DNA of 64,000 nucleotides from contig NZ_CP069791.1 in assembly GCF_016894265.1 (NCBI RefSeq), forward strand, positions 1,674,001-1,738,000. Direction: 5' to 3'. This DNA comes from Corynebacterium tuberculostearicum (GTDB lineage Bacteria; Actinomycetota; Actinomycetes; Mycobacteriales; Mycobacteriaceae). A program made the translations under genes and the position numbers. Of the stretch, positions 1 through 64,000 are shown piece by piece. The notes beneath the pieces are model-generated. The model was not told where the DNA came from. It saw only the letters and a program-made list of their open reading frames with translations, and did no database searches. Positions within the stretch are counted from its first letter, which is position 1. Each line of letters opens with the position of its first letter.

Positions 1-543
1 GGCGGCGAGGTGGTACGCATCGTGCCTCGCGTGAACTTCACCGAGCAGGGCGGCGACGCAGAGTTGCTGGGCGTCTACTTCGCTGATGAAGGCCAGTACT
101 TTGAAAACCGCATGTTGGTGGATCACTCCGTCCCTAATTGCCGCTCCCACGTCCTGTACAAGGGCGCACTGCAGGGCACCAAGGACAATGAGGCCCGCAC
201 CTGCTGGGTGGGCGATGTCCTTATCCGCTCCAATGCACAGGGCACCGATACCTACGAGACCAACAACAACCTGATTCTGACCGAGGGCGCTCGCGCGGAC
301 GCAATCCCTAATTTGGAAATTGAGACCGGTGAAATTACCGGTGCAGGCCACGCGGCCACCGTTGGTCGCTTCGATGACATCGAGTTGTTCTACCTGATGT
401 CTCGCGGTATTCCAGAGGCTGAAGCCCGCCGCCTCATCATCCGTGGCTTCTTCAATGAGGTCATCCACCGTATTCCGGTGCAGTCCCTGTCCGAGGAATT
501 GGAAAACCGCATTTCCGAAGAACTGGAAAAGATCTCCGCCTAA
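1..543 (+). CDS. sufD: Fe-S cluster assembly protein SufD, C-terminal part
   Basis: This is the C-terminal part of a SufD-type scaffold subunit. The reading frame is open from the first base of the window, so the true start lies upstream. SufB, SufC and SufD form the scaffold on which Fe-S clusters are assembled in the cytoplasm. The visible 180 residues carry the typical beta-helix end (motifs such as VDHSVPNCRSH and LYKGALQG) and the C-terminal helical part (SRGIPEAEARRLIIRGFF) shared by SufB and SufD. SufC follows 31 bases downstream, so the two are co-transcribed. SufB is the main alternative; the position directly before sufC and the sequence favour SufD. Family assignment is from recognition of these motifs. 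Confidence 0.9.
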   Translation, partial: GGEVVRIVPRVNFTEQGGDAELLGVYFADEGQYFENRMLVDHSVPNCRSHVLYKGALQGTKDNEARTCWVGDVLIRSNAQGTDTYETNNNLILTEGARADAIPNLEIETGEITGAGHAATVGRFDDIELFYLMSRGIPEAEARRLIIRGFFNEVIHRIPVQSLSEELENRISEELEKISA

Positions 544-573
544 ATCTTTCATAGAAGGAAAACCACACACATT

Positions 574-1332
574 ATGTCTACTCTGGAAATTAAGAACCTC
601 CACGCCCAGGTGCTGCCGACGGAAGAAGGCGGCGAGCCGAAGGAAATCCTCAAGGGCGTTAACCTGACCATCAACTCCGGTGAGATCCACGCCATCATGG
701 GTCCGAACGGTTCCGGCAAGTCCACCTTGTCTTACACCATCGCCGGCCACCCAAAGTATGAGGTCACCGAGGGCGAGGTGCTTCTCGACGGCGAAAATCT
801 GCTGGAGATGCCCGTCGACGAGCGCGCTCGCGCCGGCCTCTTCTTGGCTATGCAGTACCCAACTGAGGTACCAGGCGTAAAGGTCTCTCAGTTCATGCGC
901 TCTGCAGTTACCTCCATTCGCGGTGAAGCACCGAAGCTGCGTGAATGGAACAAGGAGCTTACCCAGGCCCGCGAGAATTTGAAGATTGATAAGTCCTTCA
1001 TCTCCCGCTCCGTCAACGAAGGCTTCTCCGGCGGTGAGAAGAAGCGCCACGAAGTCATGCAGCTGGATATCCTGAAGCCGAAGTTCGCAGTTATGGACGA
1101 GACCGACTCCGGCCTGGACGTTGACGCTCTGCGCATCGTGTCTGAGGGCATCAATAGCTACCAGAAGGAAACCAATGGTGGCATCTTGATGATTACCCAC
1201 TACAAGCGCATCCTGAACTATGTGAAGCCGGACTTTGTGCACGTCTTTGCAGACGGTCAAGTCATCAAGACCGGTGGCGCCGAATTAGCGGATCAGCTCG
1301 AGTCTGACGGCTACGACCAGTTCCTGAAGTAA
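574..1332 (+). CDS. sufC: Fe-S cluster assembly ATPase SufC
   Basis: Cytoplasmic ABC-type ATPase that drives conformational change of the SufBD scaffold. The 252-residue protein has Walker A GPNGSGKST at about residues 43-51, the signature FSGGEKKR at about 151-158 and Walker B ending MDETDSGLD at about 174-182. This is the SufC form, with the unusual FSGGE signature and no membrane partner. Length is normal for the family. It starts at ATG 574 after an AGAAGGAAA ribosome site and sits between sufD and sufS in one operon on the same strand. Confidence 0.97.
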   Translation: MSTLEIKNLHAQVLPTEEGGEPKEILKGVNLTINSGEIHAIMGPNGSGKSTLSYTIAGHPKYEVTEGEVLLDGENLLEMPVDERARAGLFLAMQYPTEVPGVKVSQFMRSAVTSIRGEAPKLREWNKELTQARENLKIDKSFISRSVNEGFSGGEKKRHEVMQLDILKPKFAVMDETDSGLDVDALRIVSEGINSYQKETNGGILMITHYKRILNYVKPDFVHVFADGQVIKTGGAELADQLESDGYDQFLK

Positions 1333-1368
1333 GGACCGACCACGGGCCGGTCAACCGCGACTATCTAA

Positions 1369-3074
<1,706 letters not shown>

Positions 3075-3482
3075 ATGACCGAACCCGTAGATCCCTATCA
3101 GAACGAGAACTCTTCATTCTCCGGCAGCGGCGAGCGCCCGGAGCAGACTGAAGAGCAGATCTCTAAGGCCTTTGATGTCACCGAATTCATGCGTGATGTC
3201 ATTGACCCCGAGCTCGGCATTAACGTCGTCGACCTGGGTCTTGTCTATGACCTCTGGTTTGAAGAGGACAATGGCAAGGAAATCGTCATGATCAATATGA
3301 CGTTGACCTCGCCGGCCTGCCCGCTGACCGATGTCATTGCGGAACAGGTGGAAGACATCGTCAAGGCAAATAAGCTGGCCGATGCCGTCCGCATCAACTG
3401 GGTATGGATGCCACCATGGGGCCCGCAGATGATTACTGAGGAGGGCCGCGAGCAGCTTCAGGCCCTCGGCTTCGCGGTCTAA
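3075..3482 (+). CDS. SufT-like Fe-S assembly factor (DUF59 / MIP18 family)
   Basis: Last gene of the suf operon, starting directly after the sufU stop. The 135-residue protein is a MIP18/DUF59 domain: RDVIDPELGINVVDLGLVYD gives the family core and the conserved cysteine lies in TSPACPLTD. Related proteins (SufT, PaaD, human MIP18) help mature Fe-S proteins in the cytoplasm. The N-terminal 35 residues are acidic and polar and probably disordered. In this context a SufT role is likely; the exact client proteins cannot be read from sequence. Confidence 0.9.
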   Translation: MTEPVDPYQNENSSFSGSGERPEQTEEQISKAFDVTEFMRDVIDPELGINVVDLGLVYDLWFEEDNGKEIVMINMTLTSPACPLTDVIAEQVEDIVKANKLADAVRINWVWMPPWGPQMITEEGREQLQALGFAV

Positions 3483-3500
3483 AATCGCGTATTAATCACA

Positions 3501-3549
3501 CGCCCCCAGCAGCGCATTTCTCGGACTAGGGAAGCGGCTGTTGGGGGCG
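3501..3549 (+). terminator. Probable terminator of the suf operon
   Basis: An inverted repeat lies 18 bases after the last suf stop. Left arm CGCCCCCAGCAGC (3501-3513) pairs with GCTGTTGGGGGCG (3537-3549) with one mismatch across a 23-base loop. There is no clear T-run on the plus strand, so it may act as a weak or structure-only terminator. Confidence 0.6.
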
Positions 3550-3596
3550 TTAGTGCGTCTTAGCGTTGGCGGCGTCAATTGCTAGACTATTTCTTC

Positions 3597-5228
<1,632 letters not shown>

Positions 5229-5234
5229 GGATTT

Positions 5235-6557
5235 ATGAAGACACTGCTGGAGAGGATGCCCGCCTGGCGGGAGAAGTTTTGGCTCATCCCCGCCGTGGCG
5301 GTGGCCATAGCCGCGATCGGCGCGGAATTGCTCATTGCGGTTGGTAGCAATTTTGATGTGTCGGCCACGCTCTTTTATGACGGCAGCGCCGATAGTGCGC
5401 AAGGGATTTTAAGCGCGGTAGCAACCTCGTCACTCTCCTTGGCCGGCACCCTCTTTTTCATCACGCTGACCGCGCTATCCGGTGTCGTCACGGTGATGGG
5501 CCCGCGTCTACTGCACGAGTTTTTAAAAGATCGCTCCATTCAATCCACGTTGGCGATCTACCTGGCAACCTTTATTTTTGCGCTCCTATCCTTGCGCGCG
5601 GTCCGAACCGGCGGCGGTGGGGAAGAAGAATATGTTCCTTCCCTGAATGTAGCCGTCACGGTGCTGCTGGCCATCGCCTGCGTTGTCTTCCTTATCTACT
5701 TCATCGTGCACATTGCGCAATCGATCAGCATGTCCCACGTGGTGCACGTCGTTGCCCAAGACGTAGAGAGCCACATGCGCCGGCTCATCCGCCGCGGTGA
5801 GGAGGAAGAGAAAGTAGAAGCGCCGGGGCCAGAGTTCTACACGAACGCGCAAAAGCGCCGCAGTAGTGAGACTGGCTATCTCAAATTTGTGGACTATGAC
5901 GCCATTGCTCAGGCTGCGGCGGAGGAAAATTGTGCGGTGCACCTGGGCGTCGCACCGGGAGACCTAGTGCTGGAAGGCGAGGTCATTGCCCACGGCGTGC
6001 CACGTTTGCCGGAAAACATTGAGCGACATATCGTGCTCACGCAGTACCGCGAAAACGCCTCTGCCCACGACCCTCGGTTTACTGCCCGGCACCTTGCAGA
6101 AATTGCTGCCCGCGCTTTGAGCACCGGAGTTAATGACCCTTTTACGGTAATCGATATCATTGACCGCTTCACCCAGATCCTCACCGTGATTGGGGATAAG
6201 CGGCTTCCGCAGGGCATTGTGCATGTCAACGGCGAGTTTCGGCTGGATTATCAAACCTTTAGCTATGCCGAAATCGTCGAGGCGATGTTTACACAGATTC
6301 GGCGCGACGCGGCCGATAATGCGGAGATTTACCTCAGCATGCTGGATAACCTCGCTAAGGTGGTTGCTCTTCTTCGCACAGCGGAACGCCGACGCGTGCT
6401 TGACGACGCCGCCCGGGCCATCTACTCCGATGCTCGTCGCCAGGTAGGCGGCGAGGTGGAGCTGCAACAGTTGGAGGATTCCTACCAGCACTTTCAGGCA
6501 AACCTAGCTGCGTGGGCGGAATCCGATAAGCCGGGCGAGGAGCACGCCGCGGACTAG
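5235..6557 (+). CDS. DUF2254 membrane protein
   Basis: Predicted integral membrane protein of 440 residues in the DUF2254 family, function unknown. The N-terminal third has several hydrophobic segments (for example WLIPAVAVAIAAIGAELLIA, a second near residues 60-85, and a pair near 105-120 and 135-160). The rest is soluble and contains the family motif RALSTGVNDPFT followed by a long helical end. It starts at ATG 5235, six bases after the ABC-F stop, and is probably co-transcribed with it. Confidence 0.85.
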   Translation: MKTLLERMPAWREKFWLIPAVAVAIAAIGAELLIAVGSNFDVSATLFYDGSADSAQGILSAVATSSLSLAGTLFFITLTALSGVVTVMGPRLLHEFLKDRSIQSTLAIYLATFIFALLSLRAVRTGGGGEEEYVPSLNVAVTVLLAIACVVFLIYFIVHIAQSISMSHVVHVVAQDVESHMRRLIRRGEEEEKVEAPGPEFYTNAQKRRSSETGYLKFVDYDAIAQAAAEENCAVHLGVAPGDLVLEGEVIAHGVPRLPENIERHIVLTQYRENASAHDPRFTARHLAEIAARALSTGVNDPFTVIDIIDRFTQILTVIGDKRLPQGIVHVNGEFRLDYQTFSYAEIVEAMFTQIRRDAADNAEIYLSMLDNLAKVVALLRTAERRRVLDDAARAIYSDARRQVGGEVELQQLEDSYQHFQANLAAWAESDKPGEEHAAD

Positions 6558-6581
6558 TCCGCGGCGCGGTTGTCGCTGGCG

Positions 6582-7946
6582 CTAGTTGCGGAATCCATGC
6601 ACCGGGGCGGGGATGAAGCCACCGCGGTTAATGAACTGCGCATTGCCCACTTGATTGACCGGGATGACAGGGGCGTAGCCAAGAAGCCCGCCGAAGCTGA
6701 CCTCGTCGCCTACCTGAGCGCCAGGTACCGGAATGACGCGTACTGCGGTGGTTTTATGGTTCATCACGCCAATGGCGGCCTCATCAGCGATCATGCCCGA
6801 GATCGTCGCGGCAGAGGTATCGCCCGGCAGCGCAATCATGTCGAAGCCAACCGAGCAAATAGCGGTCATGGCCTCCAGCTTGTCCATGGAAATGGAGCCG
6901 GACTTGACCGCATCGATCATGCCTTTGTCCTCGGAAACGGGGATGAAGGAACCTGACAACCCGCCCACGCGGGAACAAGCCATCATGCCGCCCTTCTTAA
7001 CGGCGTCGTTAAGCAGAGTCAAGGCTGCAGTGGTGCCGTGGGTGCCTACCTGGTCTAGGCCCATGTGCTCCAAGATGTGCGCAACCGAATCGCCCAATTC
7101 GGCGGTGGGGGCAAGCGAAAGGTCGATGATGCCGAAAGGAACGCCCAGGCGCTCCGAGGCCATGTTGCCCACCAGCTGCCCGGCGCGAGTGATCTTGAAC
7201 GCTGCCTTCTTCACCTCTTCTGCAACCTGGTCTAAGCTGGCTCCCTCCAGCGAGCCCAAGGCACGGTCGACCACACCCGGGCCAGAAACGCCCACGGAGA
7301 CCACACAATCGGGTTCCTCAATGCCGTGGAAGGCACCGGCCATAAAGGGGTTATCTCCCACGGAGTTAGCAAAGACCACCAGCTTGGCGCACGCAATGGC
7401 GGAATTGTCCTTGGTCAGCTCGGCCGCTTCCTTGATGACCTCGCCCATTTTCTTCGCCGCATCCATGTTGATGCCCGCGCGGGAGCTGGCGATGTTTACG
7501 GAGGAACACACAACGTCCGTAGTAGCCAGCGCCTCCGGAATGGAGCTGATGAGCTTTTGCTCCGCGGTGGTAGCGCCTTTTTCTACCAAGGCGGAATAGC
7601 CGCCCACGAAGTTGACGCCAACCTCTTTTGCCGCCTTGTCCAGCGCCTTTGCTGCGTCAACGGGGTTTCCCTCTACGCCGGCCACCACTAACGAGATGGG
7701 GGTTACGGAGATGCGCTTATTCACAATGGGGATACCGAGCTCGCCCTCGATGCCTTCGCATACCTCGACGAGGCGCCCTGCCTGCTGGGTGACGCGGTCA
7801 TAGATGGCCTGGCAGGTAGCCTCCATGGTGGAGCGGGTGCATCCGAGGAGCGAGATGCCCATGGTCACGGTGCGGATATCGAGACGATAGTTCTCAATCA
7901 TCTCGATGGTGTCCAAGATATTGGTGGTATTAAAACGCGTACTCAT
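6582..7946 (-). CDS. DUF711 / PFL-like family protein (UPF0210)
   Basis: Protein of 454 residues in the UPF0210 (DUF711) family, which has a fold related to pyruvate formate-lyase but lacks the radical glycine chemistry as far as known. Recognisable stretches include NILDTIEMI at the N-terminus, [12 protein letters not shown] and [16 protein letters not shown] sequence (here [12 protein letters not shown]). It starts one base after the stop of the upstream ACT-domain gene on the same strand. This ACT-DUF711 pairing is conserved in many bacteria, and the ACT protein probably regulates or partners it. Confidence 0.93.
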
Positions 7947-7947
7947 T

Positions 7948-8217
7948 CTAAATCTCGTTCATGGCGGTGAAGAGGTCTTCGGACTGAATGCGGATGGACT
8001 GGTGCTTTTCTTCCGCAACGGGGCGCATGCGCTCCTTAATGGTTTGGATGGAGACCTTGTCCGCATCGAATTCGACGCGCAGGATCATGGTGAAGTATCC
8101 GCCCATGAGCGTCTGGGAGACGTCGATGACGTTGATATCGAGTTCTGCAAGGGTAGTGGTCACCGCGGCGATGATGCCGGTGCTATCGGCACCGGTGACG
8201 GTCATAATGGCATACAT
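7948..8217 (-). CDS. ACT domain protein (UPF0237)
   Basis: Small 89-residue protein made of a single ACT domain ([19 protein letters not shown], then an ILRVEFDA strand). ACT domains usually bind amino acids or similar ligands. I place the start at ATG 8217 rather than further upstream, because the extra upstream residues are arginine-rich and unlike the family, and because a -10 hexamer TAGAAT (8230-8225 on the minus strand) ends seven bases before this ATG, as for a leaderless transcript. It is followed directly by the DUF711 gene. Confidence 0.92.
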
Positions 8218-8321
8218 GCATGCAATTCTATCTGCTTGCCGGGCGCGCCGCGGTGGTTTGTGCGTGCCGGAGTAAGGAGGCCGTCTGCACGCCGACCGCG
8301 CCGTTGTTACGGTGGGGAGGT

Positions 8322-8996
8322 ATGACTGATAAGAAGAAGTTTCTGTACATCGGTGGACACGGCAAGGTCGGGCTGCTGACCGCACCTAAGCTGGTTGAGG
8401 CCGGTCATGAGGTCCACTCCCTCATCCGCAATCCGGAGCAAAAGGCCGAGATTGAAAAGCTCGGCGCGACCCCGGTTATGGCGGATATTACTGAACAAAC
8501 CGTGGATCAGTGGGCAGAGCTTTTCGCCGCTTATGACGCTGTAGTCTGGGGCGCCGGCAATGGCGGCCGCGGTGGGGCAGACCTCACTTGGGCCGTCGAC
8601 CGCGACGGCGCCCTCGCTACCCTCGACGCGATGGACCAGTTACAACAGGAGGGCAAGAATGTACCTGCCTATGTGATGATCTCCTACGTCGGCTCCCAGG
8701 TAGCAACCACGGATCCTGCCGATGAGAAGTGGTATGCCTACGTGGAGTCCAAGAAGGAAGTAGACAACCGCCTTGTACAGGCCAGCTACCCGCACCTCAT
8801 CCTCAAGCCAGCGATGCTGACCGAGGAACCAGCCAAGGGCCTGGAAATGATTGAGGATAAGATGCTGAAGGAGTCTATGACTTCTTCCCGCGAGCTGGTT
8901 GCGGACGTCATCGTCGAGGCCCTTGGCCGCGAAAACCTGCCGGAATCCCCGCTTGCCTTCGTTGATGGCGACAATCCAGTGAGCTCTATCAAGTAA
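8322..8996 (+). CDS. NAD(P)H-binding SDR-like protein
   Basis: Protein of 224 residues with an N-terminal Rossmann motif YIGGHGKVG, typical of atypical short-chain dehydrogenases of the NAD(P)H-binding (NmrA/YwnB-like) type. Later segments (VVWGAGNGG, VMISYVGSQ, Y-V-E-S-K-K) fit the same family, with YVESKK resembling the YxxxK pair. Start ATG 8322 is supported by a -10 hexamer TACGGT (8308-8313) eight bases before it; a GGGGAGG run is present but too close to the ATG to be a good ribosome site. Substrate unknown. Confidence 0.88.
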   Translation: MTDKKKFLYIGGHGKVGLLTAPKLVEAGHEVHSLIRNPEQKAEIEKLGATPVMADITEQTVDQWAELFAAYDAVVWGAGNGGRGGADLTWAVDRDGALATLDAMDQLQQEGKNVPAYVMISYVGSQVATTDPADEKWYAYVESKKEVDNRLVQASYPHLILKPAMLTEEPAKGLEMIEDKMLKESMTSSRELVADVIVEALGRENLPESPLAFVDGDNPVSSIK

Positions 8997-9017
8997 GGCG
9001 CTAAACTGGCTGGCATT

Positions 9018-9989
9018 ATGACTGCTAAGCCACCAGCCGTACTTATTGATTGCGATCCCGGTATCGATGATTGCCTCGCCCTCATGTACTTGGCGGGTCT
9101 GCATCATGCCGGTGAGATCGAGCTGGTGGGCGTTACCACCACGGCCGGCAACGTCGAGGTCCACCAGACCGCGGCTAATGCCCGCTGGATTTTGGACCTT
9201 TGCTCGCTTGCCGACGTCCCCGTAGCCCCCGGCGTACCCCAACCCCTCAAGGTGGATCTCACCACCACCCCTGAGACCCATGGCCCGACAGGGCTGGGCT
9301 ATGCACATGCCCCCGCTGCCGCCGCCAAGCTGCAACAGCGCGATTGGCAGCAGGTATGGGAAGAAGCATTAGCCACCCACGACGATCTGCAGCTGATCGT
9401 TTCCGGACCAGTCACCAACCTTGCCGCTTTCGAAGCAACCCATAGCGAGGCTGCCGCGCGCTTCGGTGCCATCACAATCATGGGCGGCGCGGTCAATTAC
9501 CGCGGAAACACCACGCCAACTGCCGAGTGGAACTTTTGGGTGGATCCACACGCCGCCGCCCAACATTTTCATTCAACCGCCCCACGCGTTCTCACCACGC
9601 TATGTTCCCTCGAAGTAACGGAACAGTTTCTCATCACCCCGCAGCGCCTAGACGAGGCCCTAGAAATGTTGGGGGAGCACCCCACGGCACAAATCCTGCC
9701 GGACGTGCTGCGTTTTTATTTTGAATTCCACCAGGCACAAGGGGAGGGATATCAAGCTCAGATCCACGACCTCTTGACCTGCATGATTGCCCTGGGGCGC
9801 ATCCCTTATGAAGCGACAGAAACCACCGTGGACGTCGAGGCGGAATCGTCACTGTTGCGGGGCACCTGCGTTGCAGATTTGCGCAACCATTGGGGCCGCG
9901 CCCACAACGCGCGGCTGGTAACAAGAGCAGACATGGAGGCCGCACACCACGAATGCGCGCGGGGATTGACGCTATTGGCTTCGCATTAG
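9018..9989 (+). CDS. Inosine/uridine-preferring nucleoside hydrolase family protein
   Basis: Hydrolase of 323 residues that splits the N-glycosidic bond of ribonucleosides to base and ribose. The calcium-binding signature is present near the N-terminus, IDCDPGIDDCLAL, with D11, D13, D17 and D18, and IMGGAVNYRGNTTP and AEWNFWVDP supply the family core. Start ATG 9018 follows a TAAACT hexamer at 9002-9007. An ECF importer begins 146 bases downstream on the same strand, which suggests uptake and cleavage of the same kind of compound. The base specificity cannot be told from sequence. Confidence 0.9.
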   Translation: MTAKPPAVLIDCDPGIDDCLALMYLAGLHHAGEIELVGVTTTAGNVEVHQTAANARWILDLCSLADVPVAPGVPQPLKVDLTTTPETHGPTGLGYAHAPAAAAKLQQRDWQQVWEEALATHDDLQLIVSGPVTNLAAFEATHSEAAARFGAITIMGGAVNYRGNTTPTAEWNFWVDPHAAAQHFHSTAPRVLTTLCSLEVTEQFLITPQRLDEALEMLGEHPTAQILPDVLRFYFEFHQAQGEGYQAQIHDLLTCMIALGRIPYEATETTVDVEAESSLLRGTCVADLRNHWGRAHNARLVTRADMEAAHHECARGLTLLASH

Positions 9990-10135
9990 TAGCTTTTAAC
10001 ACGCAGAGCCTCTACTATTATCCGCGGCGCACGGGCCGTGCAAGCTCGCTTTCCGAGGTGACATAGGAACGCAGCACCATCCGCGGTCGTCGTTTATTTT
10101 GCCCATTTTTCGGTATATGGATTTGGACTTTTACT

Positions 10136-10882
10136 GTGTCACAGCTTTCTCTCACCCCCGCCCGCAAGGCTATGGTCATCGCGGGTGCTCTCATTGTCGC
10201 CGCAACCTGGATTTATCTGGTTCTTCTGCGTCCTACTGATTGGGAATCCGTTGCCGGCTCGACAGAGGCGCTTATTACCCTCGCCGGCTACCTCGTTGGC
10301 GCCGCGCTCCTTCTAGCCGGCACCGTTCCGGCGCTACCGGCGCGAACCATCGCCATCATCCCGGTAGCGCTAGTGCTCAATATTGTTGTCGGCGAAATCA
10401 TCGGTTCTATCGGCGTTCCGCTGTATATCGACTCCGTGGGAACGATCCTGGTAGCCGCGCTCGCGGGACCCATCGCCGGATTGGCTACTGGTACCTTGTC
10501 CTCCGTCGTATGGGGACTGTTGAACCCCGCCGCTTTGCCCTTCGCCGCTGTGTCCGCCGCCACGGGTTTCCTCTCTGGACTGGTAATCAAGAAGGGCGCT
10601 TTCACTAAGGTGTGGTGGGTCATTCTCAGCGGCGCCATCATCGGCATCATTTCCGGCATGCTCGCCGCACCAGTAGCTGCCTTTGTTTATGGCGGTACCG
10701 CAGGTCTTGGTACGGGCGCAGTTGTTTCGCTCTTTCGAGAACTGGGCAATTCCCTCATCGCCTCGGTTACGCTGCAGTCCTTTATTTCGGATCCCCTGGA
10801 TAAGGCACTGGTCTTCCTCATTGTCTGGGCAGCGGTCAAAGCACTGCCGCAGCGCACCCGAGAATCCCTCCAGCCACGTTAA
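10136..10882 (+). CDS. ECF transporter S component (substrate-binding membrane subunit)
   Basis: Hydrophobic protein of 248 residues with about six membrane segments and the small-residue-rich motifs of ECF S components (IGSIGVPLYIDSVGTILVA, AGPIAGLATGTLSSVVWG). These subunits bind a vitamin or similar small molecule and toppled by their energising module bring it inside. Start GTG 10136. The stop overlaps the start of the T component by one base (TAATG). Substrate is not known; the nucleoside hydrolase just upstream suggests a nucleoside or related compound, which is inference only. Confidence 0.85.
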   Translation: MSQLSLTPARKAMVIAGALIVAATWIYLVLLRPTDWESVAGSTEALITLAGYLVGAALLLAGTVPALPARTIAIIPVALVLNIVVGEIIGSIGVPLYIDSVGTILVAALAGPIAGLATGTLSSVVWGLLNPAALPFAAVSAATGFLSGLVIKKGAFTKVWWVILSGAIIGIISGMLAAPVAAFVYGGTAGLGTGAVVSLFRELGNSLIASVTLQSFISDPLDKALVFLIVWAAVKALPQRTRESLQPR

Positions 10883-11574
10883 TGCACGTCCTTCATCCCG
10901 CCACCGTCGTCACCATCGCGGCCTGCGGCTGGGTCCTTACTTTGGCGCTGAATACCCCGGTGGCGTCGGCAAGCGTAGTGCTTATCGCCCTAGCCTGCGG
11001 TACTGCCGCTACCCGCAACGCTTCCGTGATTTTGACAACTGTGGCGTTAAGCGCCCCAGCGGCCCTTTCCATGCTGGTCATTCACGCCCCCTACGGTGAT
11101 GACCCAGTGCTGCCGCTGGTAACAAGCGACGGCCTGGTGCTCGCCGCCACCCTCACCCTGCGGTTCTGCGCCCTCATGGCCTGCTTCATCGCGGCCATGG
11201 CAGTGCTGCGCATTGCTGATATCGCCAAGTGGCTGCAAGTTTCGCGCGCTGGCCACAAGGTCGCGTATATCGTTGGAGCCTCCCTACAAACCCTGCCCCA
11301 AGGTGCGCACGCATGGCGTTGCGTCCGCGAAGCCAACCAGCTCGCAGGCATCACCGTGACTTGGCGCAATACCATCTCGCGCGTCATTATTCCCGTTATC
11401 GCTCGCCTCCTTACCCAAGGAACCCAACGTGGCCAGGCCCTCGCCGCCGTCGGATTCGACCAGGAAGGGCAACGCAGCCTATTGCGCCCCGTTTCCGATT
11501 CCATGGCCTCCCGCGTCGTACGCTTCCTCATTCCGCTAGTAACCCTTGCGGTGGTGATTGCTACATGGATCTAG
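10882..11574 (+). CDS. ECF transporter T component (transmembrane energy-coupling subunit)
   Basis: Membrane protein of 230 residues in the EcfT/CbiQ family. It has four to five hydrophobic segments, and the cytoplasmic coupling helices contain ARxxG-like sequences typical of EcfT (for example RLLTQGTQRGQALAAVGFD, with the second short motif RGQALAAVG). The family's role is to connect the S component to the ATPases. It overlaps the S gene by one base and the ATPase gene by ten bases, so the three form one coupled operon. Confidence 0.85.
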   Translation: MHVLHPATVVTIAACGWVLTLALNTPVASASVVLIALACGTAATRNASVILTTVALSAPAALSMLVIHAPYGDDPVLPLVTSDGLVLAATLTLRFCALMACFIAAMAVLRIADIAKWLQVSRAGHKVAYIVGASLQTLPQGAHAWRCVREANQLAGITVTWRNTISRVIIPVIARLLTQGTQRGQALAAVGFDQEGQRSLLRPVSDSMASRVVRFLIPLVTLAVVIATWI

Positions 11575-12701
11575 CCCGCATTAAGCCCACCCCTGGGGCC
11601 ATTTATCAAGTACTCGTCGAGCCTGACACAGCCGTCGAAGACGTTGCCGTGGAACTAGCCGAGCACCTATCTACCGAAGCCATCATCGGTACGGATGCCT
11701 CAGCACAGATTAGCTTCCTGCGGGAAACCTGTATCGAAGAAGTAGTTTTAGGCCTCGAAAATGCCGGCGTTCCTGCCCCTGAAATGCAGCGGCGCGGGGA
11801 GCGAATGCTTCGCGCCGTGGGCCTGTCTGACTACCGCGAACACGATCCAACACAGCTATCCGGTGGCCAAACACGCAGGCTTGCGGCTGCCTGTGTCGCC
11901 ATTCGCGATCCGGAAGTCATGATTGTGTGCGAGCCTGCAGCCGGGCTTGATGCTGACTCGCGCACGCAAGTGGTTCGCCTCTTGCAGGAATTGCCGGAAA
12001 CCTGCGTCATTTCTATATCCAGTGCTTCCTGGCAAGAATTGGGTGGGCACATCATTGGAACAGACCCACTCGTAGCGGCCGTAGACTTACCGCGGGTTTC
12101 TGCAAGCCCCCGGACAGGGAGTATCGGTCCGCTAACAGCACGCAGGGGTGCAGCAAAGAAGAAATGGTGGCACTTTTCTCAGCCCCGTGGCACTTCCTTC
12201 AGCGTCGGACCGGTAGAAATCCCTATCGCGAAATCTGCGGTTACGTGGCTGCGAGGCGATAATGGCAGTGGCAAGACCACGCTCCTGCGCGCTGCTGCTG
12301 GGCTCGATGGCGCCGGAGCTGTCCCGAATCCACCCGCTCTTGCCTTGCAATCGCCGTTTGATCAGGCGGTATTTCCAACGGTGGAGGAATTCGTCCCCAA
12401 CGACACCTTGCGCAACCTGCTGGGACTAAATCCGGCAGATCATCCTCTCGACCTATCATCGTCTCGCCTGCGGCTTGCGCAGATTGCCCACGTGATCGGG
12501 CAGCAGCGACCGGTGGTTCTGCTCGACGAACCAGACACCTTGCTTTCAGCTGCTGACCGCTGGCTCATGCACCAACTTATCCACCACGCACTGCAGTCCG
12601 GCAGCGCCCTCGCAGTTACCTGCCACGATCCTAAGTTTGTGGCTGAAATAGAAACCTATGCTGAAGTAACGGAAAAGACACTGCCGGCGCAGCATCTATA
12701 A
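11565..12701 (+). CDS. ECF transporter fused ATPase with split ABC motifs
   Basis: Protein of 378 residues that fuses the two ECF ATPase halves. The N-terminal half has a good signature LSGGQTRRLAAA and a Walker B-like VMIVCEPAAGLD but no P-loop. The C-terminal half has a good P-loop RGDNGSGKTTLL and Walker B VVLLDEPDTLL, but the signature is replaced by LDLSSSRLRLAQ. Together they could form one complete composite ATP site and one dead site. Start ATG 11565 lies inside the end of the T gene; longer in-frame extension to 11229 overlaps the whole T gene end and is rejected. It is shorter than usual two-domain EcfA fusions (about 450-550 residues). Confidence 0.85.
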   Translation: MDLARIKPTPGAIYQVLVEPDTAVEDVAVELAEHLSTEAIIGTDASAQISFLRETCIEEVVLGLENAGVPAPEMQRRGERMLRAVGLSDYREHDPTQLSGGQTRRLAAACVAIRDPEVMIVCEPAAGLDADSRTQVVRLLQELPETCVISISSASWQELGGHIIGTDPLVAAVDLPRVSASPRTGSIGPLTARRGAAKKKWWHFSQPRGTSFSVGPVEIPIAKSAVTWLRGDNGSGKTTLLRAAAGLDGAGAVPNPPALALQSPFDQAVFPTVEEFVPNDTLRNLLGLNPADHPLDLSSSRLRLAQIAHVIGQQRPVVLLDEPDTLLSAADRWLMHQLIHHALQSGSALAVTCHDPKFVAEIETYAEVTEKTLPAQHL

Positions 12702-12713
12702 GCACATACAAAA

Positions 12714-12760
12714 TTGCTCCCGGCTGTTTCCAACATCAGTTAAGACGCTGCCGGGAGCAA
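12714..12760. terminator. Bidirectional terminator between the ECF operon and acnR
   Basis: Perfect 11-bp inverted repeat TTGCTCCCGGC (12714-12724) and GCCGGGAGCAA (12750-12760) between two convergent genes. On the minus strand the stem is followed by TTTTGT, so it fits an intrinsic terminator for acnR. On the plus strand it follows the ECF ATPase gene without a T-run. Confidence 0.85.
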
Positions 12761-12776
12761 AAGTAGTTGTATGGGG

Positions 12777-13352
12777 TTACTGTGGGCTCGCCTGAGCACC
12801 GCGGATGGATTGCTCTACTAAGTCAAGAACATTCTCCAGCTCCGCTGTATCGCCCAAGGCAAGTCGATTAATGAATCCGTCCATAAATACCTCAAGATAG
12901 ATGGCTAAGGTATCGATTCCTACATCATCTCGTAGGCGACCCTTATCCGCATTAGATGCCAATCGTGCGCGAACGGCTTCATCACGAACCGATTGATTTT
13001 CTTTCCACCGAGCGGCGAACGAGGGGTCCGTGCGTAGCAGGGAGGTGATTTCCAAGCGAGTGGCCAGCCAATCGTGGCGCTCAGGATGTTGGAGCATTTC
13101 CCGCATGACTTCTACCAAGCCATTTTGAGCCACGACTTCGGCTTGACGAGCGGCATCTTCTTGCGCCAAGGCAAGAAATAGTGACTCTTTGTCACCGAAG
13201 TGGTGAAAAATTGCGCCACGTGACTTACCCGTCGCTTGCTCGAGTAGCCGAACAGTTGCTCCCTCGTACCCGTGCTCTGCAAAGCAGCGGCGGGCACCTA
13301 CGAGAATGTCGTGCCGGCGGCGGCTAAGTTCAGATTCGCTCACGATGGGCAT
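12777..13352 (-). CDS. acnR: TetR-type repressor of aconitase, AcnR
   Basis: TetR-family regulator of 191 residues. The N-terminal helix-turn-helix is visible at about residues 33-52 (TVRLLEQATGKSRGAIFHHF), preceded by the usual RRRHDILVGARRCFAEHGY helix. It lies directly downstream of aconitase on the same strand, as acnR does in other corynebacteria, where it represses acn. A matching operator is present upstream of acnA at 16560-16575. A ribosome site AAGGAGAG precedes ATG 13352. Two strong hairpins separate it from acnA, so it probably has its own AT-rich promoter at about 13370-13410 as well. Confidence 0.93.
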   Translation of the reverse strand: MPIVSESELSRRRHDILVGARRCFAEHGYEGATVRLLEQATGKSRGAIFHHFGDKESLFLALAQEDAARQAEVVAQNGLVEVMREMLQHPERHDWLATRLEITSLLRTDPSFAARWKENQSVRDEAVRARLASNADKGRLRDDVGIDTLAIYLEVFMDGFINRLALGDTAELENVLDLVEQSIRGAQASPQ

Positions 13353-13420
13353 AGTAGGGAACTCTCCTTAATGGGGGATATCTAAAGATTGTTTAATCAG
13401 TAATTTTAAATAAGAAATAA

Positions 13421-13492
13421 AGTCGACGTGACGAAACGCGGGGCCGCATTGCCCTTCCTGAGAGAGGGCGGTGCAACCCCGCGTTGTCGACT
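13421..13492 (-). terminator. Second hairpin between acnA and acnR
   Basis: Long stem: AGTCGAC (13421-13427) pairs with GTCGACT (13486-13492), AACGCGGGG (13435-13443) with CCCCGCGTT (13477-13485), and GCATTGCCC with GGGCGGTGC inside. It lies downstream of the first hairpin with respect to acnA transcription. T-runs are not obvious; it could terminate, attenuate or stabilise the acnA 3' end. Confidence 0.7.
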
Positions 13493-13498
13493 GAACTT

Positions 13499-13531
13499 AG
13501 TCCTTTAACCCATCGGTTGGGCTAAAGGACT
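13499..13531 (-). terminator. First hairpin after acnA
   Basis: Inverted repeat AGTCCTTTAACCC (13499-13511) and GGGCTAAAGGACT (13519-13531), 12 of 13 paired, loop of seven bases. It begins 12 bases after the acnA stop codon on the minus strand. Together with the hairpin at 13421-13492 it makes a double structure between acnA and its repressor gene. Confidence 0.7.
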
Positions 13532-13543
13532 GCGCGAAGACGC

Positions 13544-16369
13544 TTAGTTCTTGACCATCTGACGCAGAACGTACTGCAAGATGCCGCCGTGGCGGAAGTA
13601 GTCAGCCTCACCCGGGGTGTCGATGCGGACGTCAGCATCGAACTCCACGGCCTCGCCGGATTCCTTGGTAGCGGTTACGTGGACGGTCTTCGGGATGGAG
13701 CCATCGTTGAAGGCGGAGATGCCCTCGATGTCGAAGGTCTCCGTACCATCCAGGCCCAAGGACTCGTGGGACTCGCCCTGCGGGAACTGCAGTGGGATAA
13801 CGCCCATGCCAATCAGGTTGGAACGGTGGATACGCTCGAAGGACTCAGTGATAACAGCCTTCACACCAAGCAGGTTGGTGCCCTTAGCTGCCCAGTCGCG
13901 GGAAGAGCCAGTACCGTACTCCTTACCAGCAATGACAACGAGCGGAATGCCGGCTTCCTTATAGTTCTGGCAAGCATCGAAGATGAAGGCCTGCGGGCCG
14001 CCTTCCTGGGTGAAGTCACGGGTGTAGCCACCGGTGACGTCGACCAGCTGGTTGGCCAGGCGAATATTTGCGAAGGTACCGCGCATCATAACCTCGTGGT
14101 TACCGCGACGGGAGCCCAGGGAATTGTAGTCCTGGCGGGCAACGCCGTTTTCATCGAGGTACTGCGCAGCCGGAGTGCCCGGCTTAATAGCGGAAGCAGG
14201 GGAGATGTGGTCAGTGGTGACGGAATCGCCCAGCTTTGCCAGCACGCGTGCGCCCTTGATGTCTTCAACCGGGTTCGGCTCGGTAGGCATGCCGTCGAAG
14301 TAAGGAGCCTTGCGGATGTAGGTGGAATCCTCATCCCACTTGAAGGTCTCGCCCTCCGGCACGTCCAGGTTGCGCCAAGCATCGTCGCCCTTGAATACGT
14401 CGGCGTAGTCAGCCTCGTACATCTCGCGAGAGATAGCGGACTGGATGGTGTCCTCAATCTCCTGCGGGGATGGCCAAATGTCCTTCAGGAAGACATCGTT
14501 GCCTTCCTTATCCTGACCCAGCGGCTGTGCATCAAAGTCAAAGTCCATGGTGCCGGCGATGGCGTAGGCGATGACCATGATTGGAGAAGTCAAGTAGTTC
14601 ATCTTGACATCCGGGGAGATACGACCCTCAAAGTTGCGGTTACCGGAAAGGACCGCGGTCGCAGCGAGGTCATTCTCGTTGATGGCTGCAGAAACCTCGT
14701 CCGGCAGTGGGCCGGAGTTACCAATACAGGTGGTGCAGCCGAAGCCGGAGAGGTAGAAGCCCATGGCTTCGAGGTCCTTCCACAGGTCTGCACGCTGGAA
14801 GTAGCCATCAACAACCTGGGAGCCAGGAGCACAGATGGTCTTAACCCATGGCTTGGACTGCAGACCCTTTTCTGCTGCCTTACGGGCGATAAGGCCTGCG
14901 CCCACCATGACGGATGGGTTAGAGGTGTTGGTACAGGAAGTTATGGAGGCAATGGCAACCATGCCGTGGTCCAAGGTGAACTCGCCACCGTTTTGGGACT
15001 CAACGGTAATTGGGTTGGAGTGACGGCCCTTCGCGCCAATAGCCGAGGACTCGCCGTGACCCTCACGAGCCTTGTTTAAGCCGCCGGTGACGTCCTCCAT
15101 AGCTGGGGCGCCGCCTTCTGCGGACATGCGCTTTGCCTCGACAGAGGATTCGTCAACGCAAACCTCGTCGGTGGTGTAGTTAGCCAGATCCTTGCGGAAC
15201 TGCTCCTTGGCCTCGGTCAGCAGGATGCGGTCCTGCGGGCGCTTCGGGCCGGCAATGGAAGGAACAACGGTGGACAGGTCCAGCTCGAGGTACTCGGAGT
15301 ACTTTGCCTCTGGAGCGTCCTCCTCCAGCCACATTCCCTGTGCCTTGGCGTAGGCCTCGACGCGGTCGATCTGCTCCTGCGGGCGGCCGGTGAGCTCGAG
15401 GTACTTGGTGGTCTCCTCGTCAATCGGGAAGATCGCAGCGGTGGAACCGAACTCAGGGGACATGTTGCCGATGGTGGCGCGGTTTGCCAGCGGGACAGAC
15501 TTAACACCGTTGCCATAGAACTCAACGAACTTCTGAACAACGCCGTGCTCGCGCAGCATCTCGGTGATGGTAAGAACGACGTCGGTTGCAGTAACGCCGG
15601 TGGGAATCTCACCGGTCAGCTTGAAGCCTACGACCTTCGGGATGAGCATGGATACCGGCTGGCCGAGCATGGCAGCCTCTGCTTCGATGCCGCCGACGCC
15701 CCAGCCCAGAATGCCCAGGCCGTTTTCCATGGTGGTGTGGGAGTCGGTGCCGATACAGGTATCCGGGTAAGCGAGGCCCTCGTTGTCGAATACAACGCGG
15801 GACAGGTACTCGATATTTACCTGGTGGACAATGCCGGTTCCCGGAGGAACTACGCGGAAATTGGAGAAGTTCTCAGCACCCCAGCGCAGGAACTGGTAGC
15901 GCTCTTCGTTGCGCTGGTACTCGATTTCAACGTTCTTTTCCAGCGCATCGGTAGAGCCGAAAGCCTCAACGATGACGGAGTGGTCAATGACCATTTCGGC
16001 CGGGTTGAGAGGGTTAACCTGATCTGGGGTACCACCCAGTGCGGAGACGGCCTCACGCATGGTGGCGAGGTCAACAACGCAAGGAACACCGGTAAAGTCC
16101 TGCATGAGGACGCGCGCTGGGGTGAACTGGATTTCGGTGTCCGGCTCTGCCTCCGGATCCCAGTTTGCCAAGGCGTTAATGTGATCCTTGGTTACGTTCT
16201 TGCCGTCCTCGTTACGCAGCAGGTTTTCTGCCAGCACCTTGAGGGAGTAAGGCAACTTCTCCAAGCCGGAGACGGTGTTGATGTCAAAGTAGTCATAAGA
16301 CTTGCCGTTGACGTCAAGGGTCTTCTTGGCCTCGAAGGAGTTCAAGCTTTCAGTCACAGGGAGCTCCAT
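13544..16369 (-). CDS. acnA: Aconitate hydratase
   Basis: Aconitase of the TCA cycle, 941 residues, interconverting citrate and isocitrate in the cytoplasm. The three cysteines that bind the 4Fe-4S cluster are visible: C479 in [11 protein letters not shown] and C545 and C548 in [13 protein letters not shown]. The substrate-binding C-terminal domain contains [13 protein letters not shown] and [11 protein letters not shown]. Length and sequence closely match the corynebacterial AcnA class (bacterial IRP1-like). Start ATG 16369. The probable promoter, overlapping an AcnR site at 16560-16575, implies a 5' leader of roughly 150-180 bases. The acnR gene follows on the same strand. Confidence 0.97.
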
Positions 16370-16685
16370 TCCTTGTTAATAAACAGTGTGTTCTGTTTGG
16401 TACTCGCCGCCTTTCGTCACAGCGGGGCAGTGCTCAGCGTCAACGGTCACGAGTGTGACTCGACGCGACCATGGGGCCTGCTGTGTTGAAGGCGACAAAG
16501 AACGCGATGGTTCACCTAGATATTGTAGAGGCTAAAACCTTCGGTCGCTGCCATTGTAACAGTACAAGCGTTCTGTTTTCACCTTTTTGAGAAATTCGGC
16601 GAGTTGAGGGGATGGACGTCTGTGGCCCGCCCGTATCTTGGGGGAGAAGAAGTTTAGGAGCCCTATATATAAGGAAGAGATACAC
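16370..16685. promoter_or_regulatory. Divergent acnA / DUF6676 promoter region
   Basis: 316-base intergenic stretch between divergently transcribed acnA and the membrane protein gene. It holds the AcnR operator, two minus-strand -10-like TACAAT elements (plus-strand ATTGTA at 16553-16558 and 16522-16527) and, on the plus-strand side, the motif CCTATATATAAGGAAGAGA just before ATG 16686, which includes a TATATA element and the ribosome site. The 16370-16500 part, which would be the acnA leader, holds no clear hairpin that I can support. Confidence 0.6.
16560..16575 (-). promoter_or_regulatory. AcnR operator
   Basis: The minus strand reads CAGAACGCTTGTACTG. This is an imperfect inverted repeat (CAGAAC / GTACTG) that fits the AcnR binding pattern known from C. 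glutamicum, CAGNAC-N4-GTACTG in form. It sits next to a TACAAT -10-like element (16558-16553), so a bound repressor would block polymerase. Confidence 0.85.
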
Positions 16686-17150
16686 ATGGTTCCCGCGGGC
16701 GTAGATGTAGCTGATTTGGCAGGCCAGCTGGAAGAGGACGGCGTGGCCTACACGTCCCCAACGCTCAGCCAAGATGCACAGCTCAACGCGGAGGTAGCTC
16801 AAGGCTTGCGAGACGGTGACGGAGTGGCCGTGGTTGATGTGGTGGCTGATCGTACACCTGATGTCCGTGACATTGCCCAAGAGCTCCAGGATGCGACAGG
16901 TTTAAACACCGTCATCGTACAAACCCCTCGCCATGTTTCTTCCGTTAGTGACACTTATAGCCGCGCTGACATTGAGTCGGTACAGGCGCAGATCGCGCCT
17001 GGGGCTAACCAAGTAGACCTTCTGTCTGAGTACTACAGGGGGCTAGACCAAATCAGCTTCCCGGTCGGCGCAGTGGTGGGGGCAGTTGCCGTAATCGCCG
17101 TGATTGTATTGGTTGGCTCTTTCCTAGCGGCCGGCCGTCGCAAGCCCTAA
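16686..17150 (+). CDS. DUF6676 membrane protein (Rv1476-like)
   Basis: Protein of 154 residues with a soluble N-terminal domain and one C-terminal membrane segment (about residues 124-147, VGAVVGAVAVIAVIVLVGSF) ending in AAGRRKP, so the bulk probably faces out or in from a single anchor. In mycobacteria the same small gene lies between aconitase and the ripA/ripB cell-wall hydrolases, and here too it is between acnA and an NlpC/P60 gene. I therefore infer membership of that family; its function is unknown. ATG 16686 follows AAGGAAGAG. Confidence 0.8.
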   Translation: MVPAGVDVADLAGQLEEDGVAYTSPTLSQDAQLNAEVAQGLRDGDGVAVVDVVADRTPDVRDIAQELQDATGLNTVIVQTPRHVSSVSDTYSRADIESVQAQIAPGANQVDLLSEYYRGLDQISFPVGAVVGAVAVIAVIVLVGSFLAAGRRKP

Positions 17151-17495
17151 TAGTTGAAGAGGATCTACGGAAGCTGAGGGTGCGAGCCGGCCAGTAATGA
17201 AAGCCGGGCGAGAAGCGTGGAACATGGCCTTCCAGAATTCGACAAATAGTACCTGAAAATTAAGTTTGTTCGAGAAAGTATCGCGTTAGAGGGTGAAACT
17301 TTTGCGAGCCTTTGATGCGCGGAAAATTCGGGCAACTGTCCCGAAGGCGTGTACTGAAGAACTCCGGGCGAATGTGGATGACGCAGTTTCGTTCACTCAC
17401 GGGGTGCCGGGAGAGTCGGTTGCGGATTGGGGAGGCAGAAGTTCGGCCTGGACTTAGCGTGAGCCGGATGCCTAATTGGGGATCGTGGATGGGGC

Positions 17496-17548
17496 GGGGG
17501 AGTGGTCAAAGTAAACCCTTAGGGGTTGACATCCGGAGGGGGAGTGGT
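17496..17548. repeat. Direct repeat GGGGGAGTGGT, two copies 42 bp apart
   Basis: The 11-mer GGGGGAGTGGT occurs at 17496-17506 and 17538-17548. Between them is a small hairpin AACCC-TTAG-GGGTT. The 42-bp period equals four turns of DNA, so both copies would lie on the same face, as for cooperative binding of a regulator. Binding protein unknown. Confidence 0.55.
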
Positions 17549-17609
17549 TCAGTTGTCCTGGTCGTGGTCAGACTCGGGGTTGGTAGAGCGTATGGGACTC
17601 CGGTTTGAT

Positions 17610-17625
17610 AGTGATTAAAGTCACA
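17610..17625. promoter_or_regulatory. GlxR/CRP-like binding site
   Basis: AGTGATTAAAGTCACA matches the CRP-family pattern TGTGA-N6-TCACA in 9 of 10 fixed positions. In corynebacteria this is the GlxR (cAMP-dependent) motif. It sits about 1.24 kb upstream of the NlpC/P60 start. GGTAACAAAATC follows 11 bases later and, with GTCACA inside the site, resembles spaced MtrA half-sites, but that part is weak. Confidence 0.55.
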
Positions 17626-17668
17626 ATAACGGGACGGTAACAAAATCATTGCAGGTTAGGTGCACATG

Positions 17669-17703
17669 TTGAGTCATGTGAATTAACTTGACTCACGTGA
17701 ATT
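17669..17703. repeat. Tandem 16-bp repeat, 19-bp period
   Basis: TTGAGTCATGTGAATT (17669-17684) and TTGACTCACGTGAATT (17688-17703) differ at two positions only. Each copy contains the palindrome TGA(G/C)TCA. The arrangement resembles a double operator. The regulator is unknown; the TTGACT of the second copy also looks like a -35 box, but no good -10 follows at 17 bp. Confidence 0.6.
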
Positions 17704-18865
17704 GCGGGAAAATTGTGCGAAACGGGCGTGTCGTGACGTAAGGTTCGGGTGTCGACTCAGGAGACATTTCTTGCTTCCTGGGTTCATGGGCTTAGCCTTG
17801 ACTGTCACGAGAGAACTCGCACGGGTATGTGGGGAAGCACGCCTCGAGCGAAAGTTAGAACGTCGAGTGGCCGTTCTTGGAAGTCAATGAACCGGGACCT
17901 TTCGATAGCGATTGGGAACGCAGGCAAAGAACTTGAGCGATTACAATGTTCGAAAAATTACACATCAACCCACCTTCCGTTTATGAGGTGAGACGGGTTC
18001 ATTAGAACTCCACCGTGTGGAAATTTTGGTGCGAACCTTTATATGGCTAAGGCTGAAAGCCTGTTGTTGCAGAAGGTGCGTACGGAGAGGTCCATAGGGA
18101 TAGGGTCTGGGAACGCCGAATCACTCCACAAGGGTCAGCTTCGTGCGGCCTGTTCATGGTTTGTGGCTGCTTGCCCTCGACGGCTCGGTAGTACTAAAAA
18201 GGCTAGACCTTTTGGGTTCCGGTCGGCGCCGCGGCGAGGTCTGCCAGAACCCGTAGAGCAGTTCTCACGGTGCTCAGTGCAACGAAGACGTGATCGGGGC
18301 ATACGGAATCGCGGGTTGTTAGACGCATCCTGGAGCGTATGTCGCGCACAGCGAAGAATAGAAGTGGATTTCGCAGTCGTGGGAATTTGTTTGAACAGAG
18401 AATAGTTGTAGACCATTTGTGGCCGACTTGTCGGACTCACGCAAGTAGACTTTTAGGCTCTCTTGTCGGAGCACTAGTTGGCTGGATATCGCTGTTGTGG
18501 GGAAACAGTAGCGGTTAGAGTCATCCAGTATCGGCGCAGCAATCGTCCTCAACTCTCTCTAGTTCCAACATGAAAGCCCTAAGTCTGCTGAGCGTCCACA
18601 GAATGTGCACACCCGGAGTGAAGTCTCAGCCAATGTAGGCAGTCCAATACCAGTTACCGCTCTAGTGTCTGCGGGCGCCAGGGGATAGTTTCGCGTAGCT
18701 ATAGATATCTAGTCGAAGCGATTTCCTAGGCCACCCAATAAGGCATGCGATAACGCCTGTGTTTGTGCGAAATATGCAGGCGGGGAGCCCGGGCATACCT
18801 ATGTCCGGAGGTCTTCGTGGACTCTCACAAAAGGAGCAGGGTGGGCCCAAACTAGGAGTATTTCA

Positions 18866-20320
18866 GTGGCCACCATTCGCCTTCCGCGCATTCGACATGT
18901 TCGCGCTTTCATTGCTGCAGTAGCAGGTACCGCAGCCATTTCAACACTTTCCACCGTAGCCCCAGCAGGTGCCGATGAAGTATCGACGCCAAACCCGGGT
19001 TCGGTCCAGGACCAAGAGTCAGACCACGTAGCAATTGACCGTGCGGTTGCCAATGCAGATTCGCTGCAGGCCGCTGTGGAGGAGTCCCGGGCAGAGCTAG
19101 GTCGCGCGGAAGCAGATGTTTCCGGAGCGGAAGACCGTATTGCTCAGATCGGAACCCAATTGGAACAAGTGAACGGCGACCCGGGCACTAATGAAGAGTA
19201 CGTTGCCAGCTTGGAAGATGAGCTGCGCCAGGCCGGTGAGGAAAAGCGAGAAGCCGAGAATCGTGTTGCGCAGGAGCGCCGAGAGTTGGCCCAGAATGAA
19301 GCGCGACTAAACGCTACCCAAAGGTTTGCGGAGGCCACTTTTGCCCGCCAGCAGCAGGCTGCGCCCCAAGAGGAGGCAGCAAGCGGGATGCAGCTCTCGC
19401 AGCAGGATTCTCTTCCAACCTCGCCAAATCAAGTTGATAATCTTGATTCTGCAGCTCCGGCTAACGCCTTTACGGTCAATTCTGAAGACTTGACTTCCGA
19501 GGACAAGTCTCAGGGCTTTACGGATGAGGTAGTAGATCGGGGATCGCTTGAGGCTCCTGGCAGTGCGGACGTTGCCGATAATCCGGAGGCTCCATCCGTT
19601 GCTGAGCAGGATAAGACTACTCCAGAAGCGGACTTTGGAAACGCCCTCAACAAGGGTGCTACTCCGACGTTCCAGAACGTCGATTTCGGCACTGGGTCCT
19701 CTGTTAACGATGCGCTCGGACTTGCGAATGATATCGCTGCAGCCGTTGATGAGGACGATGTGCGCACCCTCATGCAGGGCTCTTCTGACTTGCTTGGTTT
19801 GGGCAGTCCGAACACTGCACCTGCCGCCAATGTTGATGCTCCCGAATTGGATGAGGTAACTGAGTCCGAGGAAACCACCACTGGTGCAGACGCGGGCCGA
19901 GACGCTCAGATCGAGGCCGTGATTTCTCGCGCTGAGTCTCAGGTCGGCGTCCCTTATGTGTGGGGTGGCGGCGATAATAATGGTCCTACTGGTGGGCTTC
20001 GCGATGGTGGCGTGGCTGATTCCTTCGGTGACTTCGGTCAGTCTGGCTTCGATTGCTCGGGGCTAGTCAAGTACGCCTACGCGGCAGCCGGCCTGGACCT
20101 TCCTCACTACACTGGTGCGCAGTACCAGCAGGGCAAGAAGGTTCCTCGTGCGAATGCACAGCGCGGTGACCTTATCTTCTACGGAGCTGGTGGAAGCCAG
20201 CACGTAGCTATCTACCTAGGCGACGGCCAAATGATTGAAGCGCCACAGTCTGGTCAGACTGTTTCAGTAGTCCCAGTACGCTGGGGTGGCGCTACTCCGG
20301 ATGTCGTGCGCCTTCTCTAA
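18866..20320 (+). CDS. Secreted NlpC/P60 peptidoglycan endopeptidase (RipA-like)
   Basis: Exported cell-wall hydrolase of 484 residues. It has an N-terminal signal peptide (basic start, hydrophobic core, likely cleavage after APAGA near residue 36), a coiled-coil region rich in E, A and R at about 50-165, a long acidic serine/threonine linker, and a C-terminal NlpC/P60 domain with catalytic C397 (FDCSGL), H446 (GSQHVAIYLG) and third polar residue E458. Such enzymes cut peptide bonds in septal peptidoglycan. GTG 18866 follows an AGGAG site seven bases before. The aconitase-DUF6676-NlpC order matches mycobacterial acn-Rv1476-ripA. Confidence 0.92.
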   Translation: MATIRLPRIRHVRAFIAAVAGTAAISTLSTVAPAGADEVSTPNPGSVQDQESDHVAIDRAVANADSLQAAVEESRAELGRAEADVSGAEDRIAQIGTQLEQVNGDPGTNEEYVASLEDELRQAGEEKREAENRVAQERRELAQNEARLNATQRFAEATFARQQQAAPQEEAASGMQLSQQDSLPTSPNQVDNLDSAAPANAFTVNSEDLTSEDKSQGFTDEVVDRGSLEAPGSADVADNPEAPSVAEQDKTTPEADFGNALNKGATPTFQNVDFGTGSSVNDALGLANDIAAAVDEDDVRTLMQGSSDLLGLGSPNTAPAANVDAPELDEVTESEETTTGADAGRDAQIEAVISRAESQVGVPYVWGGGDNNGPTGGLRDGGVADSFGDFGQSGFDCSGLVKYAYAAAGLDLPHYTGAQYQQGKKVPRANAQRGDLIFYGAGGSQHVAIYLGDGQMIEAPQSGQTVSVVPVRWGGATPDVVRLL

Positions 20321-20351
20321 TCTCCAACTTTTGGTTGGTATGGTTTAGGGC

Positions 20352-21425
20352 ATGACTGACGCACAACAGAATGCCCAAAACTTCGACGCCCTCCTCGTTC
20401 TTTCTTTCGGTGGCCCGGAAGGAAACGAGGAGGTCGTTCCTTTTTTGGAGAACGTTACCCGAGGCCGAGGTATCCCTCGCGAGCGGCTAGAAGTGGTGGG
20501 CGAGCATTATTACCACTTTGGAGGGGTAAGTCCGCTCAATGCACTTAACCGCGAAATCATCGATCACCTCGAAGTGGAGCTGAAAAAACGCGGACATAAT
20601 CTACCTGTCTACTTTGGCAATCGAAATTGGCATCCCTTTGCCAGTGAGACTGCGGAGAAGATGTCTCAGCACGGGGTGCGCAAGGTAGCTGTCTTCGCTA
20701 CCTCTGCATGGGGTGGGTACTCCGCATGCCGGCAATATGATGAGGACATTCAGCAGATGCGTGAGCATCTGGCGGAGCAGGGGTTGCCGGACATTGAATT
20801 TACTAAGATTCGCCAATTCTTCGATCATCCGAAGTTCGTGGCCGAAATGGCAGCCGCCGTCACAGAGGTCTGGGGACAGGTTCCGGAAGAAAAGAAGGAA
20901 TCCACTCGCATGCTGTTTACCGCCCATTCGGTTCCCGTCGCGCACGATAACGTGGGCGGTGCGGAAGGCGATAAAAACCTTTACTCCCGCCAGGTAGCAG
21001 AGGCGTCGCGGTTGGTGGCGTCGCAGGCAGGTATTTCTGACTACGACCTCGTATGGCAGTCACGTTCGGGCAACCCACGCACTCCGTGGCTCGAGCCTGA
21101 CATTGTCGTTCACACCACTGATATCCACCACAACGAAGGTATCGACACGGTAGTGGTGTGTCCGATTGGCTTCATCTCTGATCATATGGAGGTTATCTGG
21201 GATCTCGATTCCGAGCTGCAGAAGGCGGCAGACGAGATGGGTGTCAAAGTCCTGCGCACCCGGACAGCGGGTCCGACTCCACGGTTTGCGGAGATGGTCG
21301 TTGATCTCATCGATGAGCTAGAGCAGGGCCGCGAGTGGGAGACCAGCGGGAGTGTCACGGTGCAAGGGTGCACAGTCAATGGTGCGCCGTGTGCGGCGGG
21401 GTGCTGCGATATCTGGTCCCGCTAA
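20352..21425 (+). CDS. hemH: Coproporphyrin III ferrochelatase
   Basis: Ferrochelatase of 357 residues that inserts iron into the porphyrin; in Actinobacteria the substrate is coproporphyrin III (CpfC). Family motifs include [11 protein letters not shown] at the N-terminus, the conserved FTAHSVP segment with the catalytic histidine, and [17 protein letters not shown]. Three C-terminal cysteines ([16 protein letters not shown]) may bind a 2Fe-2S cluster as in other actinobacterial enzymes. A -10 hexamer TATGGT (20339-20344) ends seven bases before ATG 20352, so it may be leaderless. It follows the NlpC/P60 gene by 31 bases. Confidence 0.95.
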
Positions 21426-22195
21426 CGGGCAAATTCTCCAAGCGCATAAGACACGCCCGTCATGCGAGCCTGGCGTATGTGGCGCCACAAGCGAAGCAAT
21501 TGTGGGTCAAGGCTGTGGTCATTGATGTGGTCAGTGACGGTTTCGATGATTGCGGCTACCCGATCGGCTCGGGCAAAGAGCTTGGCTGCTCGAGCTGGCG
21601 TTGAGTGGGGAAGGCCAGGTGTGTCATAGAAGTCGCTCAGGGTTCCCACGGTGAGGCGGGGGTTGGGCAAGGCCTCGGTGCTATACCCGGTTGCGGCGAT
21701 GAGATCGGCGGACTCATTGGTTGCTTGGGAAAGGAGTGCGTCGGCTTCACCGGGGCTTAGCCAGGCGGGCGCGGGGAGCTGCTGCTTTTCGACGACCACT
21801 TGCCACGCTGTATGGCTGTGGTGAATGTGGGGGATGAGGACTAAGTTACGCAAGGGATCATTGGTACGAACTATGATTGCCCCGGCAGAACTTTGTGCGG
21901 CCGCGCGATAAGACTCCGATCCTGCCGGCAATGCAGGCGGCTCGCCTGGCCCGGACAGTGCGAGGCGCACAATAGGCTCTGCACGTACACCGCGATGAGC
22001 CGTAAGCTCGGAGGTCTCCGCGCGCAGCATGGCTAGCAGATCGACGAAGGGGGATTCGTCCCAGCATTCTGGGCGTCCGCCAAGCTCAGTAAGCGCGTCC
22101 AGCAAGTCATCGGTGGTTTCATGCCCCCATAGCCACGAGCCAAGCCAGACGGCGGTGTTTTGTAAAGGTGACCATACTTCGGCGCGCATATCCAT
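21422..22195 (-). CDS. Conserved hypothetical actinobacterial protein
   Basis: Protein of 257 residues that I do not recognise by function. It is tryptophan-rich at the N-terminus ([12 protein letters not shown]) and mostly soluble and helical after that, with a C-terminal [24 protein letters not shown] take ATG 22195 as the start: a TAGACT -10 (22209-22204) ends eight bases before, while the extension to 22414 runs through the divergent gene. It overlaps the hemH stop by four bases on the opposite strand. Confidence 0.75.
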
Positions 22196-22203
22196 GGCGA
22201 GCC

Positions 22204-22220
22204 AGTCTAGTAGATAGACT
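22204..22220. promoter_or_regulatory. Back-to-back leaderless promoters
   Basis: AGTCTA-GTAGA-TAGACT forms a perfect inverted repeat. Read rightwards TAGACT (22215-22220) ends eight bases before ATG 22229; read leftwards TAGACT (22209-22204) ends eight bases before ATG 22195. Both divergent genes thus share a 33-bp promoter region with symmetric -10 elements. Confidence 0.75.
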
Positions 22221-22228
22221 AACGGGCC

Positions 22229-23068
22229 ATGAGTTTTGATCCTTATGGCGGAGATATTTTTGCTGGCCACTCGCGGTCGAAGCCGCGCCAGTACCCGGAA
22301 GTACCAGCCGAGCCCGGAATGGTAGTGGAAGTGCGCGGCGATGACTTTGTGGGGGCTGTTATGGGCGTGGATAAAACCGTTTTCGGGGAGGTGGTACGCC
22401 TTGAGGATAGCCACGGCGTAGAACGGGTCTTTAACCTGGTCAAAGGCGGGTTCCTAGTGGAAGGCAAGCCAGTGACGCTTACCCGGTACGTCGAAAAGCA
22501 GGCTCCCCGTAAGTCTAACTCCGGCTCCCGCCGCGTAGAAAACCTGGAGGCTAAGGTCGCCGCGCCGTCGCGAATTTGGGTAGAAGGCGTGCATGATGCC
22601 GCCATTGTGGAAAAAGTGTGGGGTCACGACCTGCGTGTGGAAGGCGTGGTAGTCGAATACCTCGAGGGTTTGGACAACTTGGAGGCGCGCCTCGCAGAGT
22701 TTCAGCCGGGGCCGGGCCGCAGGGTCGGAGTATTGGCGGATCACTTGGTTCAAGGCTCCAAGGAAACCCGCTTAACGGAAACCGTGGGAGAGCATGTCCT
22801 GGTAACTGGACACCCCTTCATCGATATGTGGGCGGCGGTAAAACCGCAGCGCGTAGGACTGCGCGAATGGCCAGATGTGCCCTACGGCGAGGATTGGAAA
22901 ACCGGTATTTGCCGCCGCGTAGGGTGGAGCGACCCGAAGGATGGGTGGCGTCATGTCTATAACGCCGTGCATTCTTTTCGCGACCTAGACTCCAGCCTGA
23001 TCGGTGCCGTGGAGCGCCTCGTGGACTTCGTTACTACACCTGAGTTGAGCAAGTCCGACTTGCTCTAG
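22229..23068 (+). CDS. DUF3097 family protein
   Basis: Cytoplasmic protein of 279 residues in the actinobacterial DUF3097 family; function unknown. Characteristic stretches are DPYGGDIFAGHSRSKPRQYP at the N-terminus, RIWVEGVHDAAIVEKVWGHD in the centre and FIDMWAAVKP. The central part resembles a Toprim-like fold (VEGVHDAA, then GVLADHLVQGSKE), which is inference. ATG 22229 is preceded by the TAGACT element of a divergent promoter. Its stop overlaps the end of the convergent regulator gene by four bases. Confidence 0.85.
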   Translation: MSFDPYGGDIFAGHSRSKPRQYPEVPAEPGMVVEVRGDDFVGAVMGVDKTVFGEVVRLEDSHGVERVFNLVKGGFLVEGKPVTLTRYVEKQAPRKSNSGSRRVENLEAKVAAPSRIWVEGVHDAAIVEKVWGHDLRVEGVVVEYLEGLDNLEARLAEFQPGPGRRVGVLADHLVQGSKETRLTETVGEHVLVTGHPFIDMWAAVKPQRVGLREWPDVPYGEDWKTGICRRVGWSDPKDGWRHVYNAVHSFRDLDSSLIGAVERLVDFVTTPELSKSDLL

Positions 23069-23643
23069 GGGTGGGCAAGGTTGGCGCGTTCAATGAGGTT
23101 GACGGCCAACTGCCACCCCGCCATCTCCGCGCTCCAGCCGGCCGCCTGGAGGCGTTGTGACATGGCTTGCTTGGAAATCCCCAGCTCTTCGGCGGCCTCA
23201 TTCTGGTTGAGCCCTGCGCGGACAAGCGAGGTTGCTTCGCGGCCTTCGATGGTGCGCTTGTGGAGAACGTACCCAAGTAGGGCAAAGGTGGCCGCGATAT
23301 CGCTCGCCTCCGAAGCGCGGCCGCGTTTATTGAGTTTGGCGTAGACCTGCCCCATGCGGGCGGACTTCCGCAATGCGGCGGTTGCTACCTGGCGCGCGCC
23401 TTCCTCATCTTCTTGGTTTCCGGGACTAATGCCGATGCCGATGGCCCAGTCGCCGTCGGCAAGCAGGGCCATGACCACGTCGCACACGGCAGTTGCTGAA
23501 TCTACTACGGCGCAAATATCTTCCACGCCGAGCACGTGGAACTCGCCCACACCGTTGAGGGTGGATAGCGCCGTTGCAGAGCGTTGGACCAACTCTGCGC
23601 GACGCACGGAGCGGCCCCGGTAGCGGGCGTGGACAGCAAGCAC
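23065..23643 (-). CDS. SatD-like putative regulator with C-terminal HTH
   Basis: Protein of 192 residues. The N-terminal two thirds look like a nucleotide-cyclase-like SatD fold (GDWAIGIGISPG near residue 85), and a clear helix-turn-helix lies near residues 147-168 (NQNEAAEELGISKQAMSQRL). It is probably a DNA-binding regulator; its target is unknown. GTG 23643 follows a strong AAGGAGGA site, and TAGACT (23681-23676) lies further upstream, giving a short leader. Unlike its neighbours it therefore has a classical ribosome site. Confidence 0.7.
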   Translation of the reverse strand: MLAVHARYRGRSVRRAELVQRSATALSTLNGVGEFHVLGVEDICAVVDSATAVCDVVMALLADGDWAIGIGISPGNQEDEEGARQVATAALRKSARMGQVYAKLNKRGRASEASDIAATFALLGYVLHKRTIEGREATSLVRAGLNQNEAAEELGISKQAMSQRLQAAGWSAEMAGWQLAVNLIERANLAHP

Positions 23644-23696
23644 GGAAATCCTCCTTAAGGAACCAATTGCGACATAGTCTACCGCTCGTACTTGAC

Positions 23697-24413
23697 TTAT
23701 GGGCGAGTGGGTAGACGCGAATCCATATACAGCCCGCCCATACCGACGGCGGCAAAAGCCACCATGGCGACAATGATGCCGGGCGAGGTGTGGCCAGTGA
23801 GGGCATCGCCGAAGAAGACGCCGAGGGCAGTAGTCGGGATGGAACCGAGGAGAGTGGCCACGGTGAAATGGCTAAGCTTCACCGGAGTTAGGGCGGCAAC
23901 GTAGTTTAGGAGGCTAAAGGGCACGCCGGCCACCATTCGCAGCGAAGCGATGGCCAGCCAGCCGCGCCGCTCTAAGTGGGCATTGATTTTAAACACTGCG
24001 GGGTGGGTTAGGTGCGGGCGGATCCAGTCTCCAAGGAGCGTGCGGACGATGAGGAGCGACAGGACCGCTGACACCGTCAGGGCGCACAGGGAGAGGGCGA
24101 GGCCCTTCCATGGGCCAAAAAGTATTCCTGCGGCTACCGTCCACAACGTGCGGGGAAAGGGAAGCTGCGTAAATATGACATAACCTAGGGTGAAAAGGAG
24201 GGGAAACCACGCGCCATAGCGGGTGGAGGCGCCGCGAAGTTGAGCCACGTCCGGCAGATCGAAGAGATAAAGGAGGGTGGCGCCGGCGACGATGGCGGCG
24301 AGGACGGTGATCCAACGCTGCATCGACCACTGGAGAATTGACCGCCGAGCGGACCGGGCGAGCGACATGAGGAAATGGCCGAAGCTGCGCGCCCAACTCA
24401 AAAGTGTGGTCAT
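23697..24413 (-). CDS. TVP38/TMEM64 (SNARE-associated/DedA-like) membrane protein
   Basis: Integral membrane protein of 238 residues with five or six hydrophobic segments and the family core FPRTLWTVAAGILFGPWKG, followed by RRGWLAIASLRMVAGVPFSLLNY. The family includes possible lipid or ion transporters; the substrate is unknown. ATG 24413 is preferred over the upstream start at 24518 because that extension runs into the tRNA-side sequence and because TACGAT (24426-24421) ends seven bases before the ATG, as for a leaderless mRNA. Confidence 0.88.
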   Translation of the reverse strand: MTTLLSWARSFGHFLMSLARSARRSILQWSMQRWITVLAAIVAGATLLYLFDLPDVAQLRGASTRYGAWFPLLFTLGYVIFTQLPFPRTLWTVAAGILFGPWKGLALSLCALTVSAVLSLLIVRTLLGDWIRPHLTHPAVFKINAHLERRGWLAIASLRMVAGVPFSLLNYVAALTPVKLSHFTVATLLGSIPTTALGVFFGDALTGHTSPGIIVAMVAFAAVGMGGLYMDSRLPTRP

Positions 24414-24491
24414 GGGGGAGATCGTAGTCCTTGTGGGAGTACTGAATAGAAAAATCCGGCGGCTACCTTGGTGGTAACCGCCGGAACGCTG

Positions 24492-24577
24492 TGCCCGAGG
24501 GGGGACTTGAACCCCCACGTCCGTTAATAGGACACTAGCACCTCAAGCTAGCGCGTCTGCCATTCCGCCACCCGGGC
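24492..24577 (-). tRNA. tRNA-Leu (GAG)
   Basis: Class II tRNA of 86 bases on the minus strand. Acceptor arms GCCCGGG and CTCGGGC pair (one G-U), the anticodon stem is CTAGC/GCTAG with loop TTGAGGT (anticodon GAG), a long variable arm TGTCCTATTAACGGACG follows, and the T arm is GGGGGTTCAAGTCCCCC. The 3' CCA is not encoded. Confidence 0.97.
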
Positions 24578-24613
24578 AGGGTGTTTATCAGCCTCTCGGC
24601 TGGGCACTCCGAT

Positions 24614-24643
24614 ACTGTATCCTGCTCGAGGCTTGCTTTACAA
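24614..24643 (-). promoter_or_regulatory. Promoter of tRNA-Leu
   Basis: Minus-strand -35 TTGTAA (24643-24638), 18-base spacer and -10 TACAGT (24619-24614). It lies 37 bases before the mature 5' end of the tRNA, a normal distance for a precursor with a short leader. Confidence 0.6.
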
Positions 24644-24804
24644 ATCGCCAGCGTAAGGCGTGAAAAAGCTACCGTTTACGGCGTGTGAAAATACATGGTT
24701 GTAAGTCTGGGTGGGGGCTTTCCACGTGTGCGGCAAAATATATGCAGGGTGCGGCGGTTACACCACATCGACAGCGGCTTGTGAGGTGGGGTACAAAGGG
24801 GCCT

Positions 24805-25344
24805 ATGACTTCTTATGCAGATGATTCCCGCTTTCCTGGACCAGATCCTTACGCACCGCTACGCGATGTTCCTTCCTTCGTTCTCTCGTCTACCGATGTG
24901 GTGGAAGGAGACGAGCTGCAGGAAAAGCTCCGCGCCCCGGAGAGTGTATCGCCGCAGCTTGCGTGGTCCGGACTGCCGGAAGGCACTAAGTCCCTGGCCG
25001 TGACCTGTTTCGACCCAGATGCGCCAACGGCTTCTGGTTTCTGGCATTGGGCGGCGTTCAATATCCCCGTCGAGGTAAGCGAGCTGCCTACCAATGCCGG
25101 CGCTGCCGAGGACTTGGGCATTGACGGCGTCATCAGCTTGCGCAACGATTCGGGCGAGCGCACATACTTCGGTGCGAACCCGCCTGCCGGACACGCCCCG
25201 CACCGCTACCTCTATGCCGTCCACGCGGTCGACGTAGAAAAACTCGACATCGACCCAGATGCTTCGCCGACCGTGCTTGGGTTCAACCTGCATTTCCACG
25301 CTCTTGGCCGCGCCATTTTGTGGGGCTGGTACGAGGCGAAGTAA
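24805..25344 (+). CDS. YbhB/YbcL family (PEBP-like) protein
   Basis: Cytoplasmic phosphatidylethanolamine-binding-like protein of 179 residues. Family motifs: AVTCFDPDAPT, GFWHWAAFNIP and HRYLYAVHAVD, together forming the anion-binding pocket. Bacterial members have no settled function. ATG 24805 is chosen because the upstream extension is not family-like; a TACAAA hexamer ends seven bases before it. The next gene starts on its stop codon (TAATG). Confidence 0.92.
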   Translation: MTSYADDSRFPGPDPYAPLRDVPSFVLSSTDVVEGDELQEKLRAPESVSPQLAWSGLPEGTKSLAVTCFDPDAPTASGFWHWAAFNIPVEVSELPTNAGAAEDLGIDGVISLRNDSGERTYFGANPPAGHAPHRYLYAVHAVDVEKLDIDPDASPTVLGFNLHFHALGRAILWGWYEAK

Positions 25345-25736
25345 TGGCGAGTAGCTCTACTTCATCGCAGCCTAGCCCGCCGACGGCGCTGCGGGTCGGC
25401 GGCGCCTTCATGGTGGTCGCATTCGTGCTGGTGCTCTTTGCGTTGATCTCCGTCTTCACGGATGGCTGGGGCGCCGATTTCGAATGGACGTATTCCAAAG
25501 TGGCGATTATTGTCGCCGCGGTCATCGTCGGGGCCTTTAGCACCATGAGCAAAAGTCAGGCGGGAAGTCGCGCGCAGGTTGCCGCATTGGTCATCGCCAT
25601 TGTGATCATTGCAGCCAGCCGTTTTGTGCCCGGCGATGTCTTATTTGCTCAACCACAGTATTGGGTCGTGTTCTACGCCGGCTTCGCGGTGTTGTGCGCA
25701 CTGGTTCTCAGGCGCAGCGTTATGGCGCAGACCTAG
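25344..25736 (+). CDS. Small membrane protein, four hydrophobic segments
   Basis: Protein of 130 residues with hydrophobic stretches at about 18-37, 52-66, 76-93 and 105-123, hence probably four membrane spans. The N-terminus is serine- and proline-rich. No family function is recognised; it looks like a corynebacterial conserved membrane protein. It overlaps the PEBP-like gene by one base and is followed by a strong terminator. Confidence 0.8.
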   Translation: MASSSTSSQPSPPTALRVGGAFMVVAFVLVLFALISVFTDGWGADFEWTYSKVAIIVAAVIVGAFSTMSKSQAGSRAQVAALVIAIVIIAASRFVPGDVLFAQPQYWVVFYAGFAVLCALVLRRSVMAQT

Positions 25737-25756
25737 TCAGCACAGCAAAGACAAAG

Positions 25757-25801
25757 GGTCCGCCTACTTCCTCTGCGTGCAGCAGGAGAAGTAGGCGGAC
25801 C
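25757..25801. terminator. Bidirectional terminator
   Basis: Perfect 14-bp inverted repeat GGTCCGCCTACTTC (25757-25770) and GAAGTAGGCGGACC (25788-25801) with TTGTGTT after it. It lies between the convergent membrane protein gene and pyrD. Confidence 0.9.
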
Positions 25802-25826
25802 TTGTGTTGAAAAGCCTTGGGCTGGA

Positions 25827-26942
25827 CTAATCCAAGGGCTTCCAGGGGAGGCCGGAGCCTACGGCCTGGGAAATATTGCTCAAACCGTGGGCACGGATTT
25901 GAGCGGCAATGCCGCGGTGGATATCGCGGATCCAGTCCGGTCCGCCGTAGATGAGACCGGTGTAGCCCTGCAGTAGGGAAGCACCGGAAGTGATGCGCTC
26001 CCATGCCTGTTCTGGCGTGGAGATGCCGCCCACGGAGATGAGGGTGAGCTGGGCGCCGACTCGCTCATTGAGGCGGCGCAGTACCTCTAGGGAGCGCTCA
26101 GCTACCGGAGGTCCAGATACGCCACCGGCGCCCATCTCCTTTACCTCGGCGGCTGGGGTCTTGAGTCCCTCGCGGGAAATGGTGGTATTTGTCGCTACGA
26201 TTCCGTCGAGGCCTAGTTCGAGGGCTAGGTCTGCCACGGCGTCAACGTCGGCATCGGAAAGATCTGGGGCAATTTTCACCAGCACCGGAACCGCGGTGCA
26301 TTCTTGCACGGCGGAGAGAATAGGGCGCAGTGATTCCACTGCTTGCAGGTCGCGCAGGCCCGGGGTGTTCGGCGAGGAAACGTTGACCACCAAGAAATCT
26401 GCCAAATCGCCCAAAACCGACGCGGAGCGGCGGTAGTCTTCCACTGCATGCTCGGCAGGGGTGACTTTGGTTTTGCCAATATTGATGCCAATGACATCGC
26501 TGTAGCGACGCTTGCGCAGGTTTTCCGCGGCGGCTGCCGCACCTTTATTGTTAAAGCCCATCCGGTTCAAGATGGCCTTATCGGCCTTCAGGCGGAAGAG
26601 CCGCGGAGCAGGATTGCCGGGCTGTGCTTGGGCGGTGACGGTGCCCAACTCTGCAAAGCCAAAGCCAATGGGAGCCCACGTATCAGCAGCCGCGGCGTTT
26701 TTATCAAACCCGGCGGCAAGTCCCAACGGGCGGGGGAATTCTACTCCGAAGACCTCTTGGCGCAGGACCGGATCGTTGACCGGCAGGATCTTTGCCAGCG
26801 CCCGGTTGGCTGGCCCGGCGGCTTGGAGCCCGCTGAGTGCAGTGTTGATAATCTCGTGGATGCGCTCCGGGCTCAGTGTGAACATGCCCCGCAAGGCAAG
26901 CTGGTAAGCCTGCGCGCGCAATTGGTCAATAGTGCTGGTCAT
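25827..26942 (-). CDS. pyrD: Dihydroorotate dehydrogenase (quinone), class 2
   Basis: Membrane-associated flavoenzyme of pyrimidine synthesis, oxidising dihydroorotate to orotate with quinone. The 371-residue protein has the N-terminal amphipathic region of class 2 enzymes ([23 protein letters not shown]), the FMN-binding motifs [16 protein letters not shown] and [14 protein letters not shown] (with the catalytic serine of class 2), and the C-terminal [14 protein letters not shown]. An SD GAAGGAG lies inside the end of the upstream lipoprotein gene, four bases before which the two genes meet, so they form an operon. Confidence 0.96.
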
Positions 26943-26946
26943 GGTG

Positions 26947-27993
26947 TTAAGACTCCTTCTTCAGGTGCGGGGTGTCCACGAACTGCAGCCCGTGGCCGGT
27001 GGCGGAGGCGGCGACAAAGGTGCCGTCGCCAAGCACAGCAATATTCTGCGCATCCGGCACGGTGGAGAGACTTCCGCGCAGCTCTGGGACGCCTTTGCCA
27101 ATTTCATAGGCGTGAGCCTTATTGGTATCGGTGGCGCTCACCCACGCCAGATTGCGCTTATTGTCCCAGGCTACGCCCCATGGGGTGCCCTCTACGTTGC
27201 CGTATTGGTGCAGGCGGACGACGTCATCGGAGGTGTAGACGGCCAAGCGGCCGCCCTCGGTATCGGAGGCGAGGACCACGCCGTTATCGCCCACCGCGAT
27301 GCTGCCGACGCCCTGGCCCACGCGCAATCGGCCGCCCGCGCGATCATTCGTCCAGTCCACGTTTTGGATGGTGGAATCCTCTCGGTGGATGCGTACCACT
27401 CCGTCATCGCCTGAGGAATTGGGCACGGCCAATAGCTGGTCCGAGCCGGCTTCCACCTCGATGTCTCCGTCACGCTTGCCGTCCTTATAGATGCCTACCG
27501 TGGTGGAATCGGCCGAGGTGGCAAAGATCTCGCCGCTGGATAGCTGGGTGGCGGCGGTGACGGGGGAGTCCTCTTCCATATCGACCTCTTGGGGAGAATC
27601 CGGGGAAGCGGGATCGATGAGGAGAACCTTATCTGGGCAAGCGAGCACGAAGCCCGACTCCGAAGAACTGAGGTCACCACACTCCGCAGAAATGTCTAGC
27701 GAGGTAGCCTTCTCCCCTTCAAAATCCTTCTGGCTACCGATGAGAAGCTCGTCCTTGGTGCGCACTGCCAGTGAGTCATCAAAGGCGGCAAGGTCAGTGA
27801 TGTCTGCCTTAAGGTTGACCACAGTGCCTTCCGGATCCGCCTTAGCCGGGGAGACCGCTGGGGTGGCGTTGCCCTTGACCGCGGTCTCTGGATCGGCGCC
27901 CACGCCCACTTCGGGCTGGCAGGCGGCCAACGCGGTGGCGCTAAGCGCCAGCAAACTGGAAAGGATAAGTGCGGAGCCAGATTGAGATTTCAC
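26947..27993 (-). CDS. Secreted lipoprotein with beta-propeller-like repeats
   Basis: Exported lipoprotein of 348 residues. The signal peptide ends in the lipobox LAAC (cysteine at about 25), so the protein is anchored to the outer face of the membrane. The mature part has regularly spaced short strands with DG, SG and VWS-type turns (for example [23 protein letters not shown] and [18 protein letters not shown]), like YVTN/NHL propellers. The start is GTG 27993: TAGGAT (28007-28002) ends eight bases before it. The open frame continues to 28557, but that part is antisense to uppP and not protein-like. Co-transcribed with pyrD; function unknown. Confidence 0.85.
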
Positions 27994-28059
27994 GGCTACT
28001 AATCCTAACAGCGCGCGTTGTAAAAACTCGAAGCCCAGCGCGGCTGTAGTGTGAAGCGG

Positions 28060-28914
28060 GTGATTTCTAATACCGCAACTGACGCTGTTTCTTGGGCGCA
28101 GGTCATTGTTTTGTCCATCGTGCAGGGGCTTACCGAGTTTCTTCCGGTAAGTTCCTCCGGTCACCTGCGCATTGTTTCCGAGCTTTTTTGGGGCAACGAC
28201 GCCGGCGCGTCCTTCACCGCAGTTATCCAGCTGGGAACGGAGCTGGCTGTACTGGTCTATTTCGCCCCAATGATTTGGCAGATTCTCTCCGGCTGGTTCC
28301 GCGGCTGGGCCGATAAGTCCTCTCGCGGCCAGGACTGGCGCATGGGCTGGATGGTCATCGTGGGTTCCATTCCCATCGGCATCATCGGCCTCGCATTCGA
28401 GGATGCTATTCGCGGCGCCCTGCGCAACCTGTGGATTACCGCCGCAATGCTCATCCTCTTTTCCTTCGTCTTCATCGCCGCGGAAAAAATCGGTAAGAAG
28501 GAACGCGGATTTGACCAATTGACCATGAAAGACGCCATTATTATGGGCCTGTGCCAATGCTTGGCGCTCATTCCAGGTGTTTCCCGCTCCGGTGGCACGA
28601 TTTCCGGTGGTCTGTTTCTGGGGTTGGACCGCGAGGTGGCTACTCGCTTTAGCTTCTTGCTCGCCATTCCAGCCGTGCTGGCTTCGGGCCTTTTCTCGCT
28701 TCCCGACGCCTTTTCTCCCGAATCCGGCCAGTCCGCCTCCGGCTTGCAGCTTCTCGTCGGCACCGGCATCGCCTTTCTACTGGGCTACGCCTCCATTGCG
28801 TGGCTGCTGAAGTTTGTGGGCAACCACTCCTTCTCTTGGTTTGCCGCTTACCGCATCCCGGTCGGCGTGCTCGTCATGATCCTCTTGGCATTGGGAGTCC
28901 TGCAGCCGCTCTAA
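28060..28914 (+). CDS. uppP: Undecaprenyl-diphosphate phosphatase
   Basis: Integral membrane enzyme that recycles undecaprenyl diphosphate for cell-wall synthesis (BacA/UppP family), with about eight membrane segments. Both catalytic boxes are present: [16 protein letters not shown] near the N-terminus and [16 protein letters not shown] in the middle. I place the start at GTG 28060 (284 residues) because TAGTGT (28047-28052) ends seven bases before; GTG 28051 is possible but overlaps that hexamer. The divergent lipoprotein gene begins 66 bases away. Confidence 0.93.
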
Positions 28915-28939
28915 GGCACGCCGCGTTAGTATGGTGGCT

Positions 28940-30178
28940 ATGCATTCTTGGCCAACACCTTCCTTCCGTCCTGTGCCGGGTGATGCGGCACAGCTGCGCT
29001 TGTACGATTCTGCGAACCAAACCATCGCTCCCGTAGAGGTCGCAGGGGATACCGCCACCATGTACGTGTGTGGCATCACGCCCTATGACTCCACCCACTT
29101 GGGCCATGCCGCCACCTACCTGACCTTTGACCTTATCTACCGTGCGTTCCTGGATGCCGGGAAGAAGGTTCACTACGTCCAAAACATCACCGACGTCGAT
29201 GATCCGCTATTCGAACGTGCCGACCGCGACGGTGTAGATTGGCGTGAGCTCGGCACTTCTCAAATTGATCTCTTCCGTTCCGATATGGAGCTGCTCTCCG
29301 TTTTCCCTCCGCAGGACTATATCGGCGCCATGGAAGCCGTCGATGAAATCGTGGAGATGGTGCAGAAGCTTCTCGACGCCGGAGCGGCCTACGTCGTAGA
29401 CGACCCCGAGCACCCAGATATCTACGCCTCCATCGAAGCCACCGAGCACTTTGGTTATGGGTCCAATTACTCTGCCGAAGAGATGCGCACCTTCTTTGCC
29501 GAGCGCGGCGGCGACCCCGACCGCCCAGGGAAGAAGAATCCGCTCGACGCACTCATCTGGCGTGCCCACCGCGAGGGCGAGCCGGCATGGGATTCGCCCT
29601 TTGGGCCTGGCCGCCCAGGCTGGCATATTGAATGTTCCGCCATCGCCACCAACCGCTTGGGATCAACCTTTGATATCCAGGGTGGCGGCAGCGACCTGAA
29701 GTTCCCACACCATGAATTTTCCGCTGCCCACGCCGAGGCCGCCCTCAACGTTGATCGCATGGCACAGTTCTACGTGCATACCGGCATGATTGGCCTCGAC
29801 GGGGTCAAGATGTCTAAGTCCTTGGGCAACCTCGTCTTCGTTCATAAGCTCGTCGGAGCGGGTGAGGATCCCTCCGCTATCCGCTTGGGCGTCTTCGCAG
29901 GCCATTACCGCAACGAGCGCGACTGGTCCGACGAGGTGCTCGACGGCGCTAAGCGCCGCCTCGCCGCATGGCGGGAGGCCCTTGAGCAACCGGGAAGCAT
30001 GGCAGGGGCCGAAGAGGTCGTCGCCAAGCTGCGTGCCGCAATTGCGAACGACCTGGATACCCCGGCAGCGCTCGCTGCCGTGGATGAGTGGGCAGAGGCC
30101 GACCGTGGCACGGACGAGGACGGCGCGGCCGATTTGGTTCGCACCGCACTAAATTCGCTCCTCGGCGTGCGGGCTTAG
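28940..30178 (+). CDS. mshC: Mycothiol ligase (cysteine:GlcN-Ins ligase) MshC
   Basis: ATP-dependent ligase that joins cysteine to glucosaminyl-inositol in mycothiol synthesis. It is a cysteinyl-tRNA-synthetase relative of 412 residues: zinc ligand cysteine in [14 protein letters not shown]-like THLGHA and the KMSKS loop. The shorter length and the [10 protein letters not shown] segment distinguish it from CysS. ATG 28940 (MHSWPTP) is chosen because TAGTAT (28927-28932) ends seven bases before and the upstream ATG 28931 lies inside that hexamer. A separate cysS is expected elsewhere in the genome. Confidence 0.95.
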
Positions 30179-30202
30179 GCAAGATAGGGCAGTATCTACA
30201 GC

Positions 30203-30586
30203 ATGAGCATTCGCGCCGATTTCCAGCCCACCGTAGATGAGTTCATTAGTGACCTGAAGTCCTTCGCCACCGGCGATTACCTCAAGGAAGAGGAAAAGGA
30301 GTTTTGGGAGGCACCGTTTGACGCCAACGTCCTCCCAGAGCTGCGCGGCCACCTTGAGCAGATGCTCGATGGGCTGGATGCACTTCCGGACGATCCAGAC
30401 GGACCACATTTGGTCACCGTCTTGTCCAAGACCGTTCGTAAGTTGGCAGATTTTAACCGCGCTCAGCACGATGCCGTTCTCGAGCCAGAGGAAAAGGAAG
30501 AGCTCTCTGAGCTTATCTATAACGCCAGCGCGGCCACCGGAGCAGACGACGAAGCCCTGTCGCAGATTCCGGAACTGGACTTTTAG
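30203..30586 (+). CDS. Conserved hypothetical acidic protein
   Basis: Small soluble protein of 127 residues, strongly acidic and helical, with the repeated pattern EEKEFWEAPFD, LLEQMLDGLDALPDDP-like and EPEEKEELSELI. No catalytic motif or family function is recognised. It begins 24 bases after mshC on the same strand and may be co-transcribed with it. A hairpin follows. Confidence 0.75.
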   Translation: MSIRADFQPTVDEFISDLKSFATGDYLKEEEKEFWEAPFDANVLPELRGHLEQMLDGLDALPDDPDGPHLVTVLSKTVRKLADFNRAQHDAVLEPEEKEELSELIYNASAATGADDEALSQIPELDF

Positions 30587-30609
30587 TTCTGCCCCTTCCG
30601 CCTTAGTAA

Positions 30610-30641
30610 GTACCAGCTCGCGCTAACTGCGCGGCTGGCAC
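30610..30641 (+). terminator. Probable terminator hairpin
   Basis: GTACCAGC-TC-GCGC (30610-30623) pairs with GCGC-G-GCTGGCAC (30629-30641) around a five-base loop TAACT. There is no strong T-run after it. It separates the acidic protein gene from the HAD phosphatase gene. Confidence 0.6.
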
Positions 30642-30714
30642 TTCCCCGCCGTGTGCTTGCACTGTAGACGGTGACACTATTTCCTTCCCGACAGAGAAAG
30701 CTAGCTTTATTCTC

Positions 30715-31437
30715 GTGCCGCACTCCACCGCCGCTTCCAGCCTGACTAAGCCCGCCGCCATCTTCTGGGATATGGATGGCACCCTCACCAATTCGGAGCC
30801 CCTCTGGGCGGAGGCAACATTTTATCTTTCAGAACTGCTGGGCAAACGGCTCACTCCCACCCAACGCCTAGCTACTGTGGGCGCGACCTTTGATACCACC
30901 CTGGCAATCTGTGCGGATAATGCGGAGGTGACGCTGCAACCCGGTGACAGCGAGCGTTACCGCGCCCGAATGTTCGACTACGTCAAAGGCCTTTTTGCTC
31001 GTCAGCTGGAGATCTTCCCGGGAATCCCTACACTGCTTGAGGAACTGAAAGCCGATGGGGTGCCCATGATGGTCACGACGAATACCGAGCGCAATGTCGC
31101 TGACGCTGCCATCACTGCGTTGGGGCGGGACTATTTCGTCGATACTATCTGCGGGGATGAGGTTCCCGCCGGCAAACCAGCGCCGGATATGTACCGCGAG
31201 GCCGCCCGACGCATCGGAGCAGATCCCGCGGATTGCTTAGTTTTCGAAGATTCCGCAACCGGCATGCGCGCCGCAGTCGATGCCGGCTGTGCGGTGATCG
31301 GGCTGCCAGAAGATAACCAGGTTGAGATACCGCCAGAGGTCACCGAAATTTCTCGCCTCCGCGATTCGCGGCATCTCGCTGGGGCTAAGGCCGCTGACGT
31401 ATATGAGTGGTTCGCTAAGATTTCGGCGGGGCAGTAG
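30715..31437 (+). CDS. HAD-family phosphatase (beta-PGM/GPH-like)
   Basis: Hydrolase of 240 residues in the HAD superfamily, subfamily with a helical cap. Motif I is FWDMDGTLTNSE (nucleophile and general acid aspartates), motif II includes MVTTNTERN, motif III the lysine in GKPAPDMY, and motif IV VFEDSATGMRAA. Substrate unknown, probably a sugar phosphate. Start GTG 30715: TAGCTT (30702-30707) ends seven bases before, as for a leaderless mRNA. Confidence 0.88.
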   Translation: MPHSTAASSLTKPAAIFWDMDGTLTNSEPLWAEATFYLSELLGKRLTPTQRLATVGATFDTTLAICADNAEVTLQPGDSERYRARMFDYVKGLFARQLEIFPGIPTLLEELKADGVPMMVTTNTERNVADAAITALGRDYFVDTICGDEVPAGKPAPDMYREAARRIGADPADCLVFEDSATGMRAAVDAGCAVIGLPEDNQVEIPPEVTEISRLRDSRHLAGAKAADVYEWFAKISAGQ

Positions 31438-31489
31438 AAATTCAGAGTTCCCCTACATTCTCTAACTACCTGTGGAACAATAGGTAGAC

Positions 31490-31753
31490 GTGAAGAACTT
31501 TGAGACTCTTTTTGCCGAGTTAGCCGAGAAGGCCGACCAGCGTCCAGCTGGTTCTGGCACCGTTGCCGCGCTGGATAAAGGCGAGCATTTCATTGGTAAA
31601 AAGATCATCGAAGAAGCCGGGGAAGTATGGATCGCCGCAGAATATCAGTCCGACGATGAGCTGGCGGAAGAGATGTCCCAGCTGCTTTATTGGACTCAGG
31701 TCATGATGCTTAAGCGCGGACTTACCCCTGAAGACCTTTATAAGTACCTCTAG
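31490..31753 (+). CDS. hisE: Phosphoribosyl-ATP pyrophosphatase HisE
   Basis: Second enzyme of histidine synthesis, 87 residues, hydrolysing PR-ATP to PR-AMP. The MazG-like helical bundle shows [18 protein letters not shown] and the acidic metal-binding pattern with [14 protein letters not shown]. Start GTG 31490. It is directly followed by hisG, the first enzyme of the same pathway, 29 bases downstream. HisE-HisG pairing is typical of Actinobacteria. Confidence 0.96.
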
Positions 31754-31782
31754 GCAACACCCCACAGGATGGAAGGATCCGC

Positions 31783-32628
31783 ATGATCAAGATTGCTGTA
31801 CCGAATAAGGGCTCGTTGTCAGAAGCTGCCGTGGAGATCCTTACAGAGGCCGGTTATAAGGGCCGCGGGCATTCCAAGGCGCTCAACGTAGTGGATTCCG
31901 ATAACGGAGTTGAGTTCTTTTTCCTGCGACCAAAAGACATCGCCATCTATGTTGCCCGCGGCGTCTTAAACCTAGGCATTACGGGCCGGGACTTGGCGCT
32001 TGACTCTAAAGCGAACTTTGATGAAGTGCTGCCTTTAGGCTTTGGTGGGTCCACGTTCCGGTACGCAGCCCCGCAAGGGGAGGAGTGGGATATCTCTCAA
32101 CTGGTTGGGCGGCGGATCGCGACGTCGTACCCCAATCTTGTCCGCGCAAACCTCGCCACACATGCGATTGAGGCCGATGTTATTCGATTGGACGGCGCCG
32201 TAGAGATCTCCATCCGGCTAGGGGTTGCCGATGTTATTGCTGATGTCGTGTCAACTGGTACTACTTTGCGCCAGCAAGGGTTAGCACCATTCGGGGAGCC
32301 GATCATTGAATCCGAGGCGGTAGTCATTAAGCGCACGGGGGTAGAGGTCACTGAGGAAGAGCAGGTAGTGCTCGACCGCATTCAGGGAATTCTGCACGCC
32401 CGCACCTATCTGATGATCGACTACAACATCGCTCAATCCAACCTCGACGCAGCCGCTGGTATTACTCCAGGATTGACCGGTCCTACGGTGTCGCCTTTGG
32501 CCCGTGAGGACTGGGTGGCAGTGCGAGCGATGGTTCCGAAGAAGCAAGCTAACCAAGTCATGGACCGACTTTCCCAACTTGGAGCGGAAGCAATTTTGGC
32601 TTCCGATTTGCGCATCGCCCGCTTTTAG
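31783..32628 (+). CDS. hisG: ATP phosphoribosyltransferase HisG (long form)
   Basis: First enzyme of histidine synthesis, joining ATP and PRPP. The 281-residue protein is the long form with its C-terminal ACT-like regulatory domain for histidine feedback ([22 protein letters not shown] onwards). N-terminal [11 protein letters not shown] and the PRPP loop [14 protein letters not shown] are clear. ATG 31783 follows GGAAGGA. It is the second gene of hisE-hisG. Confidence 0.97.
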
Positions 32629-32738
32629 GGGGAGCAATTTCTCTGGGTCGGCCCAAATAGATTCAGTCGTGGCTAACATTAGCGCTTGAGGTTACTCATT
32701 CGAATATAAGTCTCGACAGGCAAAGGAGCCGAGCCATC

Positions 32739-34298
32739 ATGGCAAAGTCCTCTAAGAAAGAAGAAAAGGACACCAAGTCTGCAGCAAAGGACGTGAAGAA
32801 GAAGGAAGCTGACACTTCCACTCACGCCGCACAGCAGAAGGTGGCCGAACAAAAGGCACCTAAGAACTCCAGCAAGAAGACTCGCACCGAGACCGACCTT
32901 CTTGGCTCTTTGGAGGTACCCGCTGACGCTTACTACGGTGTGCACACCGTACGCGCCATGGAGAATTTCCAGATTTCTTACGTGACCATCAACACCATCC
33001 CGCACTTCATTCGCGGAATGGTCCAGGTCAAGAAGGCGGCCGCCATGGCAAACCGCCGCCTGCACGTACTGCCCAAGAAGAAGGCTGAAGCCATCATCTG
33101 GGCCTGTGACCAGATCCTGGAAGAGGGTCGCTGCATGGATCAGTTCCCGCTGGACGTTTTCCAGGGTGGTGCTGGTACCTCGCTGAACATGAACACCAAC
33201 GAGGTTGTGGCCAACCTTGCGCTGGAGTACCTCGGCGAGGAGAAGGGCTCCTATGACATCATCAACCCGAATGATGATGTGAACATGTCCCAGTCCACCA
33301 ACGATGCTTACCCGACCGGCTTCCGCTTGGGTCTGCACGCAGCAGTCGATCACCTCATTGAGCGCATGGATGGTCTGCGTGCCGCATTCCAGGTCAAGGG
33401 CAATGAGTTCCAGGACATCCTGAAGATGGGTCGTACTCAGCTTCAGGATGCGGTTCCGATGACCTTGGGTGATGAGTTCAAGGGCTTTGCCAATAACCTG
33501 AACGAGGAGCAGGCATTGCTGCGCGATGCCCAGCGCCGCCTACTCGAGATCAACTTGGGCGCAACCGCAATCGGCACCGGCGTGAACACCCCGGCCGGCT
33601 ACCGCCACCAGGTCACCGCAGCTCTGTCTGAGGTCACCGGCCTGGAAATGAAGACAGCCCGCGATCTCATTGAGGCAACCTCTGACTGTGGTGCATACGT
33701 GCTGCTGCACGCCACCATCAAGCGCGCCGCGATGAAGCTCGCCAAGATCTGTAATGACCTGCGCCTGCTGTCTTCCGGCCCACGCGCTGGCCTGGCTGAA
33801 ATCAACCTGCCTGCCCGTCAGGCCGGCTCCTCCATCATGCCGGGTAAGGTTAACCCGGTTATCCCGGAGGTTGTGAACCAGACCTGCTTCAAGATCTTCG
33901 GCAATGACCACGTCGTCACCATGGCCGCTGAGGCTGGTCAGCTGCAGCTCAACGTCATGGAGCCGGTCATCGGCGAGGCACTGTTCCAGTCCATTCGCAT
34001 CATGGGTAACGCCGTCGATGCCCTGCGCGAAAAGTGCGTCACCGGAATCACCGCCAACCCGGATGTCTGCCGTGCCTACGTGGAAAACTCCATCGGTATC
34101 GTCACCTACCTCAACCCGTTCATCGGCCACCACAACGGTGACCTGATTGCCAAGGAGTCCCTGGAGACCGGCAAGGGCGTCAAGGAACTCGTCCTGGAGA
34201 AGGGCCTGCTGGATGAAGCAACCTTGAACAAGGTCCTGTCCGTTGAAAACCTCATGCACCCAGAGTTCCGCGGTCAGCTCTTCATCGACGAGGACTAA
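32739..34298 (+). CDS. aspA: Aspartate ammonia-lyase (aspartase)
   Basis: Converts L-aspartate to fumarate and ammonia. The 519-residue protein belongs to the fumarase/aspartase superfamily; the signature loop [11 protein letters not shown] with the catalytic serine is present, as are [10 protein letters not shown] and [14 protein letters not shown]. An N-terminal extension of about 45 residues is made almost wholly of K, E, S, A and D, and is absent from E. coli AspA but has a counterpart in C. glutamicum. ATG 32739 follows AAAGGAG. DcuA lies downstream on the same strand behind a strong terminator, a pairing also seen in E. coli. Confidence 0.96.
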
Positions 34299-34344
34299 AG
34301 TCGCGGCTTTTGAGAAGCAGTAGGGCATAGCGCCCCGCATCTTA

Positions 34345-34412
34345 GGCCCCCACGGTCTTTGCCACTTTCACTTCATGAGAAGGAAATCTGGCGAAGGCCG
34401 CGGGGGTCTTTT
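34345..34412 (+). terminator. Terminator after aspA
   Basis: Long imperfect stem, 34345-34364 with 34389-34408 (17 of 20 positions paired), loop of 24 bases, followed by TTTT. It fits a strong intrinsic terminator 46 bases after the aspA stop and should separate aspA from dcuA transcription. Confidence 0.88.
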
Positions 34413-34651
34413 GCGTGTTTGGAATCGGCGGTTGCTAGTTTCCTTTTACGTCCCTGTGCAGGGAGAATGTGGAGAAGGATACCGACCGTCTTATAACGAG
34501 ACGCTAAATACATGTGGGAATCAACACAAACGGACAATTCGAGTGAATAAATCGACGTGACAGGTGCAAAATAGAAGGTGTTGAGGACGGCATGCACTCT
34601 GTATGGAGATGCGTGCCCTTAGTTTGCATACAGAGCGTATGGAGTATGTCC
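34413..34651 (+). promoter_or_regulatory. dcuA promoter and leader with competing hairpins
   Basis: This region contains no gene. Near its end CTCTGTATG (34597-34605) is complementary to CATACAGAG (34627-34635), giving a perfect 9-bp stem. CATAC of the second arm can instead pair with GTATG (34637-34641), which adjoins the ribosome site GGAG (34641-34644). GTATGGAG is also duplicated (34601-34608 and 34637-34644). The arrangement could control translation or be an operator; no family is recognised. Confidence 0.5.
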
Positions 34652-35959
34652 ATGGTTATTGTTCATATAGTCATCGTTCTCGCCGCCATCTTCCTGGGCG
34701 CGAGGATTGGGTCAATTGGTATCGGTATGGCCGGCGGCCTCGGTGTGCTGGCCCTTGGTCTTACCGGTGTCCCGGTTACTAGGGAAGACATCCCGTTCGA
34801 TGTCATCGGTATCATCATGACCGTTATTGCCGCCATCGCCGCGATGCAGAGGGCTGGTGGCATGGACTACCTGGTGCACATTGCAGAAAAGTTTCTGCGC
34901 AAGAACCCAAAGCGGATTACGTTCTACGCGCCTATCGTTACGTGGTTGATGACAGTGCTGGCCGGTACCGGCCACACTGCATTCTCCACGCTACCGGTCA
35001 TTGTCGAGGTAGCTAAAGAAGGAAAGGTTCGCCCTTCACGCCCGCTTTCCATTGCGGTAGTTGCCTCCCAGATGGCTATTTGTGCCTCGCCTATTTCTGC
35101 CGCAGTGGTTCTCCTAGCCAGCCTGTTGGAGCCAGCCGGCGCGGGCTATTTGCAGGTGCTAGCAGTCGTCATTCCGGCAACATTCCTGTCTATCTTCCCA
35201 GCTGCGTGGATTGCTAATAAGTTTGGCAAGGAACTAGAAGATGACCCGGTGTACCAGGAGCGCAAGGCGCAAGGCTTGGTTAAGGAGCCACTTGGCGCTG
35301 AAAACTTCGCGCCGCAGAAGGGTGCCAAGGCCTCTGTTCTGGTTTTCCTGGTAGCCATCGTCATCGTGATGGCCTGGGCCACGCTGACCTCGGAGCAGGT
35401 CGGCCTCATTGCAGAACCAACCCTGCCACGTAATGAAGCCATTATGACGGTTATGCTCACCGCGGCCACCATCATCGTCATGATGACGAAGGTCCCGGCC
35501 GGAGATGTTCTCAATACCCCGGTATTTAAGTCCGGTATGTCCGCATGTATTTGTGTGCTTGGCGTTGCATGGTTGGGCACCAGCCTTATCAACCACTACA
35601 TGGACGATATTCAGTCTATGGCTGGCAGCGTTATTGAGTCTTCGCCGTGGTTGCTCGCGGTGGTCTTGTTCTTCGCCGCAGCGTTGCTGTACTCGCAGGC
35701 CGCTACGACCAAGGCCCTCATGCCAGCAGCCCTGGCTCTGGGCGTAAGCCCCCTTACCGCAGTCGCTGCTTTCCCGGCCGTCTCGGCTCTATTCATCCTG
35801 CCGACCTACCCAACGCTGCTGGCAGCGGTGGAGATGGACGATACAGGTTCGACTCGAATCGGCAAGGCTGTATTCAACCACCCATTCCTTATCCCTGGCA
35901 CGGTCAGCATTGTGGTTTCTGTCCTCTTGGGCTACGCATTCGGCCTGGTCATCCTTTAA
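34652..35959 (+). CDS. dcuA: Anaerobic C4-dicarboxylate transporter, DcuA/DcuB family
   Basis: Integral membrane antiporter of 435 residues exchanging C4-dicarboxylates such as fumarate, aspartate and succinate. It is hydrophobic throughout and contains the DcuA stretches IVLAAIFLGARIGSIGIG, AGTGHTAFSTLPVI, MSACICVLGVAWLG and LFILPTYPTLLAAVEMDDTG. I prefer ATG 34652 (GGAG seven bases before) to ATG 34646; E. coli DcuA starts at the equivalent residue. With AspA upstream it suggests aspartate uptake and succinate export during fumarate use. Regulation may involve the duplicated leader sequence just upstream. Confidence 0.95.
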   Translation: MVIVHIVIVLAAIFLGARIGSIGIGMAGGLGVLALGLTGVPVTREDIPFDVIGIIMTVIAAIAAMQRAGGMDYLVHIAEKFLRKNPKRITFYAPIVTWLMTVLAGTGHTAFSTLPVIVEVAKEGKVRPSRPLSIAVVASQMAICASPISAAVVLLASLLEPAGAGYLQVLAVVIPATFLSIFPAAWIANKFGKELEDDPVYQERKAQGLVKEPLGAENFAPQKGAKASVLVFLVAIVIVMAWATLTSEQVGLIAEPTLPRNEAIMTVMLTAATIIVMMTKVPAGDVLNTPVFKSGMSACICVLGVAWLGTSLINHYMDDIQSMAGSVIESSPWLLAVVLFFAAALLYSQAATTKALMPAALALGVSPLTAVAAFPAVSALFILPTYPTLLAAVEMDDTGSTRIGKAVFNHPFLIPGTVSIVVSVLLGYAFGLVIL

Positions 35960-35983
35960 GAGATAGACGACAAGTTCACCTGA

Positions 35984-36008
35984 AAGGCGCCCTGTAGGGC
36001 GCCTTTTT
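35984..36008 (+). terminator. Intrinsic terminator after dcuA
   Basis: Perfect stem AAGGCGCCC (35984-35992) and GGGCGCCTT (35997-36005) with tetraloop TGTA, followed by further T residues. It lies 24 bases after the dcuA stop. Confidence 0.95.
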
Positions 36009-36097
36009 GGATCGCAGCGTAAATAGGGAGATTGATTCACTTCACTTTCTTGGAAAAATGCGGGTTATTTAACTCCCGAGCTCGGTAGGCTAAGAAC

Positions 36098-37765
36098 ATG
36101 ACTACTCAGCCATCCGATGTTGAAATTGCCCAAGCTCACCACCTGCAGCCAATCGTGGAGATCGCGGCCAAGGCAGGCATTCCTGCCGACGCCGTGATTC
36201 CCTACGGCACCACCAAAGCCAAAGTCGATATCACCAAGGTTGACTATTCCAAGGAAAACCAGGGCAAGCTGGTGCTTGTCACCGGTGTATCGCCCACACC
36301 TGCCGGCGAGGGCAAGTCCACCGTGCTCATCGGCCTTACCGACGCCCTAGATCAGTTGGGCAAGAAGGCCATCGTTGCCCTGCGCGAGCCCTCCCAAGGA
36401 CCAGTGATGGGCATTAAGGGCGGCGCGGCTGGCGGCGGCTATGCACAGATTGTCCCCATGGAGGACATCAATCTTCACTTCACCGGCGATTTTCACGCCA
36501 TTACCTCTGCAACCAACACCCTGGCCGCCATCATTGATAACCACATCCACCAAGGCAACGCCTTGGGCATCGACCCGCGGCGCGTGACATGGCAGCGGTG
36601 CATGGACGTCAACGACCGTGCCCTGCGCAACGTGGTGACCGGTCTGGGCGGGCCTGCTCACGGTGTGCCTGCAGAAACCGGTTTCACCATTACCGCGGCC
36701 TCCGAAATCATGGCCATCTTGTGCTTGGCCACGAACCTCGAGGACCTAAAGAAGCGCCTCGGCGATATCACCATCGGCTTCACCTATGATCAGCGCCCTG
36801 TTACTGCGCGTGACTTGAATGCGGAAGGTGCGCTCACGGCGCTCATGCGTGATGCCCTCAACCCCAACCTGGTTCAGACCCTTGGCGGCGTGCCGGCCTT
36901 GGTACACGGTGGTCCATTCGCCAATATTGCGCACGGTTGTAACTCCCTGCTGGCAACCCAAACCGCGCTCCAATTCGGCGATATCGTCTTAAGCGAGGCC
37001 GGCTTCGGTTCCGACCTAGGCGGAGAAAAATTCGTCGACATCAAGGCGCGCTTTGGCGACCTAGATGTTGCTGGCGCCGTAGTCGTTGCCACCATCCGCT
37101 CGCAGAAGTACAACGGCGGTGTGGCCAAGGATAAGCTCACCGAGGAAAACCTGGACGCCCTCAAGGCGGGCATAGTCAACCTAGAGCGCCACGTAGAAAA
37201 CCTGCGCAAGTTCGGGATCAAACCGGTAGTAGCGCTCAACCTCTTCTGGTCCGATACCGAAGCAGAACGCGAGTTCATGCAGCAGTGGGCTGAAGATTTC
37301 GGCGTGGCCTTGGAGGAAGCCAACGTGTGGGCCGAGGGCGGCGCGGGCGCTACCACGCTGGCAGAGACCTTGCTGGAGAACCTGCAGGGCGGCGCCAAGC
37401 AGCTCTACGATCCGCAGGCGGGAATCGAGGCTTCCATCGAGACCATCGCTCGCGAGATCTATCGCGCAGACCGTGTGGAGTACGGGGCAAAGGCGCTCAA
37501 GGATCTGAGGTACATCCAGGACAATGGCTGGGATAAGCTGCCCGTGGTTATTTCGAAGACGCAGTACTCCTTTAGCGATGATGCCTCCGCATTGGGAGCG
37601 CCGGAAGGACATACGCTGCATGTGCGCGAATTGCTGCCGCGCACCGGTTCGGGATTTATCGTCGTGCTAACGGGCAACGTTATGACGATGCCCGGCCTGC
37701 CTAAGAAGCCGGCGGCGAATAAGATCGACGTCGATAAGCAGGGCACCATTTCGGGCCTCTTTTAG
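36098..37765 (+). CDS. fhs: Formate-tetrahydrofolate ligase
   Basis: ATP-dependent ligase forming 10-formyl-tetrahydrofolate from formate, feeding one-carbon metabolism. The 555-residue protein has the phosphate-binding VSPTPAGEGKSTVLIGL, the REPSQGPVMGIKGGAAGGGYAQ region of the family and EAGFGSDLGGEKF. Length is typical. TAGGCT (36086-36091) ends six bases before ATG 36098, so the mRNA is probably leaderless. It converges on the RecB-type nuclease gene. Confidence 0.96.
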   Translation: MTTQPSDVEIAQAHHLQPIVEIAAKAGIPADAVIPYGTTKAKVDITKVDYSKENQGKLVLVTGVSPTPAGEGKSTVLIGLTDALDQLGKKAIVALREPSQGPVMGIKGGAAGGGYAQIVPMEDINLHFTGDFHAITSATNTLAAIIDNHIHQGNALGIDPRRVTWQRCMDVNDRALRNVVTGLGGPAHGVPAETGFTITAASEIMAILCLATNLEDLKKRLGDITIGFTYDQRPVTARDLNAEGALTALMRDALNPNLVQTLGGVPALVHGGPFANIAHGCNSLLATQTALQFGDIVLSEAGFGSDLGGEKFVDIKARFGDLDVAGAVVVATIRSQKYNGGVAKDKLTEENLDALKAGIVNLERHVENLRKFGIKPVVALNLFWSDTEAEREFMQQWAEDFGVALEEANVWAEGGAGATTLAETLLENLQGGAKQLYDPQAGIEASIETIAREIYRADRVEYGAKALKDLRYIQDNGWDKLPVVISKTQYSFSDDASALGAPEGHTLHVRELLPRTGSGFIVVLTGNVMTMPGLPKKPAANKIDVDKQGTISGLF

Positions 37766-37777
37766 GCGGGTGGGGCG

Positions 37778-38608
37778 CTAGGCCTTTGTATCCGCCGCTG
37801 AGCCCGGCCAGCCCGGGTACTGCGGCGGAGTGCCACCAAACTCGGGGCAGAGATCCTGGTGGGCGCACCAACCGCACAGCTTAGACGGCTTCGGGCGGAA
37901 GTCCCCGGCGCGCCCATCGGCCTCAATCTTGGCCCACAATTCGCCGAGATCACGCTCGAAGTATTCGAGTTCCTCACGGTTTGGGCTAAGAAACATCGAG
38001 TCCAAGACCTTGAGGTACATCAAGCGGAGTTGATGGGGAATAGTGCCTAGGATGCGCCAGTAGACAAGCGCATAAAAGCGCATTTGAAATTGCGCGTCGT
38101 GAGAATAGCGGGGCAGGGGCTTCTTGCCTGTTTTATAGTCTACGACCCGTACCTCGCCGGTTGGTGCGCGGTCCACGCGGTCGATGAAGCCACGGACGGG
38201 GACGCCGTTGGGCAGAACCGTGTTGACGTACATCTCGGTTTCTTGGCAATCAAAGCCTTGCGGATTTTCCATCTGGAAATAGCCTTTGAGCAGATCTCTG
38301 GCAGCGACGAAGAAGTCGTAGGTGTCTTCTTCTGGCACGAGCTCTAGAAGTTCTTCGTCTTTAGCGGTCATCTCTGCCCAAGAGGGCTTAATCATCTTCA
38401 CTGCGGCAGGATAGGTGCGCTCGTCTCGCGGTAGCTTGTGCATTTCTTCCAGCACGGCGTGCACTAGGGTTCCTTTGACCTGCGCAATGGTCTTGGGCTC
38501 GGGTAACTTGTCAATCGCGCGGAAGCGATAGAGCAGCGGGCACTGCTTATAGTCGGAGGCGCGCGAGGGCGAAAGGGCGAGCGGGCGGGGTGTAGATGAA
38601 GTAGCCAT
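37778..38608 (-). CDS. RecB-family exonuclease (PD-(D/E)XK, Fe-S type)
   Basis: Nuclease domain protein of 276 residues. The PD-(D/E)XK core is visible: LVHAVLEEMH with motif I, VRGFIDRVDR, VRVVDYKTGKKP (motifs II and III with D and K) and the QMRFYALVY motif. Four cysteines at the edges, one in YKQCPLLYRF and three in KLCGWCAHQDLCPEF, match the 4Fe-4S clasp of AddB/Cas4-like nucleases. Mycobacterial and corynebacterial members act alone, not fused to a helicase, with an unclear role in DNA repair. It is divergent from the M18 peptidase gene. Confidence 0.92.
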   Translation of the reverse strand: MATSSTPRPLALSPSRASDYKQCPLLYRFRAIDKLPEPKTIAQVKGTLVHAVLEEMHKLPRDERTYPAAVKMIKPSWAEMTAKDEELLELVPEEDTYDFFVAARDLLKGYFQMENPQGFDCQETEMYVNTVLPNGVPVRGFIDRVDRAPTGEVRVVDYKTGKKPLPRYSHDAQFQMRFYALVYWRILGTIPHQLRLMYLKVLDSMFLSPNREELEYFERDLGELWAKIEADGRAGDFRPKPSKLCGWCAHQDLCPEFGGTPPQYPGWPGSAADTKA

Positions 38609-38654
38609 GGTGTATCTAGCCTATCGCCGCGCGTTTCGTGGCAAGCTAGGAGGT

Positions 38655-39908
38655 ATGAGTTATACCGCAGATTTCCTAGATTTCATCGCTGCTTCTCCTT
38701 CCTCGTACCATGCCGCACAAGAGGTATCCCGCCAGCTGCGCGAGGAGGGATTTGAGGTACAGGATGAAGGCACGGAATGGTCGTCTGCGCCAGGCGGCCA
38801 CGTGATGGTGCGCGGCGGCGCGGTAGCGGCGTGGTACGTGCCAGAGGGCGCGGATAAGAATTCTGGGTTCCGCATCGTCGGGTCGCATACGGATTCGCCG
38901 GGTCTGGTTCTTAAACCGACGCCGGATTTTTTGGCGGCGGGCTGGCAGCAAGTGGCAGTAGAGGTCTATGGCGGGGCGCTACTGCATACCTGGTTCGATC
39001 GGGAGCTGACCGTAGCCGGGCAGATTGTGACGAAGGATGGCACGCGACACCTGGTCAATACTGGTCCAGTGCTGCGCCTCCCTTCCCTTGCGATCCACCT
39101 TTACCGCAAGGATGAATTCAAGCCGGACCGTCAATACAATATGCAGCCGGTTTTGAGCGTCGGTGACCCAGAGGCGTCCATCTTGCAGGTAGTGGGGGAG
39201 AAGGTGGGCGTCGCCAAGCGGGACATTGCCTCTTTCAACCTGATTACGGCTGACGCCGCCCGCGGTGAAGTCTTTGGCGCTGGGGAGCAGTTTATCGCGG
39301 CCGGACGCATGGATAACCTTTCTTCCGTACATGCTTCGTTGGAGGCGATGAAGAGGGCCGCCGAGAGTTATCACGGCAACGAAATCTTGGTCATGATGGC
39401 CTTTGACCACGAAGAGGTAGGCTCCAGCTCGCGCTACGGTGCGGGCGGACCCATCCTCGCGGATGTACTTACCCGTACGGCGCGAGCGCTGGGGGCCGAC
39501 GAGGAGGAGCGTTTCCAGATGTTCTCCCGCTCGAGCTGTGTTTCGGCCGATGCAGCGCACTCCGTGCACCCCAACTACTTGAGCAAGCACGATCCCACGC
39601 ACCATCCGATCATCGGCAAAGGCCCGGTGACCAAGATCAACGGCAATCAGCGTTATGCCTCCGATGCCACCACGGTGGCGCTGTGGGAAACAGCGTGCGG
39701 CAGGGCCGGTGTACCGGTGCAGCGTTTTGTGGGCAATAATGACGTGCCCTGCGGCTCGACCATCGGTCCCATTACGGCGACGCGTTTGGGCATCGACACT
39801 GTCGATGTGGGCGTGCCCATGCTGTCCATGCACTCCGCGCGAGAAATGGTGGGCAAGCGGGACCAAGTATGGCTCACGCAGGCACTTGAGGCATACTTGG
39901 TGGGATAG
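38655..39908 (+). CDS. M18 family aminopeptidase
   Basis: Zinc aminopeptidase of 417 residues (aspartyl aminopeptidase family, PepC-like). The metal and catalytic motifs are SHTDSPGLVLKP (first His/Asp), GRMDNLSSVH, FDHEEVGSSSRYG (the EE pair) and MLSMHSAREM (last His). It removes acidic N-terminal residues in related enzymes. ATG 38655 is preceded at one base by AGGAGG, which is unusually close; the extension to 38607 overlaps the divergent gene start and is rejected. TrmI follows 28 bases downstream. Confidence 0.93.
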   Translation: MSYTADFLDFIAASPSSYHAAQEVSRQLREEGFEVQDEGTEWSSAPGGHVMVRGGAVAAWYVPEGADKNSGFRIVGSHTDSPGLVLKPTPDFLAAGWQQVAVEVYGGALLHTWFDRELTVAGQIVTKDGTRHLVNTGPVLRLPSLAIHLYRKDEFKPDRQYNMQPVLSVGDPEASILQVVGEKVGVAKRDIASFNLITADAARGEVFGAGEQFIAAGRMDNLSSVHASLEAMKRAAESYHGNEILVMMAFDHEEVGSSSRYGAGGPILADVLTRTARALGADEEERFQMFSRSSCVSADAAHSVHPNYLSKHDPTHHPIIGKGPVTKINGNQRYASDATTVALWETACGRAGVPVQRFVGNNDVPCGSTIGPITATRLGIDTVDVGVPMLSMHSAREMVGKRDQVWLTQALEAYLVG

Positions 39909-39936
39909 TAACCGCAACCTCGAGGAGTCTTGAGAC

Positions 39937-40773
39937 ATGGCATATTCCGGCCCCTTTGCCTACGGCGACCGCGTGCAGCTTACCGATGCCAAGCGGCGCC
40001 ATTACACGGTCATTCTGGAAGAAGGAGGCCAGTTCCACTCCCACAAGGGCATCATTAACCATGATGACATCGTGGGCATGGACGAAGGCTCGGTTATCGA
40101 GTCCACCCTTGGCTCCTCCTTCCTCCTTTTCCGCCACCTGATGGTGGACCACGTGCTGTCGATGCCACGTGGAGCGGCGGTGATCTATCCCAAGGATGCG
40201 GCGCAGATTTTGGTAGAGGGCGATATCTTCATGGGCGCGCGCGTGCTCGAGGCCGGCGCCGGTTCGGGTGCATTGTCCATGTCTCTGCTGCGAGCTGTGG
40301 GCCCAGAAGGCCATGTGTATTCCTATGAGGTGCGCGATGACCACCTCGAGTATGCGGTAGATAACGTCAAGGAATACTTTGGCAAGCAGCCCGAGTGGTG
40401 GTCGCCGCGCCTCGGCGATTTAGGAGATGTCACCGCCGCGGACTTGGGCGGTCCGGTCGACCGCGTGATCCTCGATATGCTCGAGCCCTGGGAACACCTG
40501 GAGACCGTGCGCGATCTTCTCATCCCAGGTGGTGTCTTCATGACCTACGTGGCAACGGTGCCGCAGTTGATGAAGGTCATGGAAGGAATTCGCGAGCTCA
40601 AGTGCTTCACCGAGCCCAAGGCCTGGGAATCACTGGTGCGCGAGTGGAAGGTTGAAGGCCTGGCTACGCGCCCGGAGCACCGCATGAATGCGCATACCGC
40701 CTTCCTGATCTGGACCCGCCGCTTGGCCGATGGCGTGACCCCTCCGCGCCCGCAGCGCCGCGCCCGCAAGTAG
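39937..40773 (+). CDS. trmI: tRNA (adenine(58)-N(1))-methyltransferase TrmI
   Basis: SAM-dependent methyltransferase of 278 residues that makes m1A58 in tRNA. N-terminal beta domain PFAYGDRVQLTDAKRRHYT, then the SAM motif VLEAGAGSGALSMSLL and the catalytic-region motif DRVILDMLEPW. Actinobacterial TrmI sits upstream of the Pup/proteasome cluster in mycobacteria too. Start ATG 39937 with a CGAGGAG ribosome site ten bases before. Confidence 0.94.
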   Translation: MAYSGPFAYGDRVQLTDAKRRHYTVILEEGGQFHSHKGIINHDDIVGMDEGSVIESTLGSSFLLFRHLMVDHVLSMPRGAAVIYPKDAAQILVEGDIFMGARVLEAGAGSGALSMSLLRAVGPEGHVYSYEVRDDHLEYAVDNVKEYFGKQPEWWSPRLGDLGDVTAADLGGPVDRVILDMLEPWEHLETVRDLLIPGGVFMTYVATVPQLMKVMEGIRELKCFTEPKAWESLVREWKVEGLATRPEHRMNAHTAFLIWTRRLADGVTPPRPQRRARK

Positions 40774-40858
40774 AGCTGGAAATAGGCTCACCTCAGCGCC
40801 CAGAATTTAAAGCGCAACTGCCCTCTTTCGCCGACTGGGCCGCGTTAGAGTAGTGGGC

Positions 40859-42424
40859 ATGGATGAAGCCACGGACTATAAGCGGCAGATCAGCCAGCTT
40901 GCTGCCCGCAATCAGAAGTTGGCGGGCTTATTAAAGGAATCGCGTGGGAAGCTCGAACAGCTTTTTGCGGAGCTTAACGCGCTGGCTGAGCCGGCATCGA
41001 CCTACGGCGTTTTCTTAGGCTATTCGCCTACCCACAGCGAGGTGGGAACCACCGCGGAGGTCTACACCAATGGCCGCACCATGCAGCTTAAGGTCTCGCC
41101 CAATGTGGAACCAGGCAGCCTAGTGGCCGGCCAGCAGGTTCGCTTGGGCGATGGCTTCGTGGTGGTGGAAGGGTGCGCACCCGAGCGCACGGGCGAGCTT
41201 GCCACCGTGGTCGAGCGCCTAGGAGAGCAACGCCTCATCGTGGCCAACTCCTCTGGCGAGGAAAAAGTGGTGCTGCTATCGCAGGCATTGCGCGAGGAAG
41301 CCCGCGTGGCAGCAGGCGAGATAGTGTTGGTCGATCCCAAGGCTGCCATCGCGCTGGAAAAGGTGGAAAAGACGGAAGTCTCCCAGCTCTCCCTTGAGGA
41401 GGTCCCCGATGTGCGCTACGAGGACATCGGTGGCCTGGACGAACAGATTTCCCAGATCCGCGATTCCGTGGAACTGCCGTTTATCCATCCGGACCTCTAT
41501 CACCACTACGAGCTACAGCCACCTAAGGGCGTCCTCCTCTATGGCCCGCCAGGGTGCGGTAAGACGCTCATCGCCAAGGCCGTGGCCCATTCCTTGGCGC
41601 AGCAATTGGGCAGCGACGCCCCAAGCTACTTCCTCAATATCAAGGGCCCAGAGTTGCTCAATAAGTATGTAGGCGAGACGGAACGCCGCATCCGCCTCAT
41701 TTTTGAGCGCGCCCGCGAACTAGCCCAGCTGAGTTCTGACCGGCCGGTGGTCATATTCTTTGATGAGATGGAATCCATCTTCCGCACCCGTGGCTCAGGC
41801 GTGTCTTCGGATATGGAAACCACGGTGGTGCCGCAGCTGCTTACGGAACTCGACGGTGTGGAGAGCCTTTCCAATGTGATCGTCATTGGCGCGACCAACC
41901 GCGAGGAGCTCATCGATCCCGCCATCATGCGCCCCGGCCGGCTGGATATTAAGATCCGGGTCAACCGGCCGAATAAAGAGGGCGCCCGCGAGATTTTTGC
42001 ACGCCACTTTGCAGAATCCGTGCCGCACCAGGGCACGCTAGAGGAGCTCATCGCCGCCGCGGTGGACGAGCTGTATGCCGATCGCCCCTTTGTGCAGCTG
42101 CATTTTTCCAGCGGCGAGCGCGAGGTATTGCACTACCGGGACTTTGTCTCCGGCGCGATGATTGCCAATATCCTCTCCCGCGCCAAGAAGCTGGCTATCA
42201 AGGACGAACTGCAGCAGCGTACGGGCAGTGAGCAGGGGATAGGCGGGGGCCACGGGGGCATCGCCAAGCAGCATTTGCTTCAGGCCATCGCGGCCGAGCG
42301 CGCCGAATCCGAGTACGTGCCCACCTCCACCAACCCCGAGGAGTGGACCAAGATCATCTCCCAAGACCATGCAGGTGCCCGCGTTGAGCGGGTGGAGCTA
42401 CTGACCGCTAGGAGGAGCGCATGA
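40859..42424 (+). CDS. arc: Pup-dependent AAA+ unfoldase ARC (Mpa)
   Basis: Hexameric ATPase of 521 residues that binds pupylated proteins. It has an N-terminal coiled coil (about 1-45) for Pup binding, tandem OB domains, then an AAA+ module with Walker [13 protein letters not shown], Walker [11 protein letters not shown] and [18 protein letters not shown]. The C-terminus reads [10 protein letters not shown] and lacks the QYL tail that docks to a 20S proteasome in mycobacteria, and no prcBA is in the cluster. TAGAGT (40846-40851) ends seven bases before ATG 40859 (leaderless); the in-frame GTG 40853 is less likely. It overlaps dop by four bases. Confidence 0.95.
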
Positions 42425-43953
42425 GCCGCGTTGTAGGAACAGAGACCGAGTACGGAATTGCCACCCCGGAGCTGCCGGAGTATTCGCCCATCATTTCGTC
42501 CACGCACGCGGTGGTAGCGTATGCCGCGCTGCACACTGGGGCGCGCTCGCGGTGGGATTTTGCCGAGGAACATCCGCTGCGCGATTCCCGCGGATTCGAT
42601 CTCAAGCGCTACCACACCGTGCCCGTGGTGGATCCTAACGCCATCGGGGTGGCCAATGTGGTCACGGCCAACGGCGCGCGCTTTTATGTGGACCACGCCC
42701 ACCCAGAATATTCCGCGCCGGAATGCACTAATGCTTGGGACGCCACGCTTTACGACGCCGCAGGTGATGCCACGCTGCTGCAAGCCGCCGCGTCCGTAGC
42801 GGGCCTGAGCGGGCAAGGAAAGTCCGTCCTTGCCAACCACGACCCGTGCCCGGCCTTGCGTTTCTACAAAAACAACGTGGACGGCAAGGGCGCGTCTTAT
42901 GGCTCGCACGAGAACTATCAGTACTCCCGCGCCACGGACTTTGACACTATGGCGCAGGCCCTTATCCCGTTCTTCGTGGCCCGCCAGGTAGTCATCGGTG
43001 CCGGGCGCATGGGGATCGGCGAGTCTGGCGAGGAGCCGGGATTCCAGATCTCCCAGCGCGCTGACTATATTGAGCAGGAAATCTCGCTGGAGACCACCCT
43101 CAATCGCGGCATCATCAATACCCGCGACGAGCCGCATGCGGTGCACGCGGACTATGGGCGGCTCCACGTCATCATTGGGGATGCGAATATGTCGCAGACC
43201 TCCACGCTGCTCAAACTGGGCATGACCTCGCTGGTGCTCGATGCGATTGAGCAGGGTGTGGACTTTAGCGATCTCCGCTTGCAGGATGCCGTGGCGGAGG
43301 TCCCGCGCGTCAGCCGCGATCTCAGCCTTCAACATCGCCTCGAGCTTGCCGACGCCCGCCAGCTCGCCGCCCTAGAAATCCTCGCCGAGTACCGCGCTCG
43401 CGTCACCCCACGCACCGACGCAGACCACAAGGTGCTAGCGGCTTGGGACGAGGTAGTTGCGCTCTTGGCGGAAGATCCGATGCAGGCCGCGCACCTGTTG
43501 GATTGGGTGGCGAAGTATCGCCTGATTAAGGGCTACCTTGACCGCGGTATCGATCCGGCAGACCCAAAGCTGCGGCTCATTGACCTGCAGTATGCTGAGA
43601 TCGACCCTGCCAAATCGCTCCATCACGCGCTGGTGCGTAAAGGTCAGATGCGGCAGCTCTTTAGCGCCGTAGAAATTGAACGCGCCTCCGCCAACCCGCC
43701 GGAGGACACTCGAGCGTATTTCCGCGGCCGAGTGACGCAAAAATTCGGCGAGGACATCATCGCCGCGAGCTGGCAAAGCCTCACCGTTCGGGTAGGCGAG
43801 ACAACCGCGGCACCCTGGGCCACGGTTCCGATGGATGAGACCACCGGCCTCACCCGCGCCCAGTGTGAGGAGATCATCGAAGCCGCACGTACGGTGGAGG
43901 ATCTTCTTCAGGGACTCACTGACAGTGGGATTCAGCCCGAGTACCGTAACTAA
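42421..43953 (+). CDS. dop: Deamidase of Pup / depupylase Dop
   Basis: Glutamine-synthetase-like enzyme of 510 residues that converts the C-terminal Gln of Pup to Glu and removes Pup from targets. The N-terminus has the ATP-grasp-like GTETEYGIA motif, then [19 protein letters not shown] with the flexible Dop loop region after it, [17 protein letters not shown] and the [20 protein letters not shown] active-site stretch. Its ATGA start overlaps the arc stop. The pup gene lies 44 bases downstream. Confidence 0.96.
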
Positions 43954-43997
43954 TAGTCAGACATCGAGGCAGAAGCGAAGGAAAGGACGTCCATACC

Positions 43998-44189
43998 ATG
44001 TCAACCCACCAGTCGCAGGTCACCGGCGGTAACGGCGGCGATGACTCCACCGGGGAGGAAGAGTTTACCTCCACGCAGCTGAGCATCAACACCACCGGCA
44101 CCGATGAATTGCTCGATGAGATCGATGGGCTGCTAGAAAACAACGCCGAGGAATTCGTGCGCTCTTATGTCCAAAAGGGCGGGCAGTAA
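43998..44189 (+). CDS. pup: Prokaryotic ubiquitin-like protein Pup
   Basis: Small, disordered, acidic protein of 63 residues that is ligated to lysines of targets. It ends in GGQ, so the terminal Gln must be deamidated by Dop before ligation. The helix-forming binding region NTTGTDELLDEIDGLLENNA, then FVRSYVQKGGQ is the family core. ATG 43998 follows AAGGAAAGG. PafA starts two bases after its stop. Confidence 0.97.
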   Translation: MSTHQSQVTGGNGGDDSTGEEEFTSTQLSINTTGTDELLDEIDGLLENNAEEFVRSYVQKGGQ

Positions 44190-44191
44190 GG

Positions 44192-45607
44192 GTGAGTGAC
44201 CAGCACCCTGTCTTCGCCCGTCGCATCATGGGCATCGAGACGGAATATGGCTTAACCACCAGCGCGGGCCCAGGAGAACGGGCCCTGAGCCCCGATGAAG
44301 TGGCGCGCGTGCTTTTCCGGCCCATTGTCCAGGAACATTCTTCCTCTAATATCTTTTCCACCAACGCGAGCCGCCTGTACCTCGACGTCGGATCCCACCC
44401 CGAGGTAGCCACCGCCGAGTGCGATAGCTTGAGCCAGCTTCTGGCCTATGAATGCGCCGGCGATGCGATAGTCAACCGGCTGGGCGAACAAGCAGAGCAG
44501 GCCTTTGCCGCCGAGGGGCACCCGCGCGCGGTGTACCTGTTTAAAAACAACGTGGATTCAGCCGGAAACTCCTTTGGTTGCCACGAAAACTACCTCATCA
44601 GCCGCCACATGGTGCTCAAGGATTTGGGGCTGGCGCTCCTTCCGTTCCTTATTACCCGCCAGCTCATCTGCGGCGCCGGCATGGTGCAGCCCGTAAAGGG
44701 CGATAAGCCGGCCCAATTCCTGCTCTCGCAGCGGGCAGACCAGGTGTGGGAAGGTGTGTCTTCTGCCACCACCCGCTCGCGCCCCATCATCAATACACGC
44801 GATGAACCGCACGGCGATTCCAAACGCTTCCGCCGCATGCACGTCATCGTGGGCGATTCCAATATGGCCGAACCAACCATGGCGCTAAAGGTTGGCTCCA
44901 CGCTGCTCATCTTGGAAATGCTGGAGGCAGGATTTGAGCTGCCGGAGTTCGACATCGAAAAACCCATTCACCATATCCGCGCCATCGCGCGCGATATGAC
45001 GGGTTTGACCGAACTGCCGCTTACCGGAGGAGGATCCGTCACCGCGCTCGAGGTCCAACAGCAACTGTGCCAGCGCGCAACCCAATGGTTGGAAGAACGG
45101 GAAGACGCCGGTACTCCCACGGCAGAAATGCGGCGCGTGGTGGATCTCTGGCAGCGCATGCTGCACGCCATTGAGACTCAAGACTTCTCCGGCGTGGACC
45201 GAGAAATCGACTGGGTCATCAAATTGGGACTGCTCGAGCGCTACCGTGCACGGCTGGGTGGTCACTGGGACCACCCCAAGCTCGCCCAGATTGATATGAC
45301 CTACCACGATATCCGGCCGAGCCGCGGGCTCTACCATGTCTTGCTGCGCAAGGGCCTTATCGAACGCTGGATCACAGACTCCGAAATCGAACGAGCCATG
45401 GACACAGCGCCTGCCACCACCCGTGCTGCGCTGCGCGGCCAGTTCCTTGCCGCTGCCCGTAGCCTCGGGGCCAACGTCACCGTTGACTGGACGCGCCTCA
45501 AGGTCAACCGCCCAGAGCCGCGCACCGAAGAGCTCCTAGACCCCTTCGTGGCCGACGATGATCGGGTCGAGGCGTTGCTAGACTATATGCGTCTACACCA
45601 CAGCTAG
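44192..45607 (+). CDS. pafA: Pup-protein ligase PafA
   Basis: Ligase of 471 residues that uses ATP to attach Pup-Glu to lysines of target proteins. Same superfamily as Dop: MGIETEYGLTT at the start, LDVGSHPEVATAECD, KNNVDSAGNSFGCHENY and RDEPHGDSKRFRRMHVIVGD. It lacks the insertion loop found in Dop. Start GTG 44192 lies directly after pup; ATG 44228 would cut off conserved RRIMGIETEYG context. No prcB or prcA lies between pup and pafA, unlike in mycobacteria. Confidence 0.96.
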   Translation: MSDQHPVFARRIMGIETEYGLTTSAGPGERALSPDEVARVLFRPIVQEHSSSNIFSTNASRLYLDVGSHPEVATAECDSLSQLLAYECAGDAIVNRLGEQAEQAFAAEGHPRAVYLFKNNVDSAGNSFGCHENYLISRHMVLKDLGLALLPFLITRQLICGAGMVQPVKGDKPAQFLLSQRADQVWEGVSSATTRSRPIINTRDEPHGDSKRFRRMHVIVGDSNMAEPTMALKVGSTLLILEMLEAGFELPEFDIEKPIHHIRAIARDMTGLTELPLTGGGSVTALEVQQQLCQRATQWLEEREDAGTPTAEMRRVVDLWQRMLHAIETQDFSGVDREIDWVIKLGLLERYRARLGGHWDHPKLAQIDMTYHDIRPSRGLYHVLLRKGLIERWITDSEIERAMDTAPATTRAALRGQFLAAARSLGANVTVDWTRLKVNRPEPRTEELLDPFVADDDRVEALLDYMRLHHS

Positions 45608-45643
45608 AAGCACACGAGCAGCACCAGGGAGACAACACAACAC

Positions 45644-46630
45644 GTGGCAGCACACAACCCCGCGCCGAAACGGCATGATGAGGCGGTAGAAAGACTTACC
45701 AACCTCTCTTTCGCGCTACAGGGCGCCGCCAACTCCGGCGGTAGCCCGGACCGCACTGCCTCCTGGATTCGCCGTCATGTAGCAGGATACGGCGATAAGT
45801 CAGATGAAGCCTTCGCCAAATCTCTGGCACGAGACATCGCAACCCTCCAGCGCGCCGGGGTGCCCATTGTTCATTCCGGTAGCGAAGACGGTGCGCGTTA
45901 TCGCCTTGACTCGAGCAGCTACCAGCTTCCTCCGGTGGAGTTTTCCCCTGAGGAGGCCATGGTTCTAGGTATTGCAGGAGGCGTGGGTACCACCGGCGGC
46001 TTAAGCGATTTTTCCCTGTCGGGATGGACGAAGATTGCTGCCAGCGGCGCCTCGCGCAACCTCGCAGGCGCACCGGTTTACACGGCGGTCAATGACATCA
46101 CGCGAGTCGCCCCAGAAATCATCACCGCGGTGCTCGCTGCGGTGCGCAATCAGCTGCGCATTACGTTTTCCTACCGTGCTAATCCGGCTACTGAGCCGGT
46201 ACGCCGTGTCATGGACCCGTGGGGAGTGGTCAACCGGGACAGTCGCATCTACCTCGTGGGATTCGATGTGGACCGAAACGAACCGCGCGTCTTTCGCGCC
46301 CTCCGCGTCTCTGACATCAAACGCTCGCACGATCCCGCGGAGCACCCCAATCCAACTGAAGATTTGCAGGTATTGGTAGAGCGTGCACTGCACCGAGGGG
46401 AAAAAGTCGATGCGCGCCTTGTCATCCCAGAGGGGCAGGCGAGGGAGCTCATGGATGCTGGCGAGAAACAACCCGATGGCACGGTGCTACTGCAGAAGGT
46501 AGATAAGGATTGGGTCGTGCGCACCGCGGCCGGCTACGCCCCAGAAGTACAGGTGCTCGAACCAGTCGGGGTACGCCAAGAGGTCATCTCCCTTTTACGC
46601 AGGGTGTCGCAATCGCAGGAGGAAGGCTAG
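45644..46630 (+). CDS. pafB: WYL-domain regulator PafB
   Basis: Transcription regulator of 328 residues with an N-terminal winged helix (ERLTNLSFALQ, then RRHVAGYGDKSDEAFAKSLARDIATLQ) and a WYL domain (LRITFSYRANPATEPVRRVMDPWGVV). In mycobacteria PafB and PafC together activate the LexA-independent DNA damage response. Start GTG 45644, 36 bases after pafA; pafC begins two bases after its stop, indicating coexpression. Confidence 0.93.
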   Translation: MAAHNPAPKRHDEAVERLTNLSFALQGAANSGGSPDRTASWIRRHVAGYGDKSDEAFAKSLARDIATLQRAGVPIVHSGSEDGARYRLDSSSYQLPPVEFSPEEAMVLGIAGGVGTTGGLSDFSLSGWTKIAASGASRNLAGAPVYTAVNDITRVAPEIITAVLAAVRNQLRITFSYRANPATEPVRRVMDPWGVVNRDSRIYLVGFDVDRNEPRVFRALRVSDIKRSHDPAEHPNPTEDLQVLVERALHRGEKVDARLVIPEGQARELMDAGEKQPDGTVLLQKVDKDWVVRTAAGYAPEVQVLEPVGVRQEVISLLRRVSQSQEEG

Positions 46631-46632
46631 AC

Positions 46633-47589
46633 ATGGCTGACGGATCGCTAAAGCTCCAAGCGCTGGTGCGCTCTTTGAACCTGATTCCTTACTTTAAAAA
46701 CCATCCCGACAAGACGCCTATGGAAGCGGCCAAAGATTTGGGTATGGATCCTGGCGAACTGAAGGATGCTCTTGACCGGCTCTTTTGTTCAGGCACGGGG
46801 CGCAATACCGAGGATCTCATTGATCTCACCTTCAGTTATCGCGATGGGGTAACCATTCACAACGATCAGGGCTTGAGTCAAGCGCTGCGCCTTACCCCGA
46901 CGGAAGCCGGTGCTTTGCTCCTTACCTTGGAGTCCTTGCAGGCGATGCCAGGGCTAATCGACGCCCGCGCGGTCGAATCCGCCGCCACTAAGCTGCGCGA
47001 CATCATGGATGAAAAGACAGTCGCCATCTATGAGTCGCTGTCTACTCCCGCCCCTGAAGAGACTGATATCCAGGCGCTTTTGACCCAAGCCGTCAATGAA
47101 AGAAAGCGGGTACGGCTGCGTTACTGGAGCGCTTCCTCAAATGCTGAATCCGAGAGGGTGGTGGATCCAGCCCGCATTTTCATCGTCGATTCCGAGCCCT
47201 ACGTCGCCGCTTGGGAGGAAGCAAAGCAAGCGCATCGCACTTTCCGCATCGACCGCATTAGTAAGGCTCGCATCGTGGAGGAAGAATCCCAACCGCACCT
47301 GAAAGACCTCGACTTTGATGCCTCTTCACCCTTTAATTTGGGCGATGAGGACACCGTGCAACTAGCAATTAACCAAGAATTCACGTGGCTGGCTGAGTAT
47401 TACGACATGCGCCTAGGTGAAGAGTTAGGAAATGGGGAAGTAGCTGCAACGATGCCAATGGGATCAGTGGATTGGCTTATTCGCTTTGCCCTTGGTCAAG
47501 CTGATAGGTTGCGGGTAGTGGCTCCTCAATCCGTGGTAAACCTCATTGCGGAGCGAGGAAACACCGCCTTGAGCGGCTATACTCAGTAG
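46633..47589 (+). CDS. pafC: WYL-domain regulator PafC
   Basis: Partner of PafB, 318 residues, with the same layout: winged helix at about 15-60 and a WYL domain (RKRVRLRYWSASSNAESERVVDPARI, then YVAAWEEAKQAHRTFRIDRI). ATG 46633 is preceded by GGAGGAAGG inside the end of pafB. The long in-frame extension from 46510 overlaps pafB and is not family-like. Confidence 0.93.
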   Translation: MADGSLKLQALVRSLNLIPYFKNHPDKTPMEAAKDLGMDPGELKDALDRLFCSGTGRNTEDLIDLTFSYRDGVTIHNDQGLSQALRLTPTEAGALLLTLESLQAMPGLIDARAVESAATKLRDIMDEKTVAIYESLSTPAPEETDIQALLTQAVNERKRVRLRYWSASSNAESERVVDPARIFIVDSEPYVAAWEEAKQAHRTFRIDRISKARIVEEESQPHLKDLDFDASSPFNLGDEDTVQLAINQEFTWLAEYYDMRLGEELGNGEVAATMPMGSVDWLIRFALGQADRLRVVAPQSVVNLIAERGNTALSGYTQ

Positions 47590-47686
47590 CCAGTTACTTG
47601 CCCGTTTACTGCGCCCGCCCGCCGGCAGATAAGTTGGCGGTGATGCTTCCCGGCATGCTGGTGCACTAGTTGAAAGAGGTTTCTCC

Positions 47687-47950
47687 ATGAGCCTAGGACC
47701 TATGGAAATCGGCCTGATCGTTCTTGCCATCGTCTTGCTTTTCGGTGCAAAGAAGTTGCCGGAATTGGCACGCTCTATTGGCCGTTCCGCGCGCATCTTC
47801 AAGTCTGAGGTCAATGAGATGCATTCCGAGGATGCCCAGCGTTCTCAGTCTCAGGCGCAGCTGAACCAGAAGCAGCAGTCCGATGAGGAATTCTGGAACC
47901 GACCAGACATGCAGCCGGGCCAGCAGAACAACACCAATACTCAGCAGTAA
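47687..47950 (+). CDS. tatA: Sec-independent protein translocase TatA
   Basis: Small membrane protein of 87 residues. One N-terminal membrane helix (PMEIGLIVLAIVLLFGAKKLP), the FGAKKLPELARSIG hinge and an amphipathic helix are typical of TatA, followed by a polar, Q-rich tail. It oligomerises to form the passage for folded proteins. ATG 47687 follows GAAAGAGG. TatC is downstream, separated by a structured gap. Confidence 0.95.
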   Translation: MSLGPMEIGLIVLAIVLLFGAKKLPELARSIGRSARIFKSEVNEMHSEDAQRSQSQAQLNQKQQSDEEFWNRPDMQPGQQNNTNTQQ

Positions 47951-47971
47951 ACGCCCCTAACCTGTCGTCGC

Positions 47972-48032
47972 GCGAACACCCCTGCAGCGCGCGGATATGC
48001 ATCCGCAATCCGTGCAGTAGGGAAGTGTTCGC
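47972..48032 (+). other. Large stem-loop between tatA and tatC
   Basis: GCGAACAC (47972-47979) pairs with GTGTTCGC (48025-48032); CCC and TGCA inside pair with TGCA and GGG of the right side with small bulges; the tip is the hairpin GCGGAT-ATGC-ATCCGC (47991-48006). A few Ts follow. It could be a partial terminator or processing site that sets the TatA:TatC ratio; this is inference. Confidence 0.6.
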
Positions 48033-48058
48033 TTCTTTGCGTTGAAAGAGCCACACTG

Positions 48059-49153
48059 ATGTCGTCACAGTCACAGCCTGTACCTGCCCAGAAGGCAAGC
48101 AAGAGCGTGAAGGGAAAGCTGCGCTTTTCGCGCAAGCAGAAGAACCCTACCGGGGAGATGACTTTGGTGGAGCACCTGCAGGAGCTGCGCCGCCGCATCA
48201 TTATTTCCGTGTTAGCGGTTGTTGTCGGGGCCATCATTGGGTTCATTTGGTACCAACGAGCACCATTCGGGCTGTCTCCGTTGGGTGAAATTCTACGAGA
48301 GCCGTATTGTGCGCTGCCCCCCGATAAGCGCGCCTCCTTTAGCGCGGACGGCGAGTGCCGTCTATTGGCCACCAGCCCGTTTGAAATGCTCCTGTTGCGC
48401 CTGAAAGTAGGCGCTTTGGCCGGCACTGTATTGTCCTCGCCGGTGTGGCTGTATCAGGTCTGGGCCTTCGTTGTGCCTGGTCTCCATAAGAACGAGCGCC
48501 GCTACACGTTGAGCTTTGTCAGCGCCGCGGTGGGCCTTTTCGTTGCCGGTGCCGTGCTGGCTTATTTCATCTTGTCCGTGGGTTTGGAATTCCTCATGGG
48601 TATCGGCGCCGAGTATCAAACAGCGGCCCTGACCGGTGAGCGCTATTTCTACTTCCTTTTGGCCCTTCTTCTCATCTTCGGCATTAGCTTTGAGATTCCA
48701 CTGCTTATCGTGTCCCTGAACCTTATTGGCGTACTCGAATATGAGCATGTCAAGGATAAGCGACGTCTCGTCATCGTCATCGTGATGATCTTCGCCGCCT
48801 TCGTCACCCCAGGCCAGGATCCTTTCTCGATGGTGGTACTGGCTGGTTCACTGATCTTGCTCATCGAGATCGCATTCCAGTTCTGCCGCCTCCACGATAA
48901 GCGCATGCAGCGCGAACGCCCCGAGTGGATGGATCTCGATGATGAGACTGCTTCGCCACTTGGCGCTGGACCAGGAGCCATTGGCGGGCCAGCCCCTGTC
49001 GAGGCGCCGAGCAGAGTAAACCCTTCACCGGGACCCTCTCAGCCCGTTTCACATCCAGTACAACAGGCACAGCAGCAGCCGCAGCAGACATGGAGCACCG
49101 GCGCCAGTGGGACTTCGTCGACCAGCGGCGGCTTTTTCGACGATGTCCTCTAG
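48059..49153 (+). CDS. tatC: Sec-independent protein translocase TatC
   Basis: Core Tat receptor of 364 residues with six membrane segments. The family start MTLVEHLQELRRRIIISV and the conserved FxxPGLHKNERR (here FVVPGLHKNERRY) are clear. The C-terminus is an extended polar tail of about 80 residues, rich in P, Q, G and S, after the last membrane segment, longer than in E. coli TatC but common in Actinobacteria. ATG 48059. Confidence 0.95.
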   Translation: MSSQSQPVPAQKASKSVKGKLRFSRKQKNPTGEMTLVEHLQELRRRIIISVLAVVVGAIIGFIWYQRAPFGLSPLGEILREPYCALPPDKRASFSADGECRLLATSPFEMLLLRLKVGALAGTVLSSPVWLYQVWAFVVPGLHKNERRYTLSFVSAAVGLFVAGAVLAYFILSVGLEFLMGIGAEYQTAALTGERYFYFLLALLLIFGISFEIPLLIVSLNLIGVLEYEHVKDKRRLVIVIVMIFAAFVTPGQDPFSMVVLAGSLILLIEIAFQFCRLHDKRMQRERPEWMDLDDETASPLGAGPGAIGGPAPVEAPSRVNPSPGPSQPVSHPVQQAQQQPQQTWSTGASGTSSTSGGFFDDVL

Positions 49154-49174
49154 GCACGGGTAGCCTGGGGAGTC

Positions 49175-51991
49175 ATGACTGAAACTCATCTGGATTCTTT
49201 TACCGCAGCCCTGCCATACCCGTTGGATGAGTTCCAGGTAAAGGGCTGCCAGGCCGTGGAGGACGGTCACGGCGTACTGGTCTGCGCGCCGACCGGCGCC
49301 GGCAAAACCATCGTGGGCGAATTCGCTGTCTCTTTGGCGCTGAGCCGGGGAACCAAGTGCTTTTATACGACGCCGATTAAAGCCTTGAGCAACCAGAAGT
49401 ACCACGACTTGGTGGAAGAGCATGGCGAAGAAGCCGTAGGCCTGCTCACCGGTGACGTATCGATCAACTCTGACGCTGAAATCGTCGTCATGACCACAGA
49501 GGTGCTACGCAATATGATTTACGCAGAATCCGCGGCCCTCGATCGCCTGACCCACGTAGTCATGGATGAGATCCACTTTTTGGCTGATGCCTCCCGCGGC
49601 GCAGTGTGGGAAGAGGTCATCCTCAACCTCGCGGATCATGTCTCCATCATTGGCCTATCTGCTACCGTGTCCAATTCGGAAGAATTCGGCGATTGGCTTT
49701 CTACCGTGCGCGGCGATACCACCGTCATCGTCTCCGAACACCGCCCAGTTCCCCTCGACCAATGGATGATGCTGGGGCGCAAGATTTATCCGCTCTTCGA
49801 GCCAGAATCTGGCGGCCAGGTCAACGCTGAGCTCGAGCGTAGGATCCAGCGCCTTGAGGCCGGCGATACCGACGATGGTCGCGCGGACTATAAGTCTGGC
49901 AAGGGCTTTCGTGCGCGTGCGCGTCACAAGGGTGGCGGGCGCAGCGAGTTCCACGGTAAGGGAAGGGGGCGCTCCGGCGCCGCCCGACAGCAGGATCGCT
50001 ATCGCCCCTTGGGCCGCCCAGAGGTACTGAAGGTATTGCAATCGCAGGACATGCTTCCAGCAATCACCTTCATTTTCTCCCGCGCCGGCTGCGACGGCGC
50101 TCTTTATCAGTGCCTGCGCAGCCGCATGGTGCTGACCTCCCAGGAGGAAGCACAGCAGATCAAAGACATCGTCGATGCGGGTGTGGAAGGTATCCCTGAA
50201 GAGGATCTGCAGGTTCTAGACTTCAAGCGCTGGCGCGAAGCCCTGTCCCGTGGCTTTGCCGCACACCATGCGGGCATGCTGCCCGCGTTCCGGCACATCG
50301 TGGAAGACCTATTCGTACGCGGCCTCGTCCGTGCCGTGTTCGCTACTGAAACGCTTGCTCTTGGCATTAATATGCCGGCGCGCACCGTGGTGCTAGAAAA
50401 GCTCATCAAGTTCAATGGTGAGGCGCACGTCGATCTCACCCCAGGCCAGTACACGCAGCTGACTGGCCGGGCAGGACGCCGTGGCATCGATACATTGGGC
50501 AATGCAGTTGTGCAATGGGCACCCGCCATGGATCCGCGTCAAGTAGCTGGCCTTGCTTCTACCCGTACGTATCCTCTCATTTCCACTTTTGCACCGGGCT
50601 ACAATATGGCGATCAATTTGCTGGGAATGCTCGGCTTCGAGGAATCTCTGCGTTTGTTGGAAAAGTCCTTCGCACAGTTCCAGGCCGATGGCTCCGTCGT
50701 GGAGGAAACTCGCGAGATTGAACGCGCGGAACATCGCGTGCGAGAACTGCGCAACCAGCTCGATGATGCCGTGGCATCGCTTGCACCACCTGCTAAGGAC
50801 GGGGAGGATCCTGCCGAGGTTCTCATGGACTATGTCCGCCTGCGCCGCGAGCTCACGGCCGAGGAAAAGCAATCAAAAATCGATAGTGCCAATCAACGAA
50901 ATCAAGAGGTTATCGCGGTACTGGGACGCCTGCAGCTGGGCGATGTTATTGCCATGCCCGGCAAGAAGCGTCCAATTCTCGCCGCGGTTGTTACTCCCGC
51001 TAACCAAACCGCGGATCCCCGCCCGTGGATTACCACTGAGTCCGGTTGGTCGGGACGTATCGATGCAGCCGGAATCAATAACCCACCGATCCAAGTCGGT
51101 AGCATCAAGATCCCCAAGCCGGTGCGCAAGAACCCGCGCCGCAATACCCGATATGTGCAGGATGTTTTGCACCGCGAACACTTTGACCGTCCTAAGCGCA
51201 TGAAGTCGCACACCCGCGCCCGGCCCAATAAGCGGGTAGGTCAGTTGCGCGACGCACTGCGTGCTCATCCAGCTCACGATTGGCCGGCTACTGACCGCGA
51301 ACAGCTGGCGGGCCTGGCGCAAAAGCTTGCACGGCGCGAGCGTGATCGGGACAAGCTGCAATCCAAGGTCAATAAGGCTACGGATACCTTGGGCCGCACC
51401 TTCGAGCGCATTGTGGATCTCCTCGCAGAGATGGACTACGTCGAGTTCACCGGGGCTGGCGCGGACCGCACGCCGGTCATCACCGAAGAAGGCGAACGCC
51501 TTGCCAAAATTCACAGCGAATCCGATTTGCTCGTGGCCCAATGCCTCAAGCGCGGAATTTGGGATGAACTCGATCCCGCTGAGCTTGCCGGTGTTGCCTC
51601 CCTGTGCTGTTTCGAAAACCGCAAGGCCACCAGTGGGCAACCGGAAGCAGCCACCGAGCGCATGGCTGACGCTATGAATGCCACGTGGCGCGTGTACACC
51701 GAACTCACCGCGGATGAGCAGCGCCACCGGCTGCCGCCCACCCGTGAACCAGAGGCCGGATTCGCCTTGGCGGTACACCAATGGGCGGCCGGCGCACCCT
51801 TGGGCTACTGCATGGCTGCGGCAAACGAAGCCGGCGCCGAGCTCACCCCGGGTGATTTTGTCCGTTGGTGCCGCCAAGTCATCGACCTGCTGCAACAAGT
51901 GGCTAAAACGGGGTACGACGGCGAAATTCAGCGCAACGCCCGCCGGGCCATCGACGCAATTCAGCGCGGTGTCGTAGCCATTGGCGCCTAA
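49175..51991 (+). CDS. helY: Superfamily II RNA/DNA helicase, HelY (Ski2/Mtr4-like)
   Basis: Helicase of 938 residues. RecA-like motifs: I APTGAGKT, II DEIH, III SAT, and later TLALGINMPARTVV and QLTGRAGRRGID (motifs V and VI). The C-terminal half has the DSHCT-type helical domain. A basic, glycine- and arginine-rich insert (about residues 240-275, RARARHKGGGRSEFHGKGRG) lies between the two RecA domains and could bind RNA. In mycobacteria helY also follows tatC. TAGCCT (49161-49166) ends eight bases before ATG 49175; a GGGGAG site is also present, so the initiation mode is unclear. Confidence 0.92.
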   Translation: MTETHLDSFTAALPYPLDEFQVKGCQAVEDGHGVLVCAPTGAGKTIVGEFAVSLALSRGTKCFYTTPIKALSNQKYHDLVEEHGEEAVGLLTGDVSINSDAEIVVMTTEVLRNMIYAESAALDRLTHVVMDEIHFLADASRGAVWEEVILNLADHVSIIGLSATVSNSEEFGDWLSTVRGDTTVIVSEHRPVPLDQWMMLGRKIYPLFEPESGGQVNAELERRIQRLEAGDTDDGRADYKSGKGFRARARHKGGGRSEFHGKGRGRSGAARQQDRYRPLGRPEVLKVLQSQDMLPAITFIFSRAGCDGALYQCLRSRMVLTSQEEAQQIKDIVDAGVEGIPEEDLQVLDFKRWREALSRGFAAHHAGMLPAFRHIVEDLFVRGLVRAVFATETLALGINMPARTVVLEKLIKFNGEAHVDLTPGQYTQLTGRAGRRGIDTLGNAVVQWAPAMDPRQVAGLASTRTYPLISTFAPGYNMAINLLGMLGFEESLRLLEKSFAQFQADGSVVEETREIERAEHRVRELRNQLDDAVASLAPPAKDGEDPAEVLMDYVRLRRELTAEEKQSKIDSANQRNQEVIAVLGRLQLGDVIAMPGKKRPILAAVVTPANQTADPRPWITTESGWSGRIDAAGINNPPIQVGSIKIPKPVRKNPRRNTRYVQDVLHREHFDRPKRMKSHTRARPNKRVGQLRDALRAHPAHDWPATDREQLAGLAQKLARRERDRDKLQSKVNKATDTLGRTFERIVDLLAEMDYVEFTGAGADRTPVITEEGERLAKIHSESDLLVAQCLKRGIWDELDPAELAGVASLCCFENRKATSGQPEAATERMADAMNATWRVYTELTADEQRHRLPPTREPEAGFALAVHQWAAGAPLGYCMAAANEAGAELTPGDFVRWCRQVIDLLQQVAKTGYDGEIQRNARRAIDAIQRGVVAIGA

Positions 51992-52023
51992 TATCCGCGG
52001 CGCGGACGAGTAGACTCTGAGGC

Positions 52024-53151
52024 ATGACTGATACTCAGACTTTTTCCGCTGATGTCTACGCCCAGCGTCTGCACGCCGCCCAAAAGGCGGCTGCAGACAA
52101 GGGCATCGATCTGCTCCTCATTGGCACGGGGCCAGACTTTGCCTACCTCACCGGCTCTTGGGTTTCTTCCCACGAACGCTTGACGGTCTTGGTTGTGCCG
52201 CAGCAGGGCAATGCATGGATCGCCGCGCCCAATACCGATATCACCGATATCAAGGCTGCACCAGTAGGTGAGCTGGATGTGGAGTTGCGTGGCTGGAATG
52301 ACGGAGAAAATCCTTATGAGCTTGCACTGCGTGGCGCAGGCGACGGACTAAGCAAGGTAGCGCTGGGACAGTCGCTGACTGCAGACCACGTGTTGCGTTT
52401 CCAAGATCTGCTTCCACACGCCAGCTATGAACTGGCCACTTATGCGTTAGCCGAGCTCTTTACCCGCAAAGACGAGGCTGAGATTGTTGAGCTGCGCAAG
52501 GCTGGCCATGCCATTGACGCGGTCCACGCGCAGGTACCACAGCTTTTGCAGGCCGGCCGCTCCGAGGCCGAGGTGGCCCACGAACTGGAAAAGCTCATCC
52601 TGCAGGAGCATTCCGTTATCGATTTCGTCATCGTCGGATCGGGCCCCAATGGCGCCAACCCGCACCATAGCTTTTCGGATCGCGTGTTGGCTGAGGGCGA
52701 GCCAGTCGTCGTCGATATCGGAGGCACTTTGCCTTCCGGCTACCACTCCGATTGCACCCGCACCTACGTAGTGGGCGGAGATATTTCCAAGGCTCCGCGG
52801 GATTTCCAGGATGCCTATGCCGTGCTTGCCGACGCCCAAGGTGCCGCCCGCGCCGCAGCCCACCCCGGCAGCACCGCCGCAGACATCGATGCCATCACCC
52901 GCCAGGCGATCTCTGCAGCAGGCTGGGGCGACTACTTTGTCCACCGCACCGGACATGGCATCGGCCTGTCCACGCACGAGGAGCCCTTCATCATGGAAGG
53001 CAACGATCTCGCCTTGGAAGAGGGCATGGCCTTTTCCATTGAGCCGGGTATTTACTTGGAAGGCAAGTGGGGTATGCGTTTGGAAGACATCGTGGTGCTT
53101 ACCAACGATGGCTACGAGTCCCTGAACCAAGCTCCGCGTGACGTCCGTTAA
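52024..53151 (+). CDS. Xaa-Pro dipeptidase/aminopeptidase (M24)
   Basis: Metallopeptidase of 375 residues in the M24B family. An N-terminal creatinase-like domain precedes the pita-bread catalytic domain with metal ligands in VVDIGGTLPSGYHSDCTRTY (two Asp), HRTGHGIGLSTHEEPF (His) and FSIEPGIYLEGKWGMRLED (two Glu). It cleaves peptides with proline at the second position. TAGACT (52011-52016) ends seven bases before ATG 52024: leaderless. The SDR gene overlaps its stop by one base. Equivalent to mycobacterial pepE, which is also near helY. Confidence 0.93.
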   Translation: MTDTQTFSADVYAQRLHAAQKAAADKGIDLLLIGTGPDFAYLTGSWVSSHERLTVLVVPQQGNAWIAAPNTDITDIKAAPVGELDVELRGWNDGENPYELALRGAGDGLSKVALGQSLTADHVLRFQDLLPHASYELATYALAELFTRKDEAEIVELRKAGHAIDAVHAQVPQLLQAGRSEAEVAHELEKLILQEHSVIDFVIVGSGPNGANPHHSFSDRVLAEGEPVVVDIGGTLPSGYHSDCTRTYVVGGDISKAPRDFQDAYAVLADAQGAARAAAHPGSTAADIDAITRQAISAAGWGDYFVHRTGHGIGLSTHEEPFIMEGNDLALEEGMAFSIEPGIYLEGKWGMRLEDIVVLTNDGYESLNQAPRDVR

Positions 53152-53897
53152 TGGCTGGCGTACTGATTCTGGGCGGCCGTAGCGATATCGGCGGAGAAAT
53201 CGCTAGGAGAGTAGCCCCAGGCCAAGATATTGTGCTCGCCGCTCGAGGCACCCACGGTATGGAAGGCGTGGAAGACCAGCTCCGGGCGGCGGGTGCGCGC
53301 AGCGTTCATCTTCTTGATTTTGATGCCGCAAATTTTCCGTCCCATGCCGGTGTGGTCGATCGCGCCATAGAGCTGGCAGGCCCCCTCGAGCTTGCCGTTG
53401 TAGCCTTCGGCATCTTGGGCGATCAGCAGCGGGCAGAACGCGATGCTGCCCACGCGGTCGACATCGCCACAATCGATTATGCCGCGCAGATTTCACTGCT
53501 TACGCTGGTTTCCCAGCGCATGCACCGCGGTCATATCGTCGCCTTTTCCTCGATAGCAGGCTGGAGGGCCCGCCGGGCAAACTACGTGTACGGATCTACC
53601 AAGGCCGGTCTTGATGCCTTTTGTCAGGGGCTGGCGGACAAGCTGCACGGCAGCCAGGTAGGCCTTATTACCGCGCGTCCTGGCTTTGTCATCGGCAGCA
53701 TGACGGAAGGAATGAAGCCAGCGCCGCTTTCTGTACGACCAGCAGATGTGGCCGAGGCAGTTGTCGGCTGCATTGACCGCGATGCACGGCGCGGTAAGCC
53801 GCGTTCGCGCACCGTGTGGATTCCTCGGGCTCTGCAGGGCCTCGCGTGGGTCATGCGGCTTGTACCGCGCCCAATATGGCGGCACATGCCGCGCTAA
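53151..53897 (+). CDS. SDR oxidoreductase, DprE2-like
   Basis: Short-chain dehydrogenase of 248 residues. It has an N-terminal LILGGRSDIGGEIA nucleotide motif, DFDA, the serine in FSSIAGWR and the catalytic YxxxK in YGSTKAG. It resembles DprE2, which reduces the keto intermediate in decaprenyl-phosphoryl-arabinose synthesis for arabinogalactan, including the ending PRPIWRHMP. A DprE1 partner is not in the window, so a paralogous role is possible. It overlaps the peptidase stop (TAATG). Confidence 0.85.
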   Translation: MAGVLILGGRSDIGGEIARRVAPGQDIVLAARGTHGMEGVEDQLRAAGARSVHLLDFDAANFPSHAGVVDRAIELAGPLELAVVAFGILGDQQRAERDAAHAVDIATIDYAAQISLLTLVSQRMHRGHIVAFSSIAGWRARRANYVYGSTKAGLDAFCQGLADKLHGSQVGLITARPGFVIGSMTEGMKPAPLSVRPADVAEAVVGCIDRDARRGKPRSRTVWIPRALQGLAWVMRLVPRPIWRHMPR

Positions 53898-53911
53898 ACC
53901 CTGCGTTCTTT

Positions 53912-54697
53912 TCAGTCTGCGCGCAGCAGGGGAGAGTTGATATCGAAGATAAAACCGCGCGGGGCGAGTACGCGCAGTACCACTTCGGCGTCACCCTCGG
54001 CAATATTGTGAAAGACTAATCCGCCCCACGGGGTGACGGTGATGTCAACCTCTAACTGGCCGATGAGCTGCGCAAACTCAGCAGGGATGGCGCCGCGGTG
54101 CACGCCCGCGCCGAGGTCAACTACGCCCGCAGGCAAATGATCATCTAACCAGCCAATGGGTCCGGGTTCTGCCAAGGCGGAAGACTTGTGCTCAGCGGAA
54201 TCCGCGTGCTGGAGCACCTTCTCATAGTGCTGGGCAGCAGCCTGTGGAGTCAGTGGGGCAGAGGGGGCGTCGCCAAGCGGGGAACGCTCAAGGCGCAGGG
54301 CTCCGTCCCCGTCGATGCTAAGGCTGACTGCAGCCGCGCCGGTCGGTACGTCGTCGTGGGCGATAACAGCCAGTCCGGGACCGCCTTCCGCCGCTCCTAG
54401 CTCAGCCGCGATATCCTGGGCCGAGTGCTTGGCCTCCGCCGACAAAGGCGAAGCCAGTACCGGCATCGCCGTGGCGCGCAATCGCAACTCCTGGAGCTGC
54501 TGATTGAGTGCCTCCGCATCCTTAATGCCGCGCAACTCGATTGCGGAGAACCGGCCGATGTAGACATACCCATCCGCAACAGCACTGGCGCACTGCGCCA
54601 AAGTGACCCAATCCTGGGCGTGGGTGCTGCCGCCGGCAACGTGGATGCGGATGCACGTGCCGTACTGGGGGTCTTCAAAAAGCGCAGGAGTAAACAT
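53912..54697 (-). CDS. CobG/nitrite reductase ferredoxin-like half protein
   Basis: Protein of 261 residues resembling the N-terminal ferredoxin-like half of precorrin-3B synthase CobG (VADGYVYIGRFSAIELRGI, PLSAEAKHSAQDIAAEL). CobG itself is about 350-450 residues and carries a 4Fe-4S cluster; this one has only two scattered cysteines (GTCIRIH, LAQCASA) and no CxxxC cluster motif, so it cannot do the normal reaction. I choose ATG 54697 because TAAACT (54710-54705) ends seven bases before; GTG 54703 would overlap that spacing. It converges on the SDR gene. No other cobalamin gene is near. Confidence 0.7.
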   Translation of the reverse strand: MFTPALFEDPQYGTCIRIHVAGGSTHAQDWVTLAQCASAVADGYVYIGRFSAIELRGIKDAEALNQQLQELRLRATAMPVLASPLSAEAKHSAQDIAAELGAAEGGPGLAVIAHDDVPTGAAAVSLSIDGDGALRLERSPLGDAPSAPLTPQAAAQHYEKVLQHADSAEHKSSALAEPGPIGWLDDHLPAGVVDLGAGVHRGAIPAEFAQLIGQLEVDITVTPWGGLVFHNIAEGDAEVVLRVLAPRGFIFDINSPLLRAD

Positions 54698-54782
54698 GCG
54701 CACTAGTTTAACCTGCCGCGGCTGCAGCTTCGCGCATGAGTGTTGCCAGCACTTTATCAGTCTGCCTCGTTAGACTTAGGCC

Positions 54783-55385
54783 ATGCCGTTTATGTATTTT
54801 GCTCTCTACATGGTCGCAGAGACCCTGACCTTCTGGGCCGTCTCTCAATGGATCGGTGTTGGCTGGGCGCTTATCGCACTCTTTGTCACCATGTTCTTCG
54901 GAATGTCCATCGCTGGCATTGAAGTGCGCCGCTTGATGGGAAAGCAGGTCGAACGCACAGGGGACGGTACGTACGTCGTGCGCGGCGACAATGTGGGCAA
55001 GACCGCCAGCAATGTGGGCCTTACCTTGGTAGGCGGCATGTTGCTTTCTTTGCCGGGCTTCTTGACGACGATCCTCGGAGCCCTCTTGATCTTCTCGCCG
55101 ACCCGCGCCATTTTCCGCACGATGATGGCGGCCTCCTTGTACCGCAAGATCGAAAACATGGGCGTTAAGATCTACGAGGCCACCCCAATGGCACAGCAGC
55201 ACGATTCTTATGGCGACTTTGGCTCCTTTGGTCGTGGCCAAGCAACACAAAGTGGGCACCCCAGCGCGCAGGATGCTGGCCCGCATGAGGTGTTGGATGA
55301 GGAAGAGATCCGCCGTTGGAGCGAAAACCTGGATCCAGATGACTTCGGACCCTCCGGTGGCGAGTCCAAAGGTGGAAAGAGCTAG
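54783..55385 (+). CDS. FxsA family membrane protein
   Basis: Membrane protein of 200 residues with an FxsA domain (about 1-125): two or three hydrophobic segments including VGWALIALFVTMFFGMSIAG and MLLSLPGFLTTILGALLIFS. In E. coli FxsA overproduction blocks exclusion of phage T7 by F plasmids; the normal function is unknown. The C-terminal 70 residues are polar and probably disordered. TAGACT (54771-54776) ends six bases before ATG 54783: leaderless. It overlaps the next gene. Confidence 0.9.
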   Translation: MPFMYFALYMVAETLTFWAVSQWIGVGWALIALFVTMFFGMSIAGIEVRRLMGKQVERTGDGTYVVRGDNVGKTASNVGLTLVGGMLLSLPGFLTTILGALLIFSPTRAIFRTMMAASLYRKIENMGVKIYEATPMAQQHDSYGDFGSFGRGQATQSGHPSAQDAGPHEVLDEEEIRRWSENLDPDDFGPSGGESKGGKS

Positions 55386-55387
55386 TG

Positions 55388-56914
55388 ATGGTGACTCTTG
55401 CCCGCCTCGTTGTGGCGGGCCTTTCTGGCCTGCTCACGTATGCCGCCATCGAGCCCCGTGGCTGGTGGTGGGCTGCCGTTGTGGGCGTGGGCTTGCTGTA
55501 CGTGAGCTTGCTGCCGTGGGGAACTAGGCACGTTTCCGCCCGTGTGGGCGCGCTTCTTGCAGTAACACATTCGCTCGTGCTGTATCTGCTCACACTGCCC
55601 TGGATCGGCGAGCTGGTAGGCAGCGGCCCATACATCGCTTTGGCTATATGGCTTTCGGTATACGCAATTCTACTGGGCATTGGCAGCGCGGCAGTAGCGC
55701 GGTGGAAATACGGTTTTATTGTCTTCCCGTTCTTCTACCTCGCGGTGGAGGTGTTGCGTTCTTCGGTACCTTTCGGCGGTTTTTCTTGGGTGAAATTGGC
55801 TTGGGGACAAATCGACGGACCGCTAGCCAACCTGGCTCCGTGGGGTGGAACCTCGCTCATTACCGCAGCCACGGTTCTGTGCGGTTGCGGTCTCGCTGCA
55901 CTGCTGATTCAACGCGGATGGAAAGCCAAAAGCGCCGCACTCTTAGCAGCTATCCTTCCCCTTGCAAGCGCAACGGTGGCAGGTCTGGGAATCAACCGAG
56001 ACGATTCCACTGTCGGGGAAGCAAAGGTTGCCGCAATCCAAGGAAATGTACCTCGCATGGGCCTAGACTTTGCCGGGCAGCGCCAAGCGGTCCTTAACAA
56101 CCACGTGGCGGAGACAAAGAAGCTGGCATCGCGCGACAAGGACATTGACCTAGTCATCTGGCCCGAAAACTCCTCTGATATCAACCCATTCCGTGACGGC
56201 AAGGCAGCCTCGGCGATCAGCGGCGCCGTCGATGCGATAGACGCACCTGTTTTGGTTGGCACCGCTACGCGGGATGAGGTGGGAGCCCGCAACACCATGC
56301 AGGTCTTTGCTCCCGGGCATACGGTAGGAGACCATCACTATAAGAAGTACCTGCAGCCCTTCGGTGAAACCATGCCCATGCGGGATTTCTTTGCCAAATT
56401 TTCTGACTATGTGAATCTGGCCGGTGACTTCAAACCCGGCGACGGCCCAGGTGTGGTCTCCATGGCGGGAGTGCCGGTAGGCGTGGCCACGTGCTATGAG
56501 GTTTCCTTCGATAGCGCTTTTAGGGAGTCGGTGAAAAATGGTGCACAACTACTGACTACTCCCACAAATAACGCCACCTTTGGCTATTCCGATATGACCT
56601 ACCAACAATTGGCCATGAGCCGATTGCGCGCCATGGAGACGGACCGAGCCGTGGTGGTGGCGGCGACCTCTGGAGTATCCGCCATTGTTCACCCAGATGG
56701 CCACGTTAGCCAGTCCACGGAGATTTTCACGCCGGAGGCATTGGTAGAACAGTTGCCCTTGCGTAGCGGCGAGACCTTTTCCGTCAGGTTTGGTTCGCCC
56801 CTGCAATGGCTCATGGTTATTATTGGAACAGTCTGCGCACTGGTAGCTTTGCGCACAAACCGCCTGCGACGCACCCCGCGCCGCTCCGGCACAGATACAT
56901 ACGTAGGAGCATAA
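55388..56914 (+). CDS. lnt: Apolipoprotein N-acyltransferase
   Basis: Membrane enzyme that adds a third acyl chain to lipoproteins. The 508-residue protein has an N-terminal region of about six membrane segments and a nitrilase-like periplasmic domain with the catalytic triad: Glu in VIWPENSSD, Lys in YKKYLQPFGE and Cys in GVATCYEVSF. A last membrane helix is near the end. ATG 55388 (or GTG 55385) overlaps the fxsA end. Ppm1 follows immediately; in mycobacteria the two are fused or adjacent and act together. Confidence 0.94.
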   Translation: MVTLARLVVAGLSGLLTYAAIEPRGWWWAAVVGVGLLYVSLLPWGTRHVSARVGALLAVTHSLVLYLLTLPWIGELVGSGPYIALAIWLSVYAILLGIGSAAVARWKYGFIVFPFFYLAVEVLRSSVPFGGFSWVKLAWGQIDGPLANLAPWGGTSLITAATVLCGCGLAALLIQRGWKAKSAALLAAILPLASATVAGLGINRDDSTVGEAKVAAIQGNVPRMGLDFAGQRQAVLNNHVAETKKLASRDKDIDLVIWPENSSDINPFRDGKAASAISGAVDAIDAPVLVGTATRDEVGARNTMQVFAPGHTVGDHHYKKYLQPFGETMPMRDFFAKFSDYVNLAGDFKPGDGPGVVSMAGVPVGVATCYEVSFDSAFRESVKNGAQLLTTPTNNATFGYSDMTYQQLAMSRLRAMETDRAVVVAATSGVSAIVHPDGHVSQSTEIFTPEALVEQLPLRSGETFSVRFGSPLQWLMVIIGTVCALVALRTNRLRRTPRRSGTDTYVGA

Positions 56915-56919
56915 ACACT

Positions 56920-57813
56920 GTGAGCACGCTTGAATCCTCGACCTTGGTCATCATCCCGACCTATAACGAGATCGAAAATCTTCCTCTCATTACTGGACGC
57001 GTCCGCGAGGCGGTCCCGGAGGTACATATCCTCATCGTGGACGATAACTCTCCCGATGGAACTGGTGACAAGGCCGATGAGTTCGCAGCGCAAGATGACC
57101 ACATCCATGTTCTTCACCGCGAGGGCAAAGGCGGCCTGCTAGGCGCTTATATCGCCGGCTTTGAGTGGGGATTGGAGCGCGACTACCAAGTGCTGTGCGA
57201 GATGGATGCAGACGGCTCCCACGCCCCGGAACAGCTTCACCTGCTGCTGGAAGAGGTGGACAAGGGCGCGGACCTAGTTATCGGCTCCCGCTATATCCCG
57301 GGTGGCGAGACCGTGAACTGGCCGGCCTCTCGTGAGTACCTCTCCCGCCTTGGCAATATCTACATCTCCGTAGCGCTGGGCGCTGGCCTGTCCGATATGA
57401 CCGCCGGTTACCGCGCTTTCCGCCGCGAGCTGCTCGAGTCCATCGACTTTGATGAGCTGTCCAAGGCCGGCTACATCTTCCAGGTGGATTTGGCCTTCCG
57501 TGCCGTCAAGGCTGGCTTTGACGTCCGCGAAGTTCCCATTACCTTCACCGAGCGCGAATATGGCGAGTCCAAGCTTGATGGTTCCTTCGTGAAGGATTCC
57601 TTGCTCGAGGTCACCAAGTGGGGCGTTGCTCATCGCGCTGAGCAGCTGCAGGATTTCGGCGGCGCCGTATCCAAGTTGGTCAACCGTGAAGTCAAGGACG
57701 GCTCCATTCATGACCTCAACGTTCAGGCCCGCAAGGGTGCCGGCTGGGTTTCTGACTTCGCCAGCGAGATTGGCCATCTGGCAAAGCACCAGATTGCGCA
57801 GCTCAAGAAGTAG
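56920..57813 (+). CDS. ppm1: Polyprenol-phosphate mannosyltransferase Ppm1
   Basis: GT2 glycosyltransferase of 297 residues that makes polyprenyl-phosphate-mannose for lipomannan and glycoprotein synthesis. The N-terminal LVIIPTYNEIENLP, the DDNSPDGTGDKAD motif, the DxD-like MDADGSHAPE and YRAFRRELLESI are typical of DPM1/Ppm1. It has no membrane segment of its own and probably acts with membrane-bound Lnt. GTG 56920 is chosen (TAGGAG before it); the extension from 56806 is antisense-like and overlaps lnt. A strong terminator follows. Confidence 0.95.
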   Translation: MSTLESSTLVIIPTYNEIENLPLITGRVREAVPEVHILIVDDNSPDGTGDKADEFAAQDDHIHVLHREGKGGLLGAYIAGFEWGLERDYQVLCEMDADGSHAPEQLHLLLEEVDKGADLVIGSRYIPGGETVNWPASREYLSRLGNIYISVALGAGLSDMTAGYRAFRRELLESIDFDELSKAGYIFQVDLAFRAVKAGFDVREVPITFTEREYGESKLDGSFVKDSLLEVTKWGVAHRAEQLQDFGGAVSKLVNREVKDGSIHDLNVQARKGAGWVSDFASEIGHLAKHQIAQLKK

Positions 57814-57830
57814 GCGCCACCGCAACGCAT

Positions 57831-57879
57831 AAGGCCCGTACCGTCCCTTAGTCAGACTAGGGAGGTACGGGCCTTTTTG
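57831..57879. terminator. Bidirectional terminator after ppm1 and rbpA
   Basis: AAGGCCCGTACC (57831-57842) pairs with GGTACGGGCCTT (57864-57875) and CCCTTAGTC inside pairs partly with GACTAGGG, followed by TTT. The left side begins with AAs, so it also fits the minus-strand rbpA gene that ends at 57893. Confidence 0.95.
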
Positions 57880-57892
57880 CTGCCGCAGAACT

Positions 57893-58276
57893 TTAAGAGT
57901 TCTTTTGCTGCTGCTCCTGCTGTTCCTTCAAGAGGCGAGCTGCGGAACGGCGGCGGGAGCGCAGGTGGTTAATGCGCTCTTCAAGCAGCTCATCGAGCTC
58001 CTCGATGGAGCGGCGCTCACGCAGCATATCCCAGTGGGTGCGTGGTGGCTTAGCGGGCTTAGACTCAACGCCTTCACCTTCTACCAGGTGGCCCAGCTTG
58101 CCGTTCTTACACATCCATTCTTCAGGGATTTCAGCATCATCCGCGAAAGGCACCTCATAAATCTCGCCGTCTTCGGTGCGGTACTTCACCATCTGGCGCG
58201 GTGCGAGGTCGTGGTCGCGGTCGGTTTCGTAGCTGACTGCGCCCATACGGCTGCCACGGAGTACGCGATCTGCCAT
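57893..58276 (-). CDS. rbpA: RNA polymerase-binding protein RbpA
   Basis: Actinobacterial RNA polymerase activator of 127 residues that stabilises the housekeeping sigma factor holoenzyme. The N-terminal tail MADRVLRGSRMGAVSYE, the core domain (KYRTEDGEIYEVPFADDAEIPEEWMC) and the sigma-binding C-terminal part (RTHWDMLRERRSIEELDELL) are all clear. A basic and Q-rich tail ends the protein. ATG 58276. It converges with ppm1 over a shared terminator. Confidence 0.97.
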   Translation of the reverse strand: MADRVLRGSRMGAVSYETDRDHDLAPRQMVKYRTEDGEIYEVPFADDAEIPEEWMCKNGKLGHLVEGEGVESKPAKPPRTHWDMLRERRSIEELDELLEERINHLRSRRRSAARLLKEQQEQQQKNS

Positions 58277-58406
58277 GCAACATCATCCTTTTCAAAGAGA
58301 TCCCTGATTGAGTGCGAAGCAAAACTTCGCCTAAGAGCTACCAATTATAACGAACACCCACGCGTCTTTGTTCCCAGCCCGCCCAAAATGAACTAAAGTG
58401 TATCGG

Positions 58407-58748
58407 GTGATCCGTACAGCTAGTCGTGAACGCAACGTCGGTTCCTGCCAATGGTGTGGGAAGGACATTGACCAAGGCGGTAGGGGACGGCCACGGAAGT
58501 TTTGCAGCGCCTCCTGTAAGCAGCGTGCTTATGAGCAAAGAAATAACGTCAGTGGCACGGGGATTCCCGCCAATGCCGTGATCCTCACTCCAGAAAAGGC
58601 AGAGAGTTTGCGCGACGGACTTTTTGAACTACGTTGTTCCGCAGAAGATATCAATACCGCCGCGGAGGAAGGCGCTAGTGCGCAGGAGCTTGCAGGTTTG
58701 TGCGAAGAGCTTGTTGCCCTGGCACGACGCCTAGAAGGACTTCGATAG
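58407..58748 (+). CDS. Small zinc-ribbon-like protein
   Basis: Protein of 113 residues. The N-terminus has a treble-clef/zinc-ribbon pattern: CQWC near residue 15, then RKFCSASCKQRAY with two more cysteines about 20 residues on, the same form as in many DNA- or RNA-binding small proteins. The rest is helical and acidic. No specific function is recognised. GTG 58407 is preferred to 58398: TAAAGT (58394-58399) ends seven bases before it, as for a leaderless mRNA. The next gene starts three bases after its stop. Confidence 0.75.
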   Translation: MIRTASRERNVGSCQWCGKDIDQGGRGRPRKFCSASCKQRAYEQRNNVSGTGIPANAVILTPEKAESLRDGLFELRCSAEDINTAAEEGASAQELAGLCEELVALARRLEGLR

Positions 58749-58751
58749 AAG

Positions 58752-59453
58752 ATGAAAAAGCTTTTTTATAACCGCAAGCTCGTCATCACCATCTTTGTGG
58801 TGCTGATTGTGTTGCTCACCGCCGTGGCCATTGGCCCGATGGTGTATTCGCTCCTCAAGGGCGCCGGAGTAAAGACCGAACCAGTTTCCGCCGACGGCGC
58901 AAAGGCCGCATCAACGGAGCTCGATGGCACCTGGGAGGTAGCCAAGGGCCGTGCTAATAACCATACCTCGGTTGGTTTTACCTTTAATGAGGTTCTACCT
59001 GCGGAAAAGACCACCACATCGGGTTCAACCACGGAGGTAACCGGCCAGGCGGATATTTCTGATTCCACCCTGAAAACCACCACGGTCACTGTTGATATGG
59101 ACGAGCTGACCACGGATAAGAAGGTCCGCGATCAGAACATGAAGTCCAAGCTCTTTGAGACCCAGCTGTTCCCAGAGGCATCCTTTGAGCTCACCGAGCC
59201 AGCCTCGCTTGCCGACGTCCCGGATGACGGCACCATTGGCACAGTCAAGCTCACCGGAGATCTGACTATCAAGGATGAAACGCACGAGATTTCCCAAGAC
59301 TTCGACGTTCTTCGCGATGGCGATCAGATCGTCATTGGCGGCACCGTGCCAGTCGATCGACTTGATTATGGCGTGGAGACCCCAGAGATGCTCGCCGCGA
59401 AGGTCGAGGAAAACGGCGAGGTAAATCTCCGCATTTCCTTCGAGAAGAACTAG
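58752..59453 (+). CDS. Membrane-anchored YceI-like protein
   Basis: Protein of 233 residues with an N-terminal membrane segment (about 10-30, LVITIFVVLIVLLTAVAIGP) and a YceI-like beta-barrel domain outside the membrane (LDGTWEVAKGRANNHTSVGFTF to LRISFEKN). YceI proteins bind isoprenoid-like lipids. ATG 58752 directly follows the zinc-ribbon gene, so they form an operon. Confidence 0.88.
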   Translation: MKKLFYNRKLVITIFVVLIVLLTAVAIGPMVYSLLKGAGVKTEPVSADGAKAASTELDGTWEVAKGRANNHTSVGFTFNEVLPAEKTTTSGSTTEVTGQADISDSTLKTTTVTVDMDELTTDKKVRDQNMKSKLFETQLFPEASFELTEPASLADVPDDGTIGTVKLTGDLTIKDETHEISQDFDVLRDGDQIVIGGTVPVDRLDYGVETPEMLAAKVEENGEVNLRISFEKN

Positions 59454-59467
59454 CGAAGGCCAAGCCT

Positions 59468-59632
59468 GTGAATTCCCGTCAGATTATCCCGTTCATGTGG
59501 CTGCGACTCATCGTCGTCATCGGCTTTACCATTTTCGTGGCCGTTCAACAGATGTGGGTCATTGTGGCCATCTCGGTTCTGTTGGCACTGTTGACTATCT
59601 GGCAGCTGTGGAGCGCTTACCGGAACCGATAA
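59468..59632 (+). CDS. Small membrane protein, 54 residues
   Basis: Short open frame GTG 59468 to TAA 59632 giving MNSRQIIPFMWLRLIVVIGF... with one or two hydrophobic segments (about 13-28 and 31-47) and a positive C-terminal end YRNR. It starts 14 bases after the YceI-like gene in the same direction. Hydrophobicity, charge pattern and position support a real gene, but no family is recognised and the ribosome site is weak. Confidence 0.6.
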   Translation: MNSRQIIPFMWLRLIVVIGFTIFVAVQQMWVIVAISVLLALLTIWQLWSAYRNR

Positions 59633-59666
59633 TTAGTCCTTCACGGTGTTGGGGGAACTTCCTCGA

Positions 59667-59687
59667 ATAACGTCAGTGTGACGTTAT
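59667..59687. promoter_or_regulatory. Perfect palindrome, TetR-operator-like
   Basis: ATAACGTCA (59667-59675), spacer GTG, TGACGTTAT (59679-59687): a 9-bp perfect inverted repeat directly followed by ATAG, giving TTATATAGT. The form and size fit a TetR-family operator over a promoter. No regulator gene is adjacent. Confidence 0.55.
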
Positions 59688-59991
59688 ATAGTGGTGTGGC
59701 TAGTCCCGCCAGTAGGGCGTATTTTCGCCCAATATTAGGTTTTCTGCCCCCGAGCGAAACACCGCCGCCAAAGGTTGGCCCCGGAATGAAGAAGTCCGAA
59801 AGATAGATGGGCCCGGCCGCCGCAAATCCGAGCTCCAATGAGCTACAGCCAGGATCGATACTTGGGACCGGGTCTGGCGGCCGGTGGATGGCGCGACAGA
59901 GACCACGCAGAGGCCACGAGGCGTCGCCAAGCAAAGCGCTGTAACATTGCATGGAGATTTAAGGATGCTGAAACGGGGCCCACTAGATGGA

Positions 59992-60049
59992 CCGGGAGGA
60001 TGTGTTAGCGCCCGGGGCGCCTATGGGGGCGGCACACGATAACCTCCGG
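59992..60049. other. Large imperfect stem-loop
   Basis: CCGGGAGG (59992-59999) faces CCTCCGG (60043-60049), GTGT faces ACAC inside, and GCGCCC can pair with GGGGGC or GGGCGC near the tip. It may be a structured RNA element or the relic of a terminator; no T-run follows. Confidence 0.45.
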
Positions 60050-60066
60050 ATATCTGTAATTGTCCG

Positions 60067-60080
60067 ATAATGTACATTAT
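60067..60080. promoter_or_regulatory. 14-bp palindrome ATAATGTACATTAT
   Basis: Perfect 14-bp palindrome in AT-rich DNA 32 bases beyond the 3' end of the orphan gene. Size and symmetry fit an operator for a dimeric regulator, or a transcription end signal; no known motif is assigned. Confidence 0.4.
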
Positions 60081-60111
60081 GTCATTTTAACTACGGGTGG
60101 CATTCCCCCTT

Positions 60112-60594
60112 TTAGTTCCTGACTCCATACATTGATACCTGCACCTCGCTTCTGTCGTTCGCTCCTGACAACACTCGCCCGAATGTAGCTTCCCAGATGT
60201 GCCATTCCTTCACGACAATTGGGCTCTCGTCATTTCTCATACGCCGGATGACCTCTTTTTCGGCTAGACCTCTCGTAGCACATGCGGCCTTAAGCTCTGG
60301 ATCGAATTCTGCTCTCGACGGATCCGATCCCTGCGCGTGTCCACCGCTAAAAACCAGGTAGACCACTTCCGGATGGTGTTCTACATCCAGTGGACCTTTC
60401 CACCCACGCAGGTGTGCTTCTTCAGTCCAACAGGCTACCCCTGAGCGGTCTACACATTGTCCCATCGCTTTTTCTTGAGCGCGCGTCAGCGCAACTCCTG
60501 CAAAAGACTCATCATATGAATCGTCTTTCCGCGCAAACAATACGAAGAGCCGCGCGGTTCCTTTTCTTCTACTTCTTCGTATCCATGTCCACAT
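60112..60594 (-). CDS. Orphan hypothetical protein with atypical codons
   Basis: Open frame of 160 codons on the minus strand, unlike any family I know. It uses AGA, GGA, CGA and ATA codons much more than its neighbours, which suggests recent transfer. Protein-like features are a regular mix of charged and hydrophobic residues, several tryptophans and cysteines (GVACWTEEAHLRGWKG) and EWHIWEATFGRV. ATG 60594 has a GGTGAGAAG site close by. No partner gene is near. It may be real or a fortuitous frame. Confidence 0.5.
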   Translation of the reverse strand: MWTWIRRSRRKGTARLFVLFARKDDSYDESFAGVALTRAQEKAMGQCVDRSGVACWTEEAHLRGWKGPLDVEHHPEVVYLVFSGGHAQGSDPSRAEFDPELKAACATRGLAEKEVIRRMRNDESPIVVKEWHIWEATFGRVLSGANDRSEVQVSMYGVRN

Positions 60595-60729
60595 CTTCTC
60601 ACCCGGCTATCGGTTAGTTTTCAACCAAAATGCACACTAGCGCATATAACGGCCAAGCAGGTCTCTATCAGGGGCGATTCCAAGCCGGCGAACGTACCTC
60701 ATCTCCACAGGGTGCGTAGAATCGACAAC
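60595..60729. promoter_or_regulatory. Divergent promoter region, orphan gene / Dyp peroxidase
   Basis: 135 bases between the divergent genes. On the plus side TAGAAT (60717-60722) is the -10 of the leaderless peroxidase gene. On the minus side TTGAAA at 60621-60616 resembles a -35 box for the orphan gene. Nothing else recognisable is seen. Confidence 0.5.
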
Positions 60730-61638
60730 ATGACGATTCAGCACGTAGTAGATAAGCCTTCCCGCGCAGCTCTCTTCCTCGTCCTTGAAATCAAGGATGG
60801 CGGCGAGCAAGCCACTCGCGATATGCTCACGGGGTTTGCCGGACTGTTTAAATCCGTGAACTTCCGCTATAACGAAGGCGAACTTTATACCGTAGTCGGC
60901 ATTGGTGCCTCCATGTGGCCACGTTTGACCAGCGCGCCTATGCCGGAACGCCTGAAGGAATTTGAGGCAATCGATGCCGCACATAAGGCCCCGGCCACGC
61001 CAGGCGATATTCTTCTCCACTTCCGTGCGAATACCTATGACCTGTGCCATGAGATGGCCCGCCAGGTACTGGATCAGCTGGGCGATGCCGCCAGGGTTAT
61101 CGATGAGACCCACGGCTTTAAGTACCTGGACCAGCGCGATTTACTAGGCTTTGTGGATGGCACCGCCAATCCCCTCGCCGAGGAGGCTTTGGATACCGTG
61201 CTGCTTGGCGATGACGCCGATTACCCTCGTGGCTCTTATGTCACCGTCCAGAAATATATCCACGACCTAGACAAGTGGAACGAGCTGAGCACCGAGGAGC
61301 AAGAAAAGGTCATCGGACGCACCAAGGCCGACGATATCGAGTTGGATGACGACACCAAGCCCACTAACTCTCACGTAGCCCTCAATGACCTAGAGGAAGA
61401 TATTTACCGCGAGAACATGGTCTTCGGCTCTTTCGCCGCGGGTGAGATGGGCACTTACTTCATCGGCTATGCCAAGGACCCAGAAAACGTCATGGAACGC
61501 CTGCGCAATATGTTCATTGGCAAGCCGGAGGGAAACTACGACCGCATATTGGACTTCTCCACCGCGCTTACAGGCACCAACTTCTTTGTGCCCAGCGCGG
61601 ATCTGATGAAGAACTTCGACGAGCTGCCTCCGGCCTAA
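60730..61638 (+). CDS. Dyp-type peroxidase
   Basis: Heme peroxidase of 302 residues. The family GXXDG motif is GFVDGTANP (catalytic Asp), followed by RGSYVTVQKYIHDLDKW; the heme-ligand histidine lies in NSHVALN, and the last part has TALTGTNFFVPS. The cytoplasmic form lacks a signal peptide. TAGAAT (60717-60722) ends seven bases before ATG 60730: leaderless; the 60712 extension is discarded. No encapsulin gene is adjacent. Confidence 0.93.
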   Translation: MTIQHVVDKPSRAALFLVLEIKDGGEQATRDMLTGFAGLFKSVNFRYNEGELYTVVGIGASMWPRLTSAPMPERLKEFEAIDAAHKAPATPGDILLHFRANTYDLCHEMARQVLDQLGDAARVIDETHGFKYLDQRDLLGFVDGTANPLAEEALDTVLLGDDADYPRGSYVTVQKYIHDLDKWNELSTEEQEKVIGRTKADDIELDDDTKPTNSHVALNDLEEDIYRENMVFGSFAAGEMGTYFIGYAKDPENVMERLRNMFIGKPEGNYDRILDFSTALTGTNFFVPSADLMKNFDELPPA

Positions 61639-61665
61639 AAGGCCACCTGTCGAGCGGCCGCCCGC

Positions 61666-63093
61666 CTAACGTCGGCCCCCGCGGTTGCGGTGGGCCAACC
61701 CAAATTGCACCGAGTCAATCATCCCGAGCGTCATAAGGGCCTCGCGGAGGGCAAATTGGAAGGTCCACAAGCGGCGGAAGACTGGGTCGAAGCCAGCGGC
61801 CGCTGCTTCCCGCAGGTGCCCATCGAAAAAGGAACGCTGCTGACGCAGGGACTCCAAGTAATGGGTGCCCACGTGTGTTTCGGACACGATGCGCAGGTTA
61901 GAGTTCTTATCTACTAGCTGGTGCATTTCCGTGGTGCGCGGATAGTCCAACCCCGGCCACACATAGGCTCGTAAGGCCTGAAGCGATGCCTTACCGGCCT
62001 CCGTCATTGACTCGGTCGCCACGATGGACTGGATTCCTGCCCGCCCATTAGGCGTCAAGAACCGGTCGACTGCGCGGATATATTCTTTGCGCTCGCTAGC
62101 GCTGAGTTGCTCTACCTTTTCTACGGTGACGATGGCGTCATAGTGCCCGTGCCACTGCTTGGGGTTCGGGACGACGCCGGGAATGCGCTCGACATGGATG
62201 GAATCGTCTGCCCCCTCTAGTACGAGGGCCTCGCGCATGTGGCTCATTTGGTCCACATCACTGGTCAAAACGTCAACCGTAGCGCGTCGCTTAGTCGCCC
62301 GCATCGCTGGCTGCATTCCGGCAGCCGGGTACACCAACAGGTGGGTTCCGGCGCCGGTACGGGTGACGTCAAGCAGCCAATCCGCCGCGCGGCGCTGCGC
62401 ATCTCCCAGATCATCCCTGTCCACTCTCGTGGGCTCACTCAGCGTCGTGACATCGACGAAGTGGCTCTTCGGCTCCTTGCGGCCAGCCTTGGGGCTATAG
62501 CTTTCCACCGTTTCCCTTATGGTGGTCGGTACACCACTGGAGAAAATTCCACCGACATGGCTTAAACCATCGCCGGCATAGAGTCGAACCAATTCCAGCG
62601 GCAGCTCCCCTGGCTCCGACTTACCGGCACCCAGCATCTTGGCTTTGGGGAGGTAACCCACTCCCAATAAGCGGCCGAGGACCTTTACCAGCTGCGAGGA
62701 AGAAGTAACGGTCCACTCTCCTGCCATATAACTTTCCGCAAATCCCAGCCAACCGCTAGCGGCAATGCGCTCAAACAAGGCATCATGCCCCACCTTGAGA
62801 TCTGGTCCGCCTTCGGCTTCTAGGTCTAGTTCTAGTCCGGCATCATCGCAGGCCTTGGCAAATTCTGCCTCTGCCCGGCGGGTTTTCATTCCAGGCCAAC
62901 GAGGTGCGGGAACCGTAGCCACATTGGGCCAGGATTCTGCATCGATAGAGCTCAAATGCTCAGGGCGGCTAAAAGTCATAATGCCAGGTGCGCTCCTTGG
63001 TGGGCGGAGGAAGTCACTATCCGGAACAACCTTAGTCAGCTTTGTGCGCACCCCGGTTGAGGCGCTCCGGACAGCCGCGCCGGTTCTTCCCAC
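61666..63093 (-). CDS. Cyclopropane-synthase-like methyltransferase, degenerate
   Basis: Protein of 475 residues that aligns with CFA/UfaA-type lipid methyltransferases in overall layout and C-terminal motifs (ESLRQQRSFFDGHLREA, RRLWTFQFALREA). Key motifs are altered: the SAM motif normally LDxGCGWG reads LLVYPAAGMQP, and the conserved PGGxLPS reads PGLDYPR. It may be inactive or have changed specificity. In C. glutamicum ufaA also lies beside ndh. Start GTG 63093; ATG 62979 (MTFSRPEHLS) is equally possible. TAAACT lies at 63123-63118 on the minus strand. Confidence 0.75.
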   Translation of the reverse strand: MGRTGAAVRSASTGVRTKLTKVVPDSDFLRPPRSAPGIMTFSRPEHLSSIDAESWPNVATVPAPRWPGMKTRRAEAEFAKACDDAGLELDLEAEGGPDLKVGHDALFERIAASGWLGFAESYMAGEWTVTSSSQLVKVLGRLLGVGYLPKAKMLGAGKSEPGELPLELVRLYAGDGLSHVGGIFSSGVPTTIRETVESYSPKAGRKEPKSHFVDVTTLSEPTRVDRDDLGDAQRRAADWLLDVTRTGAGTHLLVYPAAGMQPAMRATKRRATVDVLTSDVDQMSHMREALVLEGADDSIHVERIPGVVPNPKQWHGHYDAIVTVEKVEQLSASERKEYIRAVDRFLTPNGRAGIQSIVATESMTEAGKASLQALRAYVWPGLDYPRTTEMHQLVDKNSNLRIVSETHVGTHYLESLRQQRSFFDGHLREAAAAGFDPVFRRLWTFQFALREALMTLGMIDSVQFGLAHRNRGGRR

Positions 63094-63158
63094 GGAAACC
63101 GCAACGCAGCGGCGGAAGTTTATCAGTCATTAAGTATGCGCGTTCTGTTTGAAGTGTT

Positions 63159-63164
63159 TAGACT
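63159..63164 (+). promoter_or_regulatory. -10 element of ndh
   Basis: TAGACT at 63159-63164 with transcription start expected near 63171 leaves a 40-base leader to ATG 63213, with AAGGAAGG as ribosome site. Confidence 0.5.
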
Positions 63165-63212
63165 GTACGGGTACTAAACATTAGCTTTCTTAAGGAAGGT
63201 CGCATTAAATCC

Positions 63213-64000
63213 ATGACTGATACCCCTTATCGCCCCAACGGTGGCCGCCACCACGTCGTCGTGGTTGGCGCCGGCTTCGGTGGTCTCAACACCGTTCAGA
63301 AGCTGAAGAACGCCGATGTGGAAATCACCCTCATCGATAAGAAGAACCACCACCTGTTCCAGCCGATGCTGTACCAGGTAGCAACCGGCATGATTTCCGC
63401 CGGTGAGGTTGCCCCTTCCACCCGCCAGCTGCTGCGCGATCAGGACAACGTCCACTTCGTCAACGCTGAGGTTACTGATATCAACCTGGCGGATCAGACG
63501 GTGACCGCCGAGCAAGACGAGTTCTCTCGCACCTATGCTTATGACTCCCTGGTTGTCGCCGCGGGTTCCGGTCAGTCCTACTTTGGCAACGACCACTTCG
63601 CTGAATTCGCCCCAGGCATGAAGACCTTGGACGATGCCCTGGAGCTGCGCTCTCGCATCATCTCGGCGTTTGAGAAGGCAGAGCTTACCGACGACCCTGC
63701 GGAGCGCGAGCGCCTGCTCACCTTCATCATCGTTGGCGCTGGCCCAACCGGCGTAGAGCTCACCGGCCAGATTGCCGAATTGGCAAACCGTACCCTCAAC
63801 GATGTCTATTCCAACTACGGCACCACCTCGGCCAAGATTTACCTGCTCGATGGCGCCCCACAGGTACTACCGCCATTTGGCAAGCGCCTGGGCCGCAAGG
63901 CTCAGCGCACCTTGGAGAAGGAAGGCGTACAGGTTCACCTGAACGCGATGGTGACTGATGTAACCGCGGACACCGTCACCTACAAGGACATGAAGACCGA
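63213..64000 (+). CDS. ndh: Type II NADH dehydrogenase, N-terminal part
   Basis: Membrane-associated flavoprotein that passes electrons from NADH to menaquinone without pumping protons. Only the first 262 residues are in the window; the frame stays open to the last base. FAD motif VVVVGAGFGGLNTVQKL near residues 15-31, the LFQPMLYQVATGMISAGE segment of NDH-2, and the NADH motif FIIVGAGPTGVELTGQ near 170-185 are all present. ATG 63213 follows AAGGAAGG. Divergent from the CFA-like gene. Confidence 0.95.
   Translation, partial: MTDTPYRPNGGRHHVVVVGAGFGGLNTVQKLKNADVEITLIDKKNHHLFQPMLYQVATGMISAGEVAPSTRQLLRDQDNVHFVNAEVTDINLADQTVTAEQDEFSRTYAYDSLVVAAGSGQSYFGNDHFAEFAPGMKTLDDALELRSRIISAFEKAELTDDPAERERLLTFIIVGAGPTGVELTGQIAELANRTLNDVYSNYGTTSAKIYLLDGAPQVLPPFGKRLGRKAQRTLEKEGVQVHLNAMVTDVTADTVTYKDMKT

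Follow-up and report, generated by a model that had tools for sequence, protein, structure and literature searches.

A gene-free stretch lies upstream of a RipA-type hydrolase gene

The window analysed here, a stretch of 64,000 nucleotides from Corynebacterium tuberculostearicum, contains on its forward strand a gene-free stretch (17151..18865, + strand; ORF list and Pfam) which we read as carrying the promoter and leader of a RipA-type gene. On its upstream side lies a gene for a membrane protein of the Rv1476/DUF6676 family (PF20381; 16686..17150, + strand; Pfam), and on its downstream side a RipA-type NlpC/P60 peptidoglycan hydrolase gene (PF00877; 18866..20320, + strand; ORF and Pfam). Both neighbours had been named in the initial annotation, as had the AGGAG ribosome site, which is present directly before the GTG at 18866. 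Among named relatives, the C. tuberculostearicum strains L050 and L047 are nearest to the window, with hydrolases that are 97% and 92% identical, respectively.

The stretch had been described as holding no plausible protein and as lower in G+C than its surroundings, and both descriptions were borne out: the open reading frames within 17151-18865 are small and overlapping (at most 120 amino acids, both strands), the four that were tested gave no Pfam match, and G+C is 52.6% compared to 58.4% for the whole window. A decayed protein gene would also leave behind a long region that lacks genes and is lower in G+C within an otherwise packed genome, but with four tested ORFs lacking a Pfam match, and with blocks kept by both sequence and base pairing (below), we find this origin hardly credible.

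The intergenic element is conserved across Corynebacterium

BLAST matched the intergenic DNA in 55 of 242 Corynebacterium genomes. In 11 relatives (L019-L029), approximately 217-245 nt (window 17608-17854) were 73-77% identical whereas the DUF6676 protein was just 42-48% identical, which argues that the conservation of the DNA is above chance. A 24-base motif, CACGGGYATGTGGGGAAGCACGCC (window 17820-17843), was found with up to 3 mismatches in 116 of the 242 genomes, one copy each, compared to 2 matches for the reversed pattern as control. A match in a Verrucomicrobiales MAG (L034) was discarded as chance.

Among 114 distinct loci with the motif, DUF6676 was found upstream in 106 and an NlpC domain downstream in 85, the other 29 being loci where the sequence ends 984-1,697 nt past the motif and an NlpC domain was undetected. 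A second block, GTGNCNTAYGGTTYNNNT (block A), followed by a hairpin, lay 59-131 nt upstream of the motif in 109 of the 114 loci, and the 5 loci without block A were left out. At L058 and L109, where block A was unrecognisable, the NlpC domain begins about 230 nt past the motif and a candidate start codon lies about 100 nt past it; the hydrolase seems to be reduced to its catalytic domain.

A covariance model built from the 76-sequence alignment described below found the element in 176 of the 242 Corynebacterium genomes, with no match in the other 66 at an E value of 0.001. Of the further loci found by the model, all 33 that were examined lay between acn and an NlpC gene (33/33). The position of the element before one gene family is fixed in the relatives.

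Compensatory base changes in a conserved hairpin

The motif falls within a predicted hairpin (17817..17851, + strand), here called the hallmark hairpin, in which the alignments delineate a variable, covarying outer stem, an inner stem and a conserved GGGGAAG loop. Base pairing was tested for 15 pairs in three helices on a MAFFT alignment (A1) of 76 of the 109 loci, 33 similar ones being left out. Standard pairs occupied 91.1% of cells compared to 81.7% in shuffled alignments, with 125 double-change cells against 45.4 in shuffles (n=76), and on each of five measures 0 of 500 shuffles reached the observed value; when the partners were slid by 1-3 columns as a control, 25-42% paired. In the outer stem CG, UA, GC and AU alternate at the same positions with pairing kept.

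A second alignment comprised 32 of the 33 fetched places that the model had found (E 1e-8 or better), none of them used for the model. Fitted to the covariance model, and so leaning towards its structure, this alignment was 85.6% paired compared to 72.7% in shuffles, and double-change cells numbered 72 where shuffles gave 27.6 (n=32); two of the five measures were weak, pairs with double changes being matched by 140 of 500 shuffles and further pair types by 6 of 500. The GGGGAAG loop was kept in 31 of the 32 model-found sequences, the remaining one reading GAGG. The initial annotation had proposed looking for covarying stems in related Corynebacterium genomes, and compensatory changes were found in both alignments: base pairing in the element is conserved.

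The inner hallmark hairpin can be drawn with two pairings, either 3 pairs closing a 6-nt loop or 5 pairs and a mismatch closing a 10-nt loop (C. glutamicum, L183), and 26 of 35 leaders were predicted to fold more stably than shuffles (z below -1; mean z -2.1). As a separate observation, a hairpin CCGGGCATACCTATGTCCGG is located at 18789-18808, roughly 60 nt upstream of the hydrolase start codon; its CATACCT (18794-18800) complements GGGTATG (17823-17829) of the hallmark hairpin, and similar CCCGGGCAT..TATG pieces were seen by eye to precede the start in L131 and L062.

A putative promoter and transcription start

Block A corresponds to 17733..17750 (+ strand) of the window. Its columns 6, 7 and 11, which form a TA...T hexamer, were invariant in 105/105 rows, and column 18, 7 nt after the hexamer, was G or A in 105/105 (4 of the 109 rows were left out); the TAnnnT hexamer was also kept in 76/76 and 32/32 rows of the two alignments. 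In the first of these the motif and block A were criteria for row selection, so that the constancy of both is partly built in there.

A transcript 5' end from C. glutamicum was transferred to this block by way of genome G065, which we take to be the C. glutamicum ATCC 13032 record NC_003450.3. That identification is supported by the tRNA genes of G065 at 1,365,593-1,366,023 and 1,367,573-1,367,645, which flank the published CoRP interval of NC_003450.3 (PMC11077062). RNA-seq in C. glutamicum had reported an sRNA, cgb_17355, at 1626662-1626596 between cg1735 and cg1736 (Mentz et al. 2013, PMC4046766), which is tabulated as a 67-nt trans-encoded sRNA, with an RNAz p of 0.95 in its intergenic region. 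With riboswitch coordinates that are tabulated in PMC3890552, three anchors (cg1476, cg1478 and cg1655; 1.37-1.54 Mb) found in G065 gave one coordinate shift of 1467, and the rpf1 riboswitch at 0.87 Mb gave 1471. The shift of 1467 replaced a value of approximately 1426 obtained from tmRNA, whose record would under 1467 begin 45 nt upstream of the mature RNA.

With a shift of 1467 the 5' end of cgb_17355 moves to 1625195, and the covariance-model alignment to the C. glutamicum locus places this base on column 18 of block A. The transfer assumes one coordinate system shared by both 2013 papers, and its nearest anchor is 82 kb off. A 5' end on column 18, with TA...T 7 nt before it, suggested that block A is best read as the core promoter of the hydrolase gene and that the RNA opens with the 5' hairpin; a first reading of block A as an RNA element was dropped once the transferred 5' end pointed to a core promoter. 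Applied to the window, the same rule predicts that TAAGGT at 17739-17744 is the -10 hexamer and that transcription begins at G17751, the first base of a putative 5'-terminal hairpin region (17751..17767, + strand). The clade to which the window belongs shows only a weak stem here.

A leader peptide (uORF) at block A was also considered, GTG or TTG opening the block in 106 of the 109 loci. It was rejected because in 13 of the 109 loci (window included) the frame ends at its third codon, its length scatters, and on average the frame following the GTG or TTG is no longer than frame 3.

An operator-like region upstream of the predicted promoter

The repeats, GlxR-like site and tandem operator-like repeat listed in the initial annotation were all found in place. 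A site GTGATTAAAGTCACA (17611..17625, + strand), whose half-sites recur in the alignments of relatives and in the C. glutamicum sequence, is presumably GlxR-like. It is followed by a conserved block with GGTAACAAAATCATTGCAGGTTAGG (17626..17665, + strand), from the alignments a probable operator region, and by an operator-like tandem repeat in the sequence at 17669-17703; GGnGGGGGAGTGGT repeats begin at 17493 and 17535. A block at 17491-17550 with two GGGGGAGTGG repeats, also upstream of the promoter, gave a separate match of 71-90% identity in several clade members.

Such an arrangement could be a long promoter and operator region in which only DNA elements are conserved and any RNA is functionless: 17733-17750 reads as a core promoter, the GlxR-like site lies upstream of it, and in mycobacteria MtrA is reported to bind the promoter of ripA (PMC12282275). 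Downstream of the predicted start, nevertheless, the hallmark hairpin has an outer stem that swaps CG, UA, GC and AU yet stays paired. An operator would keep its letters and the outer stem does not, for which reason we regard a purely DNA-level explanation as very improbable.

Conservation in other genera

Across the family, 69 of 401 genomes, representing 11 of 31 genera, carried the promoter block with at most 1 mismatch, and 0 carried its reversed pattern. Forty of the 60 block-A places outside Corynebacterium were examined: a ripA homologue lay downstream at 32 of them (six genera), together with acn at 28, and the 8 with neither ripA nor acn near were discarded as chance. In 8 of the 32 (five genera), compared to 1.2 expected, GGGGAAG was present no more than 200 nt from the predicted start, apical in a predicted hairpin, with 3 of 22 in genus g8 and 0 of 5 in g29. 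The covariance model gave four weak matches only outside Corynebacterium (E 0.002-0.009). At L226-L246, in other genera, a direct repeat, GGTAATCAC-N5-TGTAATT or similar, was seen upstream of the -10 of the ripA promoter and is reminiscent of an MtrA site.

Predicted leader length varies between lineages

If the transcript is continuous from G17751 to the GTG, the hydrolase mRNA of the window would have a 5' leader of 1,115 nt (17751..18865, + strand). Predicted leaders at the 80 of 114 loci where both ends were assigned by script (the other 34 being left out) ranged from 158 to 1,156 nt with a median of 293; 54 were of 400 nt or less, 6 of 400-800 nt and 20 of more than 800 nt. As 54 of the 80 were only 158-400 nt long, what is conserved is not the length, and the leader of the window, at about 1.1 kb with approximately 1 kb after the hairpin, looks like a lineage expansion of the commoner short leader. 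Members of the window's clade are well conserved as far as about 18285 and less so beyond it, the clade-conserved part of the expanded leader (17870..18285, + strand) consisting of blocks at approximately 17870-17900, 17930-18020, 18140-18170 and 18230-18290.

The initial annotation had suggested a promoter far upstream followed by an exceptionally long leader or a structured RNA. The predicted start at 17751 and the conserved folded RNA before the hydrolase gene speak for the far promoter and the structured RNA, whereas the exceptional length looks lineage-specific. Its suggestion that most of the stretch is transcribed as structured RNA fared less well, since clade conservation falls beyond about 18285 and a transcript spanning 17751-18865 is a prediction only.

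A separate trans-acting sRNA gene could instead lie upstream of ripA, the hydrolase having its own promoter nearer the start codon. This would suit the reported 67-nt trans-encoded cgb_17355 (PMC4046766) and the window's clade, where hairpin and gene are 1 kb apart and the sequence is less conserved beyond about 18285. It sits poorly with the NlpC gene following the element at every one of the 33 extra Corynebacterium loci and following the promoter block at 32 loci of six other genera, and with a hydrolase gene that begins no more than 400 nt from the predicted start in 54 of 80 loci; moreover, terminator-like sites in the window were not above chance (1 found compared to 2.0 expected). An independent sRNA gene is therefore, in our judgement, improbable.

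The short leaders also contain repeated sequences near the gene. Of the 54 short leaders, 28 had GTCAAG or CTTGAC in the last 100 nt ahead of the start (1.7 by shuffling) and 11 had an inverted repeat of the type GTCAAG..CTTGAC (0.06 by shuffling), such repeats lying immediately 5' of the ribosome site in L043, L058, L083, L106, L109, L150 and L154. Small hairpins with a shared CTAGTCA loop, often several per leader, were seen by eye in L087, L098, L103, L122, L124, L125, L129 and L145; TAGTCA was present in 15 of 54 leaders compared to 0.6 expected, and the CTAGTCA hairpins look like a repeated binding site.

How the leader may act

Searches with Rfam 15 (4,227 covariance models) at gathering and relaxed thresholds gave no match in 17151-18865, nor was there a match in ten diverse relatives (RF00379 followed up to E 1) or, at the gathering threshold, at the C. 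glutamicum locus L175. The initial annotation, which had named an Rfam search as a check, had found the core of the c-di-AMP (ydaO) riboswitch to be absent, and RF00379 indeed gave no match in the window; this negative has a positive control, as searching C. glutamicum with these models recovered the riboswitch ahead of rpf1 (L267; RF00379, 72.2 bits). The element most likely represents a new structured leader family, cis-regulatory and without an Rfam match.

Ribosome-site masking and switch pairing were tested on 35 hand-picked short-leader loci. By thermodynamic prediction the ribosome site was less accessible than controls in 12 of 35 leaders, with a mean unpaired value of 0.38 compared to 0.35, and the upstream and downstream parts of the 35 leaders were without excess complementarity (mean z +0.4). 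As no terminator, masking or switch pairing was found, the regulatory step is one that we infer.

A new class of small-molecule riboswitch would also present itself as a conserved folded leader ahead of one gene family, and another NlpC/P60 gene, C. glutamicum nlpC, has a c-di-AMP riboswitch (PMC9960051). What is conserved here is, though, in essence one hairpin loop, the linker to the 5' hairpin is highly variable (59-131 nt between block A and motif), neither alternative pairing nor ribosome-site masking was found and no Rfam family matched; we consider such a riboswitch unlikely.

We favour, with reasonable confidence from the comparative sequence evidence, a structured leader RNA that is conserved, acts in cis on the gene for a RipA-type cell-separation hydrolase, and has a loop that would bind a trans-acting factor. 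Transcription would begin at the conserved promoter below the GlxR-like operator region, about 1.1 kb upstream of the gene (predicted G17751), and the leader, presumably co-transcribed with the hydrolase gene, would run from the 5' hairpin through the GGGGAAG-loop hairpin to the AGGAG/GTG start. Because conservation is strongest in a loop that is exposed, GGGGAAG may be the docking site for the trans-acting factor, which could be a protein or a small RNA and would set RipA translation or mRNA stability as a second level of control. The more far-reaching proposal, that the loop docks a trans factor which is possibly 6C RNA, and that RipA-type hydrolases are restrained post-transcriptionally in this way in corynebacteria and related genera, is speculative and on balance doubtful.

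RipA-type enzymes cut the cell wall as daughter cells separate, and they need restraint because unchecked wall cutting endangers the cell. The leader RNA probably helps to control cell separation. Control of ripA is known at the promoter, by MtrA in mycobacteria (PMC12282275), and at the level of the protein (PMC9897464), the text of the latter report having no mention of leader, untranslated, promoter, MtrA, transcription or GlxR. A conserved leader RNA would, if true, add a post-transcriptional layer to RipA control in a family to which major pathogens belong, as does C. glutamicum, the amino-acid producer, in which the leader hypothesis is directly testable.

Comparison with known RNA systems

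In a literature search of article main texts, the leader RNA was undescribed apart from a table row for cgb_17355 in PMC4046766, and no further paper naming cgb_17355 was found. The leader and cgb_17355 share the cg1735/cg1736 intergenic region, the transferred 5' end of the sRNA falls on the predicted start, and RNAz structure is reported there (PMC4046766); in contrast, that entry presents cgb_17355 as a 67-nt trans-encoded sRNA without structure, family, leader role or breadth. Truncation of the leader, or a product of its own, could account for the 67-nt RNA.

Another structured intergenic corynebacterial RNA outside the classic families is the CoRP RNA described in C. glutamicum (PMC11077062). 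It is located elsewhere, between tRNA genes at NC_003450.3 1366239-1366719 (PMC11077062), and the best score of our model in the CoRP region, 9.9 bits, fell outside the CoRP interval.

The conserved GGGG of the ripA leader loop resembles the targets of 6C RNA, in that B11 (the 6C RNA, RF01066, of mycobacteria) represses eccB4, where a G-tract in the 5' UTR could pair with its C-rich loops (PMC10470900). The ripA element differs in being a leader, and so possibly a target rather than a 6C RNA itself. A 6C candidate in the window's genome scored 46.4 bits, just under the cut-off of 47, and a 6C match was absent from one of seven genomes searched; the predicted contact of 6C RNA with the ripA leader is GGGG-CCCC alone, the flanks being unsuited.

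Compared to the c-di-AMP (ydaO, RF00379) riboswitches of corynebacterial rpf1 and nlpC, the ripA leader has no sequence or structure match, precedes another gene and has a simpler fold. The nlpC gene of C. glutamicum, which like ripA encodes an NlpC/P60 protein, is under a c-di-AMP riboswitch with a proposed translational action (PMC9960051), and the predicted ripA leader resembles the rpf1 and nlpC riboswitches in being a structured leader of a cell-wall hydrolase gene.
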